Source: Caldicellulosiruptor hydrothermalis 108
GTDB lineage: Bacteria > Bacillota > Thermoanaerobacteria > Caldicellulosiruptorales > Caldicellulosiruptoraceae
Assembly (NCBI RefSeq): GCF_000166355.1
Contig: NC_014652.1
Span: 124,001 to 188,000, forward strand
Direction of reading: 5' to 3'
Length of the DNA: 64,000 nucleotides
Position 1 is the stretch's first letter, and each line of letters begins with the position of its first letter. Positions 1-64,000 of this stretch are shown here, piece by piece. The translations under genes and the position numbers were made by a program. The notes under the pieces were generated by a model. That model was given only the letters and a program-made list of their open reading frames with translations, was not told the origin of the DNA and searched no databases.

Positions 1-147
1 GTCAGCGGTACAGTATGGCAGGATGCATTTACTCCAAACTTCAAGACAGAGGCAGAAACACTTTGCCAGATGCTTGTTGCAAAAGCCATTACACCCGAAA
101 AGTTCTTAGCAAAGATAGAAGAGCTTGCAAAGTTAGAGGTTAAGTAG
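1..147 (+). CDS. Sugar ABC transporter solute-binding protein, C-terminal end (partial)
   Basis: The reading frame is open from base 1 and ends at TAG 145-147, giving 48 residues. The tail is helical and charged (ending AKLEVK), as in family 1 extracellular sugar-binding proteins. Two MalF/MalG-type permease genes follow, so this is most likely the binding protein of that importer. The identity rests mainly on context, because the ligand-binding part lies outside the window. Confidence 0.6.
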   Translation, partial: VSGTVWQDAFTPNFKTEAETLCQMLVAKAITPEKFLAKIEELAKLEVK

Positions 148-163
148 TTTAAAAATTAAATCA

Positions 164-203
164 CCTGCTCCCAGGATATCAAAAAGAATGTCTTGGGAGC
201 AGG
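164..203 (+). terminator. Intercistronic hairpin between binding protein and permease
   Basis: CCTGCTCCCA (164-173) pairs perfectly with TGGGAGCAGG (194-203) across a 20-nt loop, followed by AATTTTATT. The U-tract is weak, so it more likely acts as an attenuator or as 3'-end protection of the binding-protein mRNA than as a full terminator. It starts 17 nt after the binding-protein stop. Confidence 0.7.
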
Positions 204-228
204 AATTTTATTCACAAGGAGTGACAGT

Positions 229-1116
229 ATGCACAAAGTTTTGTCAGACAAAAGGACCATTTTGTTGCTGGTTTTGCCGGGACTATTGATATATACATTT
301 GCAATTCTGTTTCCAATTATACTCAGTGTATATCTTGGAATGACAGACTGGTCAGGAATTGGTCGGCCAAATTTTATAGGACTTGAAAACTTCAAAAAGA
401 TAATTTTTACAGACACAACTTTTTGGAAGTCACTCAGAAATGCTATACTTCTTGCTCTGGCATATGTATTTGTTCAGCACCCGATAGCCCTTGCGTTTGC
501 CATATTCATTGATAAAGTTGGAGGAAGAGCTGAAAAAGTTTTCAGAACAATATTTTTCATACCCTGTGTGATACCAGTTGTTGTAACATCACGTATGTGG
601 GTAAGTTTGTATGACCCTCAATATGGGCTTATAAACAAGATACTTGACTTTTTACACTTGGGATTTTTGAAACAGCAGTGGTTGGGGGATACCAAAACAG
701 CTTTAATATCAGTCATTATAATCTGTATGTGGCAGGGTTTTGGCTGGGCACTTTTGATTTACTACGCGGGTCTAAAAGGCATACCAGAAGAACTTTATGA
801 GGCGGCAAGAATTGATGGTGCAACAGGTGTTAAGCTTTATACAAAGATTACTGTGCCACTGCTTCAGCCAGTTATCAAAGTTAATTTTACAATAGCCATT
901 ATATATGCTTTAAAACAAATGGAAACAGTTTATTTAACGACAAACGGTGGTCCCGGCGATGCAAGCCAGTTTTTGGCAAACTACCTGTATATCAGAGCAT
1001 TTAACTCATACCAGTATGGATACGCAAATGCAATTTCAGTGCTATTTGTTATAGCATGTTTGGCTGTCAATGTTCTTTTCCAGAAGATATTTAAATCAGA
1101 AAATTATGAGTTTTAA
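229..1116 (+). CDS. Sugar ABC transporter permease, MalF/UgpA type
   Basis: Inner-membrane subunit of a CUT1 sugar importer, 295 residues. It has about six hydrophobic segments and the EAA loop near the C-terminal third (ELYEAARIDGATGVKLYTKI), which docks the shared ATPase. ATG 229 is chosen because AAGGAG lies 7 nt upstream (216-221). An upstream TTG at 193 is in frame but sits in the intercistronic hairpin. The gene follows a binding-protein gene and is 21 nt from the second permease. No ATPase gene is present, as usual for Firmicute CUT1 operons that share an MsmK-like ATPase. The substrate is unknown; the neighbouring GH30 gene suggests a plant-derived beta-glycoside. Confidence 0.88.
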   Translation: MHKVLSDKRTILLLVLPGLLIYTFAILFPIILSVYLGMTDWSGIGRPNFIGLENFKKIIFTDTTFWKSLRNAILLALAYVFVQHPIALAFAIFIDKVGGRAEKVFRTIFFIPCVIPVVVTSRMWVSLYDPQYGLINKILDFLHLGFLKQQWLGDTKTALISVIIICMWQGFGWALLIYYAGLKGIPEELYEAARIDGATGVKLYTKITVPLLQPVIKVNFTIAIIYALKQMETVYLTTNGGPGDASQFLANYLYIRAFNSYQYGYANAISVLFVIACLAVNVLFQKIFKSENYEF

Positions 1117-1137
1117 CAAGACATGGGAGGTTTTGAC

Positions 1138-1980
1138 GTGGCAAGGGAAAGTAGTTTCAACAAAAAAAGCAGAGCTGTGCTTCTTGTTGTGCTGGGACTA
1201 TTCTCAATTGGACAGCTGTTTCCACTTGTTTGGCTGATTGACTTTTCGCTTTGTAAAAGTGGAGATGTATATGGCGCAAATATACTCAAAATTCCCAATC
1301 CCCCACAGTTTATAAATTATTATCTTGCATGGAGAGATGGAAAAATTCCGCAATATTTTATCAATAGTGTAATTGTAAATGTGACGTCTGTTCTGCTTGT
1401 TGTTCTGTTTTCGCTGATGATGGGGTATGCATTTGTAAGGATGGAGTGGAAGTGGAGCAATAAAGTTTTAACATATGTTTTGCTGGGACTCATGATACCA
1501 ATTCATGCAACACTTCTGCCAAACTTTGTTATTTTCAGACAGCTTAAGATGCTGGATTCATATTTTGCTCTGATAATTCCATACGTTGCATTTTCGCTGC
1601 CACAGGCAGTGTTCTTGATGACGGGGTTTATAGGAAGTATTCCACGAGCTTTAGAAGAGTCAGCAATTATAGATGGCTGCGGTATATTTAGAATACTGTT
1701 TCAGATTATTCTGCCTCTTTCAAAGCCTGCTATTGTAACCGTAACTGTCACTACATTTTTGAATACATGGAATGAATTTATTATGGCAGCAACATACCTG
1801 ACATCCGACAAGTTCAGAACCCTACCATTTTCAGTCTACAACTTTGCAGGTCAGTATGCATCTAACTATGCAGTTCAGTTTGCTGTAATGACAATAGTAG
1901 CTCTTCCATCACTGATAGTATATATTGCCCTGAACGAACAGGTTACAAAAGGGGTTACCCTGGGTGCTGTGAAGGGGTAA
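1138..1980 (+). CDS. Sugar ABC transporter permease, MalG/UgpE type
   Basis: Second membrane subunit of the CUT1 importer, 280 residues, with about six membrane segments. The EAA-type loop reads ALEESAIIDGCGIFRILFQI, and the protein ends GVTLGAVKG, typical of MalG-type permeases. GTG 1138 is preferred over ATG 1123 because GGGAGG (1125-1130) is spaced 7 nt from it and would lie inside the longer version. It pairs with the upstream permease. The GH30 gene follows after 151 nt and may be cotranscribed or have its own promoter. Confidence 0.87.
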   Translation: MARESSFNKKSRAVLLVVLGLFSIGQLFPLVWLIDFSLCKSGDVYGANILKIPNPPQFINYYLAWRDGKIPQYFINSVIVNVTSVLLVVLFSLMMGYAFVRMEWKWSNKVLTYVLLGLMIPIHATLLPNFVIFRQLKMLDSYFALIIPYVAFSLPQAVFLMTGFIGSIPRALEESAIIDGCGIFRILFQIILPLSKPAIVTVTVTTFLNTWNEFIMAATYLTSDKFRTLPFSVYNFAGQYASNYAVQFAVMTIVALPSLIVYIALNEQVTKGVTLGAVKG

Positions 1981-2131
1981 AAGTTAAGCACTTGGGGCTA
2001 TTTTTTTCAACAAAATTGAGACCTTTTCTAAAATTCAGTGTATTTACTCGAAAAAAGCTCTTGAAGTAGAATGAATATATATTCCAGCACTAACTCATTT
2101 AATTAGAAATCCAAAAGGAGGCAGATTAAAA

Positions 2132-3472
2132 ATGTTCAAGAAAATTGCATGTTACATAACTGCCCAGGATCAGGGTAATCCCCTGCGGCAAGTAGACAAT
2201 ACAAAAGAGTGTGACAAAATAGAAAAGGAGTCTGTTATAACAATTGAGCCATCCAGTACATTTCAAGAGGTAATAGGTTTTGGTGGAGCACTTACAGAGG
2301 CTGCCGCGGTAAATATACTGTCACTTTTGCCACACCAGCAAGAAGAGATTTTAAGAAGGTACTTTGATCCAAAAGAGGGGCTTGGCTACAAACTTTGTAG
2401 AATTCACATGAACAGCTGTGATTTTTGTGTTGACAGTTATAGCTGTGATGATGTTGAAGGTGATAGCGAGTTAAAGTACTTTAACATCGAAAGAGACAAA
2501 AAGATGGTAATTCCTCTTTTAAAAAGGATAAAGGAATATTGTCCAGACCTCAAAATCCTCGTTTCGCCATGGAGTCCGCCTGCATGGATGAAAACAAATG
2601 GTGATATGTGCCATGGTGGAAAGCTAAAAGATGAGTATAAAAAAACATGGGCAAGGTTTTTCTGCAAATTCATAAAAGCATATAAAGAAGAAGGGATTGA
2701 TATATGGGCTGTAACAGTTCAAAATGAGCCGATGGCAACTCAAGTGTGGGAGTCGTGCATATACACAGCTGAAGAAGAAAGAGATTTTGTGAAGGATTAC
2801 TTAGGACCAACTCTTGAAGAAGAAGGGCTTTCCCATATAAAAATACTTATATGGGACCACAACAAAGACATCATATATGACAGGGTAAAAACAATTTTGA
2901 GTGACAAAGAAGCTGCTAAGTATGTGTGGGGAGTTGCATTCCACTGGTATGGAGGAGACCATTTTGACCAGCTCAAAAAAATAAAAGAAGAATTTCCTGA
3001 TGTCAATTTGGTGTTTACCGAAGGTTGTCAGGAAGGTGGAGTAAAGCTTGGTTCCTGGGAGCTTGGAGAAAGGTATGCTCATGAGATAATTGGTGATTTT
3101 AACAGTTACACAATTGGATTTATGGATTGGAATATTGTTCTTGACACAATGGGTGGACCTAATCATGTAGGGAACTTTTGCGACGCTCCAATAATAGTTG
3201 ATAAAGACCAGAAAAAGATTTACTATCAAAATGCATATTATTATATAGGGCATTTTTCTAAATTCATAAGGCCGGGAGCTAAAGTAGTCAAAAGTAGCTG
3301 CAGTGATGCAAGACTTGAAGTTTTGGCAGCGAAGGACCAGGACGATACTTTAGCAGTGGTTGTCTTTAATAAAAACCCAGAGGAAATAGAGTTTAGTATG
3401 GTTATTGGAGAGAAAATATTCTGTGGAAAGTCTCCAGCAAGGTCTATATTGACCATTGTTCTGGAAAAGTAA
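2132..3472 (+). CDS. Glycoside hydrolase family 30, cytoplasmic (glucosylceramidase-like)
   Basis: Retaining clan GH-A beta-glycosidase, 446 residues. The GH30 fingerprints are in order: FGGALTEAAA near residue 50, WSPPAWMKTNG near 147, the acid/base Glu199 in VQNEP and the nucleophile Glu297 in VFTEG. A short beta-domain follows the barrel. There is no signal peptide, so the enzyme works inside the cell on imported oligosaccharides. GGAGG lies just upstream of ATG 2132. Bacterial members of this branch act as beta-glucosidases, beta-xylosidases or beta-fucosidases, and sequence alone does not decide. The upstream permeases probably supply the substrate. Confidence 0.88.
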   Translation: MFKKIACYITAQDQGNPLRQVDNTKECDKIEKESVITIEPSSTFQEVIGFGGALTEAAAVNILSLLPHQQEEILRRYFDPKEGLGYKLCRIHMNSCDFCVDSYSCDDVEGDSELKYFNIERDKKMVIPLLKRIKEYCPDLKILVSPWSPPAWMKTNGDMCHGGKLKDEYKKTWARFFCKFIKAYKEEGIDIWAVTVQNEPMATQVWESCIYTAEEERDFVKDYLGPTLEEEGLSHIKILIWDHNKDIIYDRVKTILSDKEAAKYVWGVAFHWYGGDHFDQLKKIKEEFPDVNLVFTEGCQEGGVKLGSWELGERYAHEIIGDFNSYTIGFMDWNIVLDTMGGPNHVGNFCDAPIIVDKDQKKIYYQNAYYYIGHFSKFIRPGAKVVKSSCSDARLEVLAAKDQDDTLAVVVFNKNPEEIEFSMVIGEKIFCGKSPARSILTIVLEK

Positions 3473-3483
3473 AATATAAATAA

Positions 3484-3515
3484 AAAGGGTGGGCGAAAAA
3501 GCCCACCTTTAATTT
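3484..3515. terminator. Bidirectional terminator between convergent genes
   Basis: GGTGGGC (3488-3494), a GAAAAA loop and GCCCACC (3501-3507), flanked by A-rich and T-rich tracts. It can end both the GH30 transcript and the opposing AraC-regulator transcript. The stop codon of the latter overlaps its edge. Confidence 0.8.
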
Positions 3516-5878
3516 TGAGAGCTATAAAGAGTCCTGTACTTTGTTGGTGAAAGTCCCACCTTTTTCTTAAAGACATTTATAAAACTGTTAGGGTATATGT
3601 ATCCTACTTTTAAAGCAATTTCATTTACAGAATAGTTGGTTTGCGTGAGCAATAGCTTAGCTTTTTCTATTCTCAGGTGAGTAATATAATCGCTCAGGTT
3701 TTGACCAGTTTTTTCTTTAAACAATGATGATAAATACTGAGGAGTTATATTAAACTTTTCAGCAATCAAAGATAAAGACAGGTTTGGGTCACTATACATC
3801 TCATCTATGTATGTCTTTACTTTTTCAACAAGAGTAAAACGGAAAGATAACTGATTATTCTTTACAAATTCTGCAAGTCTTATAAAATTGTCTTGAATCT
3901 TAAAAAACAAATCATCAAGCGTGAGTGTATTTGTTTTTGTTATGATTTCATTTTCAATGATTTTAAACAGCTCTGAAGAAGATTTATAGTTAATAAGCCT
4001 GCAAGCATTTTCATAGAGAATATAAAGATTGACACATAAAAGCTTTGCTTGAATTATTGGAATGTTGTCAGACACAAATATTTTAGAGTGGATATTTTTA
4101 AAGATTTCTTCCAAAGATGCTTTGTTACCGTTTAAGATACACTCAAGAATTCTATTTTCCATTTCAGGAGTGATAAATGATAAAGTTTCATCCTTCAGCT
4201 GAGATAAGGCATCACTAAATTTATAGATTTTGACGTTACCTGATATAAACTTTAAACTCAAGGCCTTTTCTGCTTCTTCAAAGCAGGTATTGATGGCAGA
4301 AATTCCTTTTTTAATTGTGCTCACACCAATGGTAAGAAGAATTGCGAAGTTGCTTTGGATAAAGTTTTTGCCATATTCCAATCTACCCACGATAGAATCT
4401 ACCGTGTCGTTGTGGTCAACAATATTTAATATTATTCCCAACTTTTTTTCTCCTAAAATCACGTTGTAAACTTTGTTATTCTGGCTTGTTAGCACCTCGT
4501 TTAAGATATTGAAAATTATAAAACGGACAAAGCTATAATCTGTAATATCTTTTTGAAGCTCAAAGTTCTGACAATCATATATCTCAACAAGTATTACCAT
4601 AAATAAGTCTGAATCAAATTTTATCTGATATTTTTCAAACACTTCTTTTTCGGATATAGCTGAGGGGATATTGCCTACCAACAAATGTTCTAAAAACCAG
4701 TTTTGCAAGGTAGGCAGAAATTCATTTATTTGTTTTCTCAAAAACTCTTCTTCTGCTACTAGTAAACTTGCAAGTTCTTTTAATTTTATCATTTCGCTTT
4801 TATCTTCAATGTTTTCTATACCCTCTGAATATGGATAGGAAAATTTTTGTTTTTTAAACTTGGAAACCAGAATATTTTTGATTTCATCTACAGGTCTGTA
4901 ACTTTTTAAAGAAAGAAGCACAATTGTTGGTAGCCCTAAGATCAGTGAGAAGATAAAGTAAAGTAACAGATATATCTTCATATTATTTATAGGTTTAAAA
5001 AAAGACTGCGAAGATATTGCTATTATGTATTTCCACTGGTACATATCACTTTTGTAATACAAAATTATCTTATCTTTTTTAGTCTTCATCTCGGTTAGAG
5101 AATTTTCTGTGAAAGAGTTTTTAATAGTGTCTTTCAATAAAGAATCAATATTTTTGTCTGGAACATACTGGGTTAAAGTTGTATTGTCAGAGTTCAAAAC
5201 ATATATGTTACTGTTTTCATAAATAACATTGCTTTTGATAAAATCATTTAACTTTTCTTCATCTAACAGGATAAATAAAGTTGCCTTCTTGTCCTGAAAA
5301 GTCCAATAGGGCAGTGAATGCAAGAAAAGTATTGTGCTTCTTGGTTGACCTCTAATTAGAAAACTCATGGGCATAAAATACCTGTTATACGATTTGTTCA
5401 AAAGATTTAGCCAATCCAAATAATCTGTATCTATTGGTCGAACTATGTAATCGTAATATAACTTACTTGATTCGAAAAAATTGGGGGTTATAATGATATT
5501 TTCAAAAGGTATGTAAATTCCAATTTCTAAGATGAATGGAGAAGTATAATAAAGCATGAGCTGCTGGGTAAAGTTGCGGATATCAAGTATGATCTCATTT
5601 TTAGAGGCAAGGAGATTATGGTTTGAGATTAAAGTCAAATAAAATGGACTTGCATTTATGCTTTCCTCTATTAGCTCTAAAGGTCTTAAGGCTACATCAT
5701 TTATTTTTGAGGGGAGATTTGTCATGATTGTTTTGCTATATGATTTTAAGTTGTTTAAAGAAATGGAATATCCATTGTAATAAGCATATAACCCTGCTAC
5801 AAATGGAATGACAAACACCAAAAAATATGATAATAATAGCTTTACCAAAAAATCTCTATTTTTTAGAAATTTGAGCAT
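3509..5878 (-). CDS. Membrane-bound AraC-family regulator with extracytoplasmic sensor domain
   Basis: One-piece transmembrane transcription factor of 789 residues. A membrane segment lies at about residues 10-31, followed by a roughly 270-residue extracytoplasmic sensor, a second membrane segment near 303-327, a cytoplasmic linker with a degenerate GGDEF-like region, and a C-terminal AraC double helix-turn-helix in the last 100 residues (from VKTYIDEMYSDPNLSLSLIA). There is no kinase or receiver domain, so signal and DNA binding are in one chain. It is divergent from the LplA-type transport and beta-glucuronidase operon starting at 6134, its probable target. The second recognition region reads GYIYPNSF, where GYSDPNYF is more usual. 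Confidence 0.87.
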   Translation of the reverse strand: MLKFLKNRDFLVKLLLSYFLVFVIPFVAGLYAYYNGYSISLNNLKSYSKTIMTNLPSKINDVALRPLELIEESINASPFYLTLISNHNLLASKNEIILDIRNFTQQLMLYYTSPFILEIGIYIPFENIIITPNFFESSKLYYDYIVRPIDTDYLDWLNLLNKSYNRYFMPMSFLIRGQPRSTILFLHSLPYWTFQDKKATLFILLDEEKLNDFIKSNVIYENSNIYVLNSDNTTLTQYVPDKNIDSLLKDTIKNSFTENSLTEMKTKKDKIILYYKSDMYQWKYIIAISSQSFFKPINNMKIYLLLYFIFSLILGLPTIVLLSLKSYRPVDEIKNILVSKFKKQKFSYPYSEGIENIEDKSEMIKLKELASLLVAEEEFLRKQINEFLPTLQNWFLEHLLVGNIPSAISEKEVFEKYQIKFDSDLFMVILVEIYDCQNFELQKDITDYSFVRFIIFNILNEVLTSQNNKVYNVILGEKKLGIILNIVDHNDTVDSIVGRLEYGKNFIQSNFAILLTIGVSTIKKGISAINTCFEEAEKALSLKFISGNVKIYKFSDALSQLKDETLSFITPEMENRILECILNGNKASLEEIFKNIHSKIFVSDNIPIIQAKLLCVNLYILYENACRLINYKSSSELFKIIENEIITKTNTLTLDDLFFKIQDNFIRLAEFVKNNQLSFRFTLVEKVKTYIDEMYSDPNLSLSLIAEKFNITPQYLSSLFKEKTGQNLSDYITHLRIEKAKLLLTQTNYSVNEIALKVGYIYPNSFINVFKKKVGLSPTKYRTLYSSQN

Positions 5879-6062
5879 ATCTTTGTAAGCCTCCTGTCTT
5901 TATCGAGTGAAAAACTCACACAAATCCTATCAACTACTATTTTAACTTACTGTCAATTCAATTAGAAGGGGAGCTTAAAAAGTAATAAATCATATTAAAT
6001 TCTCTTAACTGGTGAAAGAGCCTTTTTCTTAATAATGTTTAACCAAACTTAAAAATATGAAA

Positions 6063-6092
6063 TTGACACGTTTTGAGGGACGGGTGTATGCT
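6063..6092 (+). promoter_or_regulatory. Candidate sigma-A promoter of the LplA-type operon
   Basis: TTGACA (6063-6068), an 18-nt spacer and TATGCT (6087-6092), about 40 nt before the start codon at 6134. It lies in the 255-bp intergenic region with the divergent AraC regulator. I found no clear operator repeats there. Confidence 0.5.
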
Positions 6093-6133
6093 AAAAGCCG
6101 AAACACAAAATAAAAACAGGAGGGTTTGAAGCC

Positions 6134-7714
6134 ATGTTTGCAAGAAGAATGAGTAAACTGATAATTTGGATGGTTGTAATAGCTTTTCTAAGTAGTATGT
6201 TTATCTTTTACAATGTAGCCTCAGCTCAGACAAGCAAACCGGTTCTTACTATTTTTACATGGATGGATCCTAAGGCAGCTCCAGTTTTAAAAAACTACAG
6301 AGAAATGGCTGTTTACCAAACAATTATGAAAAAATTCAAGGTAGATTTGCAGTTTATTCACCCGGCAATGGGAAGCGAAAATGAGCAATTCAATATTATG
6401 ATAGCGTCACGGCAGCTACCTGACATTATTGATTGGCACTGGTTTGCATATCCAGGCGGTCCTCAAAAGGCTATCATGGACAATGTAATAATTAAACTCA
6501 ATCCTTACATGCAATATGCTCCTAATCTCAAAAAGTATTTTGACACGCATCCAGATGTCAAAAAAATGGCAACCACTGATGATGGAACAATTTATATGTT
6601 TCCTTTCATAAGAGAAGACAAAATAAACTGCACATTTTATGGTCCAATAATTCGCAAGGATTGGTTAGACAAACTGAAATTAAGCGTTCCTCAAACAATT
6701 GACGAATGGTATCAAATGCTTGTCACATTCAAAAAGAATGCAGAAAAGTTAAACAACAAAATGCCTGTTTATCCATTTTCGGCAGATTACTGGTCGGCAA
6801 ATCCGCGAGGAGTGTTTGACTACTGCAGCTTTTTGGTAGGTGCATGGGGGATAAAAACAGACTTTTACGTTGACAAAAATAGAGTAAAATTCGGTCCTCT
6901 GCAACCGGAATTCAAGCAGTTTATGGCTGTTTTGCAAAAGTGGTGGAAAGAAGGCTTGCTTGACCCTGACCTTCTGACAATGAACCGCCAGGCAATTCAA
7001 GCAAAGATAATGAACGATCAGATAGGAGCGTTTTTAGGACTTTTGGGTGGAAGCATGGGTAAATTCCTGCAAGCTAAAAAAGGAACAGACTTTGATTTAG
7101 TTGGTGCACCTTATCCAACACTCAAAAAAGGACAGGTTGCTGCACTTGGACAAAGAGATTTTCCTGTAAATGGTGATGGTATGGCTATCACCCCAAAATG
7201 TAAGAATATCCAGCTTGCAATAAAGATTTTGGACTGGGGTTACAGCAAAGAAGGTTATTTGGCATACAACTTTGGTGTTGAAGGCAGATCATATGTTATG
7301 AAGAATGGCCAACCTGTTTATACTGAAAGCATCCTTAACCATCCAAAACTTTCTGCTATGGAAGCAATTGCACAGTTTGGCAGAGTATCATGGAGCGGAC
7401 CATTTGTACAGTCAAAATATTATGTAAATCAGATGGTAGCTATGCTTCCACAGCAAAAGGATGCCCTGAAAGAATGGACAAAACCTGACAATTCAAAGCT
7501 GCTACCGCCTATAACATTTACACCGGATGAGGCAGCAAAAATTAGCAACATCATGAACACTGTAAACACCTATTACAATGAGATGTTTGTAAAGCTCATG
7601 ACAGGAAAATCAAACGATATGAACGGTTTTGTAAACACATTAAAGAGAATGAGGATTGATGAGGCACTCAAGATCTATCAGACAGCATATGAGAGGTTCA
7701 TGAAAAAGAAATAA
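6134..7714 (+). CDS. Extracellular solute-binding protein, LplA type
   Basis: Large sugar-oligomer-binding protein of 526 residues. The signal peptide (about residues 1-32) ends in the AXA-type site ASA-Q and has no lipobox cysteine. AGGAGG precedes the start ATG. The two downstream permeases are of the LplB/YtcP class, which pairs with long binding proteins like this one. The beta-glucuronidase gene in the same operon suggests an acidic, glucuronate-containing oligosaccharide, for instance a xylan fragment, as ligand (inference). It is a close paralogue of the orphan protein at 53088-54707; both contain the 18-residue string VFDYCSFLVGAWGIKTDF. Confidence 0.88.
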   Translation: MFARRMSKLIIWMVVIAFLSSMFIFYNVASAQTSKPVLTIFTWMDPKAAPVLKNYREMAVYQTIMKKFKVDLQFIHPAMGSENEQFNIMIASRQLPDIIDWHWFAYPGGPQKAIMDNVIIKLNPYMQYAPNLKKYFDTHPDVKKMATTDDGTIYMFPFIREDKINCTFYGPIIRKDWLDKLKLSVPQTIDEWYQMLVTFKKNAEKLNNKMPVYPFSADYWSANPRGVFDYCSFLVGAWGIKTDFYVDKNRVKFGPLQPEFKQFMAVLQKWWKEGLLDPDLLTMNRQAIQAKIMNDQIGAFLGLLGGSMGKFLQAKKGTDFDLVGAPYPTLKKGQVAALGQRDFPVNGDGMAITPKCKNIQLAIKILDWGYSKEGYLAYNFGVEGRSYVMKNGQPVYTESILNHPKLSAMEAIAQFGRVSWSGPFVQSKYYVNQMVAMLPQQKDALKEWTKPDNSKLLPPITFTPDEAAKISNIMNTVNTYYNEMFVKLMTGKSNDMNGFVNTLKRMRIDEALKIYQTAYERFMKKK

Positions 7715-7744
7715 AAAGGGAAGTTGAAAAAACATTTATAACTG

Positions 7745-7786
7745 ATGTTTCCCCTGGGGGTTTAAAGAAGAGCCTCCGGGGGACAT
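7745..7786 (+). terminator. Intercistronic hairpin after the LplA-type gene
   Basis: The arms ATGTTTCCCCTGGGG (7745-7759) and CCTCCGGGGGACAT (7773-7786) pair with one bulge, one mismatch and wobble pairs. No proper U-tract follows directly. It is likely an attenuator or 3'-end stabiliser that keeps the binding protein more abundant than the permeases. Confidence 0.55.
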
Positions 7787-7862
7787 AAATATGTCTTAAT
7801 TTTTGCATTTTTGTTGATTTTTTGGACGAATTGAATAAGAGCAAAAGGAGGCAAACAATTTA

Positions 7863-8810
7863 ATGGCCCGACAGACAAATTCAAAAAAACAGGGACAGTC
7901 AGAATTGTTACGTGACTTAAAGCGTAATAAAAATCTTTATCTAATGCTTTTGCCAATAGTTGCTTACTATTTTATATTCCACTACATACCCATGTATGGT
8001 GTACAGATAGCATTTAAAGATTTTACTCCGGCAAAGGGTATTTTAGGCAGTCCATGGGTTGGATTGGAAAAGTTCAGGGAGTTTTTTGTATACGATAGTT
8101 ATTATGTTTGGCGAATCATAAGAAATACAATTCTATTAAATGTTTACGATATAATTTTTGGATTTCCTGCACCAATAATTTTTGCTTTGCTTTTAAACGA
8201 GGTAAAAAACAGTCTATACAAAAGAACACTGCAAACAATAAGTTATATGCCGCACTTTATTTCAACCGTTGTTATTGTTGGTATAATCCTTGACTTCTTC
8301 TCTCGCGATGGTCTTATAAATCAAATATTAAAATCATTAGGTATTTTAAGCGAACCCATTTCATTCATGACTGAACCTGGATGGTTCAGACCTATCTATG
8401 TTGGTTCTGGTATTTGGCAACAGCTTGGGTGGAATTCCATAATATATCTTGCGGCAATATCAAATATTGATCCTCAACTTTATGAAGCAGCCCTGATTGA
8501 CGGTGCTGGACGCTTTAAGCAGGCAATATATGTAACATTGCCAGGGATATTGCCTACAATAGTGATACTCTTCATTTTAAGGATGGGAAGTATAATGAAT
8601 GTTGGATTTGAAAAGGTATATTTAATGTACAACCCGCTAACATATGAAACGGCAGATGTAATTTCGACATATGTTTATCGAAAAGGACTTTTGGAGATGG
8701 ACTATAGCTATGGTGCAGCTGTTGGACTTTTCAACTCACTGATAAATTTCATGTTTGTGGTAATGGCAAATCAGCTGAGCAAAAAATTTACTGAAACCTC
8801 TCTGTGGTAA
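7863..8810 (+). CDS. Oligosaccharide ABC transporter permease, LplB type
   Basis: Membrane subunit of 315 residues. The N-terminal region after a charged stretch reads LYLMLLPIVAYYFIFHYIPMYG, split here as LYLMLLPIVAYY and FIFHYIPMYG, typical of LplB. It has about six membrane segments and an EAA loop (QLYEAALIDGAGRFKQAIYV). AAAGGAGG precedes ATG 7863. It works with the next permease and the binding protein at 6134, and an unlinked ATPase must energise the system. Confidence 0.87.
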   Translation: MARQTNSKKQGQSELLRDLKRNKNLYLMLLPIVAYYFIFHYIPMYGVQIAFKDFTPAKGILGSPWVGLEKFREFFVYDSYYVWRIIRNTILLNVYDIIFGFPAPIIFALLLNEVKNSLYKRTLQTISYMPHFISTVVIVGIILDFFSRDGLINQILKSLGILSEPISFMTEPGWFRPIYVGSGIWQQLGWNSIIYLAAISNIDPQLYEAALIDGAGRFKQAIYVTLPGILPTIVILFILRMGSIMNVGFEKVYLMYNPLTYETADVISTYVYRKGLLEMDYSYGAAVGLFNSLINFMFVVMANQLSKKFTETSLW

Positions 8811-8824
8811 AGGTAAGGTGAGAT

Positions 8825-9712
8825 ATGGTGAAGATGAAGAAAGGTGTTGGCGAGATAATATTTGACATCTTCAACTATATATTTTTGGGACTGCTTTGTT
8901 TCACATTTTTATATCCCATGCTCTATGTATTATTTGCCTCATTTAGCAATCCGATAAAACTCATGGCATATAGAGGTCCTCTTTTGCGACCGCTTGACTT
9001 TTCTGTAGAGGCATACAAGCTTTTACTTAGCTACCCCATGATTTGGATAGGCTACAGAAACACAATCATCTACGTTGTGTTTGGAACTGCCATAAATATT
9101 CTTCTTACCACAATGGGCGGGTATGTTCTCTCAAGAAGGAACTTAAAACTAAAAAATCCTATCATGTTTTTCATAGCATTCACCATGTACTTTAGCGGTG
9201 GTATGATTCCAACTTACCTTCTTGTTCAGTCTCTTGGGATGATAGACACAATCTGGGCGATGATAATCCCAGGTGCTATCTCAACAACAAACCTGATTAT
9301 AATGAGAACCGGGTTTCATTCTGTGCCAGACAGTTTGGAAGAGTCTGCAAGGATAGATGGAGCTGGGGACTGGACAATACTTTTTAGAATCATGATACCA
9401 CTTGCAATGCCAATGATTGCCGTTATGATACTCTTTTATGCGGTAGGTCACTGGAACGCGTTTTTCAATGCGATTATATACCTGCGCTCAAGGGATTTGT
9501 ATCCACTTCAGCTTGTTTTAAGAGAAATACTTATTATGAACAGCACAGAGAACATGACAACAGGAATTTCTGATGCATCTGACCGGTTTGCTATAACAGA
9601 GCTTATAAAGTATGCGGCGATAATTGTTGCAACGGTACCAATACTTTGCATATATCCGTTTTTGCAAAAATACTTTGTCAAGGGTGTTATGATTGGAGCT
9701 ATAAAAGAATAG
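8825..9712 (+). CDS. Oligosaccharide ABC transporter permease, LplC/YtcP type
   Basis: Second permease of the LplABC-like importer, 295 residues, with about six membrane segments. The EAA loop reads SLEESARIDGAGDWTILFRI, and the C-terminus FVKGVMIGAIKE is the usual ending of this class. AAGGTGAG lies just upstream of ATG 8825; an ATG three codons on is a possible alternative. It is 14 nt from the first permease and 52 nt from the beta-glucuronidase gene, so one operon is likely. Confidence 0.87.
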   Translation: MVKMKKGVGEIIFDIFNYIFLGLLCFTFLYPMLYVLFASFSNPIKLMAYRGPLLRPLDFSVEAYKLLLSYPMIWIGYRNTIIYVVFGTAINILLTTMGGYVLSRRNLKLKNPIMFFIAFTMYFSGGMIPTYLLVQSLGMIDTIWAMIIPGAISTTNLIIMRTGFHSVPDSLEESARIDGAGDWTILFRIMIPLAMPMIAVMILFYAVGHWNAFFNAIIYLRSRDLYPLQLVLREILIMNSTENMTTGISDASDRFAITELIKYAAIIVATVPILCIYPFLQKYFVKGVMIGAIKE

Positions 9713-9764
9713 TGATATAATAAACATAAAGCCAAACAATCAAAAATAAAGGGGGAAAAAATAA

Positions 9765-11549
9765 ATGTTATATCCACGAGAAACAAGAACCAGAGAAGTG
9801 AAAGACTTAAATGGTATTTGGAAATTTAAATTGGATAAAGAAAATAAAGGATATGAAGAAAAATGGTATTTACAGCCATTGAAGGACACAATTCCAATGC
9901 CTGTTCCTGCAAGCTATAATGATATTACTCAAGACCCAGAGATTAGAGACCACATAGGTGATGTGTGGTATGAAACAAGTTTTTGGGTTCCATCTGGTTG
10001 GACTGATAAGAGGATAGTTCTGAGAGTTGGCAGTGCCGCTCACAGAGCAAAGGTATTTGTAAATGGGAAGGAAATGGTAGAACACAAAGGTGGCTTTTTG
10101 CCCTTTGAAGTTGAAATAACTGATGCTGTGAGCTTTGATGCGGAAAATAGACTCACCATTTTAGTAAACAATGTGTTAGACTGGACTTGTTTGCCGCCAG
10201 GATTTATAAGATATTACGATGATTCTTTTCATCCTCATGGTTATAAAACTCAAGAATATCTCTTTGACTTTTTAAACTATTCAGGAATACATAGACCAGT
10301 TGTTCTTTATGCAACTCCAAAGACATATATTTCAGATATTACTGTGATACCTGATATACAAGGTCAAAACGGTATTGTCGAATATAAAGTAGAGATAGAA
10401 GGTGTGAATTGTCAAAAAGCTGTGCCAAAGATTACTATAATCGACAGAGAAAATAAAGTGGTTGTAGAGGGTTCAGGTACAAGTGGAATTTTAGAAATCA
10501 AGAATGCTCAGTTTTGGGAACCGTCAAATCCATATCTTTACACGTTTAGGGTTGAGACTTTAGTAGATGGAAAGGTTGAAGACGTTTATGAACTGCCTAT
10601 AGGAATTAGAACTGTAAAAGTTGAAGGAAATAGACTACTTCTTAATGGTAAACCTATTTATTTAAAAGGTTTCGGCAAACACGAGGATGCAGATATTAGG
10701 GGAAAAGGATACGATTCTGTCATAGCAGTAAAAGACTTTAATCTGCTAAAGTGGATTGGAGCAAATTCGTTCAGAACATCTCACTATCCTTATGCGGATG
10801 AGATTATGAACTTGGCAGATGAGCTTGGAATTTTGGTGATAGACGAAGCGCCTGCTGTAGGTATGAACTTCTTCAATAAAAATGAAAAAGTGTTCTGTAA
10901 TGAAAGAGTTAATGAGGACACGTTGAATCATCATATACAAGTCATAAGAGAGCTAATCAAAAGAGACAAAAATCACCCGTGCGTGATTATGTGGAGTGTT
11001 GCAAATGAAGCAGCAACATATGAAGATGAAGCATATGAGTATTTCAAAAAGGTTATAGATGAAGTCAAAAAACTTGACAAGACTCGACCAGTTACAATTG
11101 TTGAATCCTCCTTCCCAGATGAAACTAAAGTGGGTACTCTTGTTGATGTGATATGCGTCAACAGATACTATTCATGGTATACTGATTGTGGAAAGTTAGA
11201 GCTCATTGAATATCAGCTTGAAAAAGAACTTTTGCGATGGTATGAGCTTTTCAAAAAACCCGTTATTGTATCAGAATATGGAGCAGACACAATAGCTGGA
11301 TTTCACAGCGACCCGCCTGTTATGTTTTCTGAAGAGTATCAATGTAGAATGCTGGAAGAGTTTCACAAGGTTTTTGACAAGTTAGATTTTGTAATAGGCG
11401 AGCATGTCTGGAACTTTGCAGATTTTGCAACAAAGCAGGCTGTTCACAGAGTAATGGGCAACAGAAAAGGCGTGTTTACAAGACAAAGACAACCCAAGGC
11501 AGCAGCTTTCTTGCTAAAAAGAAGATGGGCGAATTTAAAGAGAAAATAA
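9765..11549 (+). CDS. uidA: Beta-glucuronidase (GH2), cytoplasmic
   Basis: Releases D-glucuronate from beta-glucuronides. At 594 residues it is collinear with E. coli UidA. It has a sugar-binding beta domain, an immunoglobulin-like domain and a TIM barrel. The acid/base Glu415 lies in WSVANE and the nucleophile Glu504 in VSEYG. The N-x-K motif that recognises the glucuronate carboxylate is present as N566-R-K568. FGKHEDADIRGKG and the RTSHYPY strand are also UidA-like. There is no signal peptide. It is last in the LplA-type transport operon apart from a GH88 remnant, so it probably acts on imported glucuronate-bearing oligosaccharides. Confidence 0.95.
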   Translation: MLYPRETRTREVKDLNGIWKFKLDKENKGYEEKWYLQPLKDTIPMPVPASYNDITQDPEIRDHIGDVWYETSFWVPSGWTDKRIVLRVGSAAHRAKVFVNGKEMVEHKGGFLPFEVEITDAVSFDAENRLTILVNNVLDWTCLPPGFIRYYDDSFHPHGYKTQEYLFDFLNYSGIHRPVVLYATPKTYISDITVIPDIQGQNGIVEYKVEIEGVNCQKAVPKITIIDRENKVVVEGSGTSGILEIKNAQFWEPSNPYLYTFRVETLVDGKVEDVYELPIGIRTVKVEGNRLLLNGKPIYLKGFGKHEDADIRGKGYDSVIAVKDFNLLKWIGANSFRTSHYPYADEIMNLADELGILVIDEAPAVGMNFFNKNEKVFCNERVNEDTLNHHIQVIRELIKRDKNHPCVIMWSVANEAATYEDEAYEYFKKVIDEVKKLDKTRPVTIVESSFPDETKVGTLVDVICVNRYYSWYTDCGKLELIEYQLEKELLRWYELFKKPVIVSEYGADTIAGFHSDPPVMFSEEYQCRMLEEFHKVFDKLDFVIGEHVWNFADFATKQAVHRVMGNRKGVFTRQRQPKAAAFLLKRRWANLKRK

Positions 11550-11551
11550 AT

Positions 11552-11729
11552 TGGAGGTAGAAAGCTTTGCAAAACAAAAATGATGAGAGATAAATTAAAA
11601 AAGTGCGGTGTTTATAACGAGCCAAAAAATGAAGGGGTTGATGAGCACACAATTTGGGGGGATTATTTCTTCTTAGAAGCTTTAGTTAGAATGTCACAAT
11701 ATTGGAACGACGAATACTGGAAATTTTAA
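11552..11729 (+). pseudogene. Remnant of an unsaturated glucuronyl hydrolase (GH88)
   Basis: A 49-residue frame from ATG 11580 ends in IWGDYFFLEALVRMSQYW...YW, which resembles the extreme C-terminus of GH88 unsaturated glucuronyl hydrolases. Upstream, GGAGGTAG (11552-11559) is well placed for TTG 11567, but that frame stops after a few codons and is out of phase with the C-terminal piece. The simplest reading is an internal deletion that joined the first codons to the last 40 or so, with a frameshift. A terminator still follows. The family assignment is from recognition of the tail only. Confidence 0.6.
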
Positions 11730-11757
11730 AAGGCTTCCTGCAAAGGAGGCCTTTTAT
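11729..11757. terminator. Terminator between convergent genes
   Basis: AAAGGCTTCCT (11729-11739) pairs with AGGAGGCCTTT (11744-11754) with one wobble and a 4-nt loop, followed by T-rich sequence. It closes the glucuronidase operon and may also serve the opposing DUF72 gene, which ends at 11761. Confidence 0.75.
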
Positions 11758-11760
11758 AGT

Positions 11761-12504
11761 TTATAAAAGATTATTCACAATATCCATTAGAGTCTTAGCA
11801 TTTTTTACTGCATAACCGTTAAAATCGTTGTTAAAATACACGTATATTTCCTCACATGCTTTGGAATATTCTTTTATATCATTTGCCAGGTTTTTAAGAT
11901 CATCATCTGAGTAACATGATGCAAACATCTCTTTTGGTCCATGTAAGCGGATATATGTAAAGTTTGCAGTTATTATTTTTGCTTTTGGGTAGCGACTTGA
12001 GTCTGCAATTACCCATGCAATGTTTTTGTTTTTCAAGATATCATAAATCCCTTCACTGCACCAGCTTTTGTGCCTGAATTCAATTGCAAACTTAAAGTTT
12101 TCTTTTCCATCTAGAAATTTCAAAATTCTTCTGAGATTTTCATCTTCAGCTTTAAAACTTGGAGGAAGTTGCAGCAGTATAGGCCCAAGTTTTCCTTTTA
12201 ATAATTTTATTCTATTTTTGAATTTGTTCCATTCCTCTTCAACTTCACAAAATCTTTTTATATGTGTTATAGTCCTTGGAGCCTTCAAAGAGAAAACAAA
12301 ACTGTCTGGTGAAGAGCTGTACCAGTTTAAAATAATTTTTTCTTGGGGAAGTCTATAAAAGCTTGAGTTTATTTCAGTTGTTTGAAAGTACGTTGTATAA
12401 AACTCAAACCTTTTAGCGGATGGCAGATTTTCTGGGTAAAAAATACCTTTCCAGTGTGAATATGAAAAACCAGATGTGCCGATATAAATTTTTGCTCTGC
12501 ACAT
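11761..12504 (-). CDS. DUF72 family protein
   Basis: A TIM-barrel-like conserved protein of unknown function, 247 residues, with the typical start IYIGTSGFSYSHWKG and later FAIEFRHKSW and TYIRLHGP, all DUF72 hallmarks. ATG 12504 is chosen because family members begin just before this strand and GGAGGG lies 13 nt upstream. Longer versions would run into the end of the preceding gene. It is the last gene in the direction of the first sensor cassette, 40 nt behind it, and may be cotranscribed. No membrane segment or signal peptide is present. Confidence 0.85.
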   Translation of the reverse strand: MCRAKIYIGTSGFSYSHWKGIFYPENLPSAKRFEFYTTYFQTTEINSSFYRLPQEKIILNWYSSSPDSFVFSLKAPRTITHIKRFCEVEEEWNKFKNRIKLLKGKLGPILLQLPPSFKAEDENLRRILKFLDGKENFKFAIEFRHKSWCSEGIYDILKNKNIAWVIADSSRYPKAKIITANFTYIRLHGPKEMFASCYSDDDLKNLANDIKEYSKACEEIYVYFNNDFNGYAVKNAKTLMDIVNNLL

Positions 12505-12544
12505 GATACTCTTTTCACCCTCCATTTGCTGGTGATAAAATAAA

Positions 12545-13633
12545 CTACTTTGTGATATAAACCTCATCCCATGTATGAAAATTATCTTTTATTACAGTAT
12601 CATTAATGTTGCTTTTATCAACACCGATAGGGTCAATAAAAAAAGTTGGAACATTTTTGTAGCCATTGTTGAGCATAGAAGTAGGTTTTAAAGGTTTGTT
12701 TTTGATTAATTTGTCAACTATGTCAAGCGTGAGGTCGACAAGTTTGTCGATGGGCTTGTATACAGTCATGAGCTGAGTGCCTTTGACAATTCTTTGACAG
12801 GCAGAAATGTCTGCATCCTGTCCCGTAACAGGCACACTGCCTGCAAGCCTCTTTTCAGAAAGTGCCATGATTGCACCTTCAGCAAGAGAATCATTCGAAG
12901 CCAAAACCGCATCAATTCTTTTACCCTCTTCTAAAAGGTTATTAACATAGTTATAAGCATACTCTTTTCGCCAATTGTAACAGTATTTTTCTAAGATGTT
13001 GTTAATTTGCTTTTTCTGAATAAATGAATCTAACACTTTGTGATAGCCTTCCTTTATCATCTGAACATTGTAATCTCCGGGGTCGCCAAGCAAAAAAACG
13101 TAATTTCCGCGAGGAACGGTTTTTAAAAGCCATTTGGCCATCAGTTCCCCTACTTTGTAGTTGTTAAATGAAACATACACATCAATATCACTATTTTTTA
13201 CAAGCCTGTCGTAGCTTATAACCTTGATTCCTCTTTTTTTGGCTAGATTAATAGCGCTGCTGCACTTTTCATAGTTGTTAGGAACAATAATCAAAATATT
13301 GATATTTTTGCTCAGAAGATATTTTACCTGATTAATCTGCTCAACATCATTTTCGTTTGCGTTCACCCATTCAACCTCATAACCTCTCTCATGTGCCTTG
13401 GCAATCAAGATGTCCCTGTCTTTGAACCATCTTTCCTCCTTTAATGTGCCCATTGCAAAACCAATTCTAACTTTTGATGGCTTTAATACTTGCTGTTCGT
13501 TTTTACTAATATTTGGCCAATAAACTATAAAGATTGTTACAGCTGTTGCAAATAAAATTAGGGTAAAGATGAAGAAAACTTTTTTCATTCTACTTTTTTT
13601 GACCACTTTTTTACTTCTATAAATGTGATTCAT
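12545..13633 (-). CDS. Membrane-anchored XylF-like sugar-binding sensor protein (XylFII type), cassette 1
   Basis: Periplasmic-binding-fold protein of 362 residues with one membrane segment at about 17-40 and no lipobox or clear cleavage site, so it should stay anchored outside the membrane. The ligand domain (from KVRIGFAMGTLKEERW) closely follows XylF, including SYDRLVKN and VTGQDADISA. In clostridia an anchored XylF relative (XylFII) binds xylose and activates the LytS kinase. By position beside a LytS/YesM-type kinase this gene is the likely equivalent. GAGGG lies 8 nt before the start ATG. It is 21 nt behind the response regulator. Confidence 0.85.
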   Translation of the reverse strand: MNHIYRSKKVVKKSRMKKVFFIFTLILFATAVTIFIVYWPNISKNEQQVLKPSKVRIGFAMGTLKEERWFKDRDILIAKAHERGYEVEWVNANENDVEQINQVKYLLSKNINILIIVPNNYEKCSSAINLAKKRGIKVISYDRLVKNSDIDVYVSFNNYKVGELMAKWLLKTVPRGNYVFLLGDPGDYNVQMIKEGYHKVLDSFIQKKQINNILEKYCYNWRKEYAYNYVNNLLEEGKRIDAVLASNDSLAEGAIMALSEKRLAGSVPVTGQDADISACQRIVKGTQLMTVYKPIDKLVDLTLDIVDKLIKNKPLKPTSMLNNGYKNVPTFFIDPIGVDKSNINDTVIKDNFHTWDEVYITK

Positions 13634-13654
13634 ATAATCATCCCTCTTTTTAAA

Positions 13655-15214
13655 TTAAATTGGATTTGCCTCACTTGGTAAGTTTCTATATGCCGAGGGC
13701 GTCACGCCTATGAACTTTTTAAAAGCCTTGATGAAATAGTTTGGGTCAGAAAAACCCACTGCAAAAGATATTTCCTTTATACTCTTTGACGAATTTTTTA
13801 AAAGCTGGCAAGCCTTTTGAATCCTGAGTTTTGTGAGGTATGTTTTAAAGCTTACACCTGTATATTTCTTGAAAAGTTTGCTAAAATAATATGGGTTAAA
13901 ATTAAATGCTGCGCTTATTTGAGAAAGTGTAATTTCTTGATTGTAGTTTTGGTTTATAAACTCTATTGCCTTGTTAATAGAATCATTATTTATAATCTGC
14001 TCATGCTTTATCTTTGCTTTGCTAAAAAGTGTTAGCACAGCTTTTTTAAAAATCTCAACAATTTGTTCAGAAGAAGCATTTAGAATTTGTGCAATAAGTT
14101 TTTCTACATCTATAGACTCATCGCTGTTTGCAACACCAATCTCAAGCAAAAGCATTATGATAAGTTTTATCACCTTATATTTTAAGTTATTTTCTCCAAA
14201 AAGCTCAATATAAAGCCTGCAAAGTTGGTTTATATAGTTTTCTATCATAGGGATTTGTGTTGGGTTATTGATAGAATGAATTAGCTTTGCTTCTAAGTTT
14301 TCGGTCAAAAGAAGAAGATGTTCATTTTCTTCATTTTCTTCGGGTGAGTCCAAATCAAGTGTTGAATAATATGCTTCCCAGAACGCATTTTCATAACCTT
14401 CATCTAAGTAATAAAAATCGCTAAATCCTATTTTGATATCGTTCCAGTATGGTTTTTGCTTCAAGATTTCTTGGACTTTTTCTTTTAAAACCTCAGCCTC
14501 TTTCTGAGAAGAAGCAGGGAAGAAACATATTAAGTATTCTCCCATACCTATTGAGATTAAAGCCTTGTGCTCAAATGATATTCTTATGTCTTTTCGAATA
14601 TTATCCAATTCTTTGAAACTTGAAACAAAGTCGCTTTTATCTTTGGGTGCTAAAACCATTAAAAATCCACTTTTTAGATTGATTCCAAAAATTTTTTCAT
14701 ATTGATTCACATCCACTATATCAAAAGCATTCTTGAAGATGAGCGTGGGTATAAAACTGTTTTCAAGTAAATTCCTCATAACAATTAGCTGGGCGTTTTT
14801 TTCTATATTTTCTTTTGTCTTTGCCAAGATGCTATTTACATGGGCTATTGCAGATTGCACTGTTGAGATTATATCTTCGATTGAATACGGTTTTAAAATG
14901 TATGCAAAAGCTTTTTCTTTTATTGCTTTTTTAGCAAATTCAAATTTGTCATAAGCAGAGACTATAATAAATAAAGGAAAGTCGGAATTTCTCATTTTTC
15001 TGAACTCTTCAATTAGTTCAAGTCCGTCTAAATCTGGCATTTTGATATCAATAAAAGCAATATGGTAAGAATAAAAAAGCAAATTCTCAAGTGCTTCTCT
15101 GCCAGATGTAAAAGTAGAAATTTCAATGTCTTCCTTTAAATTATTTTCGAGAATAAATTTTATGGAATCAACGACTATCTTTTCATCGTCAGCAATCAAT
15201 ATTTTATAAGTCAT
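13655..15214 (-). CDS. Response regulator with AraC DNA-binding domain (YesN type), cassette 1
   Basis: 519 residues. The N-terminal receiver has the acidic pocket IADDE, the phospho-acceptor Asp56 in FIDIKMPD and the Lys in ILKPYS. A long central linker of unknown fold follows, then a C-terminal AraC domain (NYNQEITLSQISAAFNFNPY, then GFSDPNYF). Its start overlaps the kinase stop by 4 nt, which indicates translational coupling. It probably activates the divergent xylFGH operon, as YesN does in the clostridial XylFII-LytS-YesN system. Confidence 0.9.
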   Translation of the reverse strand: MTYKILIADDEKIVVDSIKFILENNLKEDIEISTFTSGREALENLLFYSYHIAFIDIKMPDLDGLELIEEFRKMRNSDFPLFIIVSAYDKFEFAKKAIKEKAFAYILKPYSIEDIISTVQSAIAHVNSILAKTKENIEKNAQLIVMRNLLENSFIPTLIFKNAFDIVDVNQYEKIFGINLKSGFLMVLAPKDKSDFVSSFKELDNIRKDIRISFEHKALISIGMGEYLICFFPASSQKEAEVLKEKVQEILKQKPYWNDIKIGFSDFYYLDEGYENAFWEAYYSTLDLDSPEENEENEHLLLLTENLEAKLIHSINNPTQIPMIENYINQLCRLYIELFGENNLKYKVIKLIIMLLLEIGVANSDESIDVEKLIAQILNASSEQIVEIFKKAVLTLFSKAKIKHEQIINNDSINKAIEFINQNYNQEITLSQISAAFNFNPYYFSKLFKKYTGVSFKTYLTKLRIQKACQLLKNSSKSIKEISFAVGFSDPNYFIKAFKKFIGVTPSAYRNLPSEANPI

Positions 15215-16698
15215 ATACTGTTCACCTCTTGTTTTGGAAGCTTTGAAATATCTGTTATAAACGGTACTTTTATTGTTACTGTTGTTCCACCCTCAGCATT
15301 TGATTTTATATAAAGAGGGTTTTCTATGTTATAAAAATACGAAAGACGTTTTGCAATGTTGCTAAGCCCTATTCCTGTTGTTTTGTTGTCTTCAAATGAA
15401 AAGTTCTTCAAATCTTCGAGTACTTCTTTTTCAATACCTGTACCATTATCAGAAACCTCAATTATTGCTTGGTTTTCAACCTTCTTTGCTAAAATCTTTA
15501 TAATTCCATTTTCTCTTTCTTTAAAACCATGAATAATAGCATTTTCTACAAGCGGCTGTAGTATCATGCAAGGCATCAAAAGTAGCTTTGTTTCACTTTC
15601 CACCTCTATTTCTAATTTTATTCTGTCACCAAATCTCATGCGATATATAAACATGTAATTGTTAACATTTTCTATCTCCTCTTCAAGCTTTACAACTCTG
15701 TTTATATTGTGAACAACATATCTTAAGTAATTTGAGGTTCTTAGCAAAATCGCATACGTCTGCTTTGCATTTTCAAACATGGCTATCTGAAGTATGGTAT
15801 TGAGGGTATTAAAGAGAAAATGAGGGTTTATTTGAGCTTGCAGATTTTTAAGTTCTGCCTCCTGCAAAGCTTGCTTGTATTTTATAGCCTCAATCTTTTG
15901 CTGGGCATACATTCTTTCAAGGTCAGCTTTTTCTTCAAGTTTTTTCACCATGTCTTTGATGTTTGAAATCATGTTAGAAAAAGACTGGTACAAAACTGCA
16001 ACCTCATCATTTGCAGAATATTGAGGAAGCTGGGCTTCTAAATTGCCATGTGCTATCTTGTTTGCAACTTTTGAAAGATTAATAATTGGCGTTGTAAAGG
16101 TATTGCTGAACACAATGCTCAGCACAGATGCAAATAAAGTCCATATAAGGATTACCAAGGTATTGATTCTTCGGATGGAATTTAACTGTCTTTGCGCCTT
16201 GTGATGTATCTCCATTGTGAATTTTATCTTTTGTTCACTAAATTTTTCAAGGTAGAGGTTGAGAAATTTAGAAAAGTCAATATACTCAGAATATGTCTTG
16301 GATAGTGGCAAATTACCTTTCTTGTAAATTACAAGCCGTTCAGTGAGCTTGCTCAAATACTCAAAGATTGTAATTAAGTTTGTATAGTATAAATACTCTT
16401 CTTTTGTAAGGATTTTACTTTCAAGGACTGTTAATTTTTCGTCTATTGAATTGAGCGAGCCATATACAGAGAGCATAGAGTCAGAATCGCCCGAAATTAG
16501 GTATCGCTGTAGGTTTGAATTTAAAGAAGATATATCTTGTTTTGTGACGTTGATGGTATTTATAGTCTCAAAAGTTTCATTGACTAAGCTTACAATGTAG
16601 CTGTTGTTATATTGGATTAAGATGTCTATCGCCAGCAAAGATAAAATAATAATAAAGAAAAATGCCAAGAGCTTGCTTTGAACAGAAAAAAACTTCAT
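15211..16698 (-). CDS. Sensor histidine kinase, LytS/YesM type, cassette 1
   Basis: 495 residues. Membrane segments lie at about 8-28 and 180-202 and bound a small helical extracytoplasmic domain. A HAMP linker follows, then a His_kinase domain with phospho-acceptor His293 in NPHFLFN, and an HATPase with N-box LVENAIIHG and G-boxes DNGTGI and TGIGLSN. The ectodomain is too small and helical to be a classical ligand-binding fold, so sugar sensing probably depends on the anchored binding proteins encoded on both sides. It carries the string SGDSDSMLSVYGSLNSI, conserved in the second cassette. Confidence 0.9.
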   Translation of the reverse strand: MKFFSVQSKLLAFFFIIILSLLAIDILIQYNNSYIVSLVNETFETINTINVTKQDISSLNSNLQRYLISGDSDSMLSVYGSLNSIDEKLTVLESKILTKEEYLYYTNLITIFEYLSKLTERLVIYKKGNLPLSKTYSEYIDFSKFLNLYLEKFSEQKIKFTMEIHHKAQRQLNSIRRINTLVILIWTLFASVLSIVFSNTFTTPIINLSKVANKIAHGNLEAQLPQYSANDEVAVLYQSFSNMISNIKDMVKKLEEKADLERMYAQQKIEAIKYKQALQEAELKNLQAQINPHFLFNTLNTILQIAMFENAKQTYAILLRTSNYLRYVVHNINRVVKLEEEIENVNNYMFIYRMRFGDRIKLEIEVESETKLLLMPCMILQPLVENAIIHGFKERENGIIKILAKKVENQAIIEVSDNGTGIEKEVLEDLKNFSFEDNKTTGIGLSNIAKRLSYFYNIENPLYIKSNAEGGTTVTIKVPFITDISKLPKQEVNSI

Positions 16699-16710
16699 TT
16701 TTAATCACCT

Positions 16711-17685
16711 TTATTCAATAACTTTAAAGTTTGTAGAGATGTAAGAAGAAGCATGGCCAAACTTTTTCCAGCTAAGTATTGCTTCACACAACTTTTGAGC
16801 AATCAGCTCTCCATTGTCGTTTATAATTCCGTTTATTATCTTTTCCTTTACATATTTTTGAAGCTTCTGATTTGTTCCAGCACCAATTACAACAAACTGG
16901 TCAAGCTTGTTAAAGGTTATGATGTTTTGAGCAATGGTGAGTGTGTCTGTTTCACTTCCTATATAGATTACATTGAATTTTTGTTTATCCTCTAAAATAA
17001 GCTGTCTTGCAACTTCTTCAGATGGAAATGCAGGGTATTCAAAGTTAAAGTTCTTTATGCCTATCTCTTTTATTCCTTTAGATTTCAAAAAGTCTGTGAG
17101 TCCTTTTACCTCAAGAGCTCCACCAATTGTCGTGTAAAACGGATTTACGATGGCAATTTTTAGACTGCTGGGTATATTCTTTTTTTCATTAAAAACCTTA
17201 TATATAATCTTTCCAGCTATTTTACCTTTATAGTAATAATCAATGCCCACAAAAACATCTTCATATCTGAAAAGCATATCGTTAAATAGAGATACAATGA
17301 AAACATTGCTGCTTTTTATAGTAGACAAAACCTGAGCAATATCCTTGGAATTATATATATTGCACATAACGATAGCATCAGGTTTTGTCACAGTTGCAAG
17401 TTTTAAAAGTTTGTACGCCTCTGATGAGGTATTATAAAAAACAATATCAGTAATAATTCCTTGTTTTTCTGATATATCTTTGTACTGATCCAAAAACCAG
17501 TCCCAGTAGGTTTGGTTTTGTGGCAATATCATCATGATACGAACCGAGTTTTTAAAATTTGCCTTTTTGTCAGAGGTATTTATAAATCTTATGTTGTAAA
17601 TATCATACAGTGCAATTGCTATAAATATAATTACACTGAAAAATACCATGATTCTAAAACTCAAGTTTTGCAATCTTTTTTTCAT
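16711..17685 (-). CDS. Membrane-anchored sugar-binding-fold protein, first gene of cassette 1
   Basis: 324 residues. A single N-terminal membrane segment at about 11-30 without lipobox is followed by a periplasmic-binding-protein type I fold (RIMMILPQNQTYWDWFLDQY; IVNPFYTTIGG; VIGAGTN). It is not a close XylF relative. It is the promoter-proximal gene of the cassette, 12 nt before the kinase, with GGAGG upstream of the ATG. Its role is probably that of a second, distinct sugar sensor or a partner for the kinase ectodomain. The cassette therefore encodes two anchored binding proteins, where the described clostridial system has one. Confidence 0.78.
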   Translation of the reverse strand: MKKRLQNLSFRIMVFFSVIIFIAIALYDIYNIRFINTSDKKANFKNSVRIMMILPQNQTYWDWFLDQYKDISEKQGIITDIVFYNTSSEAYKLLKLATVTKPDAIVMCNIYNSKDIAQVLSTIKSSNVFIVSLFNDMLFRYEDVFVGIDYYYKGKIAGKIIYKVFNEKKNIPSSLKIAIVNPFYTTIGGALEVKGLTDFLKSKGIKEIGIKNFNFEYPAFPSEEVARQLILEDKQKFNVIYIGSETDTLTIAQNIITFNKLDQFVVIGAGTNQKLQKYVKEKIINGIINDNGELIAQKLCEAILSWKKFGHASSYISTNFKVIE

Positions 17686-17712
17686 CTTTGATTTTTGCCT
17701 CCCTCAAAAACC

Positions 17713-17721
17713 ATTATAGCA
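17713..17721 (-). promoter_or_regulatory. Extended -10 promoter of sensor cassette 1
   Basis: On the minus strand TGCTATAAT is an extended -10 element, followed by a T-rich stretch and GAGGGAGG before the start codon at 17685. No good -35 element is seen. The second cassette has a matching element at 29135-29143. Confidence 0.6.
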
Positions 17722-17829
17722 TTTTCATATAAAGCACCCTATAGTAATTTTTTGATTTCAAAAAAGTGCTATTCATTTTGCAAAGTAAATTTAATAATTC
17801 CACCAACACGTCAAAAAATAATAGTGTAT

Positions 17830-17858
17830 TTGAAAATGTTTATTGTTAAAATGATATT
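17830..17858 (+). promoter_or_regulatory. xylF: Candidate promoter of xylFGH
   Basis: TTGAAA (17830-17835), a 17-nt spacer and GATATT (17853-17858), about 42 nt before the xylF start. The poor -10 fits a promoter that needs an activator, presumably the divergent YesN-type regulator. No operator repeat was identified with confidence. Confidence 0.4.
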
Positions 17859-17899
17859 GCAAATCAAACAAAAAAATTTAAGAGGGAGGTTGAATTGTA

Positions 17900-18955
17900 A
17901 TGAAAAAGTCACTATTAAGAATTGTTGCCATTTTTGTTGCGATAGCTTTTGTGGTTGGTATTGGCTTTGCAGTTGTTCCAAAGTATGCAAACGCAAAATC
18001 CTCTAAAAAGCAGATTAAAATTGGTTTATCTCTTGCAACATTGCAGGAGGAAAGATGGCACAAAGACAGAGACGAGTTTGTAAAAGCAGCAACAAAGCTT
18101 GGTGCAAAAGTTTTGGTTCAAGCTGCTAACATGGACGACGTAAAACAAAAAGAACAATGTGAAAATCTTATAAGCCAAGGTGTAGATGTTCTTGTTATAG
18201 TTCCAAACAACGCAGAAGTTTTCACATCTATCATTGAAGAAGCTCACAAGGCAAAAATACCAGTAATTTCATACGACAGATTAATTAAAAACGCAAATGT
18301 TGACCTTTACATCTCGTTTGACAATGTAAAAGTTGGTGAACTTCAGGGTAAGTATTTGACATCAAAGGTTCCAAAGGGCAATTACTTTGTATTCAGAGGT
18401 GCTCCAACAGACAACAACGCAACACTCTTCTACCAAGGTGCTATGAAATATATCCAGCCTCTTGTAAAGAGCGGCAAAGTAAAAGTTCTCTTTGACCAGC
18501 CAGTAAAAGACTGGAAACCAGAAGAGGCTTTAAGACTTTGTGAAAATGCACTCACTGCAGCAAAGAACAACGTTCAAGGAATCTTGGCACCAAACGATGG
18601 AACAGCAGGTGGAATTATTCAGGCTCTCAAAGCTCAGGGACTTGCAGGAAAGGTTGTTGTAACTGGCCAGGATGCTGATCTTGCAGCTGTTAAGAGAATT
18701 GTTGAGGGAACACAGACAATGACAGTGTTCAAAGATGTAAGACTTCTTGCAAAGAAAGCTGCTGAGGTTGCAGTTGAGCTTGCAAAAGGCAAGAAGGTTT
18801 CTCAGCTCAAAGATGTAAATGGCAAGGTTTACAACGGAAAACTCAATGTTCCATCAATACTTTTGACACCTGTTGCTGTTGATAAGTCTAACATCGACAA
18901 GGTATTGATTCAGAGCGGTTGGTTTACAAAAGAACAGGTTTATGGAAAGAAGTAA
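17900..18955 (+). CDS. xylF: D-xylose ABC transporter substrate-binding protein
   Basis: Binding protein of a CUT2 importer, 351 residues. The signal peptide (about 1-32) ends in ANA-K, without a lipobox cysteine. The mature part shows XylF hallmarks: IGLSLATLQEERWHKDRD, ISYDRLIKNANVDLYISFDN and VTGQDADLAAVKRIVEGTQ. GAGGGAGG lies upstream of ATG 17900. It is divergent from a sensor cassette whose last gene is a XylF paralogue. Xylose is the most likely ligand, but XylF-type proteins of thermophiles can also bind other monosaccharides. Confidence 0.9.
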   Translation: MKKSLLRIVAIFVAIAFVVGIGFAVVPKYANAKSSKKQIKIGLSLATLQEERWHKDRDEFVKAATKLGAKVLVQAANMDDVKQKEQCENLISQGVDVLVIVPNNAEVFTSIIEEAHKAKIPVISYDRLIKNANVDLYISFDNVKVGELQGKYLTSKVPKGNYFVFRGAPTDNNATLFYQGAMKYIQPLVKSGKVKVLFDQPVKDWKPEEALRLCENALTAAKNNVQGILAPNDGTAGGIIQALKAQGLAGKVVVTGQDADLAAVKRIVEGTQTMTVFKDVRLLAKKAAEVAVELAKGKKVSQLKDVNGKVYNGKLNVPSILLTPVAVDKSNIDKVLIQSGWFTKEQVYGKK

Positions 18956-18988
18956 TCTGAAGTTTCAGCTATAAAGCTTGGCTGATTT

Positions 18989-19022
18989 TCTGGGAAGGGG
19001 TGGGCTTTTGCCCCTTCTCAGA
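18989..19022 (+). terminator. Intercistronic hairpin between xylF and xylG
   Basis: TCTGGGAAGGGG (18989-19000) pairs with CCCCTTCTCAGA (19011-19022) with one wobble, then AATTTAATTTT. This is a probable partial terminator that sets xylF expression above xylGH. Confidence 0.75.
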
Positions 19023-19057
19023 ATTTAATTTTGAAGGGGTGAAGGTGGTATTAAAAG

Positions 19058-20575
19058 ATGAGCGAATATATTCTTGAGATGGTGCACATAACAAAAGAAT
19101 TTCCAGGTGTCAGAGCGCTTGATGATGTAACTTTTAGGGTCAAAAAAGGTGAAATCCACGCTCTTGTTGGCGAAAATGGTGCAGGAAAATCCACTTTGAT
19201 GAAGATTTTAAGCGGTGTGTATCCGTATGGAACATATTCAGGCGATATCTTTATCGAGGGCAAAAAACAGCATTTTAGAAATATTAAAGACAGCGAACAT
19301 GCAGGTGTTGCAATTATCTACCAAGAACTTACTCTTGTAAAAGGCATGACTGTTGGCGAAAATATCTTTCTTGGCAGAGAGCCTGTTGTAAACGGGATCA
19401 TAAACTGGAATAAGGTCTATGCTGATTCTAAAAAACTTTTTGAAAAGCTAAACATTGAGATAGATGTTTATGAAAAAGTTGAAAATTTAGGAATAGGTCA
19501 GCAGCAGATGGTTGAGATTGCAAAGGCTATTTCAAAAGATAGCAAGATTTTAATTCTTGATGAACCAACAGCAGCATTAACAGAGAGTGAAACAAGGCAG
19601 CTTTTCAGAATTTTAAAAGACCTCAAAAACCACGGGGTTACTTGCATATATATCTCTCACAGGCTTGAAGAAATCTTTGAGATAGCAGACACAGTAACAG
19701 TTTTAAGAGATGGTAAAACAATTTCAACAGACCCAATCTCACAGCTCACAGAAGATGAGATAATAAAAAGAATGGTTGGGCGAGAGCTTACACAGAGGTA
19801 TCCAAAAGTACCGCACAAAGCAAAAAGAACAATTATGGAAGTTAGAAACTTTTCTGTCTATGACAAAGACAATCCAGAAAAGAAAATTATTGATAATGTA
19901 AGCTTTGAGATAAAAGAAGGAGAAGTTTTGGGTATTTCAGGTCTTATGGGGGCTGGCAGAACAGAGCTTTTTATGAGCATATTTGGTGCATATCCAGGAA
20001 GAAAAGAAGGAGAAATCTGGCTTGAAGGAAAGAAAATAAGTATAAATAGCCCCAGAGAGGCAATTGAACATGGGATATGCTATCTTTCAGAAGACAGAAA
20101 ACGATATGGGCTTGTGCTCATGATGGATATAAAGGACAACATTTTGCTTCCGAACTACCAGAAGTTTGCAAACGGAGGGATAATAAATATTCCAAAGTCG
20201 CTCAGCACAGCTTTGGATTATGTTGGCAAGCTCAGAATTAAAATAGCTTCACCTTTCCAGCAGGTTATGAATTTAAGCGGTGGTAACCAGCAAAAGGTCA
20301 TCATAGCTAAATGGCTTTTGGCAAATCCAAAGATTTTGATTTTGGATGAGCCGACAAGAGGTATTGACGTTGGTGCAAAGTATGAGATTTATAACCTTAT
20401 GAACCAGTTTGTTGACCAGGGTGTTGGAATAGTTATGATTTCATCAGAACTTCCTGAGATTTTGGGTATGTCAGATAGAATCCTTGTTATGCAAAAGGGC
20501 AAAATTGCAGGGGAGCTCATGGCCGAGGAGGCAACTCAAGAAAAGATTATGACTTTGGCAACAGGAGGAAGATAG
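19058..20575 (+). CDS. xylG: D-xylose ABC transporter ATP-binding protein (tandem ATPase)
   Basis: Double ATPase of the CUT2 class, 505 residues. The first half has Walker [10 protein letters not shown] at 38-46, signature-like LGIGQQQMVEIAKA and Walker B ILILDEPTAA. The second half has a degenerate Walker A (GLMGAGRTE), an intact signature LSGGNQQKV and [14 protein letters not shown]. This asymmetry is normal for XylG, RbsA and MglA. AAGGTGGT precedes the ATG. It lies between xylF and xylH, with xylH starting 4 nt after its stop. Confidence 0.92.
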   Translation: MSEYILEMVHITKEFPGVRALDDVTFRVKKGEIHALVGENGAGKSTLMKILSGVYPYGTYSGDIFIEGKKQHFRNIKDSEHAGVAIIYQELTLVKGMTVGENIFLGREPVVNGIINWNKVYADSKKLFEKLNIEIDVYEKVENLGIGQQQMVEIAKAISKDSKILILDEPTAALTESETRQLFRILKDLKNHGVTCIYISHRLEEIFEIADTVTVLRDGKTISTDPISQLTEDEIIKRMVGRELTQRYPKVPHKAKRTIMEVRNFSVYDKDNPEKKIIDNVSFEIKEGEVLGISGLMGAGRTELFMSIFGAYPGRKEGEIWLEGKKISINSPREAIEHGICYLSEDRKRYGLVLMMDIKDNILLPNYQKFANGGIINIPKSLSTALDYVGKLRIKIASPFQQVMNLSGGNQQKVIIAKWLLANPKILILDEPTRGIDVGAKYEIYNLMNQFVDQGVGIVMISSELPEILGMSDRILVMQKGKIAGELMAEEATQEKIMTLATGGR

Positions 20576-20578
20576 GGT

Positions 20579-21700
20579 ATGAATTTGAAGAAAAACTTGC
20601 GAACTTACACCCTTATCATTGCCATACTTCTTATCTGGACCATATTTACAATACTTACTGATGGGAATTTTCTGACACCGAGAAATCTTTCAATGCTTGC
20701 AAGACAGATGGCAATTACAGCCCTTGTTGCAATAGGAATGGTATTTGTTATTGTTGCAGGGCACATTGACCTGTCAGTTGGTTCTGTTGTTGGATTTACA
20801 GGCGCAATTGCTGGTGTTTTGCAGGTGTGGAATGGGTGGTCAACTCCTGCTACAGTTATTGCAGTTTTGATAGTTGGTATTATAATTGGTATATGGCAAG
20901 GATATTGGGTTGCATACAGGGGTGTTCCAGCATTCATTGTTACTCTGGCAGGAATGCTTGTGTTCAGAGGAGGTGTGCTTTTAGCAAGCAAGGGTATCAC
21001 AATATCGCCTTTTAAAGATAGTTTTAGATTTATCGGGCAAGGATATTTGAATAAAGCTTTGAGCATTGCATTTGGTGCTGTTTTAATTGTTGGATATTTG
21101 CTTTTAACAATTAGCCAAAGAAATAGAAGGAAAAAATACAACTTGGAAGTATTGCCAATGGGCTTGGAGATTGCAAAAGCTGCAGTTGTAATTGCTCTTA
21201 TTGTTGCATTTACGGGCGTTATGATAAGCTATGAGGGAATTTCTATTCCTGTTCTGATACTTGTTGTGTTTACAATCCTGCTAACATTTGTTTCTCAGAA
21301 CACAACATTTGGAAAGTATGTGTATGCAATAGGTGGTAACAAAGAAGCAGCAAGTCTTTCGGGTATCAATATTAAAAATGTTACAATGAAGATATTCATT
21401 TTGATGGGATTCTTGTCAGCACTGGCTGGAATTGTTTTAACATCAAGACTTGACGCTGCAACATCTGGTGCTGGAACAAATATGGAACTTGATGCAATTG
21501 CTGCTGCAATCCTTGGTGGAACAAGCACCCTTGGCGGTGAAGGGACAGTTCCGGGTGCTATCATAGGTGCGCTTATTATGGCAAGCATTGACAACGGTAT
21601 GAGCCTTTTGAACTTGGAATATTCATACCAGCTGATTGTAAAAGGTCTTGTACTTGTATTTGCTGTATGGCTTGACATTATGTCAAGAAAGAAAGCTTAA
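20579..21700 (+). CDS. xylH: D-xylose ABC transporter permease
   Basis: Hydrophobic CUT2 permease of 373 residues, with about ten membrane segments. Family motifs are VIVAGHIDLSVGSVVGFTGA near residue 61, AIGGNKEAASLSGINI, and GTSTLGGEGTVPGAIIGAL near the C-terminus. The cytoplasmic loop around SQRNRRKKYNLEVLP is typical of XylH, as opposed to the shorter RbsC and MglC. It completes xylFGH. Confidence 0.92.
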   Translation: MNLKKNLRTYTLIIAILLIWTIFTILTDGNFLTPRNLSMLARQMAITALVAIGMVFVIVAGHIDLSVGSVVGFTGAIAGVLQVWNGWSTPATVIAVLIVGIIIGIWQGYWVAYRGVPAFIVTLAGMLVFRGGVLLASKGITISPFKDSFRFIGQGYLNKALSIAFGAVLIVGYLLLTISQRNRRKKYNLEVLPMGLEIAKAAVVIALIVAFTGVMISYEGISIPVLILVVFTILLTFVSQNTTFGKYVYAIGGNKEAASLSGINIKNVTMKIFILMGFLSALAGIVLTSRLDAATSGAGTNMELDAIAAAILGGTSTLGGEGTVPGAIIGALIMASIDNGMSLLNLEYSYQLIVKGLVLVFAVWLDIMSRKKA

Positions 21701-21718
21701 AATATTAATTTTTCAGAG

Positions 21719-21789
21719 GGCCATAGCTTCAAACGGGTATTTTTATGTTACTTAAGAGAAATATTTTAAAGTGTTTGAAAGCTATGGCC
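21719..21789 (+). terminator. Long inverted repeat after xylH
   Basis: GGCCATAGCTTCAAAC (21719-21734) pairs with GTTTGAAAGCTATGGCC (21773-21789) with a single bulge across a 38-nt loop. A T-rich but mixed stretch follows. It probably terminates xylFGH before the chemoreceptor gene. The unusually large loop may hold a second structure. Confidence 0.55.
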
Positions 21790-21861
21790 TTTAAGCCTTT
21801 TAAAAGCGATTTAATAATCGATACTTAATATCTAAAGTATATTTAAGAAAGGTGGCTGTTT

Positions 21862-23985
21862 ATGAAATCATGGGAAAGACTTAGGGCAAATTCTTTAAAT
21901 AAGATATTCAAAAAAGGTAGCCTTGCTCAGAAACTAAGTGTTTTTGTATTAGTTTTATTGCTGATTCCAATAACAATTATTGATATTTTTTCTGTGTCGA
22001 AAGCAGTAAATTCGGTGATAAGCGAAAGCAAAAAGTCGTATTTGATTGCGACAAACTCAACAGCACAGTATTTTCAAATCTTATTTGAGACAGCCAAAAA
22101 CGCTGCAATTCAGATTATGTCAAATGACAGCATACAATCTTTTTGCACAGGAGAAAGCCAAAATCTAAAGGACGAAAATGAAAAGGCAAAAATAGCCCAA
22201 GATGCAAAAAATATTATTGCAAATCTTGTAGTTACATCTGAAATGTTCTCTGGTGCGTACATATTAACAAATAGACAAACTTCATTGATGTTTCCACCTT
22301 TAGTTTTAGATTATTTTGATTTTCAGAAAATAGAAAATTCAAAATGGTACAAAACGATTACGGATTCGGCAGGATATGTTTTGATTGATTCTCATAGAGA
22401 AAACTTTGATGAGGTTGCTGAAAATAACAACAGTCAGATTCCTGCTTATGCATGTTCAATTGGATTTCAATTTAGAGATTTGAAAACTAACCAGATAAAA
22501 GGCGTAATGCTTTTGGATATAAAGGAAGAGTGGCTAAGAGAAAAGCTTCAATCTACAGAACTCTCAAAGCAAGGCGTGACAACAATTGGCATTTTAGCTG
22601 GCGGCAAGATAGTACTTCCATTAGATTGGGAAAACAAAATGAATCAAAAGCTAAAACCAAACGAAAGATTTGTACAAAAAGTTTTATCTCAGGTTGAGGC
22701 TGGCAAAAAAGAAGGGGCTTTTGAAACAGTTTATCAGCAAAAACCATATCTTATAACTTTTTCAAAAACTCAGTATTTTGACTGGACTGTAGTGGGTATG
22801 ATACCGGTTAGTGCAATAGTAAAAAGTGCACGCAGTATGGAAAGCGTAATTATATTACTTACAGTTGTATTTACATTAATTGCTATTGTGTTTGGCATCA
22901 TCTTTGCTCTAAAAATAGTAAAGGATATTGAAAAAATAACCGATGTTATGGCGATAGCAGAAAAAGGCGACTTAACAAATACCATTAATATAAGGCGCAG
23001 TGATGAGATAGGGAGTCTTTCACGAAGCTTTAACAATATGACCAAGAACATTAAAAAACTTATAGAAAAGGGTGTAAATTTGACACAGCAGGTAACATCC
23101 TCAATGGCATCTCTTACAACAATAGCAAGTGAAACGTCGGCTGCTTCAAACGAAATAGCACGAGCAATTCAAGAGATCGCTGAGGGTGCAGGCAATCAGG
23201 CAAAAGAAGCTACAAATGTTTCTGAAATAGTATCACAGTTTGGTCAGAAAATAGAATCTATTGTTTATTCAATAGAACAAATAAATAAACTTTCAAAAGA
23301 TGTATTTGAGCTTTCAGAAGATGGCTCCGATGCTGTAAAAAGCTTAGATAAAGCAACCGTTGACACTGTAAATATTACAGATTCAATGATAAGAACAATA
23401 AATCAATTGACCGATTATTCAAAATCAATTGGGAAAATAATTAGTCTTTTGGGTAGCATATCTGAGCAGACAAAACTGCTTGCACTTAATGCATCAATAG
23501 AGGCAGCAAAGGCGGGTGAGGCAGGAAGAGGCTTTGCAGTTGTTGCGAGCGAAATTCGCAAACTTGCTGATATGTCAAAAGAATCAACGCGCGAAGTTGA
23601 TGAGATAATAAAGAAAATAATAAATCAAACAAAAGAAGCACAGGAGATAGCAGACAAAGTGGAACTTGTTATAAATAATCAAAACACAGCTGTTGAGACT
23701 GTCACAGGTGCGTTTGGTAAAATAAAGTCTGCAATTGAAGAATTATTCGAAAAAGTAGAAAGTATAAATAAATTAATCTTATCAATAGACAAAGAGAAAA
23801 CATCTATAATTGAAAGTATAGAAAATATTTCAGCTATTTCTCAAGAAACTGCAGCCTCAACCCAAGAAGTTTCAGCATCAACTGAAGAACAATTAGCTGC
23901 AATTGAAGAACTAAAAGCCATGATTGAAAGACTAAATATTTTAGCCCAAGACCTGTATCAGGCAATGCAGGTGTTTAAGGTTTGA
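21862..23985 (+). CDS. Methyl-accepting chemotaxis protein
   Basis: Transmembrane chemoreceptor of 707 residues. The first membrane segment is at about 25-45, followed by a roughly 280-residue dCache-like extracytoplasmic sensor, a second membrane segment near 325-350, HAMP, and a long signalling coiled coil with the conserved hairpin tip region [20 protein letters not shown] and [23 protein letters not shown] precedes ATG 21862. Its place between a xylose and a hexose transporter suggests a sugar attractant, perhaps through a binding protein. A hairpin terminator follows. Confidence 0.93.
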
Positions 23986-23991
23986 AAAATG

Positions 23992-24033
23992 GAGCAGGCA
24001 TGTACTCTTAAAAACAGTGCCTGCTCTTATTTA
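23992..24033. terminator. Terminator between chemoreceptor and cassette 2
   Basis: GAGCAGGCA (23992-24000) and TGCCTGCTC (24018-24026) form a perfect 9-bp stem with a 17-nt loop, followed by TTATTTAT. It separates the chemoreceptor gene from the convergent cassette 2. Confidence 0.65.
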
Positions 24034-24056
24034 TGAAAAGATTATATGATTTGTTT

Positions 24057-25100
24057 TTATTTTCCGAATATCTCTTCATATGAATGATAATTATCTTTGA
24101 TAATAAGATTTATGTTATTTTTTGTAACAGCAACAGGCTCAACCAAATATGCCGGAACCATTTTATACCCGTTATTAACAAAATTCTTAGTATAAGGTAA
24201 TTTATCTTTTTTAATAATCTTTTCAGCAATTTCTATTGTAAGATCAGATAGCTTTTTAATTGGTTTGTATACTGTCATGAGCTGATATCCGTTCACAATT
24301 CTTTTGCAAGCACTAAGTTCAGCATCCTGTCCTACAACCGGAATTTTTCCTGCAAGCTTTTTTTCGGCCAAAGCGGAAATGGCTCCTTCTGCTAACGAGT
24401 CGTTTTGTGCCAAAATTGCATCAATACGCTTTCCTGCCTGAAGAAGCTTTGCTACATATTCATAGGCATACTCTTTTTTCCATTTGTAACAATAGTCTTC
24501 AAGAAGAATATTGATTTTGCCTGAGTTTATATATGGACTCAAGATTTTTCTATATCCCTCTTTTATTTGATAGGCATTATAATCCTTGGGATTTCCTAGA
24601 ATAAAAACATAGTTACCGGAAGGTGATTGTTGCAGTAAGTATTTTGCCATAATTTCGCCAATCTTTTGATTGTTAAATCCTAGATAGGCATCTATGTTTG
24701 CATCTAAGGCTATTCGGTCGTAACATATAACGGGGATGTTTTTCTGGTTTGCAAGTTCAATTGCATTTTTTGCAGAGTCATAACTGCTGGGAACTATAAT
24801 AAGCAAGTTTATACCTTTTGAAATAAGATATTTAACTTGTTGATATTGGGTCATATCATTTTCGTTTGCGTTAGTCCACTCTACTTCAAAACCTTTCTCT
24901 TTTGCAGCATCAATGAGATATTTTCTGTCAAAAAACCATCTTTCTTCTTTTAGTGTACTCATTGCAAATCCAATTTTAAGCGGACGATTAATATTGTTCT
25001 TTTTTAAAAAGTGAATATAAGCAAACAAAAAGATGATAATAAATGTCAATGTAATAGCTAATCCAATTATGATTACTTTAAAATTTAATATCTTTTTCAT
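24057..25100 (-). CDS. Membrane-anchored XylF-like sugar-binding sensor protein (XylFII type), cassette 2
   Basis: 347 residues and a clear paralogue of the protein at 12545-13633 over its whole length. Shared strings include IGFAMSTLKEERWF, WTNANENDM and QNDSLAEGAISALAEKKLAG. One N-terminal membrane segment at about 8-32, with no lipobox. The distal position behind a YesN-type regulator is the same as in cassette 1. It probably senses a pentose or related sugar for the adjacent kinase. The divergent transporter, however, has an MglB-type (hexose) binding protein. Confidence 0.85.
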   Translation of the reverse strand: MKKILNFKVIIIGLAITLTFIIIFLFAYIHFLKKNNINRPLKIGFAMSTLKEERWFFDRKYLIDAAKEKGFEVEWTNANENDMTQYQQVKYLISKGINLLIIVPSSYDSAKNAIELANQKNIPVICYDRIALDANIDAYLGFNNQKIGEIMAKYLLQQSPSGNYVFILGNPKDYNAYQIKEGYRKILSPYINSGKINILLEDYCYKWKKEYAYEYVAKLLQAGKRIDAILAQNDSLAEGAISALAEKKLAGKIPVVGQDAELSACKRIVNGYQLMTVYKPIKKLSDLTIEIAEKIIKKDKLPYTKNFVNNGYKMVPAYLVEPVAVTKNNINLIIKDNYHSYEEIFGK

Positions 25101-25116
25101 TATTGTTTCCTCACCT

Positions 25117-26652
25117 TTATTTATTTCTATTATTTCTAACTGAAGCAGGTGTCAAACCCGTGTATTTTTTAAATGCTTTGATAAAATAATTGGGGTCATC
25201 AAATCCAATTTCGTATGCTATTTCTTTTATGGGCATATTTGTTTCTGTCAAAAGTTTTTGTGCGTGCTCTATTTTCAGTTTTATTAAGTATTCTTTAAAA
25301 TTTATACCAACTGATTTTTTGAAGATTTTACTAAAGTAATAAGGACTAATATTTAATACTTGGCTCATTTCTTCTAAAGAGATATTTCTTTTAAAATTGT
25401 TTTTAATGTATTCAAGAGCTTGTGAAACTATATTGCTCGAGCTGTATGTTTTTTTTTGTATTGCTGCTTCGCTGATGATTATTTGGATTATTTCAAATGA
25501 TTTTTGGATTATCTCCATTTCATTGTCAATTGAAATAATATCTTTTAAAAATTTTTCCATTGCATATATGACTTTTGCATTTTCTTTTATGTTAATTTCA
25601 ATTAATAACTGGATAACAAACAAAATTATCTTGTATCGCGCTTGGTTAATTCCATATGCCAAAGTATATTTTTTTATAAGCTCTGAAATCTGCTGCTGTT
25701 TTTGAATAATATTGGTAGTTTTTAAAAGTGAATTTAATAGTCTTTTTTCCATTATTTCAAGCTCCACATATAAATCTGTTGTTTCTTCATTATCTTCAGA
25801 GATTATATTACTGTAACTTTCGTAAAATGCTTCTTCAAAGTCATCGTAAAGATTACATAAGTTGCTCAAACCTATTTGTATTTCAGTATCTGTTTTAGAT
25901 TTGATTATCTTTTTTAGTTTATCTTTTAAAACTTCTTTGTAAGTCTCACTTTCGGCTGAAAATATACACAAAAGTGAGCTTGGAGATAAAAAAGATACGA
26001 TGCATTTGTTTGAGAAAGCTGATTTAATTTCAGTTTTAAGTTCACTTAAAATGTCTATATTATTTAAAGAATTTTCCTGCTCTACCTTCAAAATTGCAAC
26101 AATACCGTACTGAAGGTTTTGAATTTCAAGGAACTGTTCTAATTGTCTTAAGTTAAAATCTGAAAATAGTTTGTTGTTCAGGATAAAAAATAAAAACCCA
26201 TTTTCTATTAAAGATTGCATGGCTTTAATTTTTCTTTTCCTCTCCAATTCTTCTTTTTGCTTAGACAAAATGTTGTCAATTTCTTCAAAAGCTTTTTTTG
26301 TAATGTTTACAATGTCTGATACCAAGTAGGGCTTTAGTATATAAGAAAAAGCGCCAAGCTCGACCGATTTTCTTGCATATTCAAATTTGTCATGTGCTGA
26401 GATAATAATGAAAAGAGGAAAAGGGTCTTTTTTTACTTTTCGGATTTCTTCCATTACTTCTATTCCGCTCATATCTGGCATTTGTATGTCTATAAAAACT
26501 ACATGATAATTTTCAAACATCAACTTTTGCAGTGCTTCTTCTCCGTCATAAGCTTCGTCAATAGTCATCTGTTCTGAAAAATTCTTTTTTAATATATGCG
26601 AAATTGATTCAATTACGATAGACTCGTCATCACATATGAGAATCTTTTTCAT
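25117..26652 (-). CDS. Response regulator with AraC DNA-binding domain (YesN type), cassette 2
   Basis: 511 residues, paralogous to the regulator at 13655-15214. The receiver has acidic residues ICDDE, phospho-acceptor Asp55 in FIDIQMPD and Lys in ILKPYL. A linker of about 280 residues follows, then an AraC domain with NISLEEMSQVLNISPYYFSK and IGFDDPNYFIKAFKKYTG. It lies 25 nt after the kinase gene. Its likely target is the divergent mglBAC-type operon. Confidence 0.9.
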   Translation of the reverse strand: MKKILICDDESIVIESISHILKKNFSEQMTIDEAYDGEEALQKLMFENYHVVFIDIQMPDMSGIEVMEEIRKVKKDPFPLFIIISAHDKFEYARKSVELGAFSYILKPYLVSDIVNITKKAFEEIDNILSKQKEELERKRKIKAMQSLIENGFLFFILNNKLFSDFNLRQLEQFLEIQNLQYGIVAILKVEQENSLNNIDILSELKTEIKSAFSNKCIVSFLSPSSLLCIFSAESETYKEVLKDKLKKIIKSKTDTEIQIGLSNLCNLYDDFEEAFYESYSNIISEDNEETTDLYVELEIMEKRLLNSLLKTTNIIQKQQQISELIKKYTLAYGINQARYKIILFVIQLLIEINIKENAKVIYAMEKFLKDIISIDNEMEIIQKSFEIIQIIISEAAIQKKTYSSSNIVSQALEYIKNNFKRNISLEEMSQVLNISPYYFSKIFKKSVGINFKEYLIKLKIEHAQKLLTETNMPIKEIAYEIGFDDPNYFIKAFKKYTGLTPASVRNNRNK

Positions 26653-26677
26653 TTTTTTCAGCTCCTCTTTATGATAA

Positions 26678-28138
26678 TTAGTTTATATAAGGAATAGTAA
26701 TTGTCACTGTTGTTCCTATGCCTTTCTTTGACTCAATAAAAATAGGCTCTTTTATTCCAAAGAAAAACTCAAGCCTTTTTGTGATGTTTTCAATTCCTAT
26801 GCCTGTGGATGTTTTAGAAACGTAGGATTTTTTAGCAAGTTCTGATAGCACTTCGGGTTCTATACCACTACCATTGTCTATAATTTGAATTTTCACATAG
26901 CTGGTGTAATATTTTTTGGCAACTATTTTTATTGTTCCTTCTCTCTTTTTTGCAAACCCATGAACAATAGAATTTTCAACTATAGGCTGAAGTATCATAC
27001 TTGGTATTTTTGCATCTTCAATCTCTTTTTCAATATCAATTTCAAGATTAATTTTGTTTCTAAATCTTATATTATGAATAAATATATAATTCTTCACATT
27101 TTCAACCTCTTCACTCAGTGTTACAAGCTTATTTATATTTTGAACACAGTATCTAAGATAATTAGAAGTTTTTATAAGCATATCATAAGTTTTATCCGCA
27201 TTTTCCAACATTGCCATTTGAGCAAGTGTATTTAATGTATTGAACAAAAAATGTGGATTTATCTGAGCTTGGAGCGATTTTAGTTCTGCCTCTTGCAATG
27301 CTTGTTGATACTTTACCATTTCTATTTCTTTCTTTGCAAGTTCTTTTTCAAGCTCAGCCTTATCTTCAAGTTTTTTCAGCATATCTTTGATGTTTTCAAG
27401 CATGTCACTAAAAGAATTATTTAAAATCCCTAATTCATCTGTAGAATCAACTTTTGGAATTGAAAAATTTAATTCTCCTTTTGCTACTTTGTTTGAATAT
27501 TTTGCAAGTTTTGATATTGGATCTGTTAGCTCTTTTGTGAAAAGAAGGCTAACTATTATTGAAAGTATAAACCATAATGCTATTACTACATAATTTGTAT
27601 TTGTAATCTTTCGAATAGAGCTTTTTAAACTGTTATAATATTCAACACTATGATTAATTTTACTTTGAGTAAATTTCTGTAAAAAGTAATTTGCATAATC
27701 TAAACTTTCTATTGTGTCTGAAAGCTTCTTTGTGTAATCTTTTCCTTGTTTTTTATAAAGTATAACCATGTCAATGTTATCATTTATTGTTTTATATATG
27801 TTAGTAATACTTCTTTTATAAACAATTTCGTCTTCACTCTGGCAAGTAAGCTGGTTTAGTTCATATGATATAGAATTTAAACTGTCGTAAACGTTTAAGA
27901 TTGAGTCTGAATCTCCAGAAATAACATAAGATTGAATACTTCTGCTAATTGTTCCAAAGTTATTTGTTATAGTATTGATACTTTCAATGTTATGATAAGT
28001 CTTATCAAAGTAGTTGTGAAGAAAATTAACATTAAGCTGAATTAGTAGGTTTATTGCGATTGTTGTAAGGATGAAGGTTAGAATAAAAAATATAAGTTTT
28101 GCCTTGTATGTCTTAAATGATAATATCATTTTCATCAC
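26678..28138 (-). CDS. Sensor histidine kinase, LytS/YesM type, cassette 2
   Basis: 486 residues, paralogous to the kinase at 15211-16698. Membrane segments lie at about 14-35 and 183-200, with a helical ectodomain between them that contains SGDSDSILNVYDSLNSI. HAMP follows, then phospho-acceptor His296 in NPHFLFN, N-box IVENSIVHG, and G-boxes DNGSGI and TGIGIEN. The conservation of the ectodomain string in both kinases marks it as a candidate contact surface for the anchored binding proteins. Confidence 0.9.
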   Translation of the reverse strand: MMKMILSFKTYKAKLIFFILTFILTTIAINLLIQLNVNFLHNYFDKTYHNIESINTITNNFGTISRSIQSYVISGDSDSILNVYDSLNSISYELNQLTCQSEDEIVYKRSITNIYKTINDNIDMVILYKKQGKDYTKKLSDTIESLDYANYFLQKFTQSKINHSVEYYNSLKSSIRKITNTNYVVIALWFILSIIVSLLFTKELTDPISKLAKYSNKVAKGELNFSIPKVDSTDELGILNNSFSDMLENIKDMLKKLEDKAELEKELAKKEIEMVKYQQALQEAELKSLQAQINPHFLFNTLNTLAQMAMLENADKTYDMLIKTSNYLRYCVQNINKLVTLSEEVENVKNYIFIHNIRFRNKINLEIDIEKEIEDAKIPSMILQPIVENSIVHGFAKKREGTIKIVAKKYYTSYVKIQIIDNGSGIEPEVLSELAKKSYVSKTSTGIGIENITKRLEFFFGIKEPIFIESKKGIGTTVTITIPYIN

Positions 28139-28143
28139 CCAAC

Positions 28144-29109
28144 CTATTTAACGATTATGGATATAGGAATAAATTGGCCCTTAGAAGCTAATTTTTCAAA
28201 GTCCTTCATAATCAAAATAGACCTGATAGCAAGTTCATCGTAATTTGGCATAACAAGCCTGTCAATAAGTCCTTCATCTCTGTATCTTAAAAGTCGTGAA
28301 TCATCTCCTGCTCCGATAAAGATAAAATTTGAATCTTTTGGAGATTTGACAAAACTATCGATAAAAGCAAAAGTCTCAAGCTCTTCGGTTGTATAATAAC
28401 AGTTGTATTGCTGAGCAGCTATTATGTTATTTAAAAGTTTTTCTGACTCAGCATTTCCATATTCAATTGAAAATAAATCTACAGAAAATTCTATTCCTTT
28501 TTCTTTTAAATAGCTTTTTATACCTTCAACTTCGCTATTGCCTGATAAACTCTTGTTGATTGTATTTGTTATGACTGCAATTTTGAGTCTATCTAAATTT
28601 TTTTGTTTTGCTACAATTTCAATGTTACTTGCAACAAGCCTACCTTTTTGAAAATAGTCAAAACCTAGCGTTGTGTCAAAAAAATCTTTAAGGTTACTGT
28701 TGAGAATAGATATCACTTTAATTTTTTGCAGTTTGAGCTGGTCGATTAAAGATTTAATTTCACTGCTGTGAAATAAATCGCAAAGTATGACAAAATCAAA
28801 CTTTGAAAAAAGAGCCAGTTTTAAGCCAAAAACCTCCTCTTGTTCGGATTCATAGAAGATGGTTTCTGATAAAACCTTTTGTGCCTGAGCGAACTGTTCA
28901 AACTCACCTAAAAATTCTTTCCAATACATTTCATTTTTAGGCAATATAACAGCGCAGTTTATATAATTATTTTGTGAAAAGTTATTTAAATTGCCCATTT
29001 TACGAATGACTAAAAAGTCACTTGCTGATAGCCACACCAAGATAAGCAGAAGCAAGAGAGAAACTGTAATTATTAAGTACTTTAATATGAAATTTTTTGT
29101 TGAGGACAT
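28144..29109 (-). CDS. Membrane-anchored sugar-binding-fold protein, first gene of cassette 2
   Basis: 321 residues from ATG 29109. This start is preferred because GGAG lies 11 nt upstream and the N-terminus then opens directly into one membrane segment (about 8-28). Longer starts run into the promoter. The outer part follows the type I periplasmic-binding fold (YINCAVILPKNEMYWKEF; FIGAGDDSRLLRY). It matches the position and general plan of 16711-17685, with shared motifs such as LPKNEMYWKEF against LPQNQTYWDWF. Ligand unknown. Confidence 0.75.
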   Translation of the reverse strand: MSSTKNFILKYLIITVSLLLLLILVWLSASDFLVIRKMGNLNNFSQNNYINCAVILPKNEMYWKEFLGEFEQFAQAQKVLSETIFYESEQEEVFGLKLALFSKFDFVILCDLFHSSEIKSLIDQLKLQKIKVISILNSNLKDFFDTTLGFDYFQKGRLVASNIEIVAKQKNLDRLKIAVITNTINKSLSGNSEVEGIKSYLKEKGIEFSVDLFSIEYGNAESEKLLNNIIAAQQYNCYYTTEELETFAFIDSFVKSPKDSNFIFIGAGDDSRLLRYRDEGLIDRLVMPNYDELAIRSILIMKDFEKLASKGQFIPISIIVK

Positions 29110-29134
29110 TTTTTTACACACTCCTTTAAAAACT

Positions 29135-29143
29135 ATTTTAGCA
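29135..29143 (-). promoter_or_regulatory. Extended -10 promoter of sensor cassette 2
   Basis: The minus strand reads TGCTAAAAT, then AGTTTTTAAAGGAG before the start codon. The layout is almost the same as in cassette 1 (17713-17721), which supports common ancestry of the promoters. Confidence 0.55.
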
Positions 29144-29240
29144 TCTGAAGTTATCAAGTTAAACTCCAATATACAGCAAAAAATTGACCACAAAAAATTG
29201 CAGTAAATTTTTTATTTCATTTGTTCAAAAGCTTAAAAAG

Positions 29241-29303
29241 TTGACAAAAAAGTTTAGTGATTTGCTATTAATTTTGATTTAAATTTGATAGTGTAATCAA
29301 AAT
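29241..29303 (+). promoter_or_regulatory. Candidate promoter and inverted repeat upstream of the mgl-type operon
   Basis: TTGACA (29241-29246), a 17-nt spacer and GCTATT (29264-29269). Just downstream, ATTTTGATT (29271-29279) and AATCAAAAT (29295-29303) form a 9-bp inverted repeat, a possible operator or leader hairpin. Both are suggestions from pattern only. Confidence 0.4.
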
Positions 29304-29341
29304 TTATATAAAAACTAAATAACATGAGGAGGTTTTGGTAA

Positions 29342-30412
29342 ATGTTCAACAAAAAGAAATTTTGGGTGGTTTTAGTATCAATGGTTTTAATTATTTCACT
29401 TGTTCTTGTCGGTTGTGGTAAAAAGAGCACAAATGACAGTTCAAATGGAACATCAGAAGAAAACAAGCCCTATATTGGTGTTGCAATCTACAAGTTTGAC
29501 GACACGTTCATGACAGGTGTTAGAAATGCAATTGCAAAAGAAGGTGAAGGTAAAGCAAAGCTTGACTTTGTTGATTGCCAGAACTCTCAGTCAACTCAAA
29601 ATGATAAGATTGACCTGTTCATCACAAAGAAAGTTGACGCTCTTGCAATCAACCCTGTTGACAGAACAGCAGCAGGTGTTTTGATCGACAAGGCAAAACA
29701 GGCAAACATTCCAGTTGTGTTCTTCAACAGAGAGCCGCTTCCAGAAGATATGAAGAAATGGGACAAGGTTTACTATGTTGGCGCTAAAGCTGAGCAGTCT
29801 GGAACTTTGCAAGGAGAAATCATGGCAGAGTACTGGAAATCACATCCAGAAGCTGACAAAAACCACAACGGTATTATGGAATATGTTATGATTACTGGTG
29901 AGCCTGGTCATCAGGATGCAATCTTGAGAACAGAGTATTCAATCAAAGCTGTTGAGGCAGCAGGTATCAAGACAAAAGCTTTAGCTCAAGACACAGCTAT
30001 GTGGGACAGGGTAAAAGGCCAAGAAAAGATGCAGGCATTCTTGGCATCATTTGGCGATAGGATTGAAGCTGTATTCTGCAACAACGATGATATGGCACTT
30101 GGTGCGATTGAGGCATTAAAAGCTGCAGGGTATTTCAAGAATGGTAAATACATTCCTGTTGTCGGTGTTGACGCAACAACTCCAGGTCTTCAGGCTCTTG
30201 AAGAAGGAACACTTTTAGGTACTGTTTTGAACGACGCAAAGGCTCAAGGAAAAGCTACGTTCAATTTGGCATATGTTCTTGCAAAGGGAGAAAAACCAAC
30301 AAAAGAGAATGTTGGGTTTGACATCACAGATGGAAAGTACATTTGGGTTCCATATCAAAAGGTTACAAAGGACAATTTAGAAGAGATGAAGAAATACGTA
30401 AATGAGCAATAA
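29342..30412 (+). CDS. mglB: Galactose/glucose-type ABC transporter substrate-binding lipoprotein
   Basis: 356 residues. The lipoprotein signal peptide has lipobox LVGC, with Cys25 as the lipid-anchored first mature residue. The mature part follows MglB: YIGVAIYKFDDTFMTGVRNAI, LAINPVDRTAAGVLIDKAK, PVVFFNREP, CNNDDMALGAIEALKAAG and VVGVDATTPGL. GAGGAGG precedes the ATG. Hexoses (galactose, glucose) are the expected ligands by family, although the facing sensor cassette looks xylose-like. It is the only complete transport binding protein in the window with a lipobox. Confidence 0.88.
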   Translation: MFNKKKFWVVLVSMVLIISLVLVGCGKKSTNDSSNGTSEENKPYIGVAIYKFDDTFMTGVRNAIAKEGEGKAKLDFVDCQNSQSTQNDKIDLFITKKVDALAINPVDRTAAGVLIDKAKQANIPVVFFNREPLPEDMKKWDKVYYVGAKAEQSGTLQGEIMAEYWKSHPEADKNHNGIMEYVMITGEPGHQDAILRTEYSIKAVEAAGIKTKALAQDTAMWDRVKGQEKMQAFLASFGDRIEAVFCNNDDMALGAIEALKAAGYFKNGKYIPVVGVDATTPGLQALEEGTLLGTVLNDAKAQGKATFNLAYVLAKGEKPTKENVGFDITDGKYIWVPYQKVTKDNLEEMKKYVNEQ

Positions 30413-30434
30413 AGATTTCTAAAGAACATTTTTC

Positions 30435-30479
30435 GCCACCTTGTCAAAAAACTTCAAATATGTCCGATGACAAGGTGGC
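30435..30479 (+). terminator. Intercistronic hairpin between mglB and mglA
   Basis: GCCACCTTGTCA (30435-30446) pairs perfectly with TGACAAGGTGGC (30468-30479), followed by ACTAATTTTGATTTTTC. This is a 12-bp stem acting as attenuator or mRNA end protection. An in-frame ATG at 30460 lies in its loop and is not a credible start. Confidence 0.78.
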
Positions 30480-30531
30480 ACTAATTTTGATTTTTCATAG
30501 CTGGAAAATTGATTCAAGAGGTGCAATTGCA

Positions 30532-32049
30532 ATGGCAAAGACAGAGTATATTTTGGAGATGAATGGTATTACAAAGGAGTTTCCGGGAGTTAAAGCTCTT
30601 GATAATGTCACTGTAAAAATAAAAAGAGGAACAGTTCATGCTCTTTTGGGTGAAAACGGTGCGGGGAAGTCCACGTTAATGAAGTGTCTGTTCGGAATTT
30701 ATAAGCTTGACAGTGGTGAGATAATTTTAGATGGTCAACATGTTCACATAAACAATCCAATTGACGCTATAAAGCTTGGGATTTCAATGATTCACCAAGA
30801 ACTTCAGCCAGTCAATCAACGCAATGTGATGGAAAACATCTGGCTGGGGAGATTTCCACGTGTGAGCGTAGGTCCGTTTAAATTTGTCAACCATAAAAAA
30901 ATGTATGAAGATACTAAAGCACTTTTACAAAAACTTGAGATTGATGTTGATCCAAAAGCGATTGTTGGACATCTTTCAGTATCAAAGGTTCAGCTTATTG
31001 AAATTGCAAAAGCTGTCTCTTACAACTCAAAAGTAATTGTAATGGATGAACCTACTTCTTCTTTGACAGAAAATGAGGTTGAACATCTGTTCAGAATAAT
31101 AAGAGATCTGAAATCAAAGGGAGTTTCAATAATTTATATATCTCACAAACTTGAAGAAATTTTTGAAATAGCTGACGAAGTTACAATAATGAGAGATGGA
31201 AAGGTTGTTGGTTCATGGAGTATTTCAGAGCTTACACCTGATATGATGATTGCAAATATGGTTGGAAGACAGATGTCAGATAGATTCCCACAAAAAACAA
31301 ATAAACCATCTGAGGTTATCTTGAAAGTTGAAAATTTGACCTCTGTTGATCCCAAATCATTCAAAAATGTTTCTTTTGAGCTAAGAAAAGGTGAGATTTT
31401 AGGAATTGGAGGTCTTGTGGGGGCTCAAAGAACAGAACTAATAGAGGCTATTTTTGGTTTAAGAAGCATTAAAGAAGGCAAGATTTTTATCAAAGGTAAA
31501 GAAGTGATTATCAAAAATCCTCAGGATGCTATAAGAAATAAAATTGCACTGCTCACAGAAGATAGAAAGCTAACTGGAATTATTCCAGAATTAAATATAT
31601 TAGAAAATACCACCTTAGCAAGCCTAAGAAAATATTTGAACGGGTTTGGGCTTTTGAATGACAAAAAAAGACTTCTCGATACGCAAAACTTTATAGATAT
31701 ATTGAGGATAAAAACGCCATCATACAAAGCTCAAATAAAGAATCTATCAGGTGGTAACCAGCAGAAAGTATTAATTGCTCGCTGGCTTTTGACAGAGCCC
31801 GAAATCCTGCTTTTAGATGAGCCAACAAGGGGAATTGATGTTGGTGCAAAATTTGAGATTTATAACTTAATAAATCAGCTTGCAACAGAGGGCAAGAGTA
31901 TTATTATGATTTCATCAGAAATGCCAGAACTTTTAGGAATGTCTGATAGAATTCTTGTCATGTGTGAGGGAAGAGTTTCAGGTATTTTAGAGAGAAATGA
32001 AGCTACAGAAGAAGAAATTATGAAACTTGCAACCAGATTTTCAGCGTAA
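30532..32049 (+). CDS. mglA: Galactose-type ABC transporter ATP-binding protein (tandem ATPase)
   Basis: 505 residues from ATG 30532, which has AGAGGTG 8 nt upstream. The first ATPase has Walker [10 protein letters not shown] at 40-48 and Walker [13 protein letters not shown]. The second has degenerate Walker [10 protein letters not shown], intact signature LSGGNQQKV and [13 protein letters not shown]. It is a paralogue of XylG at 19058-20575. It lies between mglB and mglC, 29 nt from the latter. Confidence 0.9.
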
Positions 32050-32078
32050 ATATTATTTTTGAGGAGGTCAACTTCAAA

Positions 32079-33092
32079 ATGACATCAGCAAAGAGAATAA
32101 AGCAAATAGTTTCACAGAATGCAATTTATTTCATTTTACTTGCGCTTATAATTGTGATTGCATTTATCAGTCCAGATTTTCTGTCATGGAGATGTTTCAG
32201 AGACATACTTTTGCAGTCATCAACAAGAGCAATTATTGCACTTGGCATGAGCCTTGTTTTGATTACTGGCGGGGTTGATTTGTCAGCTGGAAGAGCTGTT
32301 GGACTTGCGGCAGTTGTTTCTGCTTCAATGCTTCAAACTGCTGACTATGCAAGAAGGTTTTTCCCTGAACTTCCTCAACTTCCGCTTATTGTTCCAATTT
32401 TGATAGCTATGGCTATAACATTATTATTCGGCATTGTTAACGGTGTTGCAATTTCTCGGTTAAATTTGCCGCCTTTTATAGCAACCTTAGGTTCAATGGT
32501 TATTATCTATGGTGCAAACTCACTGTATTTTAACCTTCCACCAAACAATTCACAGCCAATTGGTGGTTTGAGATCAGATTTTACTAACTTAGGAACGGGA
32601 TATATTGGGATTTCGGGAGAGTATTCAATTCCATACATTTTGATAATTGCTCTAATTGTTGCTTTGGTAGTTTGGGTCTTGCTGAATAAAACAGCGCTTG
32701 GGAAGAGTATTTATGCAGTTGGTGGGAATGTCAATGCTGCGAGAGTTTCTGGTATAAATGTTTCTAAGGTTTTGATTTTTGTCTATGCTTTTGCAGGACT
32801 TTTATATGGGCTTGCGGGTGTTTTAGAGGCTGCAAGAACAGGTGGCGCTACAAATAATTACGGTAATATGTATGAGCTTGACGCTATTGCAGCTTGCGTT
32901 GTTGGTGGTGTTTCAACAACAGGCGGAATTGGAACTGTTCCAGGCGTGCTTGCCGGTGTTTTGATTTTTGGAGTTATAAATTATGGTCTTACATTCATTG
33001 GAGTTGACCCTTATTGGCAACTTATTATAAAAGGTCTTATTATCGGTGTTGCAGTTGCTCTTGATATAAGGAAGTATTTAGCAAAAAGATAG
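32079..33092 (+). CDS. mglC: Galactose-type ABC transporter permease
   Basis: CUT2 permease of 337 residues, with about nine membrane segments. Motifs are ALGMSLVLITGGVDLSAG, AVGGNVNAARVSGINV and VGGVSTTGGIGTVPGVLAG. The FFPELPQLPLI insert between early segments occurs in MglC-like rather than RbsC-like permeases. GAGGAGG precedes ATG 32079. A strong hairpin follows the operon. Confidence 0.9.
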   Translation: MTSAKRIKQIVSQNAIYFILLALIIVIAFISPDFLSWRCFRDILLQSSTRAIIALGMSLVLITGGVDLSAGRAVGLAAVVSASMLQTADYARRFFPELPQLPLIVPILIAMAITLLFGIVNGVAISRLNLPPFIATLGSMVIIYGANSLYFNLPPNNSQPIGGLRSDFTNLGTGYIGISGEYSIPYILIIALIVALVVWVLLNKTALGKSIYAVGGNVNAARVSGINVSKVLIFVYAFAGLLYGLAGVLEAARTGGATNNYGNMYELDAIAACVVGGVSTTGGIGTVPGVLAGVLIFGVINYGLTFIGVDPYWQLIIKGLIIGVAVALDIRKYLAKR

Positions 33093-33160
33093 TAATATTG
33101 TTTACCTTTTTTGACCTTTTAATCTTACACTTGCCAAAATACTAAAAGAGGAGGTTTTGA

Positions 33161-33197
33161 GGGCTTGCACAAAAAGGATGTGTGCAAGCCCTTTATT
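33161..33197. terminator. Terminator after the mgl-type operon
   Basis: GGGCTTGCAC (33161-33170) pairs with GTGCAAGCCC (33182-33191), then TTTATT. It stands between convergent operons. An orphan GAGGAGG motif precedes it without a gene. Confidence 0.75.
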
Positions 33198-33200
33198 GTA

Positions 33201-34406
33201 CTAATTCCTAAACAGCACCTTCTCATTTTCAAACATTCTTGCAGCAAACTTTATTGAGATCACGATGTACACTAAAGAAGAAATCACAAAAAGCCCAAGG
33301 TGCTGAAGGTTAACAATGTCATAGATAAGCTCTTTCAAAATAGATATAGCATTTACAAGCGGCAGAACAAAGTAAGTATCTGTCAGTTCGTTTGGCATTT
33401 TGTACATTGTAAGGTAAGGTGGGATGACCACAATTATGCTCACAGGGGAAAGATAAGTCTGCCCTTCCTTGAACGACCTTGCATAGGCAGCTATGGCAAC
33501 TTCAATTGCAGCAAAAATGATTGCTGTCAGAACAACAACCAAAAGCATAATCAAAACTGTCACAGGTGATACTGAATAACCTGCAAAAGGACTATTTTTG
33601 AAGTTCTCACCAAGCACAGAAGGAAGAGCTGCAAAGGATACAACAATTCCAATCAAAGATGAAAGCCCTGCTAAAAGCGCCATGACACTCACCGCTAAGT
33701 ACTTTCCAGTTACAAGTGATGTCCTTGTTGCAGCTGTTGTCAAAAGAGGCTCGAGCGTCCCTCTTTCCTTTTCGCCTGCTGTTATGTCAATTGCAGCATT
33801 CATTCCACCAAGTGCCGCCCACAGCGTCAAAAACATTGGAATCAAAAATGCCAAGAATGTTGCTGACTGTTTCTTTGGTGGTGCAACATTTTCCTTCTTT
33901 ATGACAATTGGTTCTATTATTGAAGGGTCCAAGTTCTTCTGCACAAGTCTTTGTTTTACAACCTCTCTGGAAAAATTATTTATCATTTCACTGAGCATGC
34001 TTCCCACATTTGAAGATTTCATGTCTGCATCATTTGTCAAAATCTGAATGCTTGTCTGTTTTTCCTGAAGAATTAACTTTTCAAAATCCTTTGGAATTAT
34101 CAAAATAGCTTTTATTTTCCCATCCAGCAGCTCTTTTTTGGGGTCTGATGAAGCCACAATTTGAAATTCGGATTTTTCAATCATATTCACAACTGTTTTT
34201 GAATACTCTTTTCCAACCACACAGATTGGAGTCTTTTCTGGTTTTACCTCATATGCAGACTTTGCAGCAACCGATGCTATTATAAAAATCACAGGAATAA
34301 AGAGCATTGGCATGATTATACCAACGAAAAGCGATTTTCTGTCTCTGAACGCATCTTTGAGTTCTTTTTTGAGAACTATCCACACATGCTTTAAATTCAC
34401 ATTCAT
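33201..34406 (-). CDS. ABC-2 type exporter permease, NatB-like
   Basis: 401 residues. An N-terminal segment follows WIVLKKELKDAFRDRKSL, then a large extracytoplasmic domain, then about five membrane segments in the C-terminal half. GEKERGTLEPLLTTAATRTSLVTGKY, here split as GEKERGTLEPLLTTAA and TRTSLVTGKY, is the ABC-2 signature of NatB-type permeases. The start overlaps the stop of the ATPase gene in ATGA, so translation is coupled. NatAB in Bacillus extrudes sodium; whether this pair does so is not shown by sequence. It is the last gene of the GntR-controlled operon. Confidence 0.82.
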   Translation of the reverse strand: MNVNLKHVWIVLKKELKDAFRDRKSLFVGIIMPMLFIPVIFIIASVAAKSAYEVKPEKTPICVVGKEYSKTVVNMIEKSEFQIVASSDPKKELLDGKIKAILIIPKDFEKLILQEKQTSIQILTNDADMKSSNVGSMLSEMINNFSREVVKQRLVQKNLDPSIIEPIVIKKENVAPPKKQSATFLAFLIPMFLTLWAALGGMNAAIDITAGEKERGTLEPLLTTAATRTSLVTGKYLAVSVMALLAGLSSLIGIVVSFAALPSVLGENFKNSPFAGYSVSPVTVLIMLLVVVLTAIIFAAIEVAIAAYARSFKEGQTYLSPVSIIVVIPPYLTMYKMPNELTDTYFVLPLVNAISILKELIYDIVNLQHLGLFVISSLVYIVISIKFAARMFENEKVLFRN

Positions 34407-35128
34407 CTTTCCTCACCTACCAGTCTTAAGAATACATCTTCAAAGCTGTGGCCAGAAAACCTTTGCTTTATCTCATCAATTGTTCCAAGTGCCACAAGCT
34501 TTCCTTTGTGAATAATTGCAACCCTGTCACACAGCTTTTCAACTTCGCTCATTGAATGGCTTGAAAATATGATTGTTCTTCCTTCCTGCTTGCAAAGCCT
34601 TATAAAGTCATGTACTTCTTTTGCGCTTGACACATCCAAAGAGTTTGTCGGCTCATCAAAGAGCATCACTTCTGGATTGTGAATTATTGACCTTAAAAAG
34701 CACACCTTCTGCTTCATACCTTTTGAAAATGTTCCGGCAGGTCTGTCGATATAGTCCTGCATTCCAAAGCTTTCAGATAGCTCATCAATCCTCTTTTTAA
34801 TCTCATCCTTTTTCATGTCGTGCAAGAGCCCAAAATATTCAATGTTCTCCCGGGCAGTTAACCTTGCATAAAGTCCGCTCTCACTTCCAAAAAGAATTCC
34901 AATTTTCCGTCTCACCTTTTCTGGTTCTTTTGTGATGTCAAGCCCTGAGATGATGGCTGTTCCAGAAGTCGGTTTTAGCATTGTGGCAAGCATTCTGAGG
35001 GTTGTTGTCTTGCCAGCACCGTTTTCACCCAGAATTCCAAAAATCTCACCTTTTTCAATTCTAAATGACAGCCTGTCAACAGCCAAAACCTTTCCAAAGT
35101 CTTTGGTAAGCTCAATCAGCTCTACCAT
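34403..35128 (-). CDS. ABC exporter ATPase, NatA-like
   Basis: Single ATPase domain of 241 residues. Walker A GENGAGKTT, signature FSKGMKQKV, Walker B VMLFDEPTNSLD and switch His in SSHSM are present. AGGAGG lies upstream of the ATG. It energises the NatB-like permease translated directly after it. Its operon context behind two smaller ABC-2 permeases makes this the second exporter of the cluster. Confidence 0.88.
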   Translation of the reverse strand: MVELIELTKDFGKVLAVDRLSFRIEKGEIFGILGENGAGKTTTLRMLATMLKPTSGTAIISGLDITKEPEKVRRKIGILFGSESGLYARLTARENIEYFGLLHDMKKDEIKKRIDELSESFGMQDYIDRPAGTFSKGMKQKVCFLRSIIHNPEVMLFDEPTNSLDVSSAKEVHDFIRLCKQEGRTIIFSSHSMSEVEKLCDRVAIIHKGKLVALGTIDEIKQRFSGHSFEDVFLRLVGEER

Positions 35129-35175
35129 TTTTACATCCTCCTGTGGTTTTGTTTTTTCTCAAAAAGATTTACACA

Positions 35176-35874
35176 TCAAAATTCGCGCCTGTAAATTACC
35201 TTCAAGTTTACAAGAAGCGAAATCAAAAACATTAATATTGAAATAAACAAAAATGGAATTGATATCATAGAATCATTATACAGATTTGTAAGGAAGCTTG
35301 CAACTTTTTTATCCTCTGCGGTTAAAAATAAAGGGACATAAAAAGGTATAAACAACAAGACATTTGTGATGGTTGCCAATATCAAAGTGAATGTTCTGTT
35401 ATGTATAAGAGAGATTACAGCCATCATTAGACAGTAGAAAGAAAATAGAAAAAGTGTTGTTGCAAGTGGAGAGATAAAAAGAGGGTAGATGTTATACTGT
35501 TGAGAGATACCAAAGAGCCATTTTAAAATCTCAAAAACAATGTTAAAGCCGGCGATATACATTATAATCACAGCTGCACCGTGCAGAAAATCCCAGATTA
35601 CAATTGATGATTTTTTAGTAGGAAGTAGAACCAAAAAAGGAAAATATGAATTTGCACTTGCTCGGTTTGCTATGGCGCTGCCTTCATCGCTGTAATAGAA
35701 AATGAGTTTATTTAGACTCACAATGGTGGTTACAAGCGAAAAAGCATATCCAAGAGAAGCAAGTTTTATTTGCTGATATAAAAAGGTATAGAAGGCTGTA
35801 AACACCAAAACAAAGAAAATCCATGCTACTATTTTACCTTTTATACCTTTTATGTGTACAAAATATTCTTTCAT
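35176..35874 (-). CDS. Small ABC-2 type membrane protein (exporter permease)
   Basis: 232 residues with six predicted membrane segments and no recognisable motif beyond ABC-2 plan (PTKKSSIVIWDFLHGAAVIIM). ATG 35874 is chosen because GGAG (35884-35887) is spaced 9 nt from it. The ATG 9 nt further up would touch the ribosome-binding site. It is next to a second permease and behind a YtrB-like ATPase, and probably forms a heteromeric exporter with them. Confidence 0.65.
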   Translation of the reverse strand: MKEYFVHIKGIKGKIVAWIFFVLVFTAFYTFLYQQIKLASLGYAFSLVTTIVSLNKLIFYYSDEGSAIANRASANSYFPFLVLLPTKKSSIVIWDFLHGAAVIIMYIAGFNIVFEILKWLFGISQQYNIYPLFISPLATTLFLFSFYCLMMAVISLIHNRTFTLILATITNVLLFIPFYVPLFLTAEDKKVASFLTNLYNDSMISIPFLFISILMFLISLLVNLKVIYRREF

Positions 35875-35897
35875 TTTTTTCATCTCCTTGAGAAATT

Positions 35898-36572
35898 TTA
35901 AAGTTCCTTGTTAAAAATAAGCTTATATGAGATAAATATTGAAACACCGGCTAACAAAAGTGTGTAAAATAAAGCTAAAGATAAAACCAAAGTGTTTGGC
36001 ATATTTATAGGCAAATACCATATACTTTTGGAAGATAACGAAAACAAAAGCATAAGTGGCAAATCAGCAATGAAGGGAACAGCTAAATAGAATGCTACTG
36101 CCGATATTCTTGCTGTATTGCTAATGTGTTTTTGATTGCTTGACCATGTGAAGACAGGTTGATAGCTAATTAGCATATTTATTTCCAAAAATAGATAGTA
36201 TAAAATAATAATATCTAACTTTTTTATTATGAGCAGTGTTATTAGTATCAGAAAAATCTGAAAAAGCAAAAATATTAAGATGTCTCTTATCAACCGACTA
36301 AGAACTATATTTACTCTTTTTAGTGGCAATAGCATCATCAAGTCTATTTCAGAAGAAAAATTAATTTTGTTGTAAGGGAAATTAGTCATTGCAAAAGTTA
36401 AATAGATTCCAGTAAAAGCCATACTAAATAATCTGCTCATAAAAGATTCAATATTTATAGGCGAATTAAAAACCACCTCAGAAACGCATAGCACCAGCAT
36501 ATATACAAGAAAATACAAAAGTGTTAGAGTCACGTATCTTTTATACAACTTCCAGTACTTCATCCTCCTCAT
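35898..36572 (-). CDS. Small ABC-2 type membrane protein (exporter permease)
   Basis: 224 residues with about six hydrophobic segments. It holds the motif MMLLPLKRVNIVLSRLIRDI, in which a short cytoplasmic loop precedes a helix, as seen in ABC-2 permeases of the YtrC/D or PrsW-neighbour kind. Its start overlaps the upstream ATPase gene by about 32 nt. An in-frame ATG three codons later (36563) is possible. Substrate unknown. Confidence 0.62.
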   Translation of the reverse strand: MRRMKYWKLYKRYVTLTLLYFLVYMLVLCVSEVVFNSPINIESFMSRLFSMAFTGIYLTFAMTNFPYNKINFSSEIDLMMLLPLKRVNIVLSRLIRDILIFLLFQIFLILITLLIIKKLDIIILYYLFLEINMLISYQPVFTWSSNQKHISNTARISAVAFYLAVPFIADLPLMLLFSLSSKSIWYLPINMPNTLVLSLALFYTLLLAGVSIFISYKLIFNKEL

Positions 36573-37416
36573 CCCTTCTCACAAGCATAACATAGAACTT
36601 TTCAATGGATGGCTTTTCAACCACAAATTCATCTTGGAAAAGTTTAACATCTTTTTTGCGGCACAGTGCCTCAAAAGAAAGAGAGCTTTTCTTCAAAGAC
36701 AAAACTGCACTTTTCGGGATTTTGTCATACTCATTTGCAGCTCCCTTCACTATGCAGTAATCATCTTGAATACTTTCACGCGATGAGCTGAACACAATCT
36801 TGCCACCATCAATAATTGTTACAAAATCAGCAACATTTTCAATGTCAGACACTATGTGTGTTGAGTAAAAGACAGCTTTTTCTTCTGATTGAACAAACTC
36901 CTGCAAAATCTCAACAAACTGGTTTCTTGCAACAGGATCAAGTCCTGATGTTGGCTCATCCAAAATCAAAAGGTCTGGTCTTATAGCTAAAGCTAGAGCA
37001 ATAGACAGTTTCATCACAGTTCCTTTTGAGAGCTGAAATATCTTTTTGTTCTGGTCAATTTCAAAAAGGTCACAAAGTTTTTTGTAAAGCTTATCATCCC
37101 ATGTTTTGTAAAATGCCTTCATTATCTCTTTTACCTCTTTCGGTTTCAGATACCCTGGCACAATTGGATTTTCCAGAACCACCCCAAGCCTTTGTTTGAT
37201 TTGTACCTCGTCACAGTTAAAAGGCTTTTCAAAGATTAAAACTTCCCCACTTTCTTTTTTGACAAGGTCAAGAATACACTTTATTAAAGTTGTCTTGCCA
37301 GCACCGTTTCTTCCCAAGAGTGCCATTATATAGCCACTTTCTAAAACAAGCTCTTGAACTTCAAGCTTAAAATTTTTATATGTCTTTGTAAGATTTTTAA
37401 CATACAAGGCAATCAT
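36541..37416 (-). CDS. ABC exporter ATPase, YtrB-like
   Basis: ATPase domain of 291 residues. Walker A GRNGAGKTT, signature LSKGTVMKLSIALALA, Walker B LLILDEPTSGLD and switch His in STHIV. A C-terminal extension of about 80 residues follows. It begins 2 nt from the end of a YtrA-like GntR gene, and this pairing is the hallmark of YtrAB-type clusters, which respond to cell-wall antibiotics in Bacillus. It serves the two small permeases downstream. Confidence 0.85.
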   Translation of the reverse strand: MIALYVKNLTKTYKNFKLEVQELVLESGYIMALLGRNGAGKTTLIKCILDLVKKESGEVLIFEKPFNCDEVQIKQRLGVVLENPIVPGYLKPKEVKEIMKAFYKTWDDKLYKKLCDLFEIDQNKKIFQLSKGTVMKLSIALALAIRPDLLILDEPTSGLDPVARNQFVEILQEFVQSEEKAVFYSTHIVSDIENVADFVTIIDGGKIVFSSSRESIQDDYCIVKGAANEYDKIPKSAVLSLKKSSLSFEALCRKKDVKLFQDEFVVEKPSIEKFYVMLVRRDEEDEVLEVV

Positions 37417-37418
37417 TT

Positions 37419-37802
37419 TTAGGTTTCATCTCCTTTATAAAGTCTTTCAATCATCTCAATCAGCTTATCCAGGTCAAACCCAAGAAGTTTTGCTTTTTTG
37501 ATAACCTTTCGCAAATCTTCTTCAATCTCTTTTGTGCCTATGTTAGAAATTTTTTCTCTATCAATCTCAGCAACAAACGTCCCTCTTGCCGGCACTGTAA
37601 CAATAAATCCTTCCTTTTCAAGCTCTTCATATGCTCTTTTGGTTGTAATAACACTGACATTTAGCTCTTTTGCTAAAACTCTGATTGATGGAAGACTATC
37701 TCCTGCCTTAAGACTTCCTTCTATTATCTGTTTCTTTATTTGATCTTTTATCTGTTCATATATAGGTTTGTTTGATGTTTGCGAAATCACAAGCTTTAGC
37801 AC
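37419..37802 (-). CDS. GntR family regulator, YtrA subfamily
   Basis: 127 residues. The N-terminal winged helix (KPIYEQIKDQIKKQIIEGSL; LPSIRVLAKELNVSVITTKRAYEELEKEGF, given in two parts as LPSIRVLAKELNVSV and ITTKRAYEELEKEGF) is followed by only about 50 residues, the short dimerisation tail of the YtrA branch. The start is GTG 37802, with AGGGG 10 nt upstream. It is first in a six-gene exporter operon. A perfect palindrome 18 nt upstream is its likely operator, so autorepression is expected. Confidence 0.87.
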   Translation of the reverse strand: MLKLVISQTSNKPIYEQIKDQIKKQIIEGSLKAGDSLPSIRVLAKELNVSVITTKRAYEELEKEGFIVTVPARGTFVAEIDREKISNIGTKEIEEDLRKVIKKAKLLGFDLDKLIEMIERLYKGDET

Positions 37803-37819
37803 ATTTTTCTTACCCCTTT

Positions 37820-37845
37820 TATATACTGTATATATACAGTATATA
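37820..37845. promoter_or_regulatory. 26-bp perfect palindrome, probable YtrA-type operator
   Basis: TATATACTGTATA (37820-37832) is followed directly by its reverse complement TATACAGTATATA (37833-37845). It sits 18 nt upstream of the GntR start codon, where a dimeric repressor would block the operon promoter. ACTGTATA half-sites form the centre. Confidence 0.75.
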
Positions 37846-38112
37846 CAGCTTTAATTAGATTGTCAATACTATTTCAAGCCATCATTAGATATTCCCCATT
37901 TGCTATCTTCTATTTTTATCCAAACCTAATTGTCCTTTCACAGTAGTTTGTTTTTATTGAGGGGAATTAATTGATGGGTTAAAATATAGAATGTGTCTAA
38001 GTTTTATCTAAAATATGATAGAGATGCAATGATTATTCAAAAGACAGTTTTTGATGACAAAAAAATTCAAAAAAATTTGTTAAAAATTGATAAAGAAAAA
38101 GGTGATAAGTTG

Positions 38113-38544
38113 ATGTATATATATAATGTGATGAAAACTCTGATAGAGTATGCAAGTCGTTCAAATGACATCCCAGTTGCCGCAGCTGTTGTAAAGAATG
38201 GTAAAATTATCAGCATCAAAAGAAATGACAGTAAAAAGGCTATTTACCACGCAGAGATTCTTGCCATAATTGACGCCACATCAAAGCTTTCTACAAAGGA
38301 CTTAAGAAGCTGCGAGATGTTTGTGACAAAAGAGCCGTGCCCGATGTGTATGAGTGCAATAGTTTTGAGTAAAGTAAAAAGGCTTTACTTTGGTGCAAGG
38401 GATTTTAAGATGGGTGCTGCTGAGTCTTGCTTTAATCTTTCACAAAATCCTTTTTTAAATCATAAGGTAGAAGTGATAGGAGGAATATGTGAAGATGAAT
38501 GCAGGCTTCTTTTAAAAAGGTTCTTTGAAGAAAAGCGAAGATAA
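38113..38544 (+). CDS. TadA-family nucleoside/nucleobase deaminase
   Basis: Zinc-dependent cytidine-deaminase-fold protein of 143 residues. The catalytic HAE is in YHAEILAI and the zinc cysteines in PCPMCMSAIVLSKV. ARDFKMGAAES and a C-terminal CEDECRLLLKRFF helix complete the TadA plan. ATG 38113 is chosen from the family N-terminus and GGTGAT upstream; an in-frame GTG at 37993 would add 40 lysine-rich residues without family support. It could be the tRNA-Arg A34 deaminase or a guanine-deaminase-like paralogue. FNLSQNPFLNHKVEV is close to TadA. Confidence 0.8.
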   Translation: MYIYNVMKTLIEYASRSNDIPVAAAVVKNGKIISIKRNDSKKAIYHAEILAIIDATSKLSTKDLRSCEMFVTKEPCPMCMSAIVLSKVKRLYFGARDFKMGAAESCFNLSQNPFLNHKVEVIGGICEDECRLLLKRFFEEKRR

Positions 38545-38664
38545 GCTTTCAAAATAGGTGAGTTTTAATGTTTGTGTGTGTAAAGTAGAGTATTTGAGGG
38601 TATATATCAAGTAGAAGAGATTTTTCAGGCACAAAAGAGGGATTGATTGTGGTATTTTTGTAGG

Positions 38665-39159
38665 ATGGATATTATAAAAATTTGGAAAGAAGGTTGCGTG
38701 GAGGAGATGGAGAACAAATTTTTACAGCTTGTGTTTACAAGTAATCTCCAGCTTGTCAAAGTAGCAGAAAAAGAGATACTATCATTTTTAACAAGGGAAA
38801 CTAATATATCAGCAGATGAGCTTTTAGAATTCAAACTCATAGTAAATGAACTTTTAATAAATGCTGTTGTCCATGGCAATAAGGAAGACAGTTCAAAGTC
38901 TGTAAAAGTAAAGGTTGGAATAGTAGATAGAAAGCTTAGTTACATTGTTGTTGAGGATGAAGGAGAAGGGTTTGACATTGACAGAGTATTTAGAGAGTAC
39001 ACCCCATACGATGAAAAAGATGAGATAGAAGATTTATATGAGTTTGGTCGAGGACTTATGATAGTTGCATCACTTTGTGAGAAGGTCAAGCAGAACCAAA
39101 AAGGGAACAAGATTGTAGCTGTAAGAAGGCTCAAAAAAGAAGAAGATTGTTATGTTTGA
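38665..39159 (+). CDS. RsbW/SpoIIAB-like anti-sigma serine kinase
   Basis: Small HATPase_c protein. The N-box FKLIVNELLINAVVHGN and G-boxes VEDEGEGFD and GRGLMIV are clear; the His-kinase dimerisation part is absent. This is the plan of anti-sigma factor kinases such as RsbW and SpoIIAB. The start is unresolved: ATG 38665 is the outer choice, while GTG 38698 or ATG 38707 (GGAGGAG almost touching) would give 140-154 residues. No anti-anti-sigma (STAS) or sigma-factor gene is adjacent. A strong terminator follows. Confidence 0.78.
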   Translation: MDIIKIWKEGCVEEMENKFLQLVFTSNLQLVKVAEKEILSFLTRETNISADELLEFKLIVNELLINAVVHGNKEDSSKSVKVKVGIVDRKLSYIVVEDEGEGFDIDRVFREYTPYDEKDEIEDLYEFGRGLMIVASLCEKVKQNQKGNKIVAVRRLKKEEDCYV

Positions 39160-39181
39160 AAATAATATTAAGCTTGGATGC

Positions 39182-39216
39182 AAGACTGTCAAAAATGTGC
39201 GACAGTCTTTTTTATT
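39182..39216 (+). terminator. Rho-independent terminator
   Basis: AAGACTGTC (39182-39190), a 10-nt loop and GACAGTCTT (39201-39209) are followed by TTTTTATTTT. A strong terminator after the RsbW-like gene. Confidence 0.88.
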
Positions 39217-39346
39217 TTGTTCACTTTATTAGAAATTTTAAAGAAGCTAAATAAAAGTCTCTTTTCCTTAATTTTTTGACCTTGAAAAACCTAAAAGAAA
39301 AATCATAGAATCTAAGCAAATAAAAAATACTGAGGTGAAAAAGGCA

Positions 39347-40552
39347 GTGTTTTCTTTAAAGAGCTACCTTCCCGATGCTACTTTGTCCAAATATGTGAAG
39401 GTTTCGGTCAAGGCAGATGAAAATATTTTTGTGAAGATGTCGCTCAACAAAGAACTGCTAATAGAAAGATTTCTCAGAGAAGATGAGATTTTAGACGCGG
39501 TTGTTAAGCTGAATGAAGGAAAAAACCACTTGCAGATTGAAGGTGAAAATCTTGAAGGCAACAAGTATGTTTTGAATAAAAGTATAAGATATCTGGAAAA
39601 ACCGTTTGCAATAGTTGACCAAAACTATGCGGGGTGTGACAAAGATGTTGCAGGTGGCATAGTTTTTTGCAAAAGTTTAAAAAGCTTGACCGAAATCCTT
39701 AAAAAAGAAAACTCTTCATATAAAGCTGTGTTTATAAGAAATGGAATTTATAGAGAAAAAGTAAATATTGATTCGTCAAGGGTAATGCTGATTGGTGAGG
39801 ACAGAAACAAAACCATTGTGACTTATTCTTTGGCAGCAGGACTTCCCGCAGAAAATGGAGGGATTTTATCTACCTCAAACACTGCTACATTTACAATATC
39901 TGGAGAGGATTTTGTTGTTGAAAATATTACATTTGAAAATGGTTTTGATAGAAATGTTCCGATTGAGCACAGACAGGCTGTTGCAGTAAAGGCGTTGGCT
40001 GACAGGTTAATGTTTTTCAACTGCGCCTTTAAAAGTACTCAGGACACTCTTTATGCTGATTTTGGGAGACAGTATTATTATAGATGCTACATAGAGGGAG
40101 ATGTAGATTTCATTTTTGGAGCAGCAACAGCTGTCTTCGAAGAATGTGTGATATGTTCTCTTGACAGGGAAGACAGAAAAATAAAAGGGTATGTTACAGC
40201 AGCAAGTACAAAACCAGATAGCCAGTATGGGTTCTTATTCATAAGATGCAAGCTTATATCCAATATAAGAGAAAAAGAGTGTGTCTACCTTGGAAGACCA
40301 TGGCATCCATCTTCTGATCCTAACAGGTGGGCAAATGTTGTGTTCAGAGAATGTTATTTGGACGAACATATTCACACTGATGGCTGGTGTGAGATGCATG
40401 GCTTTTGCCCAGAAAATGAAAGATTTTTTGAGTATAAAAATTTTGGTCCAGGTAGCGGCAAACAAAATCCCAAAAGACCTCAACTTGATGAAATGGAAGC
40501 TGAGATGTATACAAGGGAAAAGGTTTTAGGAGAGTGGAAAGTAGAGATATAG
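39347..40552 (+). CDS. Pectin methylesterase (CE8), cytoplasmic
   Basis: Removes methyl groups from galacturonate units. The right-handed beta-helix has the CE8 catalytic features: QAVAVK, the oxyanion Gln in STQDTLY, the acid/base and nucleophile Asp region (GDVDFIFGAATAVFE) and the Arg-Trp pair in LGRPWHP. A roughly 85-residue N-terminal domain precedes the helix. No signal peptide exists, so it acts on imported methylated oligogalacturonides. GTG 39347 is preferred, with GAGGTG 9 nt upstream; GTG 39335 would overlap that site. It is monocistronic, between two terminators. Confidence 0.9.
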   Translation: MFSLKSYLPDATLSKYVKVSVKADENIFVKMSLNKELLIERFLREDEILDAVVKLNEGKNHLQIEGENLEGNKYVLNKSIRYLEKPFAIVDQNYAGCDKDVAGGIVFCKSLKSLTEILKKENSSYKAVFIRNGIYREKVNIDSSRVMLIGEDRNKTIVTYSLAAGLPAENGGILSTSNTATFTISGEDFVVENITFENGFDRNVPIEHRQAVAVKALADRLMFFNCAFKSTQDTLYADFGRQYYYRCYIEGDVDFIFGAATAVFEECVICSLDREDRKIKGYVTAASTKPDSQYGFLFIRCKLISNIREKECVYLGRPWHPSSDPNRWANVVFRECYLDEHIHTDGWCEMHGFCPENERFFEYKNFGPGSGKQNPKRPQLDEMEAEMYTREKVLGEWKVEI

Positions 40553-40575
40553 CGAACACAGTATTAAAAAGTAGG

Positions 40576-40599
40576 AAGCGGGCAGATGCCTGCTTTTTT
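40576..40599 (+). terminator. Rho-independent terminator
   Basis: AGCGGGC (40577-40583) and GCCTGCT (40588-40594) pair with one wobble across a 4-nt loop, then TTTTTATTTT. It ends the methylesterase transcript. Confidence 0.85.
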
Positions 40600-40654
40600 A
40601 TTTTCACCTTTAAAAATGTTTGACCAATCTTGTGTAATCATTTTGAATTTCATA

Positions 40655-40683
40655 TTGCAATTCCTCAAAAAATTGAGTAGAAT
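40655..40683 (+). promoter_or_regulatory. Promoter of the DeoR operon
   Basis: TTGCAA (40655-40660), a 17-nt spacer and TAGAAT (40678-40683), about 50 nt before the DeoR start codon. Confidence 0.6.
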
Positions 40684-40735
40684 ATTAATAAGCTGACACA
40701 CAAATCCACATGTAAGAAATAGGTGATGAAGAGAG

Positions 40736-41497
40736 ATGCTTTCGGCAACGCGCAGGCAAAAAATTAAAGAGATATTGATGGAGAAAAAGAGTGTGACTGT
40801 CACAGAGCTTTGCAACATTTTCAACGTATCTGACGAGACAATAAGAAGAGATTTGAAAAAACTTGAGCAGGAAGGGATAATCGAAAAAAATTATGGTGGA
40901 GCTATTTTAAAAGAAGGGGTATCAATAGTTCCACCTATTTCCCAGCGCTCAAAAGAGTTTATCCAAGAAAAAGAAAGGATTGCGCTTGAGGCAATAAATA
41001 GAATAAAAGAGGGCATGGTTGTAATTCTGGATACAGGAACAACCACACAGCAGATAGCAAGAAAGCTCAAAAGCTTTCAGCACATAACTGTGATAACCAA
41101 TGGCATAAATATAGTTAATGAGCTCATAACAAATAACAGTATCAATTTATTTTTAGTTGGAGGCAAGGTGAAAAATTCTAACTTTTCGACAGTTGGACCA
41201 GAAGCCCAGAAAGCATTTTTGCAGTTTAGTGCTGATATAGCTTTTATAGGAACAAGTGGCATTTCTCTTGAAAAAGGTCTTACAACCTCTGATGTTTTTG
41301 AAGCAGAGGTAAAAAGGGCTATGATAGATAGCAGCAAAGAGGTCATAGTTGTTGCAGACAGCAGCAAGTTCAAGAAAAATGCCATGGTTTCGTTTGCAAC
41401 CCTCAGCAAAGTGTCTGAAATTATCACAGCAGGCGAAATAAGTAGTGAGCTTGTGGAAAATTTCAGACAAAAGGGTGTGAAAATAACTGTAGTATAA
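40736..41497 (+). CDS. DeoR-family sugar-phosphate-responsive regulator
   Basis: 253 residues. The N-terminal winged helix has the DeoR signature (RRQKIKEILMEKKSVTVTEL; FNVSDETIRRDLKKLEQEG). The C-terminal isomerase-like sensor domain has ILDTGTTT, ITNGINIVNEL, VGGKV, GTSGISLEKG and ADSSKF, which bind a phosphorylated sugar intermediate. It is first in an operon with an FGGY kinase and an aldolase, so the inducer is probably the product of that kinase. Confidence 0.9.
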   Translation: MLSATRRQKIKEILMEKKSVTVTELCNIFNVSDETIRRDLKKLEQEGIIEKNYGGAILKEGVSIVPPISQRSKEFIQEKERIALEAINRIKEGMVVILDTGTTTQQIARKLKSFQHITVITNGINIVNELITNNSINLFLVGGKVKNSNFSTVGPEAQKAFLQFSADIAFIGTSGISLEKGLTTSDVFEAEVKRAMIDSSKEVIVVADSSKFKKNAMVSFATLSKVSEIITAGEISSELVENFRQKGVKITVV

Positions 41498-41551
41498 CCT
41501 TCTCAAAAAAAGCAAAGAGGAGATTTTTATGTTGAAAGGGGCAAACCTTAA

Positions 41552-43045
41552 ATGGAAAAGATTCTTACCATAGACATTGGAACAACTGCCTGCAAGGTAA
41601 TAGTGTTTGACCTGCAGGGGAACATCTTGGCAAAAGCAAACAGGGAGTATCCCACATATACACCTCAGATTGAGTGGGCAGAACAAGACCCTCTTGACTG
41701 GTGGAATGAAGTAGTAGAAGGTATCAAGGAAGTAGCACAGGCAGCAGGGGCAGATGGTATTGTAGCAATTGGACTTTCATCTCAAAGAGAGACAGTTGTT
41801 CCAATTGACAAGGAAGGAAATGTTCTATCAAGAGCTATTTCGTGGATGGACAGGCGTTCACGGCTTGAAGCCGAAGAAATTTCACATCAGTTTGGGAAAG
41901 ATACGATACATAAAATCACAGGTTTGATTCCAGACTCTACATTTACTGCAACAAAGCTTTTGTGGCTAAAAAAACATCAGCCAGAGATTTTGCAAAAAGC
42001 TTATATTTTTCTGCAGCCCAAAGAGTTTATTGGGTACATGCTCACAGGCGAGGCTGCAACAGACCATTCATTGGCAAGCAGAACAATGATGTTTGACGTA
42101 AACAAAAGACAGTGGTGGGAAGATATATTTGAGTTTGTGGGGGTCAAAACCTCTCAGTTTCCAAGACTTTGTTATGCAGATGAAGTCATAGGGTATTTGA
42201 AAGAAGATGTTGCAAAAATTCTGGGTCTTAAAAGCGGAATACCAGTTGTAAGCGGTGGTGGAGACAGGCCTTTGGAGGCATTAGGAGCGGGGATTGTAGG
42301 AAGCCGTGTTATGGAGTCAACAGGGACTGCCACAAATGTTTCGATGTCATCTAATAAAGTGCCAGAAAGTCTTGACCCGAGAGTTGTGTGTTCCTGCCAT
42401 GTGATAAGAGACCACTACTTGATTGAGCAGGGGATAAACACAAGCGGTACAATTTTAAGATGGATAAGAGACAACTTTTACAGGGGCGAGAAGGAAAAAG
42501 GCGAGAACGTTTATGAGCTGATTGATAGTGAAGCTGAAAGTTCAAGCCCTGGTGCAAATGGTGTTGTGCTTTTACCGTTTTTCATGGGCAGCCGAGCGAC
42601 AAGATGGAACCCTGATGCAAAAGGAGTTCTGTTTGGGCTGACGCTGACACATTCAAGAGCTGACATTGCAAGAGCTGTGCTTGAAGGAATTTCGTATGAA
42701 ATAAGAGCGTGCATTGAGATTTTAGAGTCTATGGGGCTTAAAGCTGAGAGTATAGTTTCTATGGGGGGTGGCGCAAAGAGCAGAGTATGGAGCAAAATTA
42801 AAGCTGATATTTTGGGGAAGAATGTTGTTGTTGAAAAGGTACAGGAGGCGGCATCAAAAGGAGCAATGCTTCTTGCTTCATACGCAATTGGTGCAAGGGA
42901 AAGCTTAATTGAGGAAAAAAGAGAAGTGCTTTTTGAGTACCAGCCAGACAGCAAAAACCATGAGATTTACAACAGAGTGTATGAAATATACAACCAGCTT
43001 TACAACTCAGTTTCTCCCCTTTATCCAAAGCTTTCTCAATATTGA
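41552..43045 (+). CDS. FGGY-family carbohydrate kinase
   Basis: 497 residues with two actin-like domains. The N-terminal phosphate loop is in DIGTTACKVIVFD, the substrate-side motif in SSQRETVVPID, the Asp base region in VVSGGGDRPLEALGAG, and the adenosine motif in SMGGGAKSRVWSKIKADIL. It resembles gluconate, xylulose or other sugar-acid kinases of the family, and the exact substrate cannot be told. It sits between the DeoR regulator and a class II aldolase, and likely phosphorylates the ketose or keto-acid that the aldolase splits. Confidence 0.87.
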   Translation: MEKILTIDIGTTACKVIVFDLQGNILAKANREYPTYTPQIEWAEQDPLDWWNEVVEGIKEVAQAAGADGIVAIGLSSQRETVVPIDKEGNVLSRAISWMDRRSRLEAEEISHQFGKDTIHKITGLIPDSTFTATKLLWLKKHQPEILQKAYIFLQPKEFIGYMLTGEAATDHSLASRTMMFDVNKRQWWEDIFEFVGVKTSQFPRLCYADEVIGYLKEDVAKILGLKSGIPVVSGGGDRPLEALGAGIVGSRVMESTGTATNVSMSSNKVPESLDPRVVCSCHVIRDHYLIEQGINTSGTILRWIRDNFYRGEKEKGENVYELIDSEAESSSPGANGVVLLPFFMGSRATRWNPDAKGVLFGLTLTHSRADIARAVLEGISYEIRACIEILESMGLKAESIVSMGGGAKSRVWSKIKADILGKNVVVEKVQEAASKGAMLLASYAIGARESLIEEKREVLFEYQPDSKNHEIYNRVYEIYNQLYNSVSPLYPKLSQY

Positions 43046-43064
43046 TGGTTAGGAGGTCTTTATT

Positions 43065-43901
43065 TTGCTTGTAAATTTGAATGAGGTATTAAGCTATACA
43101 AAAGTAAAAAAGTTTGGTGTGGGGATGTTCAACGGGCTTTCTGCCGACTTTTATGAGGGACTGATTGATGCTGCAGAGCAGCTCAGATGCCCAATTATCA
43201 TCGGTGTTGCTGACAGGTTTGTTGACAGGCTTGATTTTGAGATGATTGCAGAGGTCATGATTTTCCTTGCGAAAAGGGCATCTGTTCCAGTGTGTGTTCA
43301 TCTTGACCATGCAAAGAGTCTGAAAAATATCATGAGAGCAATAAAGGCTGGGTTTACATCTGTCATGTTCGATGGGTCAAGCTTGCCATTTGAAGAGAAT
43401 ATAAAGAGAACCAAGGAAATTGTTGAGATAGCGCATTCTGTTGGTGTGAGCGTTGAAGGTGAGCTTGGAGTTGTGGGAAGAGGAGATTTTGACTTTAAAA
43501 ATCCAGAATTTTATACAAAGCCTGATGAAGCTGAGGAATTTGCACAAAAGACACAGGTTGATGCTTTAGCTGTTTCGATCGGTACAGTTCATGGTGTTTA
43601 CAAAGGCGAACCAAAACTTGATTTTGAAAGGCTTTCTGAAATCAGAAAAAGGGTTGATTGTTATTTAGTTTTGCATGGTGGGTCTGGTCTTTCTGATGAG
43701 GATTTTAAAAAGTGTATAGAATATGGCATAAACAAGGTAAACATATTTACAGACCTGACACTTGCTATAAATGCTCAGCTTCCAGAGTTTATAAAGCAAA
43801 CAGAAGATTTGACCCCAGCAATATTTGAAAAAATAAGAGAGATTGTAAAACAAGAGGCTATAAAAAAGCTTAAAATCTTTGGCAGTTACAACATTATATA
43901 G
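43065..43901 (+). CDS. Class II (zinc) aldolase, FbaA/GatY family
   Basis: 278 residues. The TIM barrel has the class II motifs: Asp and His ligands in HLDHAKS, EGELGVVG, the zinc His in SIGTVHGVYKG, the third His in LHGGSGLS and the phosphate-binding NIFTDLT. The start is TTG 43065, with AGGAGG 9 nt upstream. In a sugar-catabolic operon it is more likely a tagatose-bisphosphate or ketose-1-phosphate type aldolase than the glycolytic enzyme. It lies 19 nt behind the kinase. Confidence 0.87.
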   Translation: MLVNLNEVLSYTKVKKFGVGMFNGLSADFYEGLIDAAEQLRCPIIIGVADRFVDRLDFEMIAEVMIFLAKRASVPVCVHLDHAKSLKNIMRAIKAGFTSVMFDGSSLPFEENIKRTKEIVEIAHSVGVSVEGELGVVGRGDFDFKNPEFYTKPDEAEEFAQKTQVDALAVSIGTVHGVYKGEPKLDFERLSEIRKRVDCYLVLHGGSGLSDEDFKKCIEYGINKVNIFTDLTLAINAQLPEFIKQTEDLTPAIFEKIREIVKQEAIKKLKIFGSYNII

Positions 43902-43927
43902 ATAAAAATTTTTGGAGGTGTGAAAAA

Positions 43928-44839
43928 ATGAACGAGCCAATTAAAAAATATTTTAAGATAGGAACAATTCATTTCATGTCATTTCCAGAGGTAATTGGCG
44001 GCGAAGGTCCAATTGAAGAAACCTTAAAAATAATCTTGGAAGACGACTACTTTGATGCAGTAGAAATTACATGGGTAAAAGATCCAGAGGTAAGAAAAAG
44101 AGTAGCAAAGATGTTAAAGGATGCACATATAGCGGTTGCGTATGGTGCACAGCCAACTCTTCTTAGAACAGGGCAGAACCCCAACGATTTGGACCCAGAG
44201 AAAAGGAAACAGGTTATAAACTTTTTAAAAGAGAGGATTGACGAGGCGATTGAGCTTGGTGCCCAGGGGCTTGGATTTTTGTCAAGGCAATATGATGAAG
44301 CAAAGAAAGAAGAAGCATTTGAAGCTTTGGTTGATACAACTTTGCAGCTTTGCGACTATGCAAAGTCAAAAGGCAATTTCATGATTGAACTTGAGGTGTT
44401 TGACTTTGACATAGACAAAAAGAGCTTGATTGGACCTGCAGAGCTTGCGGCAAAATTTGCAGAGAGAATCAAAAAAGAATATGATAATTTTGGTTTGATT
44501 GTTGACCTTAGCCATCTGCCACTTACAAGAGAAACAGCAGAGCAAGCGCTCCTGCCAGTAAAAGATTATCTTACACATGTTCATATTGGGAATGCGGTTG
44601 TGAAAGACCCAAGCCACCCTGCATATGGTGACAAGCATCCGATGTTTGGAATAGAAGGCGGCGAAAATGACGTTGAAGAGGTTATTGAGTTTTTGAGAGT
44701 ATTAAAAGAAATAGGATTTATGGACCCGGTAAAAAGACCAATTTTGAGTTTTGAAGTAACACCTATGGCAGGGCAAGACCCAAAGATTGTTCTTGCAAGC
44801 TCAAAGCGAGTATTAAATGAGGCATGGGCAAGATTATAA
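43928..44839 (+). CDS. Sugar phosphate isomerase/epimerase-like TIM barrel protein
   Basis: 303 residues of the xylose-isomerase-like barrel family. Metal-ligand candidates are Glu in IELEVFD, Asp in LIVDLSHLP, His in HVHIGN and Glu in LSFEVTPM. Members isomerise or epimerise free or phosphorylated sugars and sugar acids. GGAGGTG precedes ATG 43928. It lies 26 nt after the aldolase. The reaction is unknown; an epimerase or isomerase step ahead of the kinase would fit the operon. Confidence 0.83.
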   Translation: MNEPIKKYFKIGTIHFMSFPEVIGGEGPIEETLKIILEDDYFDAVEITWVKDPEVRKRVAKMLKDAHIAVAYGAQPTLLRTGQNPNDLDPEKRKQVINFLKERIDEAIELGAQGLGFLSRQYDEAKKEEAFEALVDTTLQLCDYAKSKGNFMIELEVFDFDIDKKSLIGPAELAAKFAERIKKEYDNFGLIVDLSHLPLTRETAEQALLPVKDYLTHVHIGNAVVKDPSHPAYGDKHPMFGIEGGENDVEEVIEFLRVLKEIGFMDPVKRPILSFEVTPMAGQDPKIVLASSKRVLNEAWARL

Positions 44840-44898
44840 TTATCTTGTTTATGAGTTCTATAACATAAACTTTATCACTTTTGGGAGGGAATTTTGGA

Positions 44899-45870
44899 AT
44901 GAAGATACTTGTGACAAGAAGAATAATGGAGCCTGCGATTGAGCTTTTGAAAAAGTACGGTGAGGTTGAAGTAAATCCACACGACAGACCAATGACAAGA
45001 GAAGAGCTTTTAAAAGCAATAGCTGACAAGGATGCAGTTTTAACCCAGCTTGTTGATAAAGTGGACAGTGAGTTTTTTGATCATGCACCAAATGTCAAGA
45101 TTGTTGCAAACTATGCAGTGGGTTACGATAACATAGATATTGAAGAGGCAACAAGAAGAGGTGTTTATGTAACAAACACGCCAGACGTTTTGACAAACGC
45201 AACAGCTGAGCTTGCATGGGCGCTTTTGTTTGCTGCGGCAAGAAGAATAGTTGAAGCTGATAAGTTCATGAGAGGCGGACATTACAAAGGCTGGGGTCCG
45301 ATGCTCTTTTTAGGCAAAGGCGTGACAGGCAAGACACTTGGTGTAATTGGTGCAGGTAGGATTGGTCAGGCTTTTGCAAGAATGTCAAAAGGATTTAACA
45401 TGAAGATTTTGTACTATGACTTTGAAAGAAAAGAAAACTTTGAAAAAGAGCTTGGTGCACAGTATGTAACGCTTGATGAGCTTTTAAAAGAAGCAGACTT
45501 TATTTCAATCCATGTGCCGCTCACACCACAGACAAGGCATTTAATTGGCGAAAGAGAATTTTCTCTCATGAAACCATCGGCAATTTTAATTAACACAGCA
45601 CGCGGACCAATTGTAGATGAAAAGGCGCTTGTAAAGGCACTGAAAGAAAAGAAGATTTATGCTGCAGGGCTTGACGTGTATGAGAGAGAACCCGAGTTTG
45701 AGCCTGAGCTTGCTGAGCTTGACAATGTTGTAATGCTTCCTCATATTGGTTCTGCAACAGAAGAGTCAAGGCTTGACATGGCAATGCTTGCAGCAAACAA
45801 TATAGTAGATTTCATTGAAGGAAGAGTTCCAAGAACACTTGTCAATAAAGAGGTTTTAAACAAGAAGTAA
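44899..45870 (+). CDS. D-isomer-specific 2-hydroxyacid dehydrogenase (glyoxylate/2-ketoaldonate reductase type)
   Basis: 323 residues. The Rossmann domain carries VIGAGRIGQAFARMSKGF, and the catalytic set comprises Arg in NTARGPIVDEKAL, Glu in YEREPEFEPELAELDNV and His in LPHIGSAT. NPDVLTNATAELAWALL-type sequence (here TPDVLTNATAELAW) is typical of the glyoxylate/hydroxypyruvate/2-ketogluconate reductase group. ATG 44899 has GGGAGGG 9 nt upstream. Last gene of the operon before a strong hairpin, suggesting that a 2-keto acid is reduced, or the reverse, in this pathway. Confidence 0.88.
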   Translation: MKILVTRRIMEPAIELLKKYGEVEVNPHDRPMTREELLKAIADKDAVLTQLVDKVDSEFFDHAPNVKIVANYAVGYDNIDIEEATRRGVYVTNTPDVLTNATAELAWALLFAAARRIVEADKFMRGGHYKGWGPMLFLGKGVTGKTLGVIGAGRIGQAFARMSKGFNMKILYYDFERKENFEKELGAQYVTLDELLKEADFISIHVPLTPQTRHLIGEREFSLMKPSAILINTARGPIVDEKALVKALKEKKIYAAGLDVYEREPEFEPELAELDNVVMLPHIGSATEESRLDMAMLAANNIVDFIEGRVPRTLVNKEVLNKK

Positions 45871-45896
45871 TAAAGTAGCTCATTTTAGAAAATGTT

Positions 45897-45927
45897 TCCC
45901 TGCGGGAAAAGACTTGTCCCGCAGGGA
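45897..45927 (+). terminator. Terminator after the DeoR operon
   Basis: TCCCTGCGGGA (45897-45907) pairs perfectly with TCCCGCAGGGA (45917-45927), followed by GCATTTAAATT. The stem is strong and the T-tract poor. Confidence 0.7.
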
Positions 45928-45972
45928 GCATTTAAATTAGAAAAATTGATTATTTTAAAAACCAGAAAAGAA

Positions 45973-46023
45973 TGTTATAATATTTTTGTGAATAATACGC
46001 AACACCGTTTCACAATACGAAAC
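45973..46023 (+). promoter_or_regulatory. Extended -10 promoter and IclR-type operator
   Basis: TGTTATAAT (45973-45981) is an extended -10 element. Downstream, GTTTC (46007-46011), 7 nt and GAAAC (46019-46023) form an inverted repeat directly before the ribosome-binding site of the IclR gene. A repressor bound there would block the start of transcription or early elongation. GTTTC/GAAAC half-sites resemble those of KdgR-like IclR proteins (inference). Confidence 0.55.
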
Positions 46024-46036
46024 AGGAGAGTATAAG

Positions 46037-46810
46037 ATGGCGCAAAACAGTGTACAGTCTATTGAAAGAGCATTTGAGATAATCGAGGCATTGGCTGTTG
46101 AGCCAAGGGGACTTACTGTAAGTGAGCTTTCCGAAAAGCTTTCACTTCACAAGACGACAGTCCACAGGATACTGCAGACACTTCTTCAAAGAGGGTATGT
46201 ACAAAAAGACAGGCATACTCTAAGATACAAGCTTGGCGTGAAGTTTGTTGAAATATCAAGCATGTATCTTAACAACATCGAGCTTAAGACAGAAGCACAT
46301 CCGTATTTAAGAGAACTTGTAAAGATGTTCAATGTAACTGTTCATCTTGCCATACTTGATGAGTTCGATGTTGTGTATATCGACAAAGTAGAGCAGGTAA
46401 ACTCAATAAGGCTTTATTCTTCGATTGGTAAAAGAGTCCCCGCATATTGTACAGCTCTTGGGAAGGTTTTGCTCAGCAAGTATCAGGACCATGAAATCAA
46501 AAAGATACTAAAATCAATTGAACTCAAGCCTTATACACAAAACACTATAACCGATCCAGAGATTCTTTTAAATGAGATAATACTTGCAAGACAACGTGGC
46601 TGGGCAGTTGATAATCAAGAGCTGCAACCTTCAATCAGATGCATTGCTGCGCCTGTATATGACTACAGAAATGAAATCATTGCTGCCATAAGCATTTCTG
46701 CCCCTGTGAACATTTTGCCGCCTGAAATGGATGAAGAAAATGCAAAAAAGGTTGTAGACACAGCAATGGCAATCTCAAGTAGACTTGGGTATGTAAAAGA
46801 CAGGTTCTAA
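46037..46810 (+). CDS. IclR-family regulator, KdgR-like
   Basis: 257 residues. The N-terminal winged helix is SVQSIERAFEIIEAL ... LSLHKTTVHRILQTLLQRGY. The C-terminal effector domain (VYIDKVEQVNSIRLYSSIGK; YCTALGKVLLS; RGWAVDNQELQPSIRCIAAP) is typical of IclR. It is first in an operon with KDPG aldolase, KDG kinase, KduI and KduD, so the effector is probably 2-keto-3-deoxygluconate or a relative, as for KdgR of enterobacteria. Confidence 0.9.
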   Translation: MAQNSVQSIERAFEIIEALAVEPRGLTVSELSEKLSLHKTTVHRILQTLLQRGYVQKDRHTLRYKLGVKFVEISSMYLNNIELKTEAHPYLRELVKMFNVTVHLAILDEFDVVYIDKVEQVNSIRLYSSIGKRVPAYCTALGKVLLSKYQDHEIKKILKSIELKPYTQNTITDPEILLNEIILARQRGWAVDNQELQPSIRCIAAPVYDYRNEIIAAISISAPVNILPPEMDEENAKKVVDTAMAISSRLGYVKDRF

Positions 46811-46851
46811 GAATACTATAAAAAGTTAAATGAAAGGGGTTTAGCTCTTCG

Positions 46852-47499
46852 ATGGAAAAAGAACAGGTGCTTGAAAGAATTCACGAAAATGGGCTTGTGG
46901 TTGTTGTAAGGGCTGAGTCAAAAGAAAAAGCTCTAAAGATAACCGAGGCTTGTATAAGAGGCGGAGCGAGCGCAATTGAGATCACCTTTACAGTTCCAGG
47001 TGCGGATGAAATAATCAGACATCTTACAAAAACATACAGTGAGGACAAGATAATAATCGGTGCAGGGACAGTCCTTGACAGTGAGACAGCACGAATTGCA
47101 ATCTTGGCGGGTGCAAAGTTTGTTGTGAGCCCATACCTCAATCCTGAAATGGTAAAACTTTGTAACAGGTACAGGATAGCTTCGATGCCCGGTGCTATGA
47201 CAATAAAAGAGGTGGTAGAAGCCCTTGAGTGCGGTGCAGATGTTATAAAGATTTTCCCTGGAGAGCTTTTTGGACCAAAGATTATAAAAGCATACAAAGG
47301 ACCAATCCCACAGGCAAGACTTATGCCAACAGGCGGCGTTGACCTTGACAACGTTGATGAATGGATAAAAGCGGGTGCTTTTGCTGTAGGTGTTGGCGGA
47401 AATATAACAAAATATGCAAATGACGAAGATTTTAGCAAAGTGGAAGAGGTGTGCAGACAGTTTGTTGAAAAGATAAAGATAGCAAAGGGGAAGGTATAG
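46852..47499 (+). CDS. kdgA: 2-keto-3-deoxy-6-phosphogluconate (KDPG) aldolase
   Basis: Splits KDPG into pyruvate and glyceraldehyde-3-phosphate. At 215 residues it has the usual length. The class I aldolase motifs are VVVRAESKEKAL, IEITFTVPGA with the proton-shuttle Glu, GAGTVLD, FVVSPYLNPEM, the Schiff-base Lys in DVIKIFPGELFGP and MPTGGVDLDNVDEWI. It lies directly behind the IclR gene and 5 nt ahead of KDG kinase. Confidence 0.94.
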   Translation: MEKEQVLERIHENGLVVVVRAESKEKALKITEACIRGGASAIEITFTVPGADEIIRHLTKTYSEDKIIIGAGTVLDSETARIAILAGAKFVVSPYLNPEMVKLCNRYRIASMPGAMTIKEVVEALECGADVIKIFPGELFGPKIIKAYKGPIPQARLMPTGGVDLDNVDEWIKAGAFAVGVGGNITKYANDEDFSKVEEVCRQFVEKIKIAKGKV

Positions 47500-47504
47500 G
47501 TAAG

Positions 47505-48533
47505 ATGTTTGAGGTGACAAGCTTTGGAGAGATAATGCTAAGACTCTCACCGCCTGGGTATCAGAGGATTGTGCAGGCGACAAGTTTTGACATCAATTTT
47601 GGCGGTGCTGAAGCAAATGTTGTTGTTGCTCTGTCAAACATCGGGGTGAAGACAAGCTATGTAACACTTCTTCCGCAAAATCCTCTTGGAGATGCTACTA
47701 TAAACTTTCTGAGAAGATATGGGGTTGACACAAGCTATATAAAAAGAAAAGGCAGAAGGCTTGGAATTTATTTTCTTGAAAAGGGTGTTGGTCAGAGAGC
47801 ATCTTCTGTTGTGTACGACAGAGCAGACTCTGCCATAAATGAGATACAGCCTGGGGATATCGACTGGGAGGACATTTTGAGAAAGACCAGGATATTTTTT
47901 TCAACAGGAATCACTGCAGCTTTATCACAAAATGTGCTAAATGAGCTAAAAATGGCTTTTAAGACAGCAAAAAATGCAGGTGCAAAGGTGGCGTTTGACA
48001 TCAATTATAGGTCAAAACTGTGGAGCTATGACAGGGCAAACGAGGTAATCTCAGAGCTTATGCCGTATGTGGACATTTTAATTACAAACGAAGAGCATGT
48101 AAGAAGAGTTTTAAAGATTGATATGGAAGACAAATATTCTGAAGGCATTGACCTTACTCCAGATGGTCAAAAGGTTTTGTTTGAAAGGTTGCAAACAAAG
48201 TACCAAAACTTGGAGAGAATAGTTCTTGCCGCAAGAAGAAGTCTTTCTGCTTCTAAAAACATATTTTTTGCATATACAAGTGATGAAAATGGCAACATTG
48301 TGTTTTCAAAAAAGCGCGAAATAGAAGTTATTGACAGGGTGGGGGCAGGTGACGCTTTTACTGCAGGTGCACTATATAGCATTTTAAGAGGGCTTGAAAG
48401 CACTCAGATGCTTGAGGTTGCAACATACATGTGCGCTCTAAAACATACAGTTGAAGGTGATAGTTTGATTGTGACTGAGGATGAAATAAAACAGGCGCTT
48501 TTACAAGACAGCTCAGGTATGATGAAAAGATAA
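47505..48533 (+). CDS. kdgK: 2-keto-3-deoxygluconate kinase (PfkB family)
   Basis: 342 residues. PfkB kinase with the N-terminal glycine motif INFGGAEANVVVALSNIGV and the C-terminal anion hole and base in DRVGAGDAFTAGALY. It converts KDG to KDPG, the substrate of the aldolase encoded just upstream. An insert around ILITNEEHVRRVLKIDMEDKYSEG, cited here as ILITNEEHVRRVLKID, is typical of bacterial KdgK. Start ATG 47505, GGTAAG upstream. Confidence 0.92.
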   Translation: MFEVTSFGEIMLRLSPPGYQRIVQATSFDINFGGAEANVVVALSNIGVKTSYVTLLPQNPLGDATINFLRRYGVDTSYIKRKGRRLGIYFLEKGVGQRASSVVYDRADSAINEIQPGDIDWEDILRKTRIFFSTGITAALSQNVLNELKMAFKTAKNAGAKVAFDINYRSKLWSYDRANEVISELMPYVDILITNEEHVRRVLKIDMEDKYSEGIDLTPDGQKVLFERLQTKYQNLERIVLAARRSLSASKNIFFAYTSDENGNIVFSKKREIEVIDRVGAGDAFTAGALYSILRGLESTQMLEVATYMCALKHTVEGDSLIVTEDEIKQALLQDSSGMMKR

Positions 48534-48555
48534 AACAAGGGAGGGTTATTTGAAA

Positions 48556-49386
48556 ATGGAAGTTCGGTTTGCAATGCATCCAAGCCAGTTTAAAACTCTT
48601 ACCACAGAACAGATAAGAAAAGAGTTTTTGATTGAAACCTTATTTGAATACGGGAAAATCAACATGGTCTACACTCATGTTGACAGGGTGATTGTCGGTG
48701 GTGCTGTGCCAACAGTGGAAGCTTTGGTCTTGGAAGATGGAAAAGAGATTGGTGCTCAATATTTTCTTGAAAGAAGAGAGATAGGGATAATCAACATAGG
48801 CAGCAAAGGTTATGTTGTGGCAGATGGACAAAAGTTCGAACTTGACAAGAAAGATGGGCTTTATGTTGGAATGTCGACCAAAAAGCTTGAATTTGGGAGC
48901 GATGACCCTTCAAATCCTGCCAAGTTCTACTTTGTTTCAACACCCGCTCATAAACAGTATCCAACAGAAAAGATTGATATCAAGCAAACTGAGGCAACTC
49001 ATCTTGGTTCGCTTTCTGAGTCAAATGAAAGGACAATCTACAAATACATCCATCCAGACGGGGTTAAAAGCTGCCAGCTTGTAATGGGAATGACAATTTT
49101 AGAGCCGAACAATGTATGGAACACCATGCCCTGCCATTTGCATGACAGGAGGATGGAAGTTTACTTCTATTTTGACATGCCAGAAGATGCGTTTGTTTTG
49201 CACCTGATGGGAGAGCCGCAGGAGACAAGACATATTATTGTGAGAAATGAACAGGCGGTAATCAGCCCAAGCTGGTCGATACACTCTGGTGTTGGAACTA
49301 AAAATTATACTTTCATCTGGGCAATGGCAGGCGAAAATCAATCATATTCTGATGTTAATCCTGTGCCTATGAAAGATTTAAAATAA
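48556..49386 (+). CDS. kduI: 5-keto-4-deoxyuronate isomerase
   Basis: 276 residues, collinear with E. coli KduI from MEVRFAMHPSQFKTLT. Zinc cupin with the metal-binding region NTMPCHLHDRRMEVYFYFDM, and later HIIVRNEQAVISPSWSIHSG and YTFIWAMAGEN. It converts 5-keto-4-deoxyuronate, the product of unsaturated-uronate release, to 2,5-diketo-3-deoxygluconate. ATG 48556 has GGGAGGG 10 nt upstream; the TTG two codons earlier is too close to it. Confidence 0.95.
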   Translation: MEVRFAMHPSQFKTLTTEQIRKEFLIETLFEYGKINMVYTHVDRVIVGGAVPTVEALVLEDGKEIGAQYFLERREIGIINIGSKGYVVADGQKFELDKKDGLYVGMSTKKLEFGSDDPSNPAKFYFVSTPAHKQYPTEKIDIKQTEATHLGSLSESNERTIYKYIHPDGVKSCQLVMGMTILEPNNVWNTMPCHLHDRRMEVYFYFDMPEDAFVLHLMGEPQETRHIIVRNEQAVISPSWSIHSGVGTKNYTFIWAMAGENQSYSDVNPVPMKDLK

Positions 49387-49412
49387 GGGGCGATTTTGGA
49401 GGTGACATTGAA

Positions 49413-50174
49413 ATGATATTGGATAAATTCAAACTGGATGGTAAGGTTGCAATTGTGACAGGAGCATCAAAAGGTCTTGGGCAGGGTATGGCAATTGCTT
49501 TGGCTGAAGCTGGTGCAGACATAGTTGGGGTAGCATCTGGGCCTTGTACAGAAACAAAACAGAAGATAGAAGCTCTTGGCAGAAGATTTTTAGAAATCCA
49601 AGCAGACTTGAGGACCATTGAGCCCATAAACTCTATCATTGAAAAGACTGTCCAAGAGTTTGGAAAACTTGATATTCTTGTAAATAATGCAGGAATTATA
49701 AGGAGATGTGATGCGATAGATTTTACAGAAAAGGACTGGGATGATGTCTTGAATCTCAATTTAAAGACAGTATTTTTCTTCTGCCAGGCAGCAGCAAGAC
49801 AGTTCATAAAACAAGGAACAGGCGGCAAAATAATAAACATCGCATCCATGCTTTCTTTCCAAGGTGGAATAAGAGTTCCATCATACACGGCAAGCAAGAG
49901 TGGAGTTGCAGGAATTACAAAAGCACTTGCAAATGAGTGGGCAAAGTACAATATCAATGTCAATGCAATAGCGCCAGGTTATATGGCAACAGATAATACA
50001 AAGCCACTTCGCGAAGACCCTGTCAGAAGTGCGGAGATTCTTTCCAGAATTCCAGCAGGCAGATGGGGTACCCCAGAAGATTTGCAAGGTGCTGTTGTGT
50101 TCTTGGCATCATCAGCTTCTGACTATGTAAATGGCTGTATCTTGAACGTTGATGGCGGCTGGCTTGCAAGATAA
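49413..50174 (+). CDS. kduD: 2-deoxy-D-gluconate 3-dehydrogenase (2,5-diketo-3-deoxygluconate reductase)
   Basis: Classical short-chain dehydrogenase of 253 residues. The cofactor motif is TGASKGLGQGMA, NNAG follows in DILVNNAGIIRR, and the catalytic Ser/Tyr/Lys are in IASMLSFQGG and YTASKSGV. RIPAGRWGTPEDLQGAVVFL is typical of KduD. It reduces 2,5-diketo-3-deoxygluconate to KDG and so closes the gap between KduI and KdgK. It lies 26 nt after kduI. Confidence 0.94.
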   Translation: MILDKFKLDGKVAIVTGASKGLGQGMAIALAEAGADIVGVASGPCTETKQKIEALGRRFLEIQADLRTIEPINSIIEKTVQEFGKLDILVNNAGIIRRCDAIDFTEKDWDDVLNLNLKTVFFFCQAAARQFIKQGTGGKIINIASMLSFQGGIRVPSYTASKSGVAGITKALANEWAKYNINVNAIAPGYMATDNTKPLREDPVRSAEILSRIPAGRWGTPEDLQGAVVFLASSASDYVNGCILNVDGGWLAR

Positions 50175-50189
50175 CCCTTCCATACTTAT

Positions 50190-50218
50190 CCCCGAGGGTT
50201 CAAGTATTGCCCTCGGGG
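50190..50218 (+). terminator. Hairpin terminator after kduD
   Basis: CCCCGAGGG (50190-50198) pairs perfectly with CCCTCGGGG (50210-50218) across an 11-nt loop, followed by GTTCTGTT. The T-tract is imperfect, so some read-through into the GH105 gene is possible. Confidence 0.75.
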
Positions 50219-50231
50219 GTTCTGTTACCTT

Positions 50232-50360
50232 ATGCGCCAGTCTCTTCTGGCTGATGTTCTTGTAACAGGGTCAAATGCAATCAGCAAAAAGAAAGAAGTT
50301 GTCAGTGTTGACTGTTCTGCTTCATACGCCATAAGAGTAGGGAGTGATTACTTTTTTTAG
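50232..50360 (+). pseudogene. Possible remnant, LUD-domain-like fragment
   Basis: A 42-residue frame (MRQSLLADVLVTGSNAIS ... VVSVDCSASYAIRVG) has no ribosome-binding site. It recalls the AD-x-x-x-T-S-NAIT-x-x-G-x-x-V-x-x-D stretch of LUD/LutB-type proteins. It sits in the 217-bp gap between kduD and the GH105 gene. It may be a decayed gene end, or chance. Low confidence. Confidence 0.25.
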
Positions 50361-50391
50361 TATAAAAGCTTGAAGGGAAGGAAGATGGTAT

Positions 50392-51516
50392 ATGAAAAGA
50401 TTAAAGGAGCTTGCTAAAAAGAATTATTCTGTTAAAATGGCAGACAGTGTCATTGCAAAGTTTCCAGAACTTACTGACAAGTGGCAGTATGACTATGGTG
50501 TTGTGTTCAAAGGCATGGAGTACATTTATGAGAATACCTCTGATGAAAAATACTTTGAGTATATAAAGAAAAACATCGACTCTTTTGTTGATGAGAATGG
50601 TAATATCAAGAAATATTCAAAAGATGAGTACAACATAGACCATATAAACAATGGGAAGGCAATTCTATTTTTATATAGAAAAACAGGCGAAGAAAAGTAC
50701 AAAAAGGCAGCACAGCTTCTTCGAGACCAGCTCAAGACCCATCCAAGAACAGTAGAGGGCGGTTTTTGGCACAAAAAAATCTATCCACATCAGATGTGGC
50801 TTGACGGCATCTACATGGGTTCACCATTTTACGCCGAGTATGCAACCTTGATAGGGAAGGATGAAGCTGAAGAGATATTTGACGATGTTGCAAAACAGGT
50901 TATCCTTTGTGCAAAGCACACCAAAGACCCAGTCACAGGTCTTCACTTTCATGGTTGGGATGAAAGCAGGCAGCAAAAATGGGCAAATAAAATCACAGGC
51001 TGCTCTCCAAATTTCTGGGGAAGGGCACTTGGCTGGTTTGCAATGGCAATAGTCGATGTGCTTGACTTTCTGCCACAAGACCATCAATCAAGAGAAACCA
51101 TTTTGGCTATCTTCAGGCAGCTCATTGACGCTGTTTTGAAGTATCAAGACCCTGAGACAGGTGTTTGGTACCAGGTTGTTAACTTTATAGGCAGAAATGG
51201 AAACTATCCTGAGGCTTCAGCTTCATGCATGTTTGCATATGCACTTGCAAAGGGTATAGAAAAGGGGTATTTGGACTCAAGTTATATTAAAGCACTTGAA
51301 AGAGCGTATGAAGGAATAATCTACAGGTTTGTTGAAGAGGATGAAAATGGGCTTTTGAATCTCAACGGAGTTTGTATGGTGGCAGGACTCGGTGGAAATC
51401 CGTACAGAGATGGGTCGTATGAGTATTATATCAGTGAACCAATAAAGACAAATGACCTCAAGGGTGTTGGAGCATTCTTGAAAGCAAGTGCTTGGATAGA
51501 AAGGCTTTTCAAGTAA
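50392..51516 (+). CDS. Unsaturated rhamnogalacturonyl/galacturonyl hydrolase (GH105), cytoplasmic
   Basis: 374 residues, the usual length of YteR/YesR-type enzymes. The alpha6/alpha6 barrel has the catalytic Asp138 in QMWLDGIYMG and a second conserved Asp83 in NIDHINNGKA, plus SPNFWGRALGWFAMAIVDVL, given in full as 20 residues. It releases the unsaturated uronate from lyase-generated oligosaccharides by hydration, yielding the KduI substrate. No signal peptide. A ribosome-binding AAGGAAG lies before ATG 50392. It forms a two-gene unit with the GH28 gene. Confidence 0.93.
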   Translation: MKRLKELAKKNYSVKMADSVIAKFPELTDKWQYDYGVVFKGMEYIYENTSDEKYFEYIKKNIDSFVDENGNIKKYSKDEYNIDHINNGKAILFLYRKTGEEKYKKAAQLLRDQLKTHPRTVEGGFWHKKIYPHQMWLDGIYMGSPFYAEYATLIGKDEAEEIFDDVAKQVILCAKHTKDPVTGLHFHGWDESRQQKWANKITGCSPNFWGRALGWFAMAIVDVLDFLPQDHQSRETILAIFRQLIDAVLKYQDPETGVWYQVVNFIGRNGNYPEASASCMFAYALAKGIEKGYLDSSYIKALERAYEGIIYRFVEEDENGLLNLNGVCMVAGLGGNPYRDGSYEYYISEPIKTNDLKGVGAFLKASAWIERLFK

Positions 51517-51542
51517 TTAATAATAGGAGGTATAAAACGAAG

Positions 51543-52886
51543 ATGTTTGTAAACGTTCGAGAGTTTGGAGCAAAGGGCAATGGTATTGACAAGGACACAG
51601 AAGCTTTTAAAAAGGCTATTGAGGAGTGTGAAAAGCAGGGTGGAGGCACAATTTTTGTTCCAGCAGGTATATATCATATAGGTGCAATCCATCTTAAAAG
51701 CAACATGACACTTTACATTGAAAGCGGGGCTGTGTTGAAATTTTCACAGGATGAAGAGGACTATCCACTTGTATATACCCGCTGGGAAGGCGAAGAGATG
51801 CAGGTTTATTCTCCTTTGATATATGCTGAAAATGCTGAAAACGTTGCAGTAGTGGGATTTGGCACAATTGATGGACAGGGCGAAAAGTGGTGGCGTCTTC
51901 ACAGAAATAAAGAGTTAAAATATCCAAGACCTCGTTCTATCTGTTTTTACAGGTGCAACAACGTCACTATCGAAGGAATAAAGATTGTAAACTCTCCAAG
52001 CTGGACGGTAAATCCCATAGAGTGCCAGAATGTCACAGTTCACAACGTAAAGATTCAAAACCCTTATGACTCGCCAAACACAGATGGGATAAATCCGGAG
52101 TCGTGCAAGGGCGTCAGGATATCAAACTGCTACATAGACGTGGGTGATGATTGTGTGACATTAAAATCTGGTACTGAAGATTGTAAACAGAAAATTCCCT
52201 GTGAGAACATCACCATCACAAACTGTATAATGGCTCACGGACATGGCGGAGTTGTTATCGGAAGTGAGATGAGTGGCGGGGTTCGAAATGTTGTCATTTC
52301 AAACTGCATTTTTGAGGGCACAGACAGAGGAATAAGAATAAAGACAAGACGAGGTCGTGGAGGAGTTGTTGAGGATATAAGAGTTTCGAACATTGTGATG
52401 AAAAATGTGATGTGTCCGTTTGCGTTTTATATGTATTATCACTGCGGCAAGGGCGGAAAAGAAAAGAGAGTTTGGGACAAATCTCCTTATCCTGTTGATG
52501 AATCGACCCCAATTGTAAGGAGGATTTATATAAGCGATGTGGTTGTAAGAGAGGCAAGAGCAGCAGCAGGGTTTTTATACGGTCTTACAGAGATGCCAAT
52601 TGAAGATGTTGTATTTTCAAATGTCACAGTTGAGATGGCGCAAAACCCTGAGCCTGAGCTTCCTGCTATGATGAGCTATTTAGACCCCATGGCAAAAAGA
52701 GGGTTTGTTATAAATACTGTTAAAAACATTAGATTCATGAATGTTTCTGTGATGAACCAGGAAGGTGCTGCTTTTGAACTTAACAATTGTGAGAATGTAG
52801 AGTTTTACAGATGCAGGGCAAAAGATACAGCAGATTATTCTAAGATTTTGAGTCTGAACAATACAATGAATCTGATTGCCGAGTAG
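51543..52886 (+). CDS. Polygalacturonase (GH28), cytoplasmic
   Basis: 447 residues. Right-handed beta-helix with GH28 catalytic signatures in order: NTDGINPESC, VGDDCVTLKSG with paired Asp, HGHGGVVIGSEMSGGVRNV and RGIRIKTRRGRGG. No signal peptide, so it presumably acts as an exo-enzyme on short imported galacturonides. ATG 51543 is chosen because GGAGG lies 12 nt upstream and family members begin at this point; an in-frame start inside the GH105 end is unlikely. It follows GH105 by 26 nt. Confidence 0.93.
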   Translation: MFVNVREFGAKGNGIDKDTEAFKKAIEECEKQGGGTIFVPAGIYHIGAIHLKSNMTLYIESGAVLKFSQDEEDYPLVYTRWEGEEMQVYSPLIYAENAENVAVVGFGTIDGQGEKWWRLHRNKELKYPRPRSICFYRCNNVTIEGIKIVNSPSWTVNPIECQNVTVHNVKIQNPYDSPNTDGINPESCKGVRISNCYIDVGDDCVTLKSGTEDCKQKIPCENITITNCIMAHGHGGVVIGSEMSGGVRNVVISNCIFEGTDRGIRIKTRRGRGGVVEDIRVSNIVMKNVMCPFAFYMYYHCGKGGKEKRVWDKSPYPVDESTPIVRRIYISDVVVREARAAAGFLYGLTEMPIEDVVFSNVTVEMAQNPEPELPAMMSYLDPMAKRGFVINTVKNIRFMNVSVMNQEGAAFELNNCENVEFYRCRAKDTADYSKILSLNNTMNLIAE

Positions 52887-53056
52887 AAGTACAGTACCTT
52901 AAAATTGTCCAGGTCACTTTAAAATTTTCCGCATGTAAATTACTGGAATGTCTAAAAAATCTGAGTTTTTCTGAGCTTTTATATGGGTTTAATATTTTCA
53001 GTATGGTTTTAATAAATTCAGCTACTCTCGAGTGAAAGGAGGTTGATATAATTAAA

Positions 53057-53131
53057 ATGAAAACAAAAAAAATAAGGAGGAATCAAAATGATTTGTTCAA
53101 GAACGTTTATAAGATCAAAAGAATTTTTTAA
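53057..53131 (+). other. Possible short leader ORF overlapping the binding-protein start
   Basis: ATG 53057 opens a 24-codon lysine/arginine-rich frame (MKTKKIRRNQNDLFKNVYKI ...) with AAAGGAGG upstream at about 53036-53043. It overlaps the first 44 nt of the binding-protein gene in another frame and contains that gene's own ribosome-binding site. It could couple translation or be an accident of purine-rich sequence. Confidence 0.25.
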
Positions 53132-54707
53132 AGTTGTGGTATTGCTGGTATGTATTGTTTTTATCATTTCAAGTATAGGCATGCTTTCGCCACAATCAAA
53201 AGCCTTAGCCACCACAAAAAAAGTTACTCTGACTTATTTTGTTCCTATGAGTAATGAAGCTTCTCTATTTTACAAAAGTTTTGCTGAAATACCATGTTAT
53301 CAGTTGATGGAAAAAGCTACGGGAGTAAAATTTGTTTTTAAACATCCACCTCTTGCTGCATCTGCTGCACAAGACCAGTTCAATTTAATGATAGCTTCTC
53401 GACAGTTAACTGACATAATAGAATGGGGATGGGATGGCTATCCTGGAGGTCCTGAAAAAGCCATCATTGACAAGGTAATTGTGCCGTTGAATGATTACAT
53501 ACCCAAGTATGCACCAAATTTAAAAAGACTTCTTGATAAAAACCCTCAAATCAAAAGGATGGTAAGCTCAATTAGTGGAAAAATCTATGGTTTCCCTGCT
53601 TTAAAAGAAACGCCAATAGATGCATATTACGGTCCTCAGGTTAGAAGGGATTGGCTTGAAAAACTTAAAATTGCTCCGCCAGAGACAGTAGATGAATGGT
53701 ATAAAATGTTGAAGGCGTTTAAAACCAGAGACCCGAACGGAAATGGAAAAGCAGACGAAAGACCTTTTTCAATGTTAAGAGGTGCTGCAAATCCGAGAGC
53801 TGTTTTTGACTATTGCAGCTTTTTAGTTGGGGCGTGGGGAATAAAAACAGACTTCTTCCAAGTAAATGGAAGAGTTAAATATGGAGCAATTGAACCTCAG
53901 TTTAAAGAGTTTATGAATACTTTGGCAAAATGGTGGAAAGATGGGTTGATTGATCCAGATATACTGACGATGAATCAACAAACAATTCAAGCAAATGTTT
54001 TGAGCGACAAAATTGGAGCATATCTGGGGATAATTTCGGGGCATATGGGTGCCTTTTTAGCAGCAAAGAAAGGGACAGACTTTGATTTAATAGGTGTGAA
54101 ATATCCAGTACTGAAAAAAGGTGAAATAGCACGAATCGGTCAAAATGAGTATCCTTTTACGGGAAGAGCAGCAGCAATTACAACCAGCTGTAAGAACATA
54201 GAGGCAGCATGCCGTGCGCTCGACTGGGCTTATAGCAAGGATGGGTATATGGCTTTTAATTTTGGTGTAAAAGGAAAATCTTATATGATTAAAAACGGCC
54301 GACCAATTTATACCGATGAAATTCTTTACAACCCGCAAGGATTAGGGCCAAAACAGGCATTAGCTAAATATGCGCTGATTTATGGTCCGTTTGTCCAATC
54401 CAGGGAGTATACATTACAAATCAACTTGCAGTTGCCTCAACAAAAAGAAGCTTCAAAGAATTGGGGTATGGTTAAAAATGATATTGCATTAGGCCCAGTT
54501 TCGCTTTTCTTTACCCCAGAAGAGACTAAAGAAATTGCAAATATTATGAATACCATAAATACTTATTATGATGAGATGTTTTTGAAGATGATGACAGGCA
54601 AGTATAATAATTATGATGCTTTTGTAAAAACTCTAAAGAAAATGAAGATAGAAGAAGCTATAAAGATTTATCAGAATGCTTATAACAGATATATGCAAAG
54701 AAAATGA
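53088..54707 (+). CDS. Extracellular solute-binding protein, LplA type (no permeases adjacent)
   Basis: 539 residues. The signal peptide (about 1-41) ends near ALA-T, without a lipobox. It is a close paralogue of 6134-7714; the two share NLMIASRQL/NIMIASRQL, YPGGP and VFDYCSFLVGAWGIKTDF. The segment DPNGNGKADERPF, a calcium-loop-like stretch, occurs here but not in the paralogue. TAAGGAGG precedes ATG 53088. No permease or ATPase gene follows, only a hairpin and a mobile element. It either uses the permeases at 7863-9712 or has lost its own. Confidence 0.87.
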   Translation: MICSRTFIRSKEFFKVVVLLVCIVFIISSIGMLSPQSKALATTKKVTLTYFVPMSNEASLFYKSFAEIPCYQLMEKATGVKFVFKHPPLAASAAQDQFNLMIASRQLTDIIEWGWDGYPGGPEKAIIDKVIVPLNDYIPKYAPNLKRLLDKNPQIKRMVSSISGKIYGFPALKETPIDAYYGPQVRRDWLEKLKIAPPETVDEWYKMLKAFKTRDPNGNGKADERPFSMLRGAANPRAVFDYCSFLVGAWGIKTDFFQVNGRVKYGAIEPQFKEFMNTLAKWWKDGLIDPDILTMNQQTIQANVLSDKIGAYLGIISGHMGAFLAAKKGTDFDLIGVKYPVLKKGEIARIGQNEYPFTGRAAAITTSCKNIEAACRALDWAYSKDGYMAFNFGVKGKSYMIKNGRPIYTDEILYNPQGLGPKQALAKYALIYGPFVQSREYTLQINLQLPQQKEASKNWGMVKNDIALGPVSLFFTPEETKEIANIMNTINTYYDEMFLKMMTGKYNNYDAFVKTLKKMKIEEAIKIYQNAYNRYMQRK

Positions 54708-54771
54708 TAGAAAACAAGTTACTTTACTACAACAAATAACTTAAAATCACAGAAAACTACGGTAAATACTG

Positions 54772-54857
54772 ATTGAGTCATTTCTCGCCTTGATGTAAAA
54801 TTTTGGTTTATTTTTGAGACTTTATTCTTTTAATCCACGGGTGAGAAATGGCTCAAT
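54772..54857 (+). repeat. Inverted repeat downstream of the orphan binding-protein gene
   Basis: ATTGAGTCATTTCTC (54772-54786) pairs with GAGAAATGGCTCAAT (54843-54857) with one wobble across a 56-nt loop. It occupies the place where the other binding-protein genes of the window have an intercistronic hairpin, 65 nt after the stop. Confidence 0.6.
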
Positions 54858-55026
54858 TTATGTTTACACAACTGTGGGATCTTAACTTGTTCAAGGTGTT
54901 CAAAAAACACTACTCTTATTATGATTTATTCACAAAACAAAGAAGTAATTTTATGATACCTATTGTAAAGTAAAGTACCTTTTTAAATATATTTGACCAT
55001 GTTATTATAAAATTGCACAATCAAAT

Positions 55027-55048
55027 CTATTAAAACAAAACAAACAGT
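55027..55048. repeat. 22-bp direct repeat, left copy
   Basis: The 22-bp sequence begins CTATTAAAACAAAACAAACA and is identical at 56877-56898. It flanks the transposase-bearing unit. Confidence 0.8.
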
Positions 55049-55312
55049 AGGCGTTTGCAAAATAGGTGGTGATTGAAGGTAAAAGGCACCAATACTAACA
55101 TGAAATACAATCAAGATACAAAAAGAAAAGAGAAGTGAAAACCAAATATTATCAATACCAACAAAAATAATCAGCAACAAACATATGACAAAAATTAACA
55201 ACTTCAAAAAAGACAATAATATCCTAAGCCTTCTTAACTCCTTGTTTTAGAAGGTTAAGTAAAAACAAAACCAGAAATTTTTTGTAAGAAATAGATTTAA
55301 AAAATAGTAGTA

Positions 55313-56743
55313 TTAAGCGATAAGTTTTTTGAGCTTGTTAAGTTTTTTGATAGTCAATTTAGAGCAATAGAGTTTGATATTGTGAGCGAGAATAAACAAG
55401 AGCGAGAAAGTAATGGCAGATAGCAAGAAATCAGAGAAAATAGAAATATGGTCATAAGTAGAGATAGTATCAGAGCCCATGTAGGATTTCAGGTGGTAAA
55501 TAGTCTGCTCTACAGCGACACGTTTTTTGTAGAGGTCAAAAAACTCTTGTGAATTTCTGTTGATACCTGGGAAAGAGCGAAAGTTATCTGGGTATGTATA
55601 GAACATTCTACCCGATTTAGAGGTAGTACAAGGCTGAGGGCAAGAGCAGATGCGTTTGCCATCTTTGTATTGTGACATAGGGCAAGTCCATTTAAGGCGC
55701 AAAGAGCGATTTTTACCCTGACATTTGCCTTCGGGTTTAAAAGGTTTGTTGAACTTTTTGCAGATAGGGATACCATCTTCAGAAATAACGATATTGGGGT
55801 CTGATGTAGGTGTAGTATTTTTAGAAGCTCTTGTATTTAGTGGAATAACGATTTTGGAGAAGTTAAAGGTATTTTTTAAAGTGGAGTATATGTTGTGGGA
55901 ATCCAAAGCACTGTCGGCGATGAAAGTGGAGAAATTTTTGGGGATATAAGAGAATAAAGTTTCGAGCGAAGGAATTAAACCTTTAGAGTCGGAGATAGCT
56001 TTTGCTTCTTGTGGGTCAGAGGAAGGGGAATCATAGTTAAACAGAGGTACTAAAGCTAAAGGGATACCGAGAGCGTTGGTAATGACTGCAAATTTTAAAG
56101 CCCAGCAGAAATGGCCATTTACAAACATAAGACGGATGTTAGAATTAGCGTTAGCAGTTTTAGGCAAAGAAGAATAAACGAGAGAGTAGACTTTTTCAGA
56201 GGGAAGTTCAGGGTTAGCTTTTGAGGTATTTTTCAGCAGTAGATGAATGAATTTAGGATTGTTTTCACGAACCTTTGGGACAATACCTGTTGTGTCGAAG
56301 ATTAAGATTGAAGAATCTTGAGGGCATTGTTGGATGGAAATATTATGTGCATGGATAGAGATATTTTGAAAAAGTTTATGGATTTCACTTGCAAATATTT
56401 TTCTAAAGCGAGAGAGAGTAGAGATAGAAGGGACATTGCCATGAAGATTACAAAATGAGCGAAGTTCGAATGAGTTGAGTAAGACAGCACGAAGCTGAGT
56501 TAAAGTATTGAGTTTGAGCAATTTTTGGACGAGGAAGCAACAAAGCATAGATTCTAAAGAGAAGTATCTATGCTTACCGAAATATTTGTAGTAGGCATTG
56601 TAGAAAGAAGAAGGTATATAATGTGACAAGTCAATGAATTTATTGAACAAGCCCAAGAGGCTTTCAGGCTTGTAGAGAGCCGAAGCCTTTAGGTGGGAGA
56701 ATAGGTCTATGAAAGAAAGTTGTTTAGGTTTGGTGTTGAACAT
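55313..56743 (-). CDS. DDE transposase, IS4-type
   Basis: 476 residues. The Tnp_1 DDE fold has a first Asp in ILIFDTTG and a second in FIADSALDSHN. The exact YREK signature Y-x2-R-x3-E-x6-K of IS4-type enzymes occurs as Tyr405, Arg408, Glu412 and Lys419. A cysteine-containing insert (CSCPQPC) lies before the last catalytic residue. The reading frame is intact, so it may be active. GAGGAGGG is spaced 7 nt from the ATG but lies in a potential hairpin with an upstream complementary copy. The subgroup (for instance IS1182-like) is not certain. Confidence 0.88.
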   Translation of the reverse strand: MFNTKPKQLSFIDLFSHLKASALYKPESLLGLFNKFIDLSHYIPSSFYNAYYKYFGKHRYFSLESMLCCFLVQKLLKLNTLTQLRAVLLNSFELRSFCNLHGNVPSISTLSRFRKIFASEIHKLFQNISIHAHNISIQQCPQDSSILIFDTTGIVPKVRENNPKFIHLLLKNTSKANPELPSEKVYSLVYSSLPKTANANSNIRLMFVNGHFCWALKFAVITNALGIPLALVPLFNYDSPSSDPQEAKAISDSKGLIPSLETLFSYIPKNFSTFIADSALDSHNIYSTLKNTFNFSKIVIPLNTRASKNTTPTSDPNIVISEDGIPICKKFNKPFKPEGKCQGKNRSLRLKWTCPMSQYKDGKRICSCPQPCTTSKSGRMFYTYPDNFRSFPGINRNSQEFFDLYKKRVAVEQTIYHLKSYMGSDTISTYDHISIFSDFLLSAITFSLLFILAHNIKLYCSKLTIKKLNKLKKLIA

Positions 56744-56750
56744 TTTGGAA

Positions 56751-56811
56751 CCCTCCTCATAGTAGAAAATTTGTTTTATATAATCATATTTTACTACAAT
56801 TATGAGGAGGG
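56751..56811 (-). promoter_or_regulatory. Leader hairpin that can hide the transposase ribosome-binding site
   Basis: TATGAGGAGGG on the minus strand (56761 to 56751), which contains the transposase Shine-Dalgarno site, is perfectly complementary to CCCTCCTCATA further upstream (56811 to 56801). Transcripts entering from outside would fold and silence translation, whereas transcripts starting in the loop would not. Confidence 0.65.
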
Positions 56812-56846
56812 TGACCAGTCTTTTTTGATTCTATGTAAAGCTTGAT

Positions 56847-56868
56847 AACGCTCATCTTGAGCGTTTTT
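56847..56868 (+). terminator. Small terminator at the right end of the mobile unit
   Basis: AACGCTCA (56847-56854), loop TCT, TGAGCGTT (56858-56865), then TTT. On the plus strand it would stop antisense transcripts leaving the element before the binding-protein gene. Confidence 0.55.
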
Positions 56869-56876
56869 GCAAAAGG

Positions 56877-56898
56877 CTATTAAAACAAAACAAACAGT
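56877..56898. repeat. 22-bp direct repeat, right copy
   Basis: Identical to 55027-55048. It lies immediately upstream of the ribosome-binding site of the binding-protein gene at 56916. Confidence 0.8.
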
Positions 56899-56915
56899 GG
56901 AGGGAGGAAGTCAAA

Positions 56916-58232
56916 TTGATAAAAAGCAAAAGGTTAATTGCTCTTCTTGTATTAGTAGTTTTTACTATGTCACTCTTCTTTGCCTTTTCAATCAAAGGGT
57001 CTGAGAAAGCTAAGGCAGCATCGAAAAAGGTTACACTCAGGTTCATGTGGTGGGGCGGCGAGGCAAGACACAAAGCAACTTTGGCAGCAATTCAGGCGTA
57101 CATGAAGAAATATCCCAATGTAAGAATTAATGCAGAGTATGGTGGTATTGAAGGGTACATGCAAAAGCTCATCACCCAGCTTGTTGGTAGAACAGCCCCA
57201 GACATAATCCAGATTGACGTTACATGGATAGGTGAGTTATCAGCACAGGGGGATTTCTTTGCAGACCTTAAGACTTTTAAAGAAGTCAACTTAAAGCCAT
57301 TTGAAGAGAAGTTTTTAAAAGACTGGTGTTATTCAAACGGAAAACTTATAGGGCTTCCAACAGGTGTGAATGCTTCAGCTATTCATTACAACAAGGACTT
57401 CTTCAAAAAATTTGGAATTCCGGAGAACAAGACGTGGACATGGGAAGATATTTTGACAATAGCCGAAAAAGTTCATAAAAAAGATAAAAATTATTATCTT
57501 TTGAACTTTGATGCAACGGTTTGTTATTATCTTTTAAAAACGTATGTGCTTCAGAAAAAAGGTGGAAAATGGATAAATGATGATTACACAATGGGATTTG
57601 ATAGAAAGACACTAATTGAAGCATTCACTTATATTGATAAACTGTTTAAAGTAGGTGCTATTCAACCATTTTCAGAGAGTGCACCATTCCAAGGAAAACC
57701 TGAGCAAAATCCAAAATGGTTAAAAGGCGAGCTTGGGATGCTTTGGAATTGGACTTCAACCTTTGCAGCCAACAAAGCAAATATACCAAGCCTGTCTATG
57801 ACAATGATACCTATAATGAAAAATGCCAAGAGCACAGCTGTAACTGTAAGACCGTCCCAGCTTTTAGCGGTGAATAAATTGTCCAAGAATCCAAAGGAAG
57901 CAGCCAAGTTTATCAACTGGTTTTTAAATGATAAACAGGCTGCACTAATATTGAAAGATGTCAGAGGTGTTCCAGCAAGCTCAACAGCCAGAGAGGCACT
58001 TGAAAAAGAAAAGGCATTAGACCCAGTCATAACACAAATAACATCGGAGGCTCTAAAAAGAGCTGCACCACCTGAAAATGCACTTTCACAAAATCAAGAG
58101 CTTGAGAAAATAGCAACAGATGTTATTCAGCAGCTTGCTTACAAGCAGCTGACACCAACTCAAGCAGCTGACAAGCTCATGGCACTTTATAAACAAAAAT
58201 TAGCTGAGATAAAGAGATTGCAATCCCGATAA
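56916..58232 (+). CDS. Sugar ABC transporter substrate-binding protein (family 1)
   Basis: 438 residues, start TTG 56916 with GGAGG 8 nt upstream. The signal peptide (about 1-34) ends near AKA-A without lipobox. The mature part follows CUT1 binding proteins: LRFMWWGGEARHKATLAAIQ, APDIIQIDVTWIGEL, GLPTGVNASAIHYNKDFF and TWTWEDILTIAEKV. It is first in an operon with two permeases, a two-component system and a GH43 enzyme, so an arabino- or xylo-oligosaccharide is a reasonable ligand (inference). The upstream insertion may have separated it from its native promoter. Confidence 0.88.
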   Translation: MIKSKRLIALLVLVVFTMSLFFAFSIKGSEKAKAASKKVTLRFMWWGGEARHKATLAAIQAYMKKYPNVRINAEYGGIEGYMQKLITQLVGRTAPDIIQIDVTWIGELSAQGDFFADLKTFKEVNLKPFEEKFLKDWCYSNGKLIGLPTGVNASAIHYNKDFFKKFGIPENKTWTWEDILTIAEKVHKKDKNYYLLNFDATVCYYLLKTYVLQKKGGKWINDDYTMGFDRKTLIEAFTYIDKLFKVGAIQPFSESAPFQGKPEQNPKWLKGELGMLWNWTSTFAANKANIPSLSMTMIPIMKNAKSTAVTVRPSQLLAVNKLSKNPKEAAKFINWFLNDKQAALILKDVRGVPASSTAREALEKEKALDPVITQITSEALKRAAPPENALSQNQELEKIATDVIQQLAYKQLTPTQAADKLMALYKQKLAEIKRLQSR

Positions 58233-58249
58233 AGCAATTGGATGTGTAT

Positions 58250-58305
58250 GGGGCTGTCAAAGAGGCAAAAGCCCTCCCGCTTTTGAGGTTGGCAGCCCCT
58301 TTTTG
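58250..58305 (+). terminator. Intercistronic hairpin between binding protein and permease
   Basis: GGGGCTGTCAA (58250-58260) pairs with TTGGCAGCCCC (58289-58299) with one wobble, and a CAAAAG/CTTTTG inner stem is possible. TTTTTT follows. It looks like a real terminator, so downstream genes depend on read-through or another promoter. Confidence 0.8.
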
Positions 58306-58357
58306 TTCAGGCTTTTAGCGTTATAGCATTTTTCTTTAAAAAAGGAGTGACAAATAA

Positions 58358-59254
58358 ATGACAGCACGTTTGAGAAGAAAAGATTTGGTTGGCCTTTTAT
58401 ATGTTTTGCCATGGCTTGTGGGATTTCTTGTTTTCAAATTGTATCCTTTTATAATGTCATTTGTGTATTCCTTTTGTGACTATAGCATGCTAAAACCACC
58501 TAAGTTTGTAGGGCTGTACAATTTTATTTATATGCTCACAAAGGATGAACTGTTTCCAAAAGCACTTGTTAATACTCTGAAGTATGTTATAATAACCGTT
58601 CCACTCAAGATTTCGTTTGCACTTTTTGTAGCAATAATATTGAACATGAAATTGAAGGGAATTAATCTTTTCAGAACAGTATATTATCTTCCTTCTATCT
58701 TTGGTGGGTCTGTTGCAATCTCAATTTTGTGGAGATTTTTGTTTATGAAAGAAGGTATAGTGAACAAATTCTTAGGTCTTTTTGGGATAGAAGGTATAAA
58801 CTGGCTTGGAGACCCAAGGATAGCGATGTTTTCGGTTAGCCTTCTTGCAGTGTGGCAGTTTGGGTCATCGATGGTGCTATTTTTAGCAAGGCTAAAGGAG
58901 ATTCCATCAGAACTTTATGAAGCGGCATTGGTTGATGGAGCATCAAGATTAAAAATGTTTACAAAAATAACTCTTCCCATGATTTCTCCTATAATGTTTT
59001 TCAACCTTGTGATGCAGACCATAAATGCTTTCCAGGAATTTACAGGACCGTACATCATCACAGGCGGTGGACCTGTCAATTCCACCTACCTTTTGAGCAT
59101 GCTCATATACGACAATGCCTTTAAATATTTCAGAATGGGCTATGCAGCAGCACTTTCCTGGGTCCAGTTTGTAATAATTTTGATATTTACAGCGTTTATC
59201 TTTAGGTCTTCTACCTATTGGACATACTACGAGTATGATGAGGGGAGGTTCTAA
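58358..59254 (+). CDS. Sugar ABC transporter permease, MalF/UgpA type
   Basis: 298 residues with six membrane segments. The N-terminus LVGLLYVLPWLVGFLVFKLY and the EAA loop ELYEAALVDGASRLKMFTKI are typical. AAAGGAG precedes ATG 58358. It pairs with the MalG-type permease 6 nt downstream and the binding protein upstream. No ATPase is encoded, as in the other CUT1 operons of the window. Confidence 0.88.
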   Translation: MTARLRRKDLVGLLYVLPWLVGFLVFKLYPFIMSFVYSFCDYSMLKPPKFVGLYNFIYMLTKDELFPKALVNTLKYVIITVPLKISFALFVAIILNMKLKGINLFRTVYYLPSIFGGSVAISILWRFLFMKEGIVNKFLGLFGIEGINWLGDPRIAMFSVSLLAVWQFGSSMVLFLARLKEIPSELYEAALVDGASRLKMFTKITLPMISPIMFFNLVMQTINAFQEFTGPYIITGGGPVNSTYLLSMLIYDNAFKYFRMGYAAALSWVQFVIILIFTAFIFRSSTYWTYYEYDEGRF

Positions 59255-59259
59255 GAAAG

Positions 59260-60117
59260 ATGTACTCCCAGAGCAAAAAAGCAAAAAATACAATTTCGCT
59301 TTTTATAACTTATGCATTTTTGATTCTATTTGGACTGTTTATGATTTATCCACTTTTGTGGGTTGTATCTGCGGCATTTAAATCAAATGATGAGATATTC
59401 AAATCGCTGTCTTTAATTCCACAGAAAATTGTTACAGACTCATTTATAAAAGGATGGCAGGGGACAGGGCAATATACCTTTGGCAGATTTTTTGCAAATA
59501 ACTTCATACTTGTTGTCCCGGTTGTATTTTTTACAATAATATCCTCTACTCTTGTCGCATATGGTTTTGCAAGGTTTAATTTTCCACTGAAAAGATTATT
59601 TTTTGTGATACTAATTTCAACATTAATGCTGCCAGACTCTGTAAACCTGATTCCAAGATATATTCTTTTCAATGCATTTGGATGGGTAGATAGTTACAAA
59701 CCCTTTATAATTCCATCCATGTTTGCATCAACTCCATTTTTTGTGTTTATGATGATACAGTTTATGAGAGGGCTCCCACGCGAGATAGAAGAAGCAGCTA
59801 TAATTGATGGCTGCAACTCTTTTCAGATTCTTTTGCGCGTAACAGGACCTCTTTGTAAAACAGCAATGATTTCAATGGGAATTTTCCAATTTATCTGGAC
59901 TTGGAACGACTTTTTAGGACCGCTCATCTATATCAACAGCGTTGAAAAATACACAATTGCTCTTGGACTTAGAATGTGTGTTGACAGTGCCGCTGCAATT
60001 GCTTGGAACCAAATCATGGCTATGACTGTAATAGCAATGCTGCCGTGTATTATCATCTTCTTTGCTGCTCAAAAATACTTTGTTGAAGGAATTGCAACAA
60101 GCGGAATAAAAGGTTAA
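59260..60117 (+). CDS. Sugar ABC transporter permease, MalG/UgpE type
   Basis: 285 residues with six membrane segments. The EAA loop reads EIEEAAIIDGCNSFQILLRV and the end FVEGIATSGIKG matches the class. GGGGAGG lies 11 nt before ATG 59260, overlapping the end of the first permease. It is followed after 88 nt by the two-component system. Confidence 0.88.
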   Translation: MYSQSKKAKNTISLFITYAFLILFGLFMIYPLLWVVSAAFKSNDEIFKSLSLIPQKIVTDSFIKGWQGTGQYTFGRFFANNFILVVPVVFFTIISSTLVAYGFARFNFPLKRLFFVILISTLMLPDSVNLIPRYILFNAFGWVDSYKPFIIPSMFASTPFFVFMMIQFMRGLPREIEEAAIIDGCNSFQILLRVTGPLCKTAMISMGIFQFIWTWNDFLGPLIYINSVEKYTIALGLRMCVDSAAAIAWNQIMAMTVIAMLPCIIIFFAAQKYFVEGIATSGIKG

Positions 60118-60205
60118 AGTAAGATATTGGTTTTGTGAAGGATATTTGAATAGTGTTATAATTTTAATTGCAAGGTGTTTTAAAATAAAAGGGGGCAGAC
60201 CCTAT

Positions 60206-60964
60206 ATGTCTTACAAAATGATTATTGTTGAAGATGAAAGCGAAATAAGGGAGGGACTTTTTACCTGCTTTCCATGGGATAAGCTTGACTTTGAAATTGT
60301 TGGCCTGTTTGAAAATGGAAAGCAGGCTTTAGATTATATTTTGCAAAATAAGGTTGATGTTGTTTTTTGTGATGTAAAAATGCCTGTGATGAGTGGAATT
60401 GACCTTGCAAGGGTTTTGTTTTTAAATAACATCCCTGTAAAAATAGTTTTTATCAGTGGTTATCAGGACTTTGAATTTGCTCAAAAAGCCATGAAATATG
60501 GTGTGAGGTACTACATAACAAAACCAGCAACATATGATGAGGTAATAGAGATATTTGGACTAATAAAAAAAGAGCTTGACCTGCAGTCGAAAAATCCGCA
60601 AACTCACAGTGAAGAGGTAAAAAAACAAGATTTAATTTCTATTGACAATCCTGAAAATGTGATTGAAACTGTGAAAGAGTATATAAAAAGAAACTATAAA
60701 GAGGCTACACTTGAAGATGCTGCAAAGCTTGTCTATATGAACCCTTACTATCTCAGTCGCCTTTTTAAATGCAAAACTGGTAAGAACTTTTCTGATTATC
60801 TGATAGAAGTCAGGATGAGAAAAGCTCTTCAGCTTATGAAAATTCCTATGTACAAGCTTCATGAGATAGGTGAAATGGTTGGTTACAAGAATCCAAAGAA
60901 CTTTACCAGAGCTTTTAAGAAATATTTTGGCAAGTCTCCTTCAGAGTTTGTTCAGGAGAGATAA
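60206..60964 (+). CDS. Response regulator with AraC DNA-binding domain (short YesN type)
   Basis: 252 residues: receiver with VEDES, phospho-acceptor Asp56 in FCDVKMPVMSG and Lys in YITKPAT, then directly an AraC domain (NYKEATLEDAAKLVYMNPYY; MVGYKNPKNFTRAFKKYFG). It lacks the roughly 250-residue central linker of the regulators in the two sensor cassettes. ATG 60206 is chosen for the GGGGGCAG site upstream and the standard receiver start. It lies 6 nt ahead of its kinase gene and probably controls this transport and GH43 operon. Confidence 0.9.
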   Translation: MSYKMIIVEDESEIREGLFTCFPWDKLDFEIVGLFENGKQALDYILQNKVDVVFCDVKMPVMSGIDLARVLFLNNIPVKIVFISGYQDFEFAQKAMKYGVRYYITKPATYDEVIEIFGLIKKELDLQSKNPQTHSEEVKKQDLISIDNPENVIETVKEYIKRNYKEATLEDAAKLVYMNPYYLSRLFKCKTGKNFSDYLIEVRMRKALQLMKIPMYKLHEIGEMVGYKNPKNFTRAFKKYFGKSPSEFVQER

Positions 60965-60970
60965 AGTGCG

Positions 60971-62725
60971 ATGATAAGAAAAAATGGAGTTTATAAAAGC
61001 AAGATTTTTAAAAAGAATTTTGTACAGATAGTTATTGTTCCTATTGTGATAATAGCTATTCTTGGGCTTTTTTCGTGCATCATTATAGAACAATACGTCA
61101 AAAATGAGATAAACAAAAATTTGGAGACAGTGCTAATACAAAGTAAAAACAATGTCGAGCTTATGCTGGGGGAGATAGACTATCTTTATATGGTATTTGG
61201 AATAAACAAAGATGTCACCCTTCAGATAAAAAGAATTTTGAATTCATTGTATTTTTCTTTAGAAGATATCTGGCAACTTAACATGTTCAAAAATGTTTTA
61301 AATTCGATATCTTATACAAAGCCGTTTATACATTCAATCTATGTTTATTTCGAAAATCCTGAAGGGAATTTTATAGTTACCCCAGACGGAATAACCAATT
61401 TTCAGTATTTTTACGACAAGCGCTGGTTTGACCAGTATAAAAAATGCAAAGAGTTAATGTGGGTAGAAAGAAGAAAAATTCAGCCTTACAACTTTACTGA
61501 AGAGTCAATTGATGTTTTGACAATATACAAGAAGATAAAATCCGCATATTCTGATGTGGATGAGGGTGTCATTGTTCTTAATTTGTATTACGACCAGGTA
61601 AAAAAGTCATTGAGTCTTCAAAGTTCAATCCCTGAGCATGCAATGTACATATTGGACCAAAATGGAAATGTTCTGGTATCAAATGAATCGGAGAGCTCTA
61701 ATGTCTCAAGTTTAGTCCTACTGAAAAAAGGAACAGACAACTATCTCACAAAAAGATTAGAGTCAAAAAAATACAACTTGACCTTTGTTTCAGTGGTTTC
61801 CAAAGATTATCTTTACAGCATTCCTATCAGGCTTTTCAAGGTGACACTGGAGCTACTTCTAATTTTTATAGTTATCGCTTTTGCTGCCTCATATTACATT
61901 GCTAAAATAAATTATAGAAACATTAAAAAGATTATAGATACAATAAATTCAGCAACAGAAGGAAAACCACCAAAAGAGACTAAAATTACTTCAAATGATG
62001 AGTATGGATATATCATGTATAATGTAATAAAGAACTTCATTGAAAAGCATTATTTAGTAGCACGACTTCAAGCTTTAGAGCTTTTAGCTCTGCAGGCCCA
62101 GATTAATCCTCATTTTTTGTTTAATACCCTTGAGCACATATATCTTAAAACTTTGGCTCTAACAGGCACTCCAAATGAAATTACAAGAATGATAGAAAAC
62201 CTTTCGGCAATACTCAAGTATTCTCTGAGCAATCCAAAAAGCACTATATTTTTAAGAGATGAAATTAAAGCTACAAAAGCTTATATTGAGCTTGTCAAAG
62301 CAAGATATAAAGAAAAGTTTGATGTATTTTGGGACTATAGTGAAGATGTACTTGATGTAAAAGTGATGAAACTTTTATTCCAGCCATTAATTGAAAATTC
62401 AATCTATCACGGGATAAAACCTTGCGAAAAGAGATGTGGAATAAAGATTAGAATTAAGAAACTTAAAAATGATTTTGAACACATTGCCATTTGGGTGGTT
62501 GACAATGGAATTGGGATGAGCAAGGAAAAGTTAGAAGAGGTGCAAGGCAGGCTTTCACAGGATTTTGACTTTTCAGAGCATATTGGACTTTTAAACACCA
62601 ATGAAAGGTTAAAACTCATCTATGGCAATAACTTTAAACTCAAGGTTTGGAGCAAGCTGGGTTTGGGGACAGTTGTTAAAATAATTCTTCCTATTGATTT
62701 TGAATACCGAAAGGAGAATGGGTAG
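60971..62725 (+). CDS. Sensor histidine kinase, YesM type
   Basis: 584 residues. Membrane segments at about 17-38 and near 290-312 bound a large extracytoplasmic sensor of some 250 residues of Cache-like character. A HAMP-like linker, the phospho-acceptor His in NPHFLFNTLEHIY, N-box LIENSIYHG and G-box VDNGIGM follow. Here the ligand domain is in the kinase itself, in contrast to the small ectodomains of the cassette kinases. Its stop is directly followed by the GH43 start. Confidence 0.9.
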   Translation: MIRKNGVYKSKIFKKNFVQIVIVPIVIIAILGLFSCIIIEQYVKNEINKNLETVLIQSKNNVELMLGEIDYLYMVFGINKDVTLQIKRILNSLYFSLEDIWQLNMFKNVLNSISYTKPFIHSIYVYFENPEGNFIVTPDGITNFQYFYDKRWFDQYKKCKELMWVERRKIQPYNFTEESIDVLTIYKKIKSAYSDVDEGVIVLNLYYDQVKKSLSLQSSIPEHAMYILDQNGNVLVSNESESSNVSSLVLLKKGTDNYLTKRLESKKYNLTFVSVVSKDYLYSIPIRLFKVTLELLLIFIVIAFAASYYIAKINYRNIKKIIDTINSATEGKPPKETKITSNDEYGYIMYNVIKNFIEKHYLVARLQALELLALQAQINPHFLFNTLEHIYLKTLALTGTPNEITRMIENLSAILKYSLSNPKSTIFLRDEIKATKAYIELVKARYKEKFDVFWDYSEDVLDVKVMKLLFQPLIENSIYHGIKPCEKRCGIKIRIKKLKNDFEHIAIWVVDNGIGMSKEKLEEVQGRLSQDFDFSEHIGLLNTNERLKLIYGNNFKLKVWSKLGLGTVVKIILPIDFEYRKENG

Positions 62726-63604
62726 ATGCTAAAAAGACAGGATATTTATATCCGCGACCCTTTCATTATGCCTGTGAAAGAAAAAAGAGTATACTACATG
62801 TTTGGTACAACTGATAAAAACTGCTGGGGCGATGAAAAAGCAACAGGTTTTGATTATTATGTGACATCTGACCTTGAAAATTTTAAAGGACCGTATCCAG
62901 CATTTAGACCCCCTCAGAATTTTTGGGCAGACAGAAATTTCTGGGCACCAGAGGTGCATTTTTATAACGGCAAGTATTATATGTTTGCAACTTTTTGTTC
63001 ACCAGAAGGAAAAAGGGGAACTGCGATTCTTGTTTCAGATACTGTAGAAGGACCATATGTTGAACATAGTATTGGACCTGTTACACCAAAGGATTGGATG
63101 TGCCTTGATGGAACACTTTACATAGATGAAGATTCAAATCCCTGGCTTGTATTTTGCCGTGAATGGGTTGAGGTTTATGATGGTCAGATTTTAGCAGCAA
63201 GACTTTCAGATGATTTGAGAAGGATAATTGATGAGCCCATTTTACTCTTTACAGCCTCCAGCGCACCATGGACAGCAAGTATAAGAGTTAAAGATGGCAG
63301 AGAATGTTTTGTGACAGATGGTCCGTTTTTATTCAGAACCCCAAACGGCGCTCTTTTGATGCTATGGTCAAGCTTTGACAGAGAAAGAAGGTACTGTGTT
63401 GGAGTTGCAAAATCACTGTCAGGCAATATTATAGGTCCATGGCAGCACAAACCCGAGCCAATTTTTTCTGATGACGGTGGTCATGGCATGCTTTTTAGAA
63501 CCTTTGAAGGTGATCTTATGCTTTCAATCCACACTCCAAATTCAAGGGGCAATGAAAGGCCTTTGTTTATAAGGTTGAATGAAGATGATTGGGAGAATTT
63601 ATAA
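62726..63604 (+). CDS. Glycoside hydrolase family 43-like, cytoplasmic
   Basis: 292 residues of five-bladed beta-propeller. The general base Asp11 is in IRDPF, a WAPEVH blade motif lies near 73-78, and the pKa-modulating Asp128 is in LDGTLYID. Where GH43 usually has the acid Glu, this protein has Asp198 in VTDGPFLFR. Known GH43 activities are beta-xylosidase, alpha-arabinofuranosidase and arabinanase. No signal peptide. Its ATG directly follows the kinase stop codon, so it is translated as part of the sensor-transport operon. Confidence 0.82.
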   Translation: MLKRQDIYIRDPFIMPVKEKRVYYMFGTTDKNCWGDEKATGFDYYVTSDLENFKGPYPAFRPPQNFWADRNFWAPEVHFYNGKYYMFATFCSPEGKRGTAILVSDTVEGPYVEHSIGPVTPKDWMCLDGTLYIDEDSNPWLVFCREWVEVYDGQILAARLSDDLRRIIDEPILLFTASSAPWTASIRVKDGRECFVTDGPFLFRTPNGALLMLWSSFDRERRYCVGVAKSLSGNIIGPWQHKPEPIFSDDGGHGMLFRTFEGDLMLSIHTPNSRGNERPLFIRLNEDDWENL

Positions 63605-63619
63605 GACATAGTAAAAAAA

Positions 63620-63653
63620 GGCTTATCCAAAGGGGGTTGGATAAGCCCTTTTG
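63620..63653. terminator. Bidirectional terminator between convergent genes
   Basis: GGCTTATCCAA (63620-63630) pairs perfectly with TTGGATAAGCC (63637-63647), with an A-run before and CTTTT after. It serves the GH43 operon and the opposing beta-galactosidase gene. Confidence 0.85.
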
Positions 63654-63657
63654 ACTT

Positions 63658-64000
63658 TTAAAATAGCTTTTCAACATCCAAACTATTGCTATCAACAGGT
63701 ATCATATAAAAGCAAAATTCAAATTTCTCATCTTTGATTAAGTACTTCTCAAGCGGGCCGGGGCCACAGCTCTGGCTTCCGATACCACCAATCTTAAAGT
63801 CAACATTCACAACAATTCCATCTGCTTTTGTCAGCTCATATGTGTGTTTTGCTTTTGTGAGCACATCATCAGTATATTCTCTTGCACTGAAGTTAAATGT
63901 TGGCACACCCTTAATACAAAGTCCTATTCCATAGATGTTGTATACAAACGCCCATCTAACGTTGCACCTGTTTCCATATTCCTGGGGCATTATATATGGA
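63658..64000 (-). CDS. Beta-galactosidase (GH2, LacZ type), C-terminal part (partial)
   Basis: The frame is open at the right edge and ends at TAA 63658-63660, about 113 residues. The sequence PQEYGNRCNVRWAFVYN, FNFSAREYTDDVLTKAKHTY and GSQSCGPGPLEKYLI are the hallmarks of the C-terminal Bgal_small_N domain of LacZ-type enzymes. The catalytic barrel lies outside the window. It is convergent with the GH43 gene. Confidence 0.9.
   Translation of the reverse strand, partial: PYIMPQEYGNRCNVRWAFVYNIYGIGLCIKGVPTFNFSAREYTDDVLTKAKHTYELTKADGIVVNVDFKIGGIGSQSCGPGPLEKYLIKDEKFEFCFYMIPVDSNSLDVEKLF

Follow-up and report, generated by a model that had tools for sequence, protein, structure and literature searches.

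A five-gene operon beside the pectin genes

The stretch of Caldicellulosiruptor hydrothermalis 108 DNA that was analyzed (the window; 64,000 nucleotides) carries five adjacent genes between a pectinesterase gene and a pectin operon. An ORF check of the window confirmed all five open reading frames on the forward strand at their predicted coordinates, and domain matches bear out the families to which they had been assigned by the original prediction (DeoR, FGGY, class II aldolase, TIM barrel, and 2-hydroxyacid dehydrogenase). The locus contains the following features.

40573..40598, + strand: left border, an intrinsic terminator that belongs to the pectinesterase gene upstream (stem of 11 pairs, T-run, -17.1 kcal/mol)
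40655..40683, + strand: predicted promoter (TTGCAA, 17 nt, TAGAAT)
40664-40677, + strand: palindrome CTCAA-N4-TTGAG between the two promoter hexamers, putative DeoR operator
40736..41497, + strand: DeoR-family repressor (PF08220, PF00455), with an orthologue in 12 of 12 species
41552..43045, + strand: FGGY kinase (PF00370, PF02782; FGGY_N/FGGY_C), proposed D-tagaturonate 1-kinase
43065..43901, + strand: class II FBA-family aldolase (PF01116, F_bP_aldolase), proposed tagaturonate 1-phosphate aldolase
43928..44839, + strand: xylose-isomerase-like TIM barrel (PF01261, AP_endonuc_2), proposed hydroxypyruvate isomerase outside the Hyi family
44899..45870, + strand: D-2-hydroxyacid dehydrogenase (2-Hacid_dh; matches a glyoxylate reductase model), proposed hydroxypyruvate reductase
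45898..45926, + strand: right border, hairpin CCCTGCGGGA/TCCCGCAGGG with a 10-bp perfect stem
46007..46023, + strand: GTTTCACAATACGAAAC, putative operator for KdgR (IclR family), whose gene heads the next operon
46037..50174, + strand: neighboring pectin operon, for context only (kdgR 46037, eda 46852, kdgK 47505, kduI 48550)
49413-50174, + strand: SDR dehydrogenase read as kduD, the last gene of the pectin operon

The five genes share one strand and are spaced by 20 to 60 bp. The dehydrogenase open reading frame as called spans 44881-45870, and the ATG at 44899, which is preceded by a GGGAGGG ribosome site, is the more likely start. Because gene order and the encoded proteins (84-99% identity) are conserved in 10 of 12 congeneric genomes, the operon is not due to chance, and its compactness as first described is borne out by coordinates, strand, and conservation. 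The hairpins that were said to bound it are both present, but the upstream one belongs to the pectinesterase gene as its terminator, and the downstream one lacks a T-run. The latter is kept in all 10 operon-bearing species (-25 to -39 kcal/mol), and a generic terminator count in the region gave no excess over shuffled sequences (5 vs 5.7).

The link to pectin that had been suspected from the neighborhood holds more widely, as, in each of the 10 Caldicellulosiruptor species, among 12, that carry the operon, it is immediately followed by the KdgR pectin operon. This kdgR-eda-kdgK-kduI-kduD operon is the route for unsaturated uronates, and GAAAC repeats similar to those of the putative KdgR operator precede kdgR in 10 of 10 operon-bearing species, where they presumably have the same function. 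In the other two species (G007 and G008), the four operon enzymes, kdgR, kduI, and kduD are all absent from the locus. A remnant of the kinase 5′ end is joined there to the 3′ end of kdgR, with junctions that differ between the two, and the DeoR gene now runs straight into eda-kdgK. Deletion removed the four enzymes and kdgR jointly from both species, and this loss is read directly from the sequences, as are the gene families, their conservation, and the presence or absence of other enzymes.

An aldolase-based wide survey at E 1e-75 matched only 11 of the 37 members of the class and 9 of the 398 of the phylum, nearly all within the genus, and the full operon could not be traced beyond it. The aldolases of two further genomes (G013 and G068) are located in unrelated clusters. 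A kinase survey in plasmids gave mostly annotated xylulokinases and unrelated contexts. One genome (G002) has a second set of FBA, FGGY, and dehydrogenase genes, accompanied by a permease of the gluconate type, which counts in favor of the reading proposed below.

The promoter and palindrome hardly vary across the 12 species, even in the two without the enzymes, and a pattern search found the exact palindrome in a single copy genome-wide. The candidate DeoR-binding sequence ahead of the operon is CTCAAAAAATTGAG, and the DeoR protein would repress the operon via the palindrome in its own promoter. A DeoR-family regulator called UxaR has been predicted over two uncharacterized clusters of “putative tagaturonate utilization enzymes” (Rodionov et al. 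2021, PMC8579813), and the Caldicellulosiruptor ‘uxa’/‘hem’ clusters were placed under it in silico. That report made the tagaturonate assignment because the usual enzymes are missing, and it states the same pathway gap that we describe below. The five-gene operon is very probably one of these UxaR clusters, and its DeoR protein is probably UxaR. The operon had originally been called unassigned. This description is only partly right, as the cluster was probably already flagged in PMC8579813. We found no published text that sets out the order of reactions.

UxaR is given two target clusters in that report, and one convincing operator was found in this genome, a discrepancy that counts against the reading proposed below. 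Two candidates for a second site were rejected, namely, a 2-mismatch match within a solute-binding-protein gene, at its 3′ end, and a 3-mismatch match within a coding gene, as the number of matches was close to that of the reversed control (2 hits). The remaining DeoR loci were also rejected as a second tagaturonate cluster, as they resemble fructose, rhamnose, monosaccharide-transport, and similar clusters; no other DeoR gene found in this genome heads an uncharacterized sugar cluster of the UxaR type.

The galacturonate gap and a proposed route

The uronate isomerase UxaC is encoded in all 12 genomes of the genus (positive control included), as is glycerate kinase (PF02595), whereas profile searches with a positive control detected altronate dehydratase (PF04295) and the tagaturonate epimerase UxaE (PF16257) in none of them. 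Thus, neither altronate dehydratase nor UxaE with UxuAB follows UxaC in these 12 genomes, and tagaturonate must have another exit. Because UxaC is present and both of these enzymes are absent, the gap sits in main-chain galacturonate, and not with the pectin side-chain sugar or aldonate that had been suggested as the substrate. Counting against a role in galacturonate catabolism, uxaC lies ~1.2 Mb from the operon, behind eno, without a copy of the operator, and G007 retains three intact uxaC copies though the operon is absent (uxaC also serves glucuronate). Counting in favor, the uxaC gene of G008, the other species without the operon, carries an in-frame stop.

The reading we favor, with a probability only slightly better than even (about 0.52), is that the operon is a repressor-controlled galacturonate catabolic module that enters glycolysis via DHAP and D-glycerate and not via KDPG. 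We infer its substrate, step order, regulation, and all catalytic activities. UxaC, encoded elsewhere, would convert D-galacturonate to D-tagaturonate, and the FGGY kinase would phosphorylate the CH2OH beside the keto group to give D-tagaturonate 1-phosphate (the 6-phosphate when numbered from the carboxyl). The FBA-type aldolase would then cut between C3 and C4, as a tagatose-bisphosphate aldolase does, to yield DHAP and tartronate semialdehyde (2-hydroxy-3-oxopropanoate). Conversion of tartronate semialdehyde to hydroxypyruvate would fall to the TIM barrel, reduction of hydroxypyruvate to D-glycerate to the D-2-hydroxyacid dehydrogenase, and formation of phosphoglycerate to a glycerate kinase encoded elsewhere. 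That all parts hold together as a complete pathway not described before is a more tentative proposal, to which we give somewhat less than an even chance. In it, tagaturonate would be phosphorylated at C1, aldol cleavage would release DHAP and tartronate semialdehyde, and the semialdehyde would be salvaged as glycerate by an isomerase of a new hydroxypyruvate isomerase family followed by a reductase of the GyaR type.

Galacturonate is one of the most abundant plant sugar acids, and the published anaerobic bacterial routes for it that we found run via altronate or mannonate and KDG, or phosphates thereof. If true, the DHAP/glycerate route would replace the Ashwell pathway in a genus of pectin-degrading thermophiles and close the galacturonate gap stated for Caldicellulosiruptor, an industrial biomass genus. 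The annotations “xylulokinase” and “fructose-bisphosphate aldolase” would be corrected, and a widespread, unnamed TIM-barrel family, which allantoin degraders would share, would gain a function.

Another pectin-derived ketose or sugar acid, for example an apiose-like branched side-chain sugar, could instead be the substrate. The TIM barrel would then act first, as an aldose isomerase, followed by the kinase and then the aldolase, and the dehydrogenase would reduce a short oxo acid from the second fragment. Indeed, minor ketoses are usually handled by a set of kinase, aldolase, and isomerase (rhaBAD, fucIKA), an FBA-FGGY pair stands beside an isomerase-like gene at locus L122, and a putative sugar isomerase from Pectobacterium (PDB 3ktc) is among the best structural matches to the TIM barrel (Z 27.4). 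We consider this unlikely, however, as the operon includes no dedicated side-chain glycosidase or transporter, galacturonate would be left without a known route in a pectin-gene-rich genus, and a homologue of the TIM barrel is found in an allantoin cluster. A search of the open literature for an apiose route found no text with the term “apulose”.

Enzymes of the proposed route

The metal tetrad of the TIM barrel (E156, D193, H219, E276) is invariant in 19 homologues. Its predicted model (pLDDT 92) has the xylose-isomerase-like/D-tagatose 3-epimerase fold (Z up to 28.2), in which the structure search does not separate epimerases from isomerases. No Hyi model was among its NCBIfam matches at E 0.001, and it is 14% identical to E. 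coli Hyi. The nearest named family is IolO, a 5-keto-L-gluconate/tagaturonate epimerase, whose cutoff is not reached (41.7 vs 300 bits, NF041099); this kinship would suit a step before the kinase and counts against the isomerase reading. In that case galacturonate and tagaturonate would still be the substrates, but the TIM barrel would be a tagaturonate epimerase with a product such as fructuronate or 5-keto-L-gluconate. This epimer would be the substrate of the kinase and aldolase, and the dehydrogenase alone would handle the three-carbon acid. Consistent with this, the predicted fold is nearest to D-tagatose 3-epimerase-like structures (Z 27-28) with the same kind of metal tetrad, and LguG, a homologue of IolO, converts 5-keto-L-gluconate and tagaturonate into each other (PMC12632266). 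However, fold and metal site are common to the whole superfamily, with xylose isomerases within 2 Z units, and an epimerase of six-carbon sugar acids would not explain the four other lineages in which the TIM barrel is paired with a 2-hydroxyacid dehydrogenase and with neither kinase nor aldolase. GyaR-type enzymes are expected to reduce 2-oxo acids and not tartronate semialdehyde, which likewise speaks against a pre-kinase epimerase, and we regard this arrangement as quite unlikely.

The genomic partners of TIM homologues point to hydroxypyruvate isomerase. The allantoin cluster of Enterococcus gilvus runs from allB to a Gcl-like enzyme, a TIM barrel (49% identity), a 2-hydroxyacid dehydrogenase, and glycerate kinase, and its E. 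coli counterpart has the order gcl-hyi-glxR ... glxK. By this analogy, we propose that the E. gilvus TIM barrel occupies the position expected for hydroxypyruvate isomerase. The product of the Enterococcus TPP enzyme is uncertain because it scores below the Gcl cutoff (636 vs 791) and carries HEE at the position where E. coli Gcl presumably has HVE. In three further lineages (L005, L008, and L009), a 2-hydroxyacid dehydrogenase likewise comes directly after the TIM barrel, with neither kinase nor aldolase, and the L008 dehydrogenase is 62% identical to that of the operon. The majority of other TIM homologues have no adjoining dehydrogenase, which counts against this assignment.

The dehydrogenase itself marginally passes the cutoff for glyoxylate reductase (GyaR; 455.5 vs 455 bits, NF009714), and its best PDB match is a glyoxylate reductase (E 9e-118). 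It contains R241, E270, and H288 (TTG-start numbering), which we take to be the catalytic R, E, and H of the family. Because it is of the glyoxylate/hydroxypyruvate reductase type, the enzyme more likely reduces a product than oxidizes the substrate.

Comparison of the kinase active site with those of FGGY members revealed SQRET (77-81) where xylulokinase has GQMHG, a difference shared by 10 of 10 orthologues; both E. coli XylB and the separate XylB of this genome have GQMHG. The kinase residue D238 aligns with D233 of E. coli XylB and is followed in all 10 orthologues by R239, which replaces the N/Q of XylB/GlpK.

The aldolase is of the FBA kind of class II, not the AraD/FucA kind, and retains the metal and catalytic motifs (HLDH 79-82, H176, H204). 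Its metal-ligand and DHAP-site motifs HLDH, VHGVY, HGGSG, and NIFTD align with KbaY, GatY, and YdjI. The C terminus, GSYNII as opposed to GSANR / GCEGR, lacks the R/K of these three enzymes, a basic residue that presumably binds phosphate in KbaY/GatY. Its score of 217.9 bits does not reach the KbaY/GatY cutoff (TIGR01858, 443.55). YdjI, annotated in E. coli (NC_000913.3) as cleaving an acidic ketose 1-phosphate, is the closest E. coli relative among those tested (40% identity vs 34% for KbaY).

Although the aldolase belongs to the tagatose-bisphosphate aldolase superfamily, the kinase and aldolase are not clearly orthologous to enzymes of tagatose or fuculose catabolism, in keeping with the original view that no standard pathway fits. 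Ordinary xylulose or fructose/tagatose metabolism, with an extra xylulokinase and a broad-specificity ketose-bisphosphate aldolase, is very improbable: the kinase does pass the XylB equivalog cutoff (TIGR01312, 402.2 vs 380.25 bits) and the aldolase that of the cbbA subfamily, but the genome encodes a separate FBA besides its GQMHG-bearing XylB, and the aldolase falls under every curated tagatose-/fructose-bisphosphate equivalog cutoff.

Comparison with known systems

The Ashwell (isomerase) pathway for galacturonate consists of UxaC-UxaB-UxaA-KdgK-Eda. The proposed route would share its start from UxaC-made tagaturonate and, on paper, its yield per galacturonate, which is 1 ATP without net NADH. 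It would differ by phosphorylating before cleavage and by ending in DHAP and glycerate, whereas the Ashwell pathway ends in GAP and pyruvate.

The E. coli ydj cluster is, as annotated, alike in C1 phosphorylation and FBA-family cleavage of an acidic ketose (YdjH kinase, YdjI aldolase) and has an adjoining DeoR-type regulator. It differs in its eight-carbon substrate, in the modest 40% aldolase identity, and in having zinc dehydrogenases and an aldo-keto reductase where the operon has the TIM barrel and hydroxyacid dehydrogenase. YdjH, moreover, is presumably a PfkB-type and not an FGGY kinase. The tagatose-bisphosphate aldolases KbaY and GatY share superfamily and catalytic motifs with the operon aldolase, and the C3-C4 configuration of tagaturonate is that of tagatose. 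They differ in identity (33-34%), in the C-terminal basic residue, and in the distal site, which is DGSS in the operon enzyme and DGSH/DASH in KbaY/GatY.

The uxa/hem clusters of Rodionov et al. (2021) are alike in that a DeoR-family regulator leads an uncharacterized sugar cluster; the main text of that report gives them no reactions, whereas an order of kinase, aldolase, hydroxypyruvate isomerase, and reductase is proposed here. Finally, the glyoxylate-to-glycerate pathway (E. coli gcl-hyi-glxR-glxK and the E. gilvus cluster) would share the sequence from tartronate semialdehyde through hydroxypyruvate and D-glycerate to phosphoglycerate and, in E. gilvus, the same TIM family. It differs in deriving tartronate semialdehyde from glyoxylate and, in E. 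coli, in using the distant Hyi at this step.

A five-gene operon next to pectin genes

As the original prediction stated, five genes of the families it named form a compact operon, identified by open reading frame and domain searches of the window. All are on the forward strand with spacing of 20 to 60 bp, and stems border the operon on both sides.

Features of the operon (window coordinates)
40573-40598, upstream (5′) hairpin, terminator-like
40736-41497, + strand, DeoR regulator
41552-43045, + strand, FGGY kinase
43065-43901, + strand, F_bP_aldolase-type class II aldolase
43928-44839, + strand, AP_endonuc_2 TIM barrel (TIM)
44899-45870, + strand, D-2-hydroxyacid dehydrogenase (the ATG at 44899 is very likely its start)
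45898-45926, downstream (3′) perfect 10-bp stem, kept in all 10 operon-bearing species

The palindrome CTCAA-N4-TTGAG is located between the -35 and -10 hexamers of the operon promoter, and the promoter block that includes it is almost invariant across 12 species. The following operon, kdgR-eda-kdgK-kduI-SDR, carries its own putative KdgR-like operator. The same gene order is present in 10 of the 12 genus genomes, and the predicted position beside pectin genes holds in every one of them, wherein the kdgR operon is always the neighbor. In one relative (G001), an IS-like ORF of 476 aa on the opposite strand separates the aldolase and TIM genes (L051:5881-7311) and may break the operon at that point. 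This ORF recurs in several genomes at ~91% identity, including a window copy at 55313-56743 (- strand), and has a weak plasmid relative annotated as a transposase.

The remaining two genomes (G007 and G008) retain the regulator and its promoter block and have lost the enzymes. The 5′ part of the kinase gene (roughly 30-55 codons) is fused to the 3′ end of kdgR, with junctions that differ between the two genomes. Because the deletion removes the remainder of the kinase gene along with the aldolase, TIM, dehydrogenase, and kduI-kduD genes, the enzymes were lost jointly with pectin-specific genes at this locus. Both genomes retain eda-kdgK, which is required for glucuronate as well. A separate gene for a LUD-domain (PF02589) protein lies between kduD and a GH88 gene in several relatives (L052:4211-4867; L055:13923-14561; L056:14355-15011; and others) and is absent from the window's genome.

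A gap in galacturonate use

UxaC is present in all 12 genus genomes, and neither altronate dehydratase nor UxaE was found in any of the 12; the searches for all three were positive in control genomes. PMC8579813 reports this gap as well and places two uncharacterized clusters for tagaturonate use under the predicted control of UxaR, a regulator of the DeoR family. Among the DeoR genes found in the genome, only that of the operon heads an uncharacterized sugar operon beside pectin genes, and thus the operon is likely one of the clusters outlined there. A tagaturonate kinase or tagaturonate phosphates were not found in open-access text, and the reactions may already stand in Fig. 1 of PMC8579813.

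The uxaC gene is remote from the operon and has no copy of the operator; that of G008 contains one in-frame stop. G007 lacks the operon yet carries a repeated eno-uxaC segment, with three uxaC copies (C1:1187760, 1237928, and 1266653; L064, L065, and L066) each directly behind an enolase gene. The persistence of three intact copies despite operon loss is explained by glucuronate use.

Active sites of the kinase and aldolase

The kinase scores above the XylB model cut-off (402 versus 380 bits), and therefore automatic annotation will label it a xylulokinase. Active-site comparison with characterized FGGY members reveals SQRET, resembling the NQRET of glycerol kinases, at the position of the xylulokinase GQMHG; another FGGY kinase of this branch encoded in the genome keeps GQMHG. 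In addition, an arginine directly follows D238 (aligned with E. coli XylB D233) in 10 of 10 orthologues. A pair of substrate-site arginines would be in keeping with an acidic substrate.

Alignment of the aldolase indicates intact catalytic motifs and 40% identity to YdjI, whose RefSeq record names an aldolase for acidic octulose 1-phosphate. The aldolase is less similar to the other FBA encoded in the genome (37%) and to KbaY and GatY (33-34%). Like YdjI, it has no histidine following D-[GA]-S; unlike YdjI, the other FBA, KbaY, and GatY, it lacks a basic C-terminal residue, which fits a predicted substrate without a distal phosphate.

The TIM-dehydrogenase pair and the proposed route

The TIM model is a confidently predicted barrel (pLDDT 92) with the fold of xylose isomerase and tagatose epimerase by structure search, and its E-D-H-E metal site is invariant among aligned homologues. 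Membership in the E. coli hydroxypyruvate isomerase (Hyi) family is ruled out by 14% identity and the lack of a Hyi model match. The family is spread over scattered phyla, and gene context is the strongest clue to its function. A 49% identical TIM in an Enterococcus gilvus allantoin cluster is flanked on one side by a TPP enzyme and on the other by genes for a 2-hydroxyacid dehydrogenase and glycerate kinase, an order that parallels gcl-hyi-glxR ... glxK of E. coli. Strong as it is, this clue falls short of proof because the TPP enzyme, although best matched by the glyoxylate carboligase (Gcl) model, scores under its cut-off, and one characteristic position is not the same as in E. coli Gcl. 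In three further lineages, a 2-hydroxyacid dehydrogenase directly follows TIM with no kinase or aldolase nearby, so the pair is a separable module. In one of these lineages (L008), the dehydrogenase is 62% identical to that of the operon, and at L017 TIM is close to a glycerate kinase and a dehydrogenase. The pair is best read as converting tartronate semialdehyde via hydroxypyruvate to D-glycerate; glycerate kinase is present in all 12 genus genomes. Given its fold, TIM may instead be an epimerase, and the operon may instead act on another substrate.

Other TIM homologues have different neighbors. In other phyla, some lie near four-carbon acid-sugar kinases and PdxA-like dehydrogenases and near split transketolase genes (the latter at L002, L005, and L017), which hints at further roles of the family in short sugar acids. 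In Acidobacteria-related genomes, several are in yet another setting, 5′ of genes for the ATPase of a sugar ABC transporter and a ROK kinase (L006, L007, L010, L011, L013, and L018).

TIM neighborhoods in other phyla with four-carbon acid-sugar kinases, PdxA-like dehydrogenases, or split transketolases
L003:474-2809
L005:8922-9926
L005:14392-17875

G002 has a second set at L108:6907-13064 (C1 about 2,102,900-2,109,060) encoding an RpiR regulator, a 2-hydroxyacid dehydrogenase, an FBA aldolase (46% identical to that of the window), a GntP gluconate-type permease, and an FGGY kinase (35%). This set resembles a related pathway directed at a different sugar acid, suggesting that such chemistry also serves further sugar acids.

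The operon is best explained by galacturonate use through tagaturonate. C1 phosphorylation of ketoses by FGGY kinases (FucK, RhaB) is established, and the kinase would form tagaturonate 1-phosphate. Since D-tagaturonate is D-tagatose oxidized at C6, cleavage by the aldolase in the manner of tagatose-bisphosphate aldolases would give DHAP and tartronate semialdehyde, which TIM would isomerize to hydroxypyruvate for reduction to D-glycerate by the dehydrogenase. In this proposed chain of kinase, aldolase, isomerase, and reductase, every enzyme class would be used once and each product would be the next substrate, with a yield on paper equal to that of the Ashwell route, the textbook isomerase pathway: 1 ATP and no net NADH.
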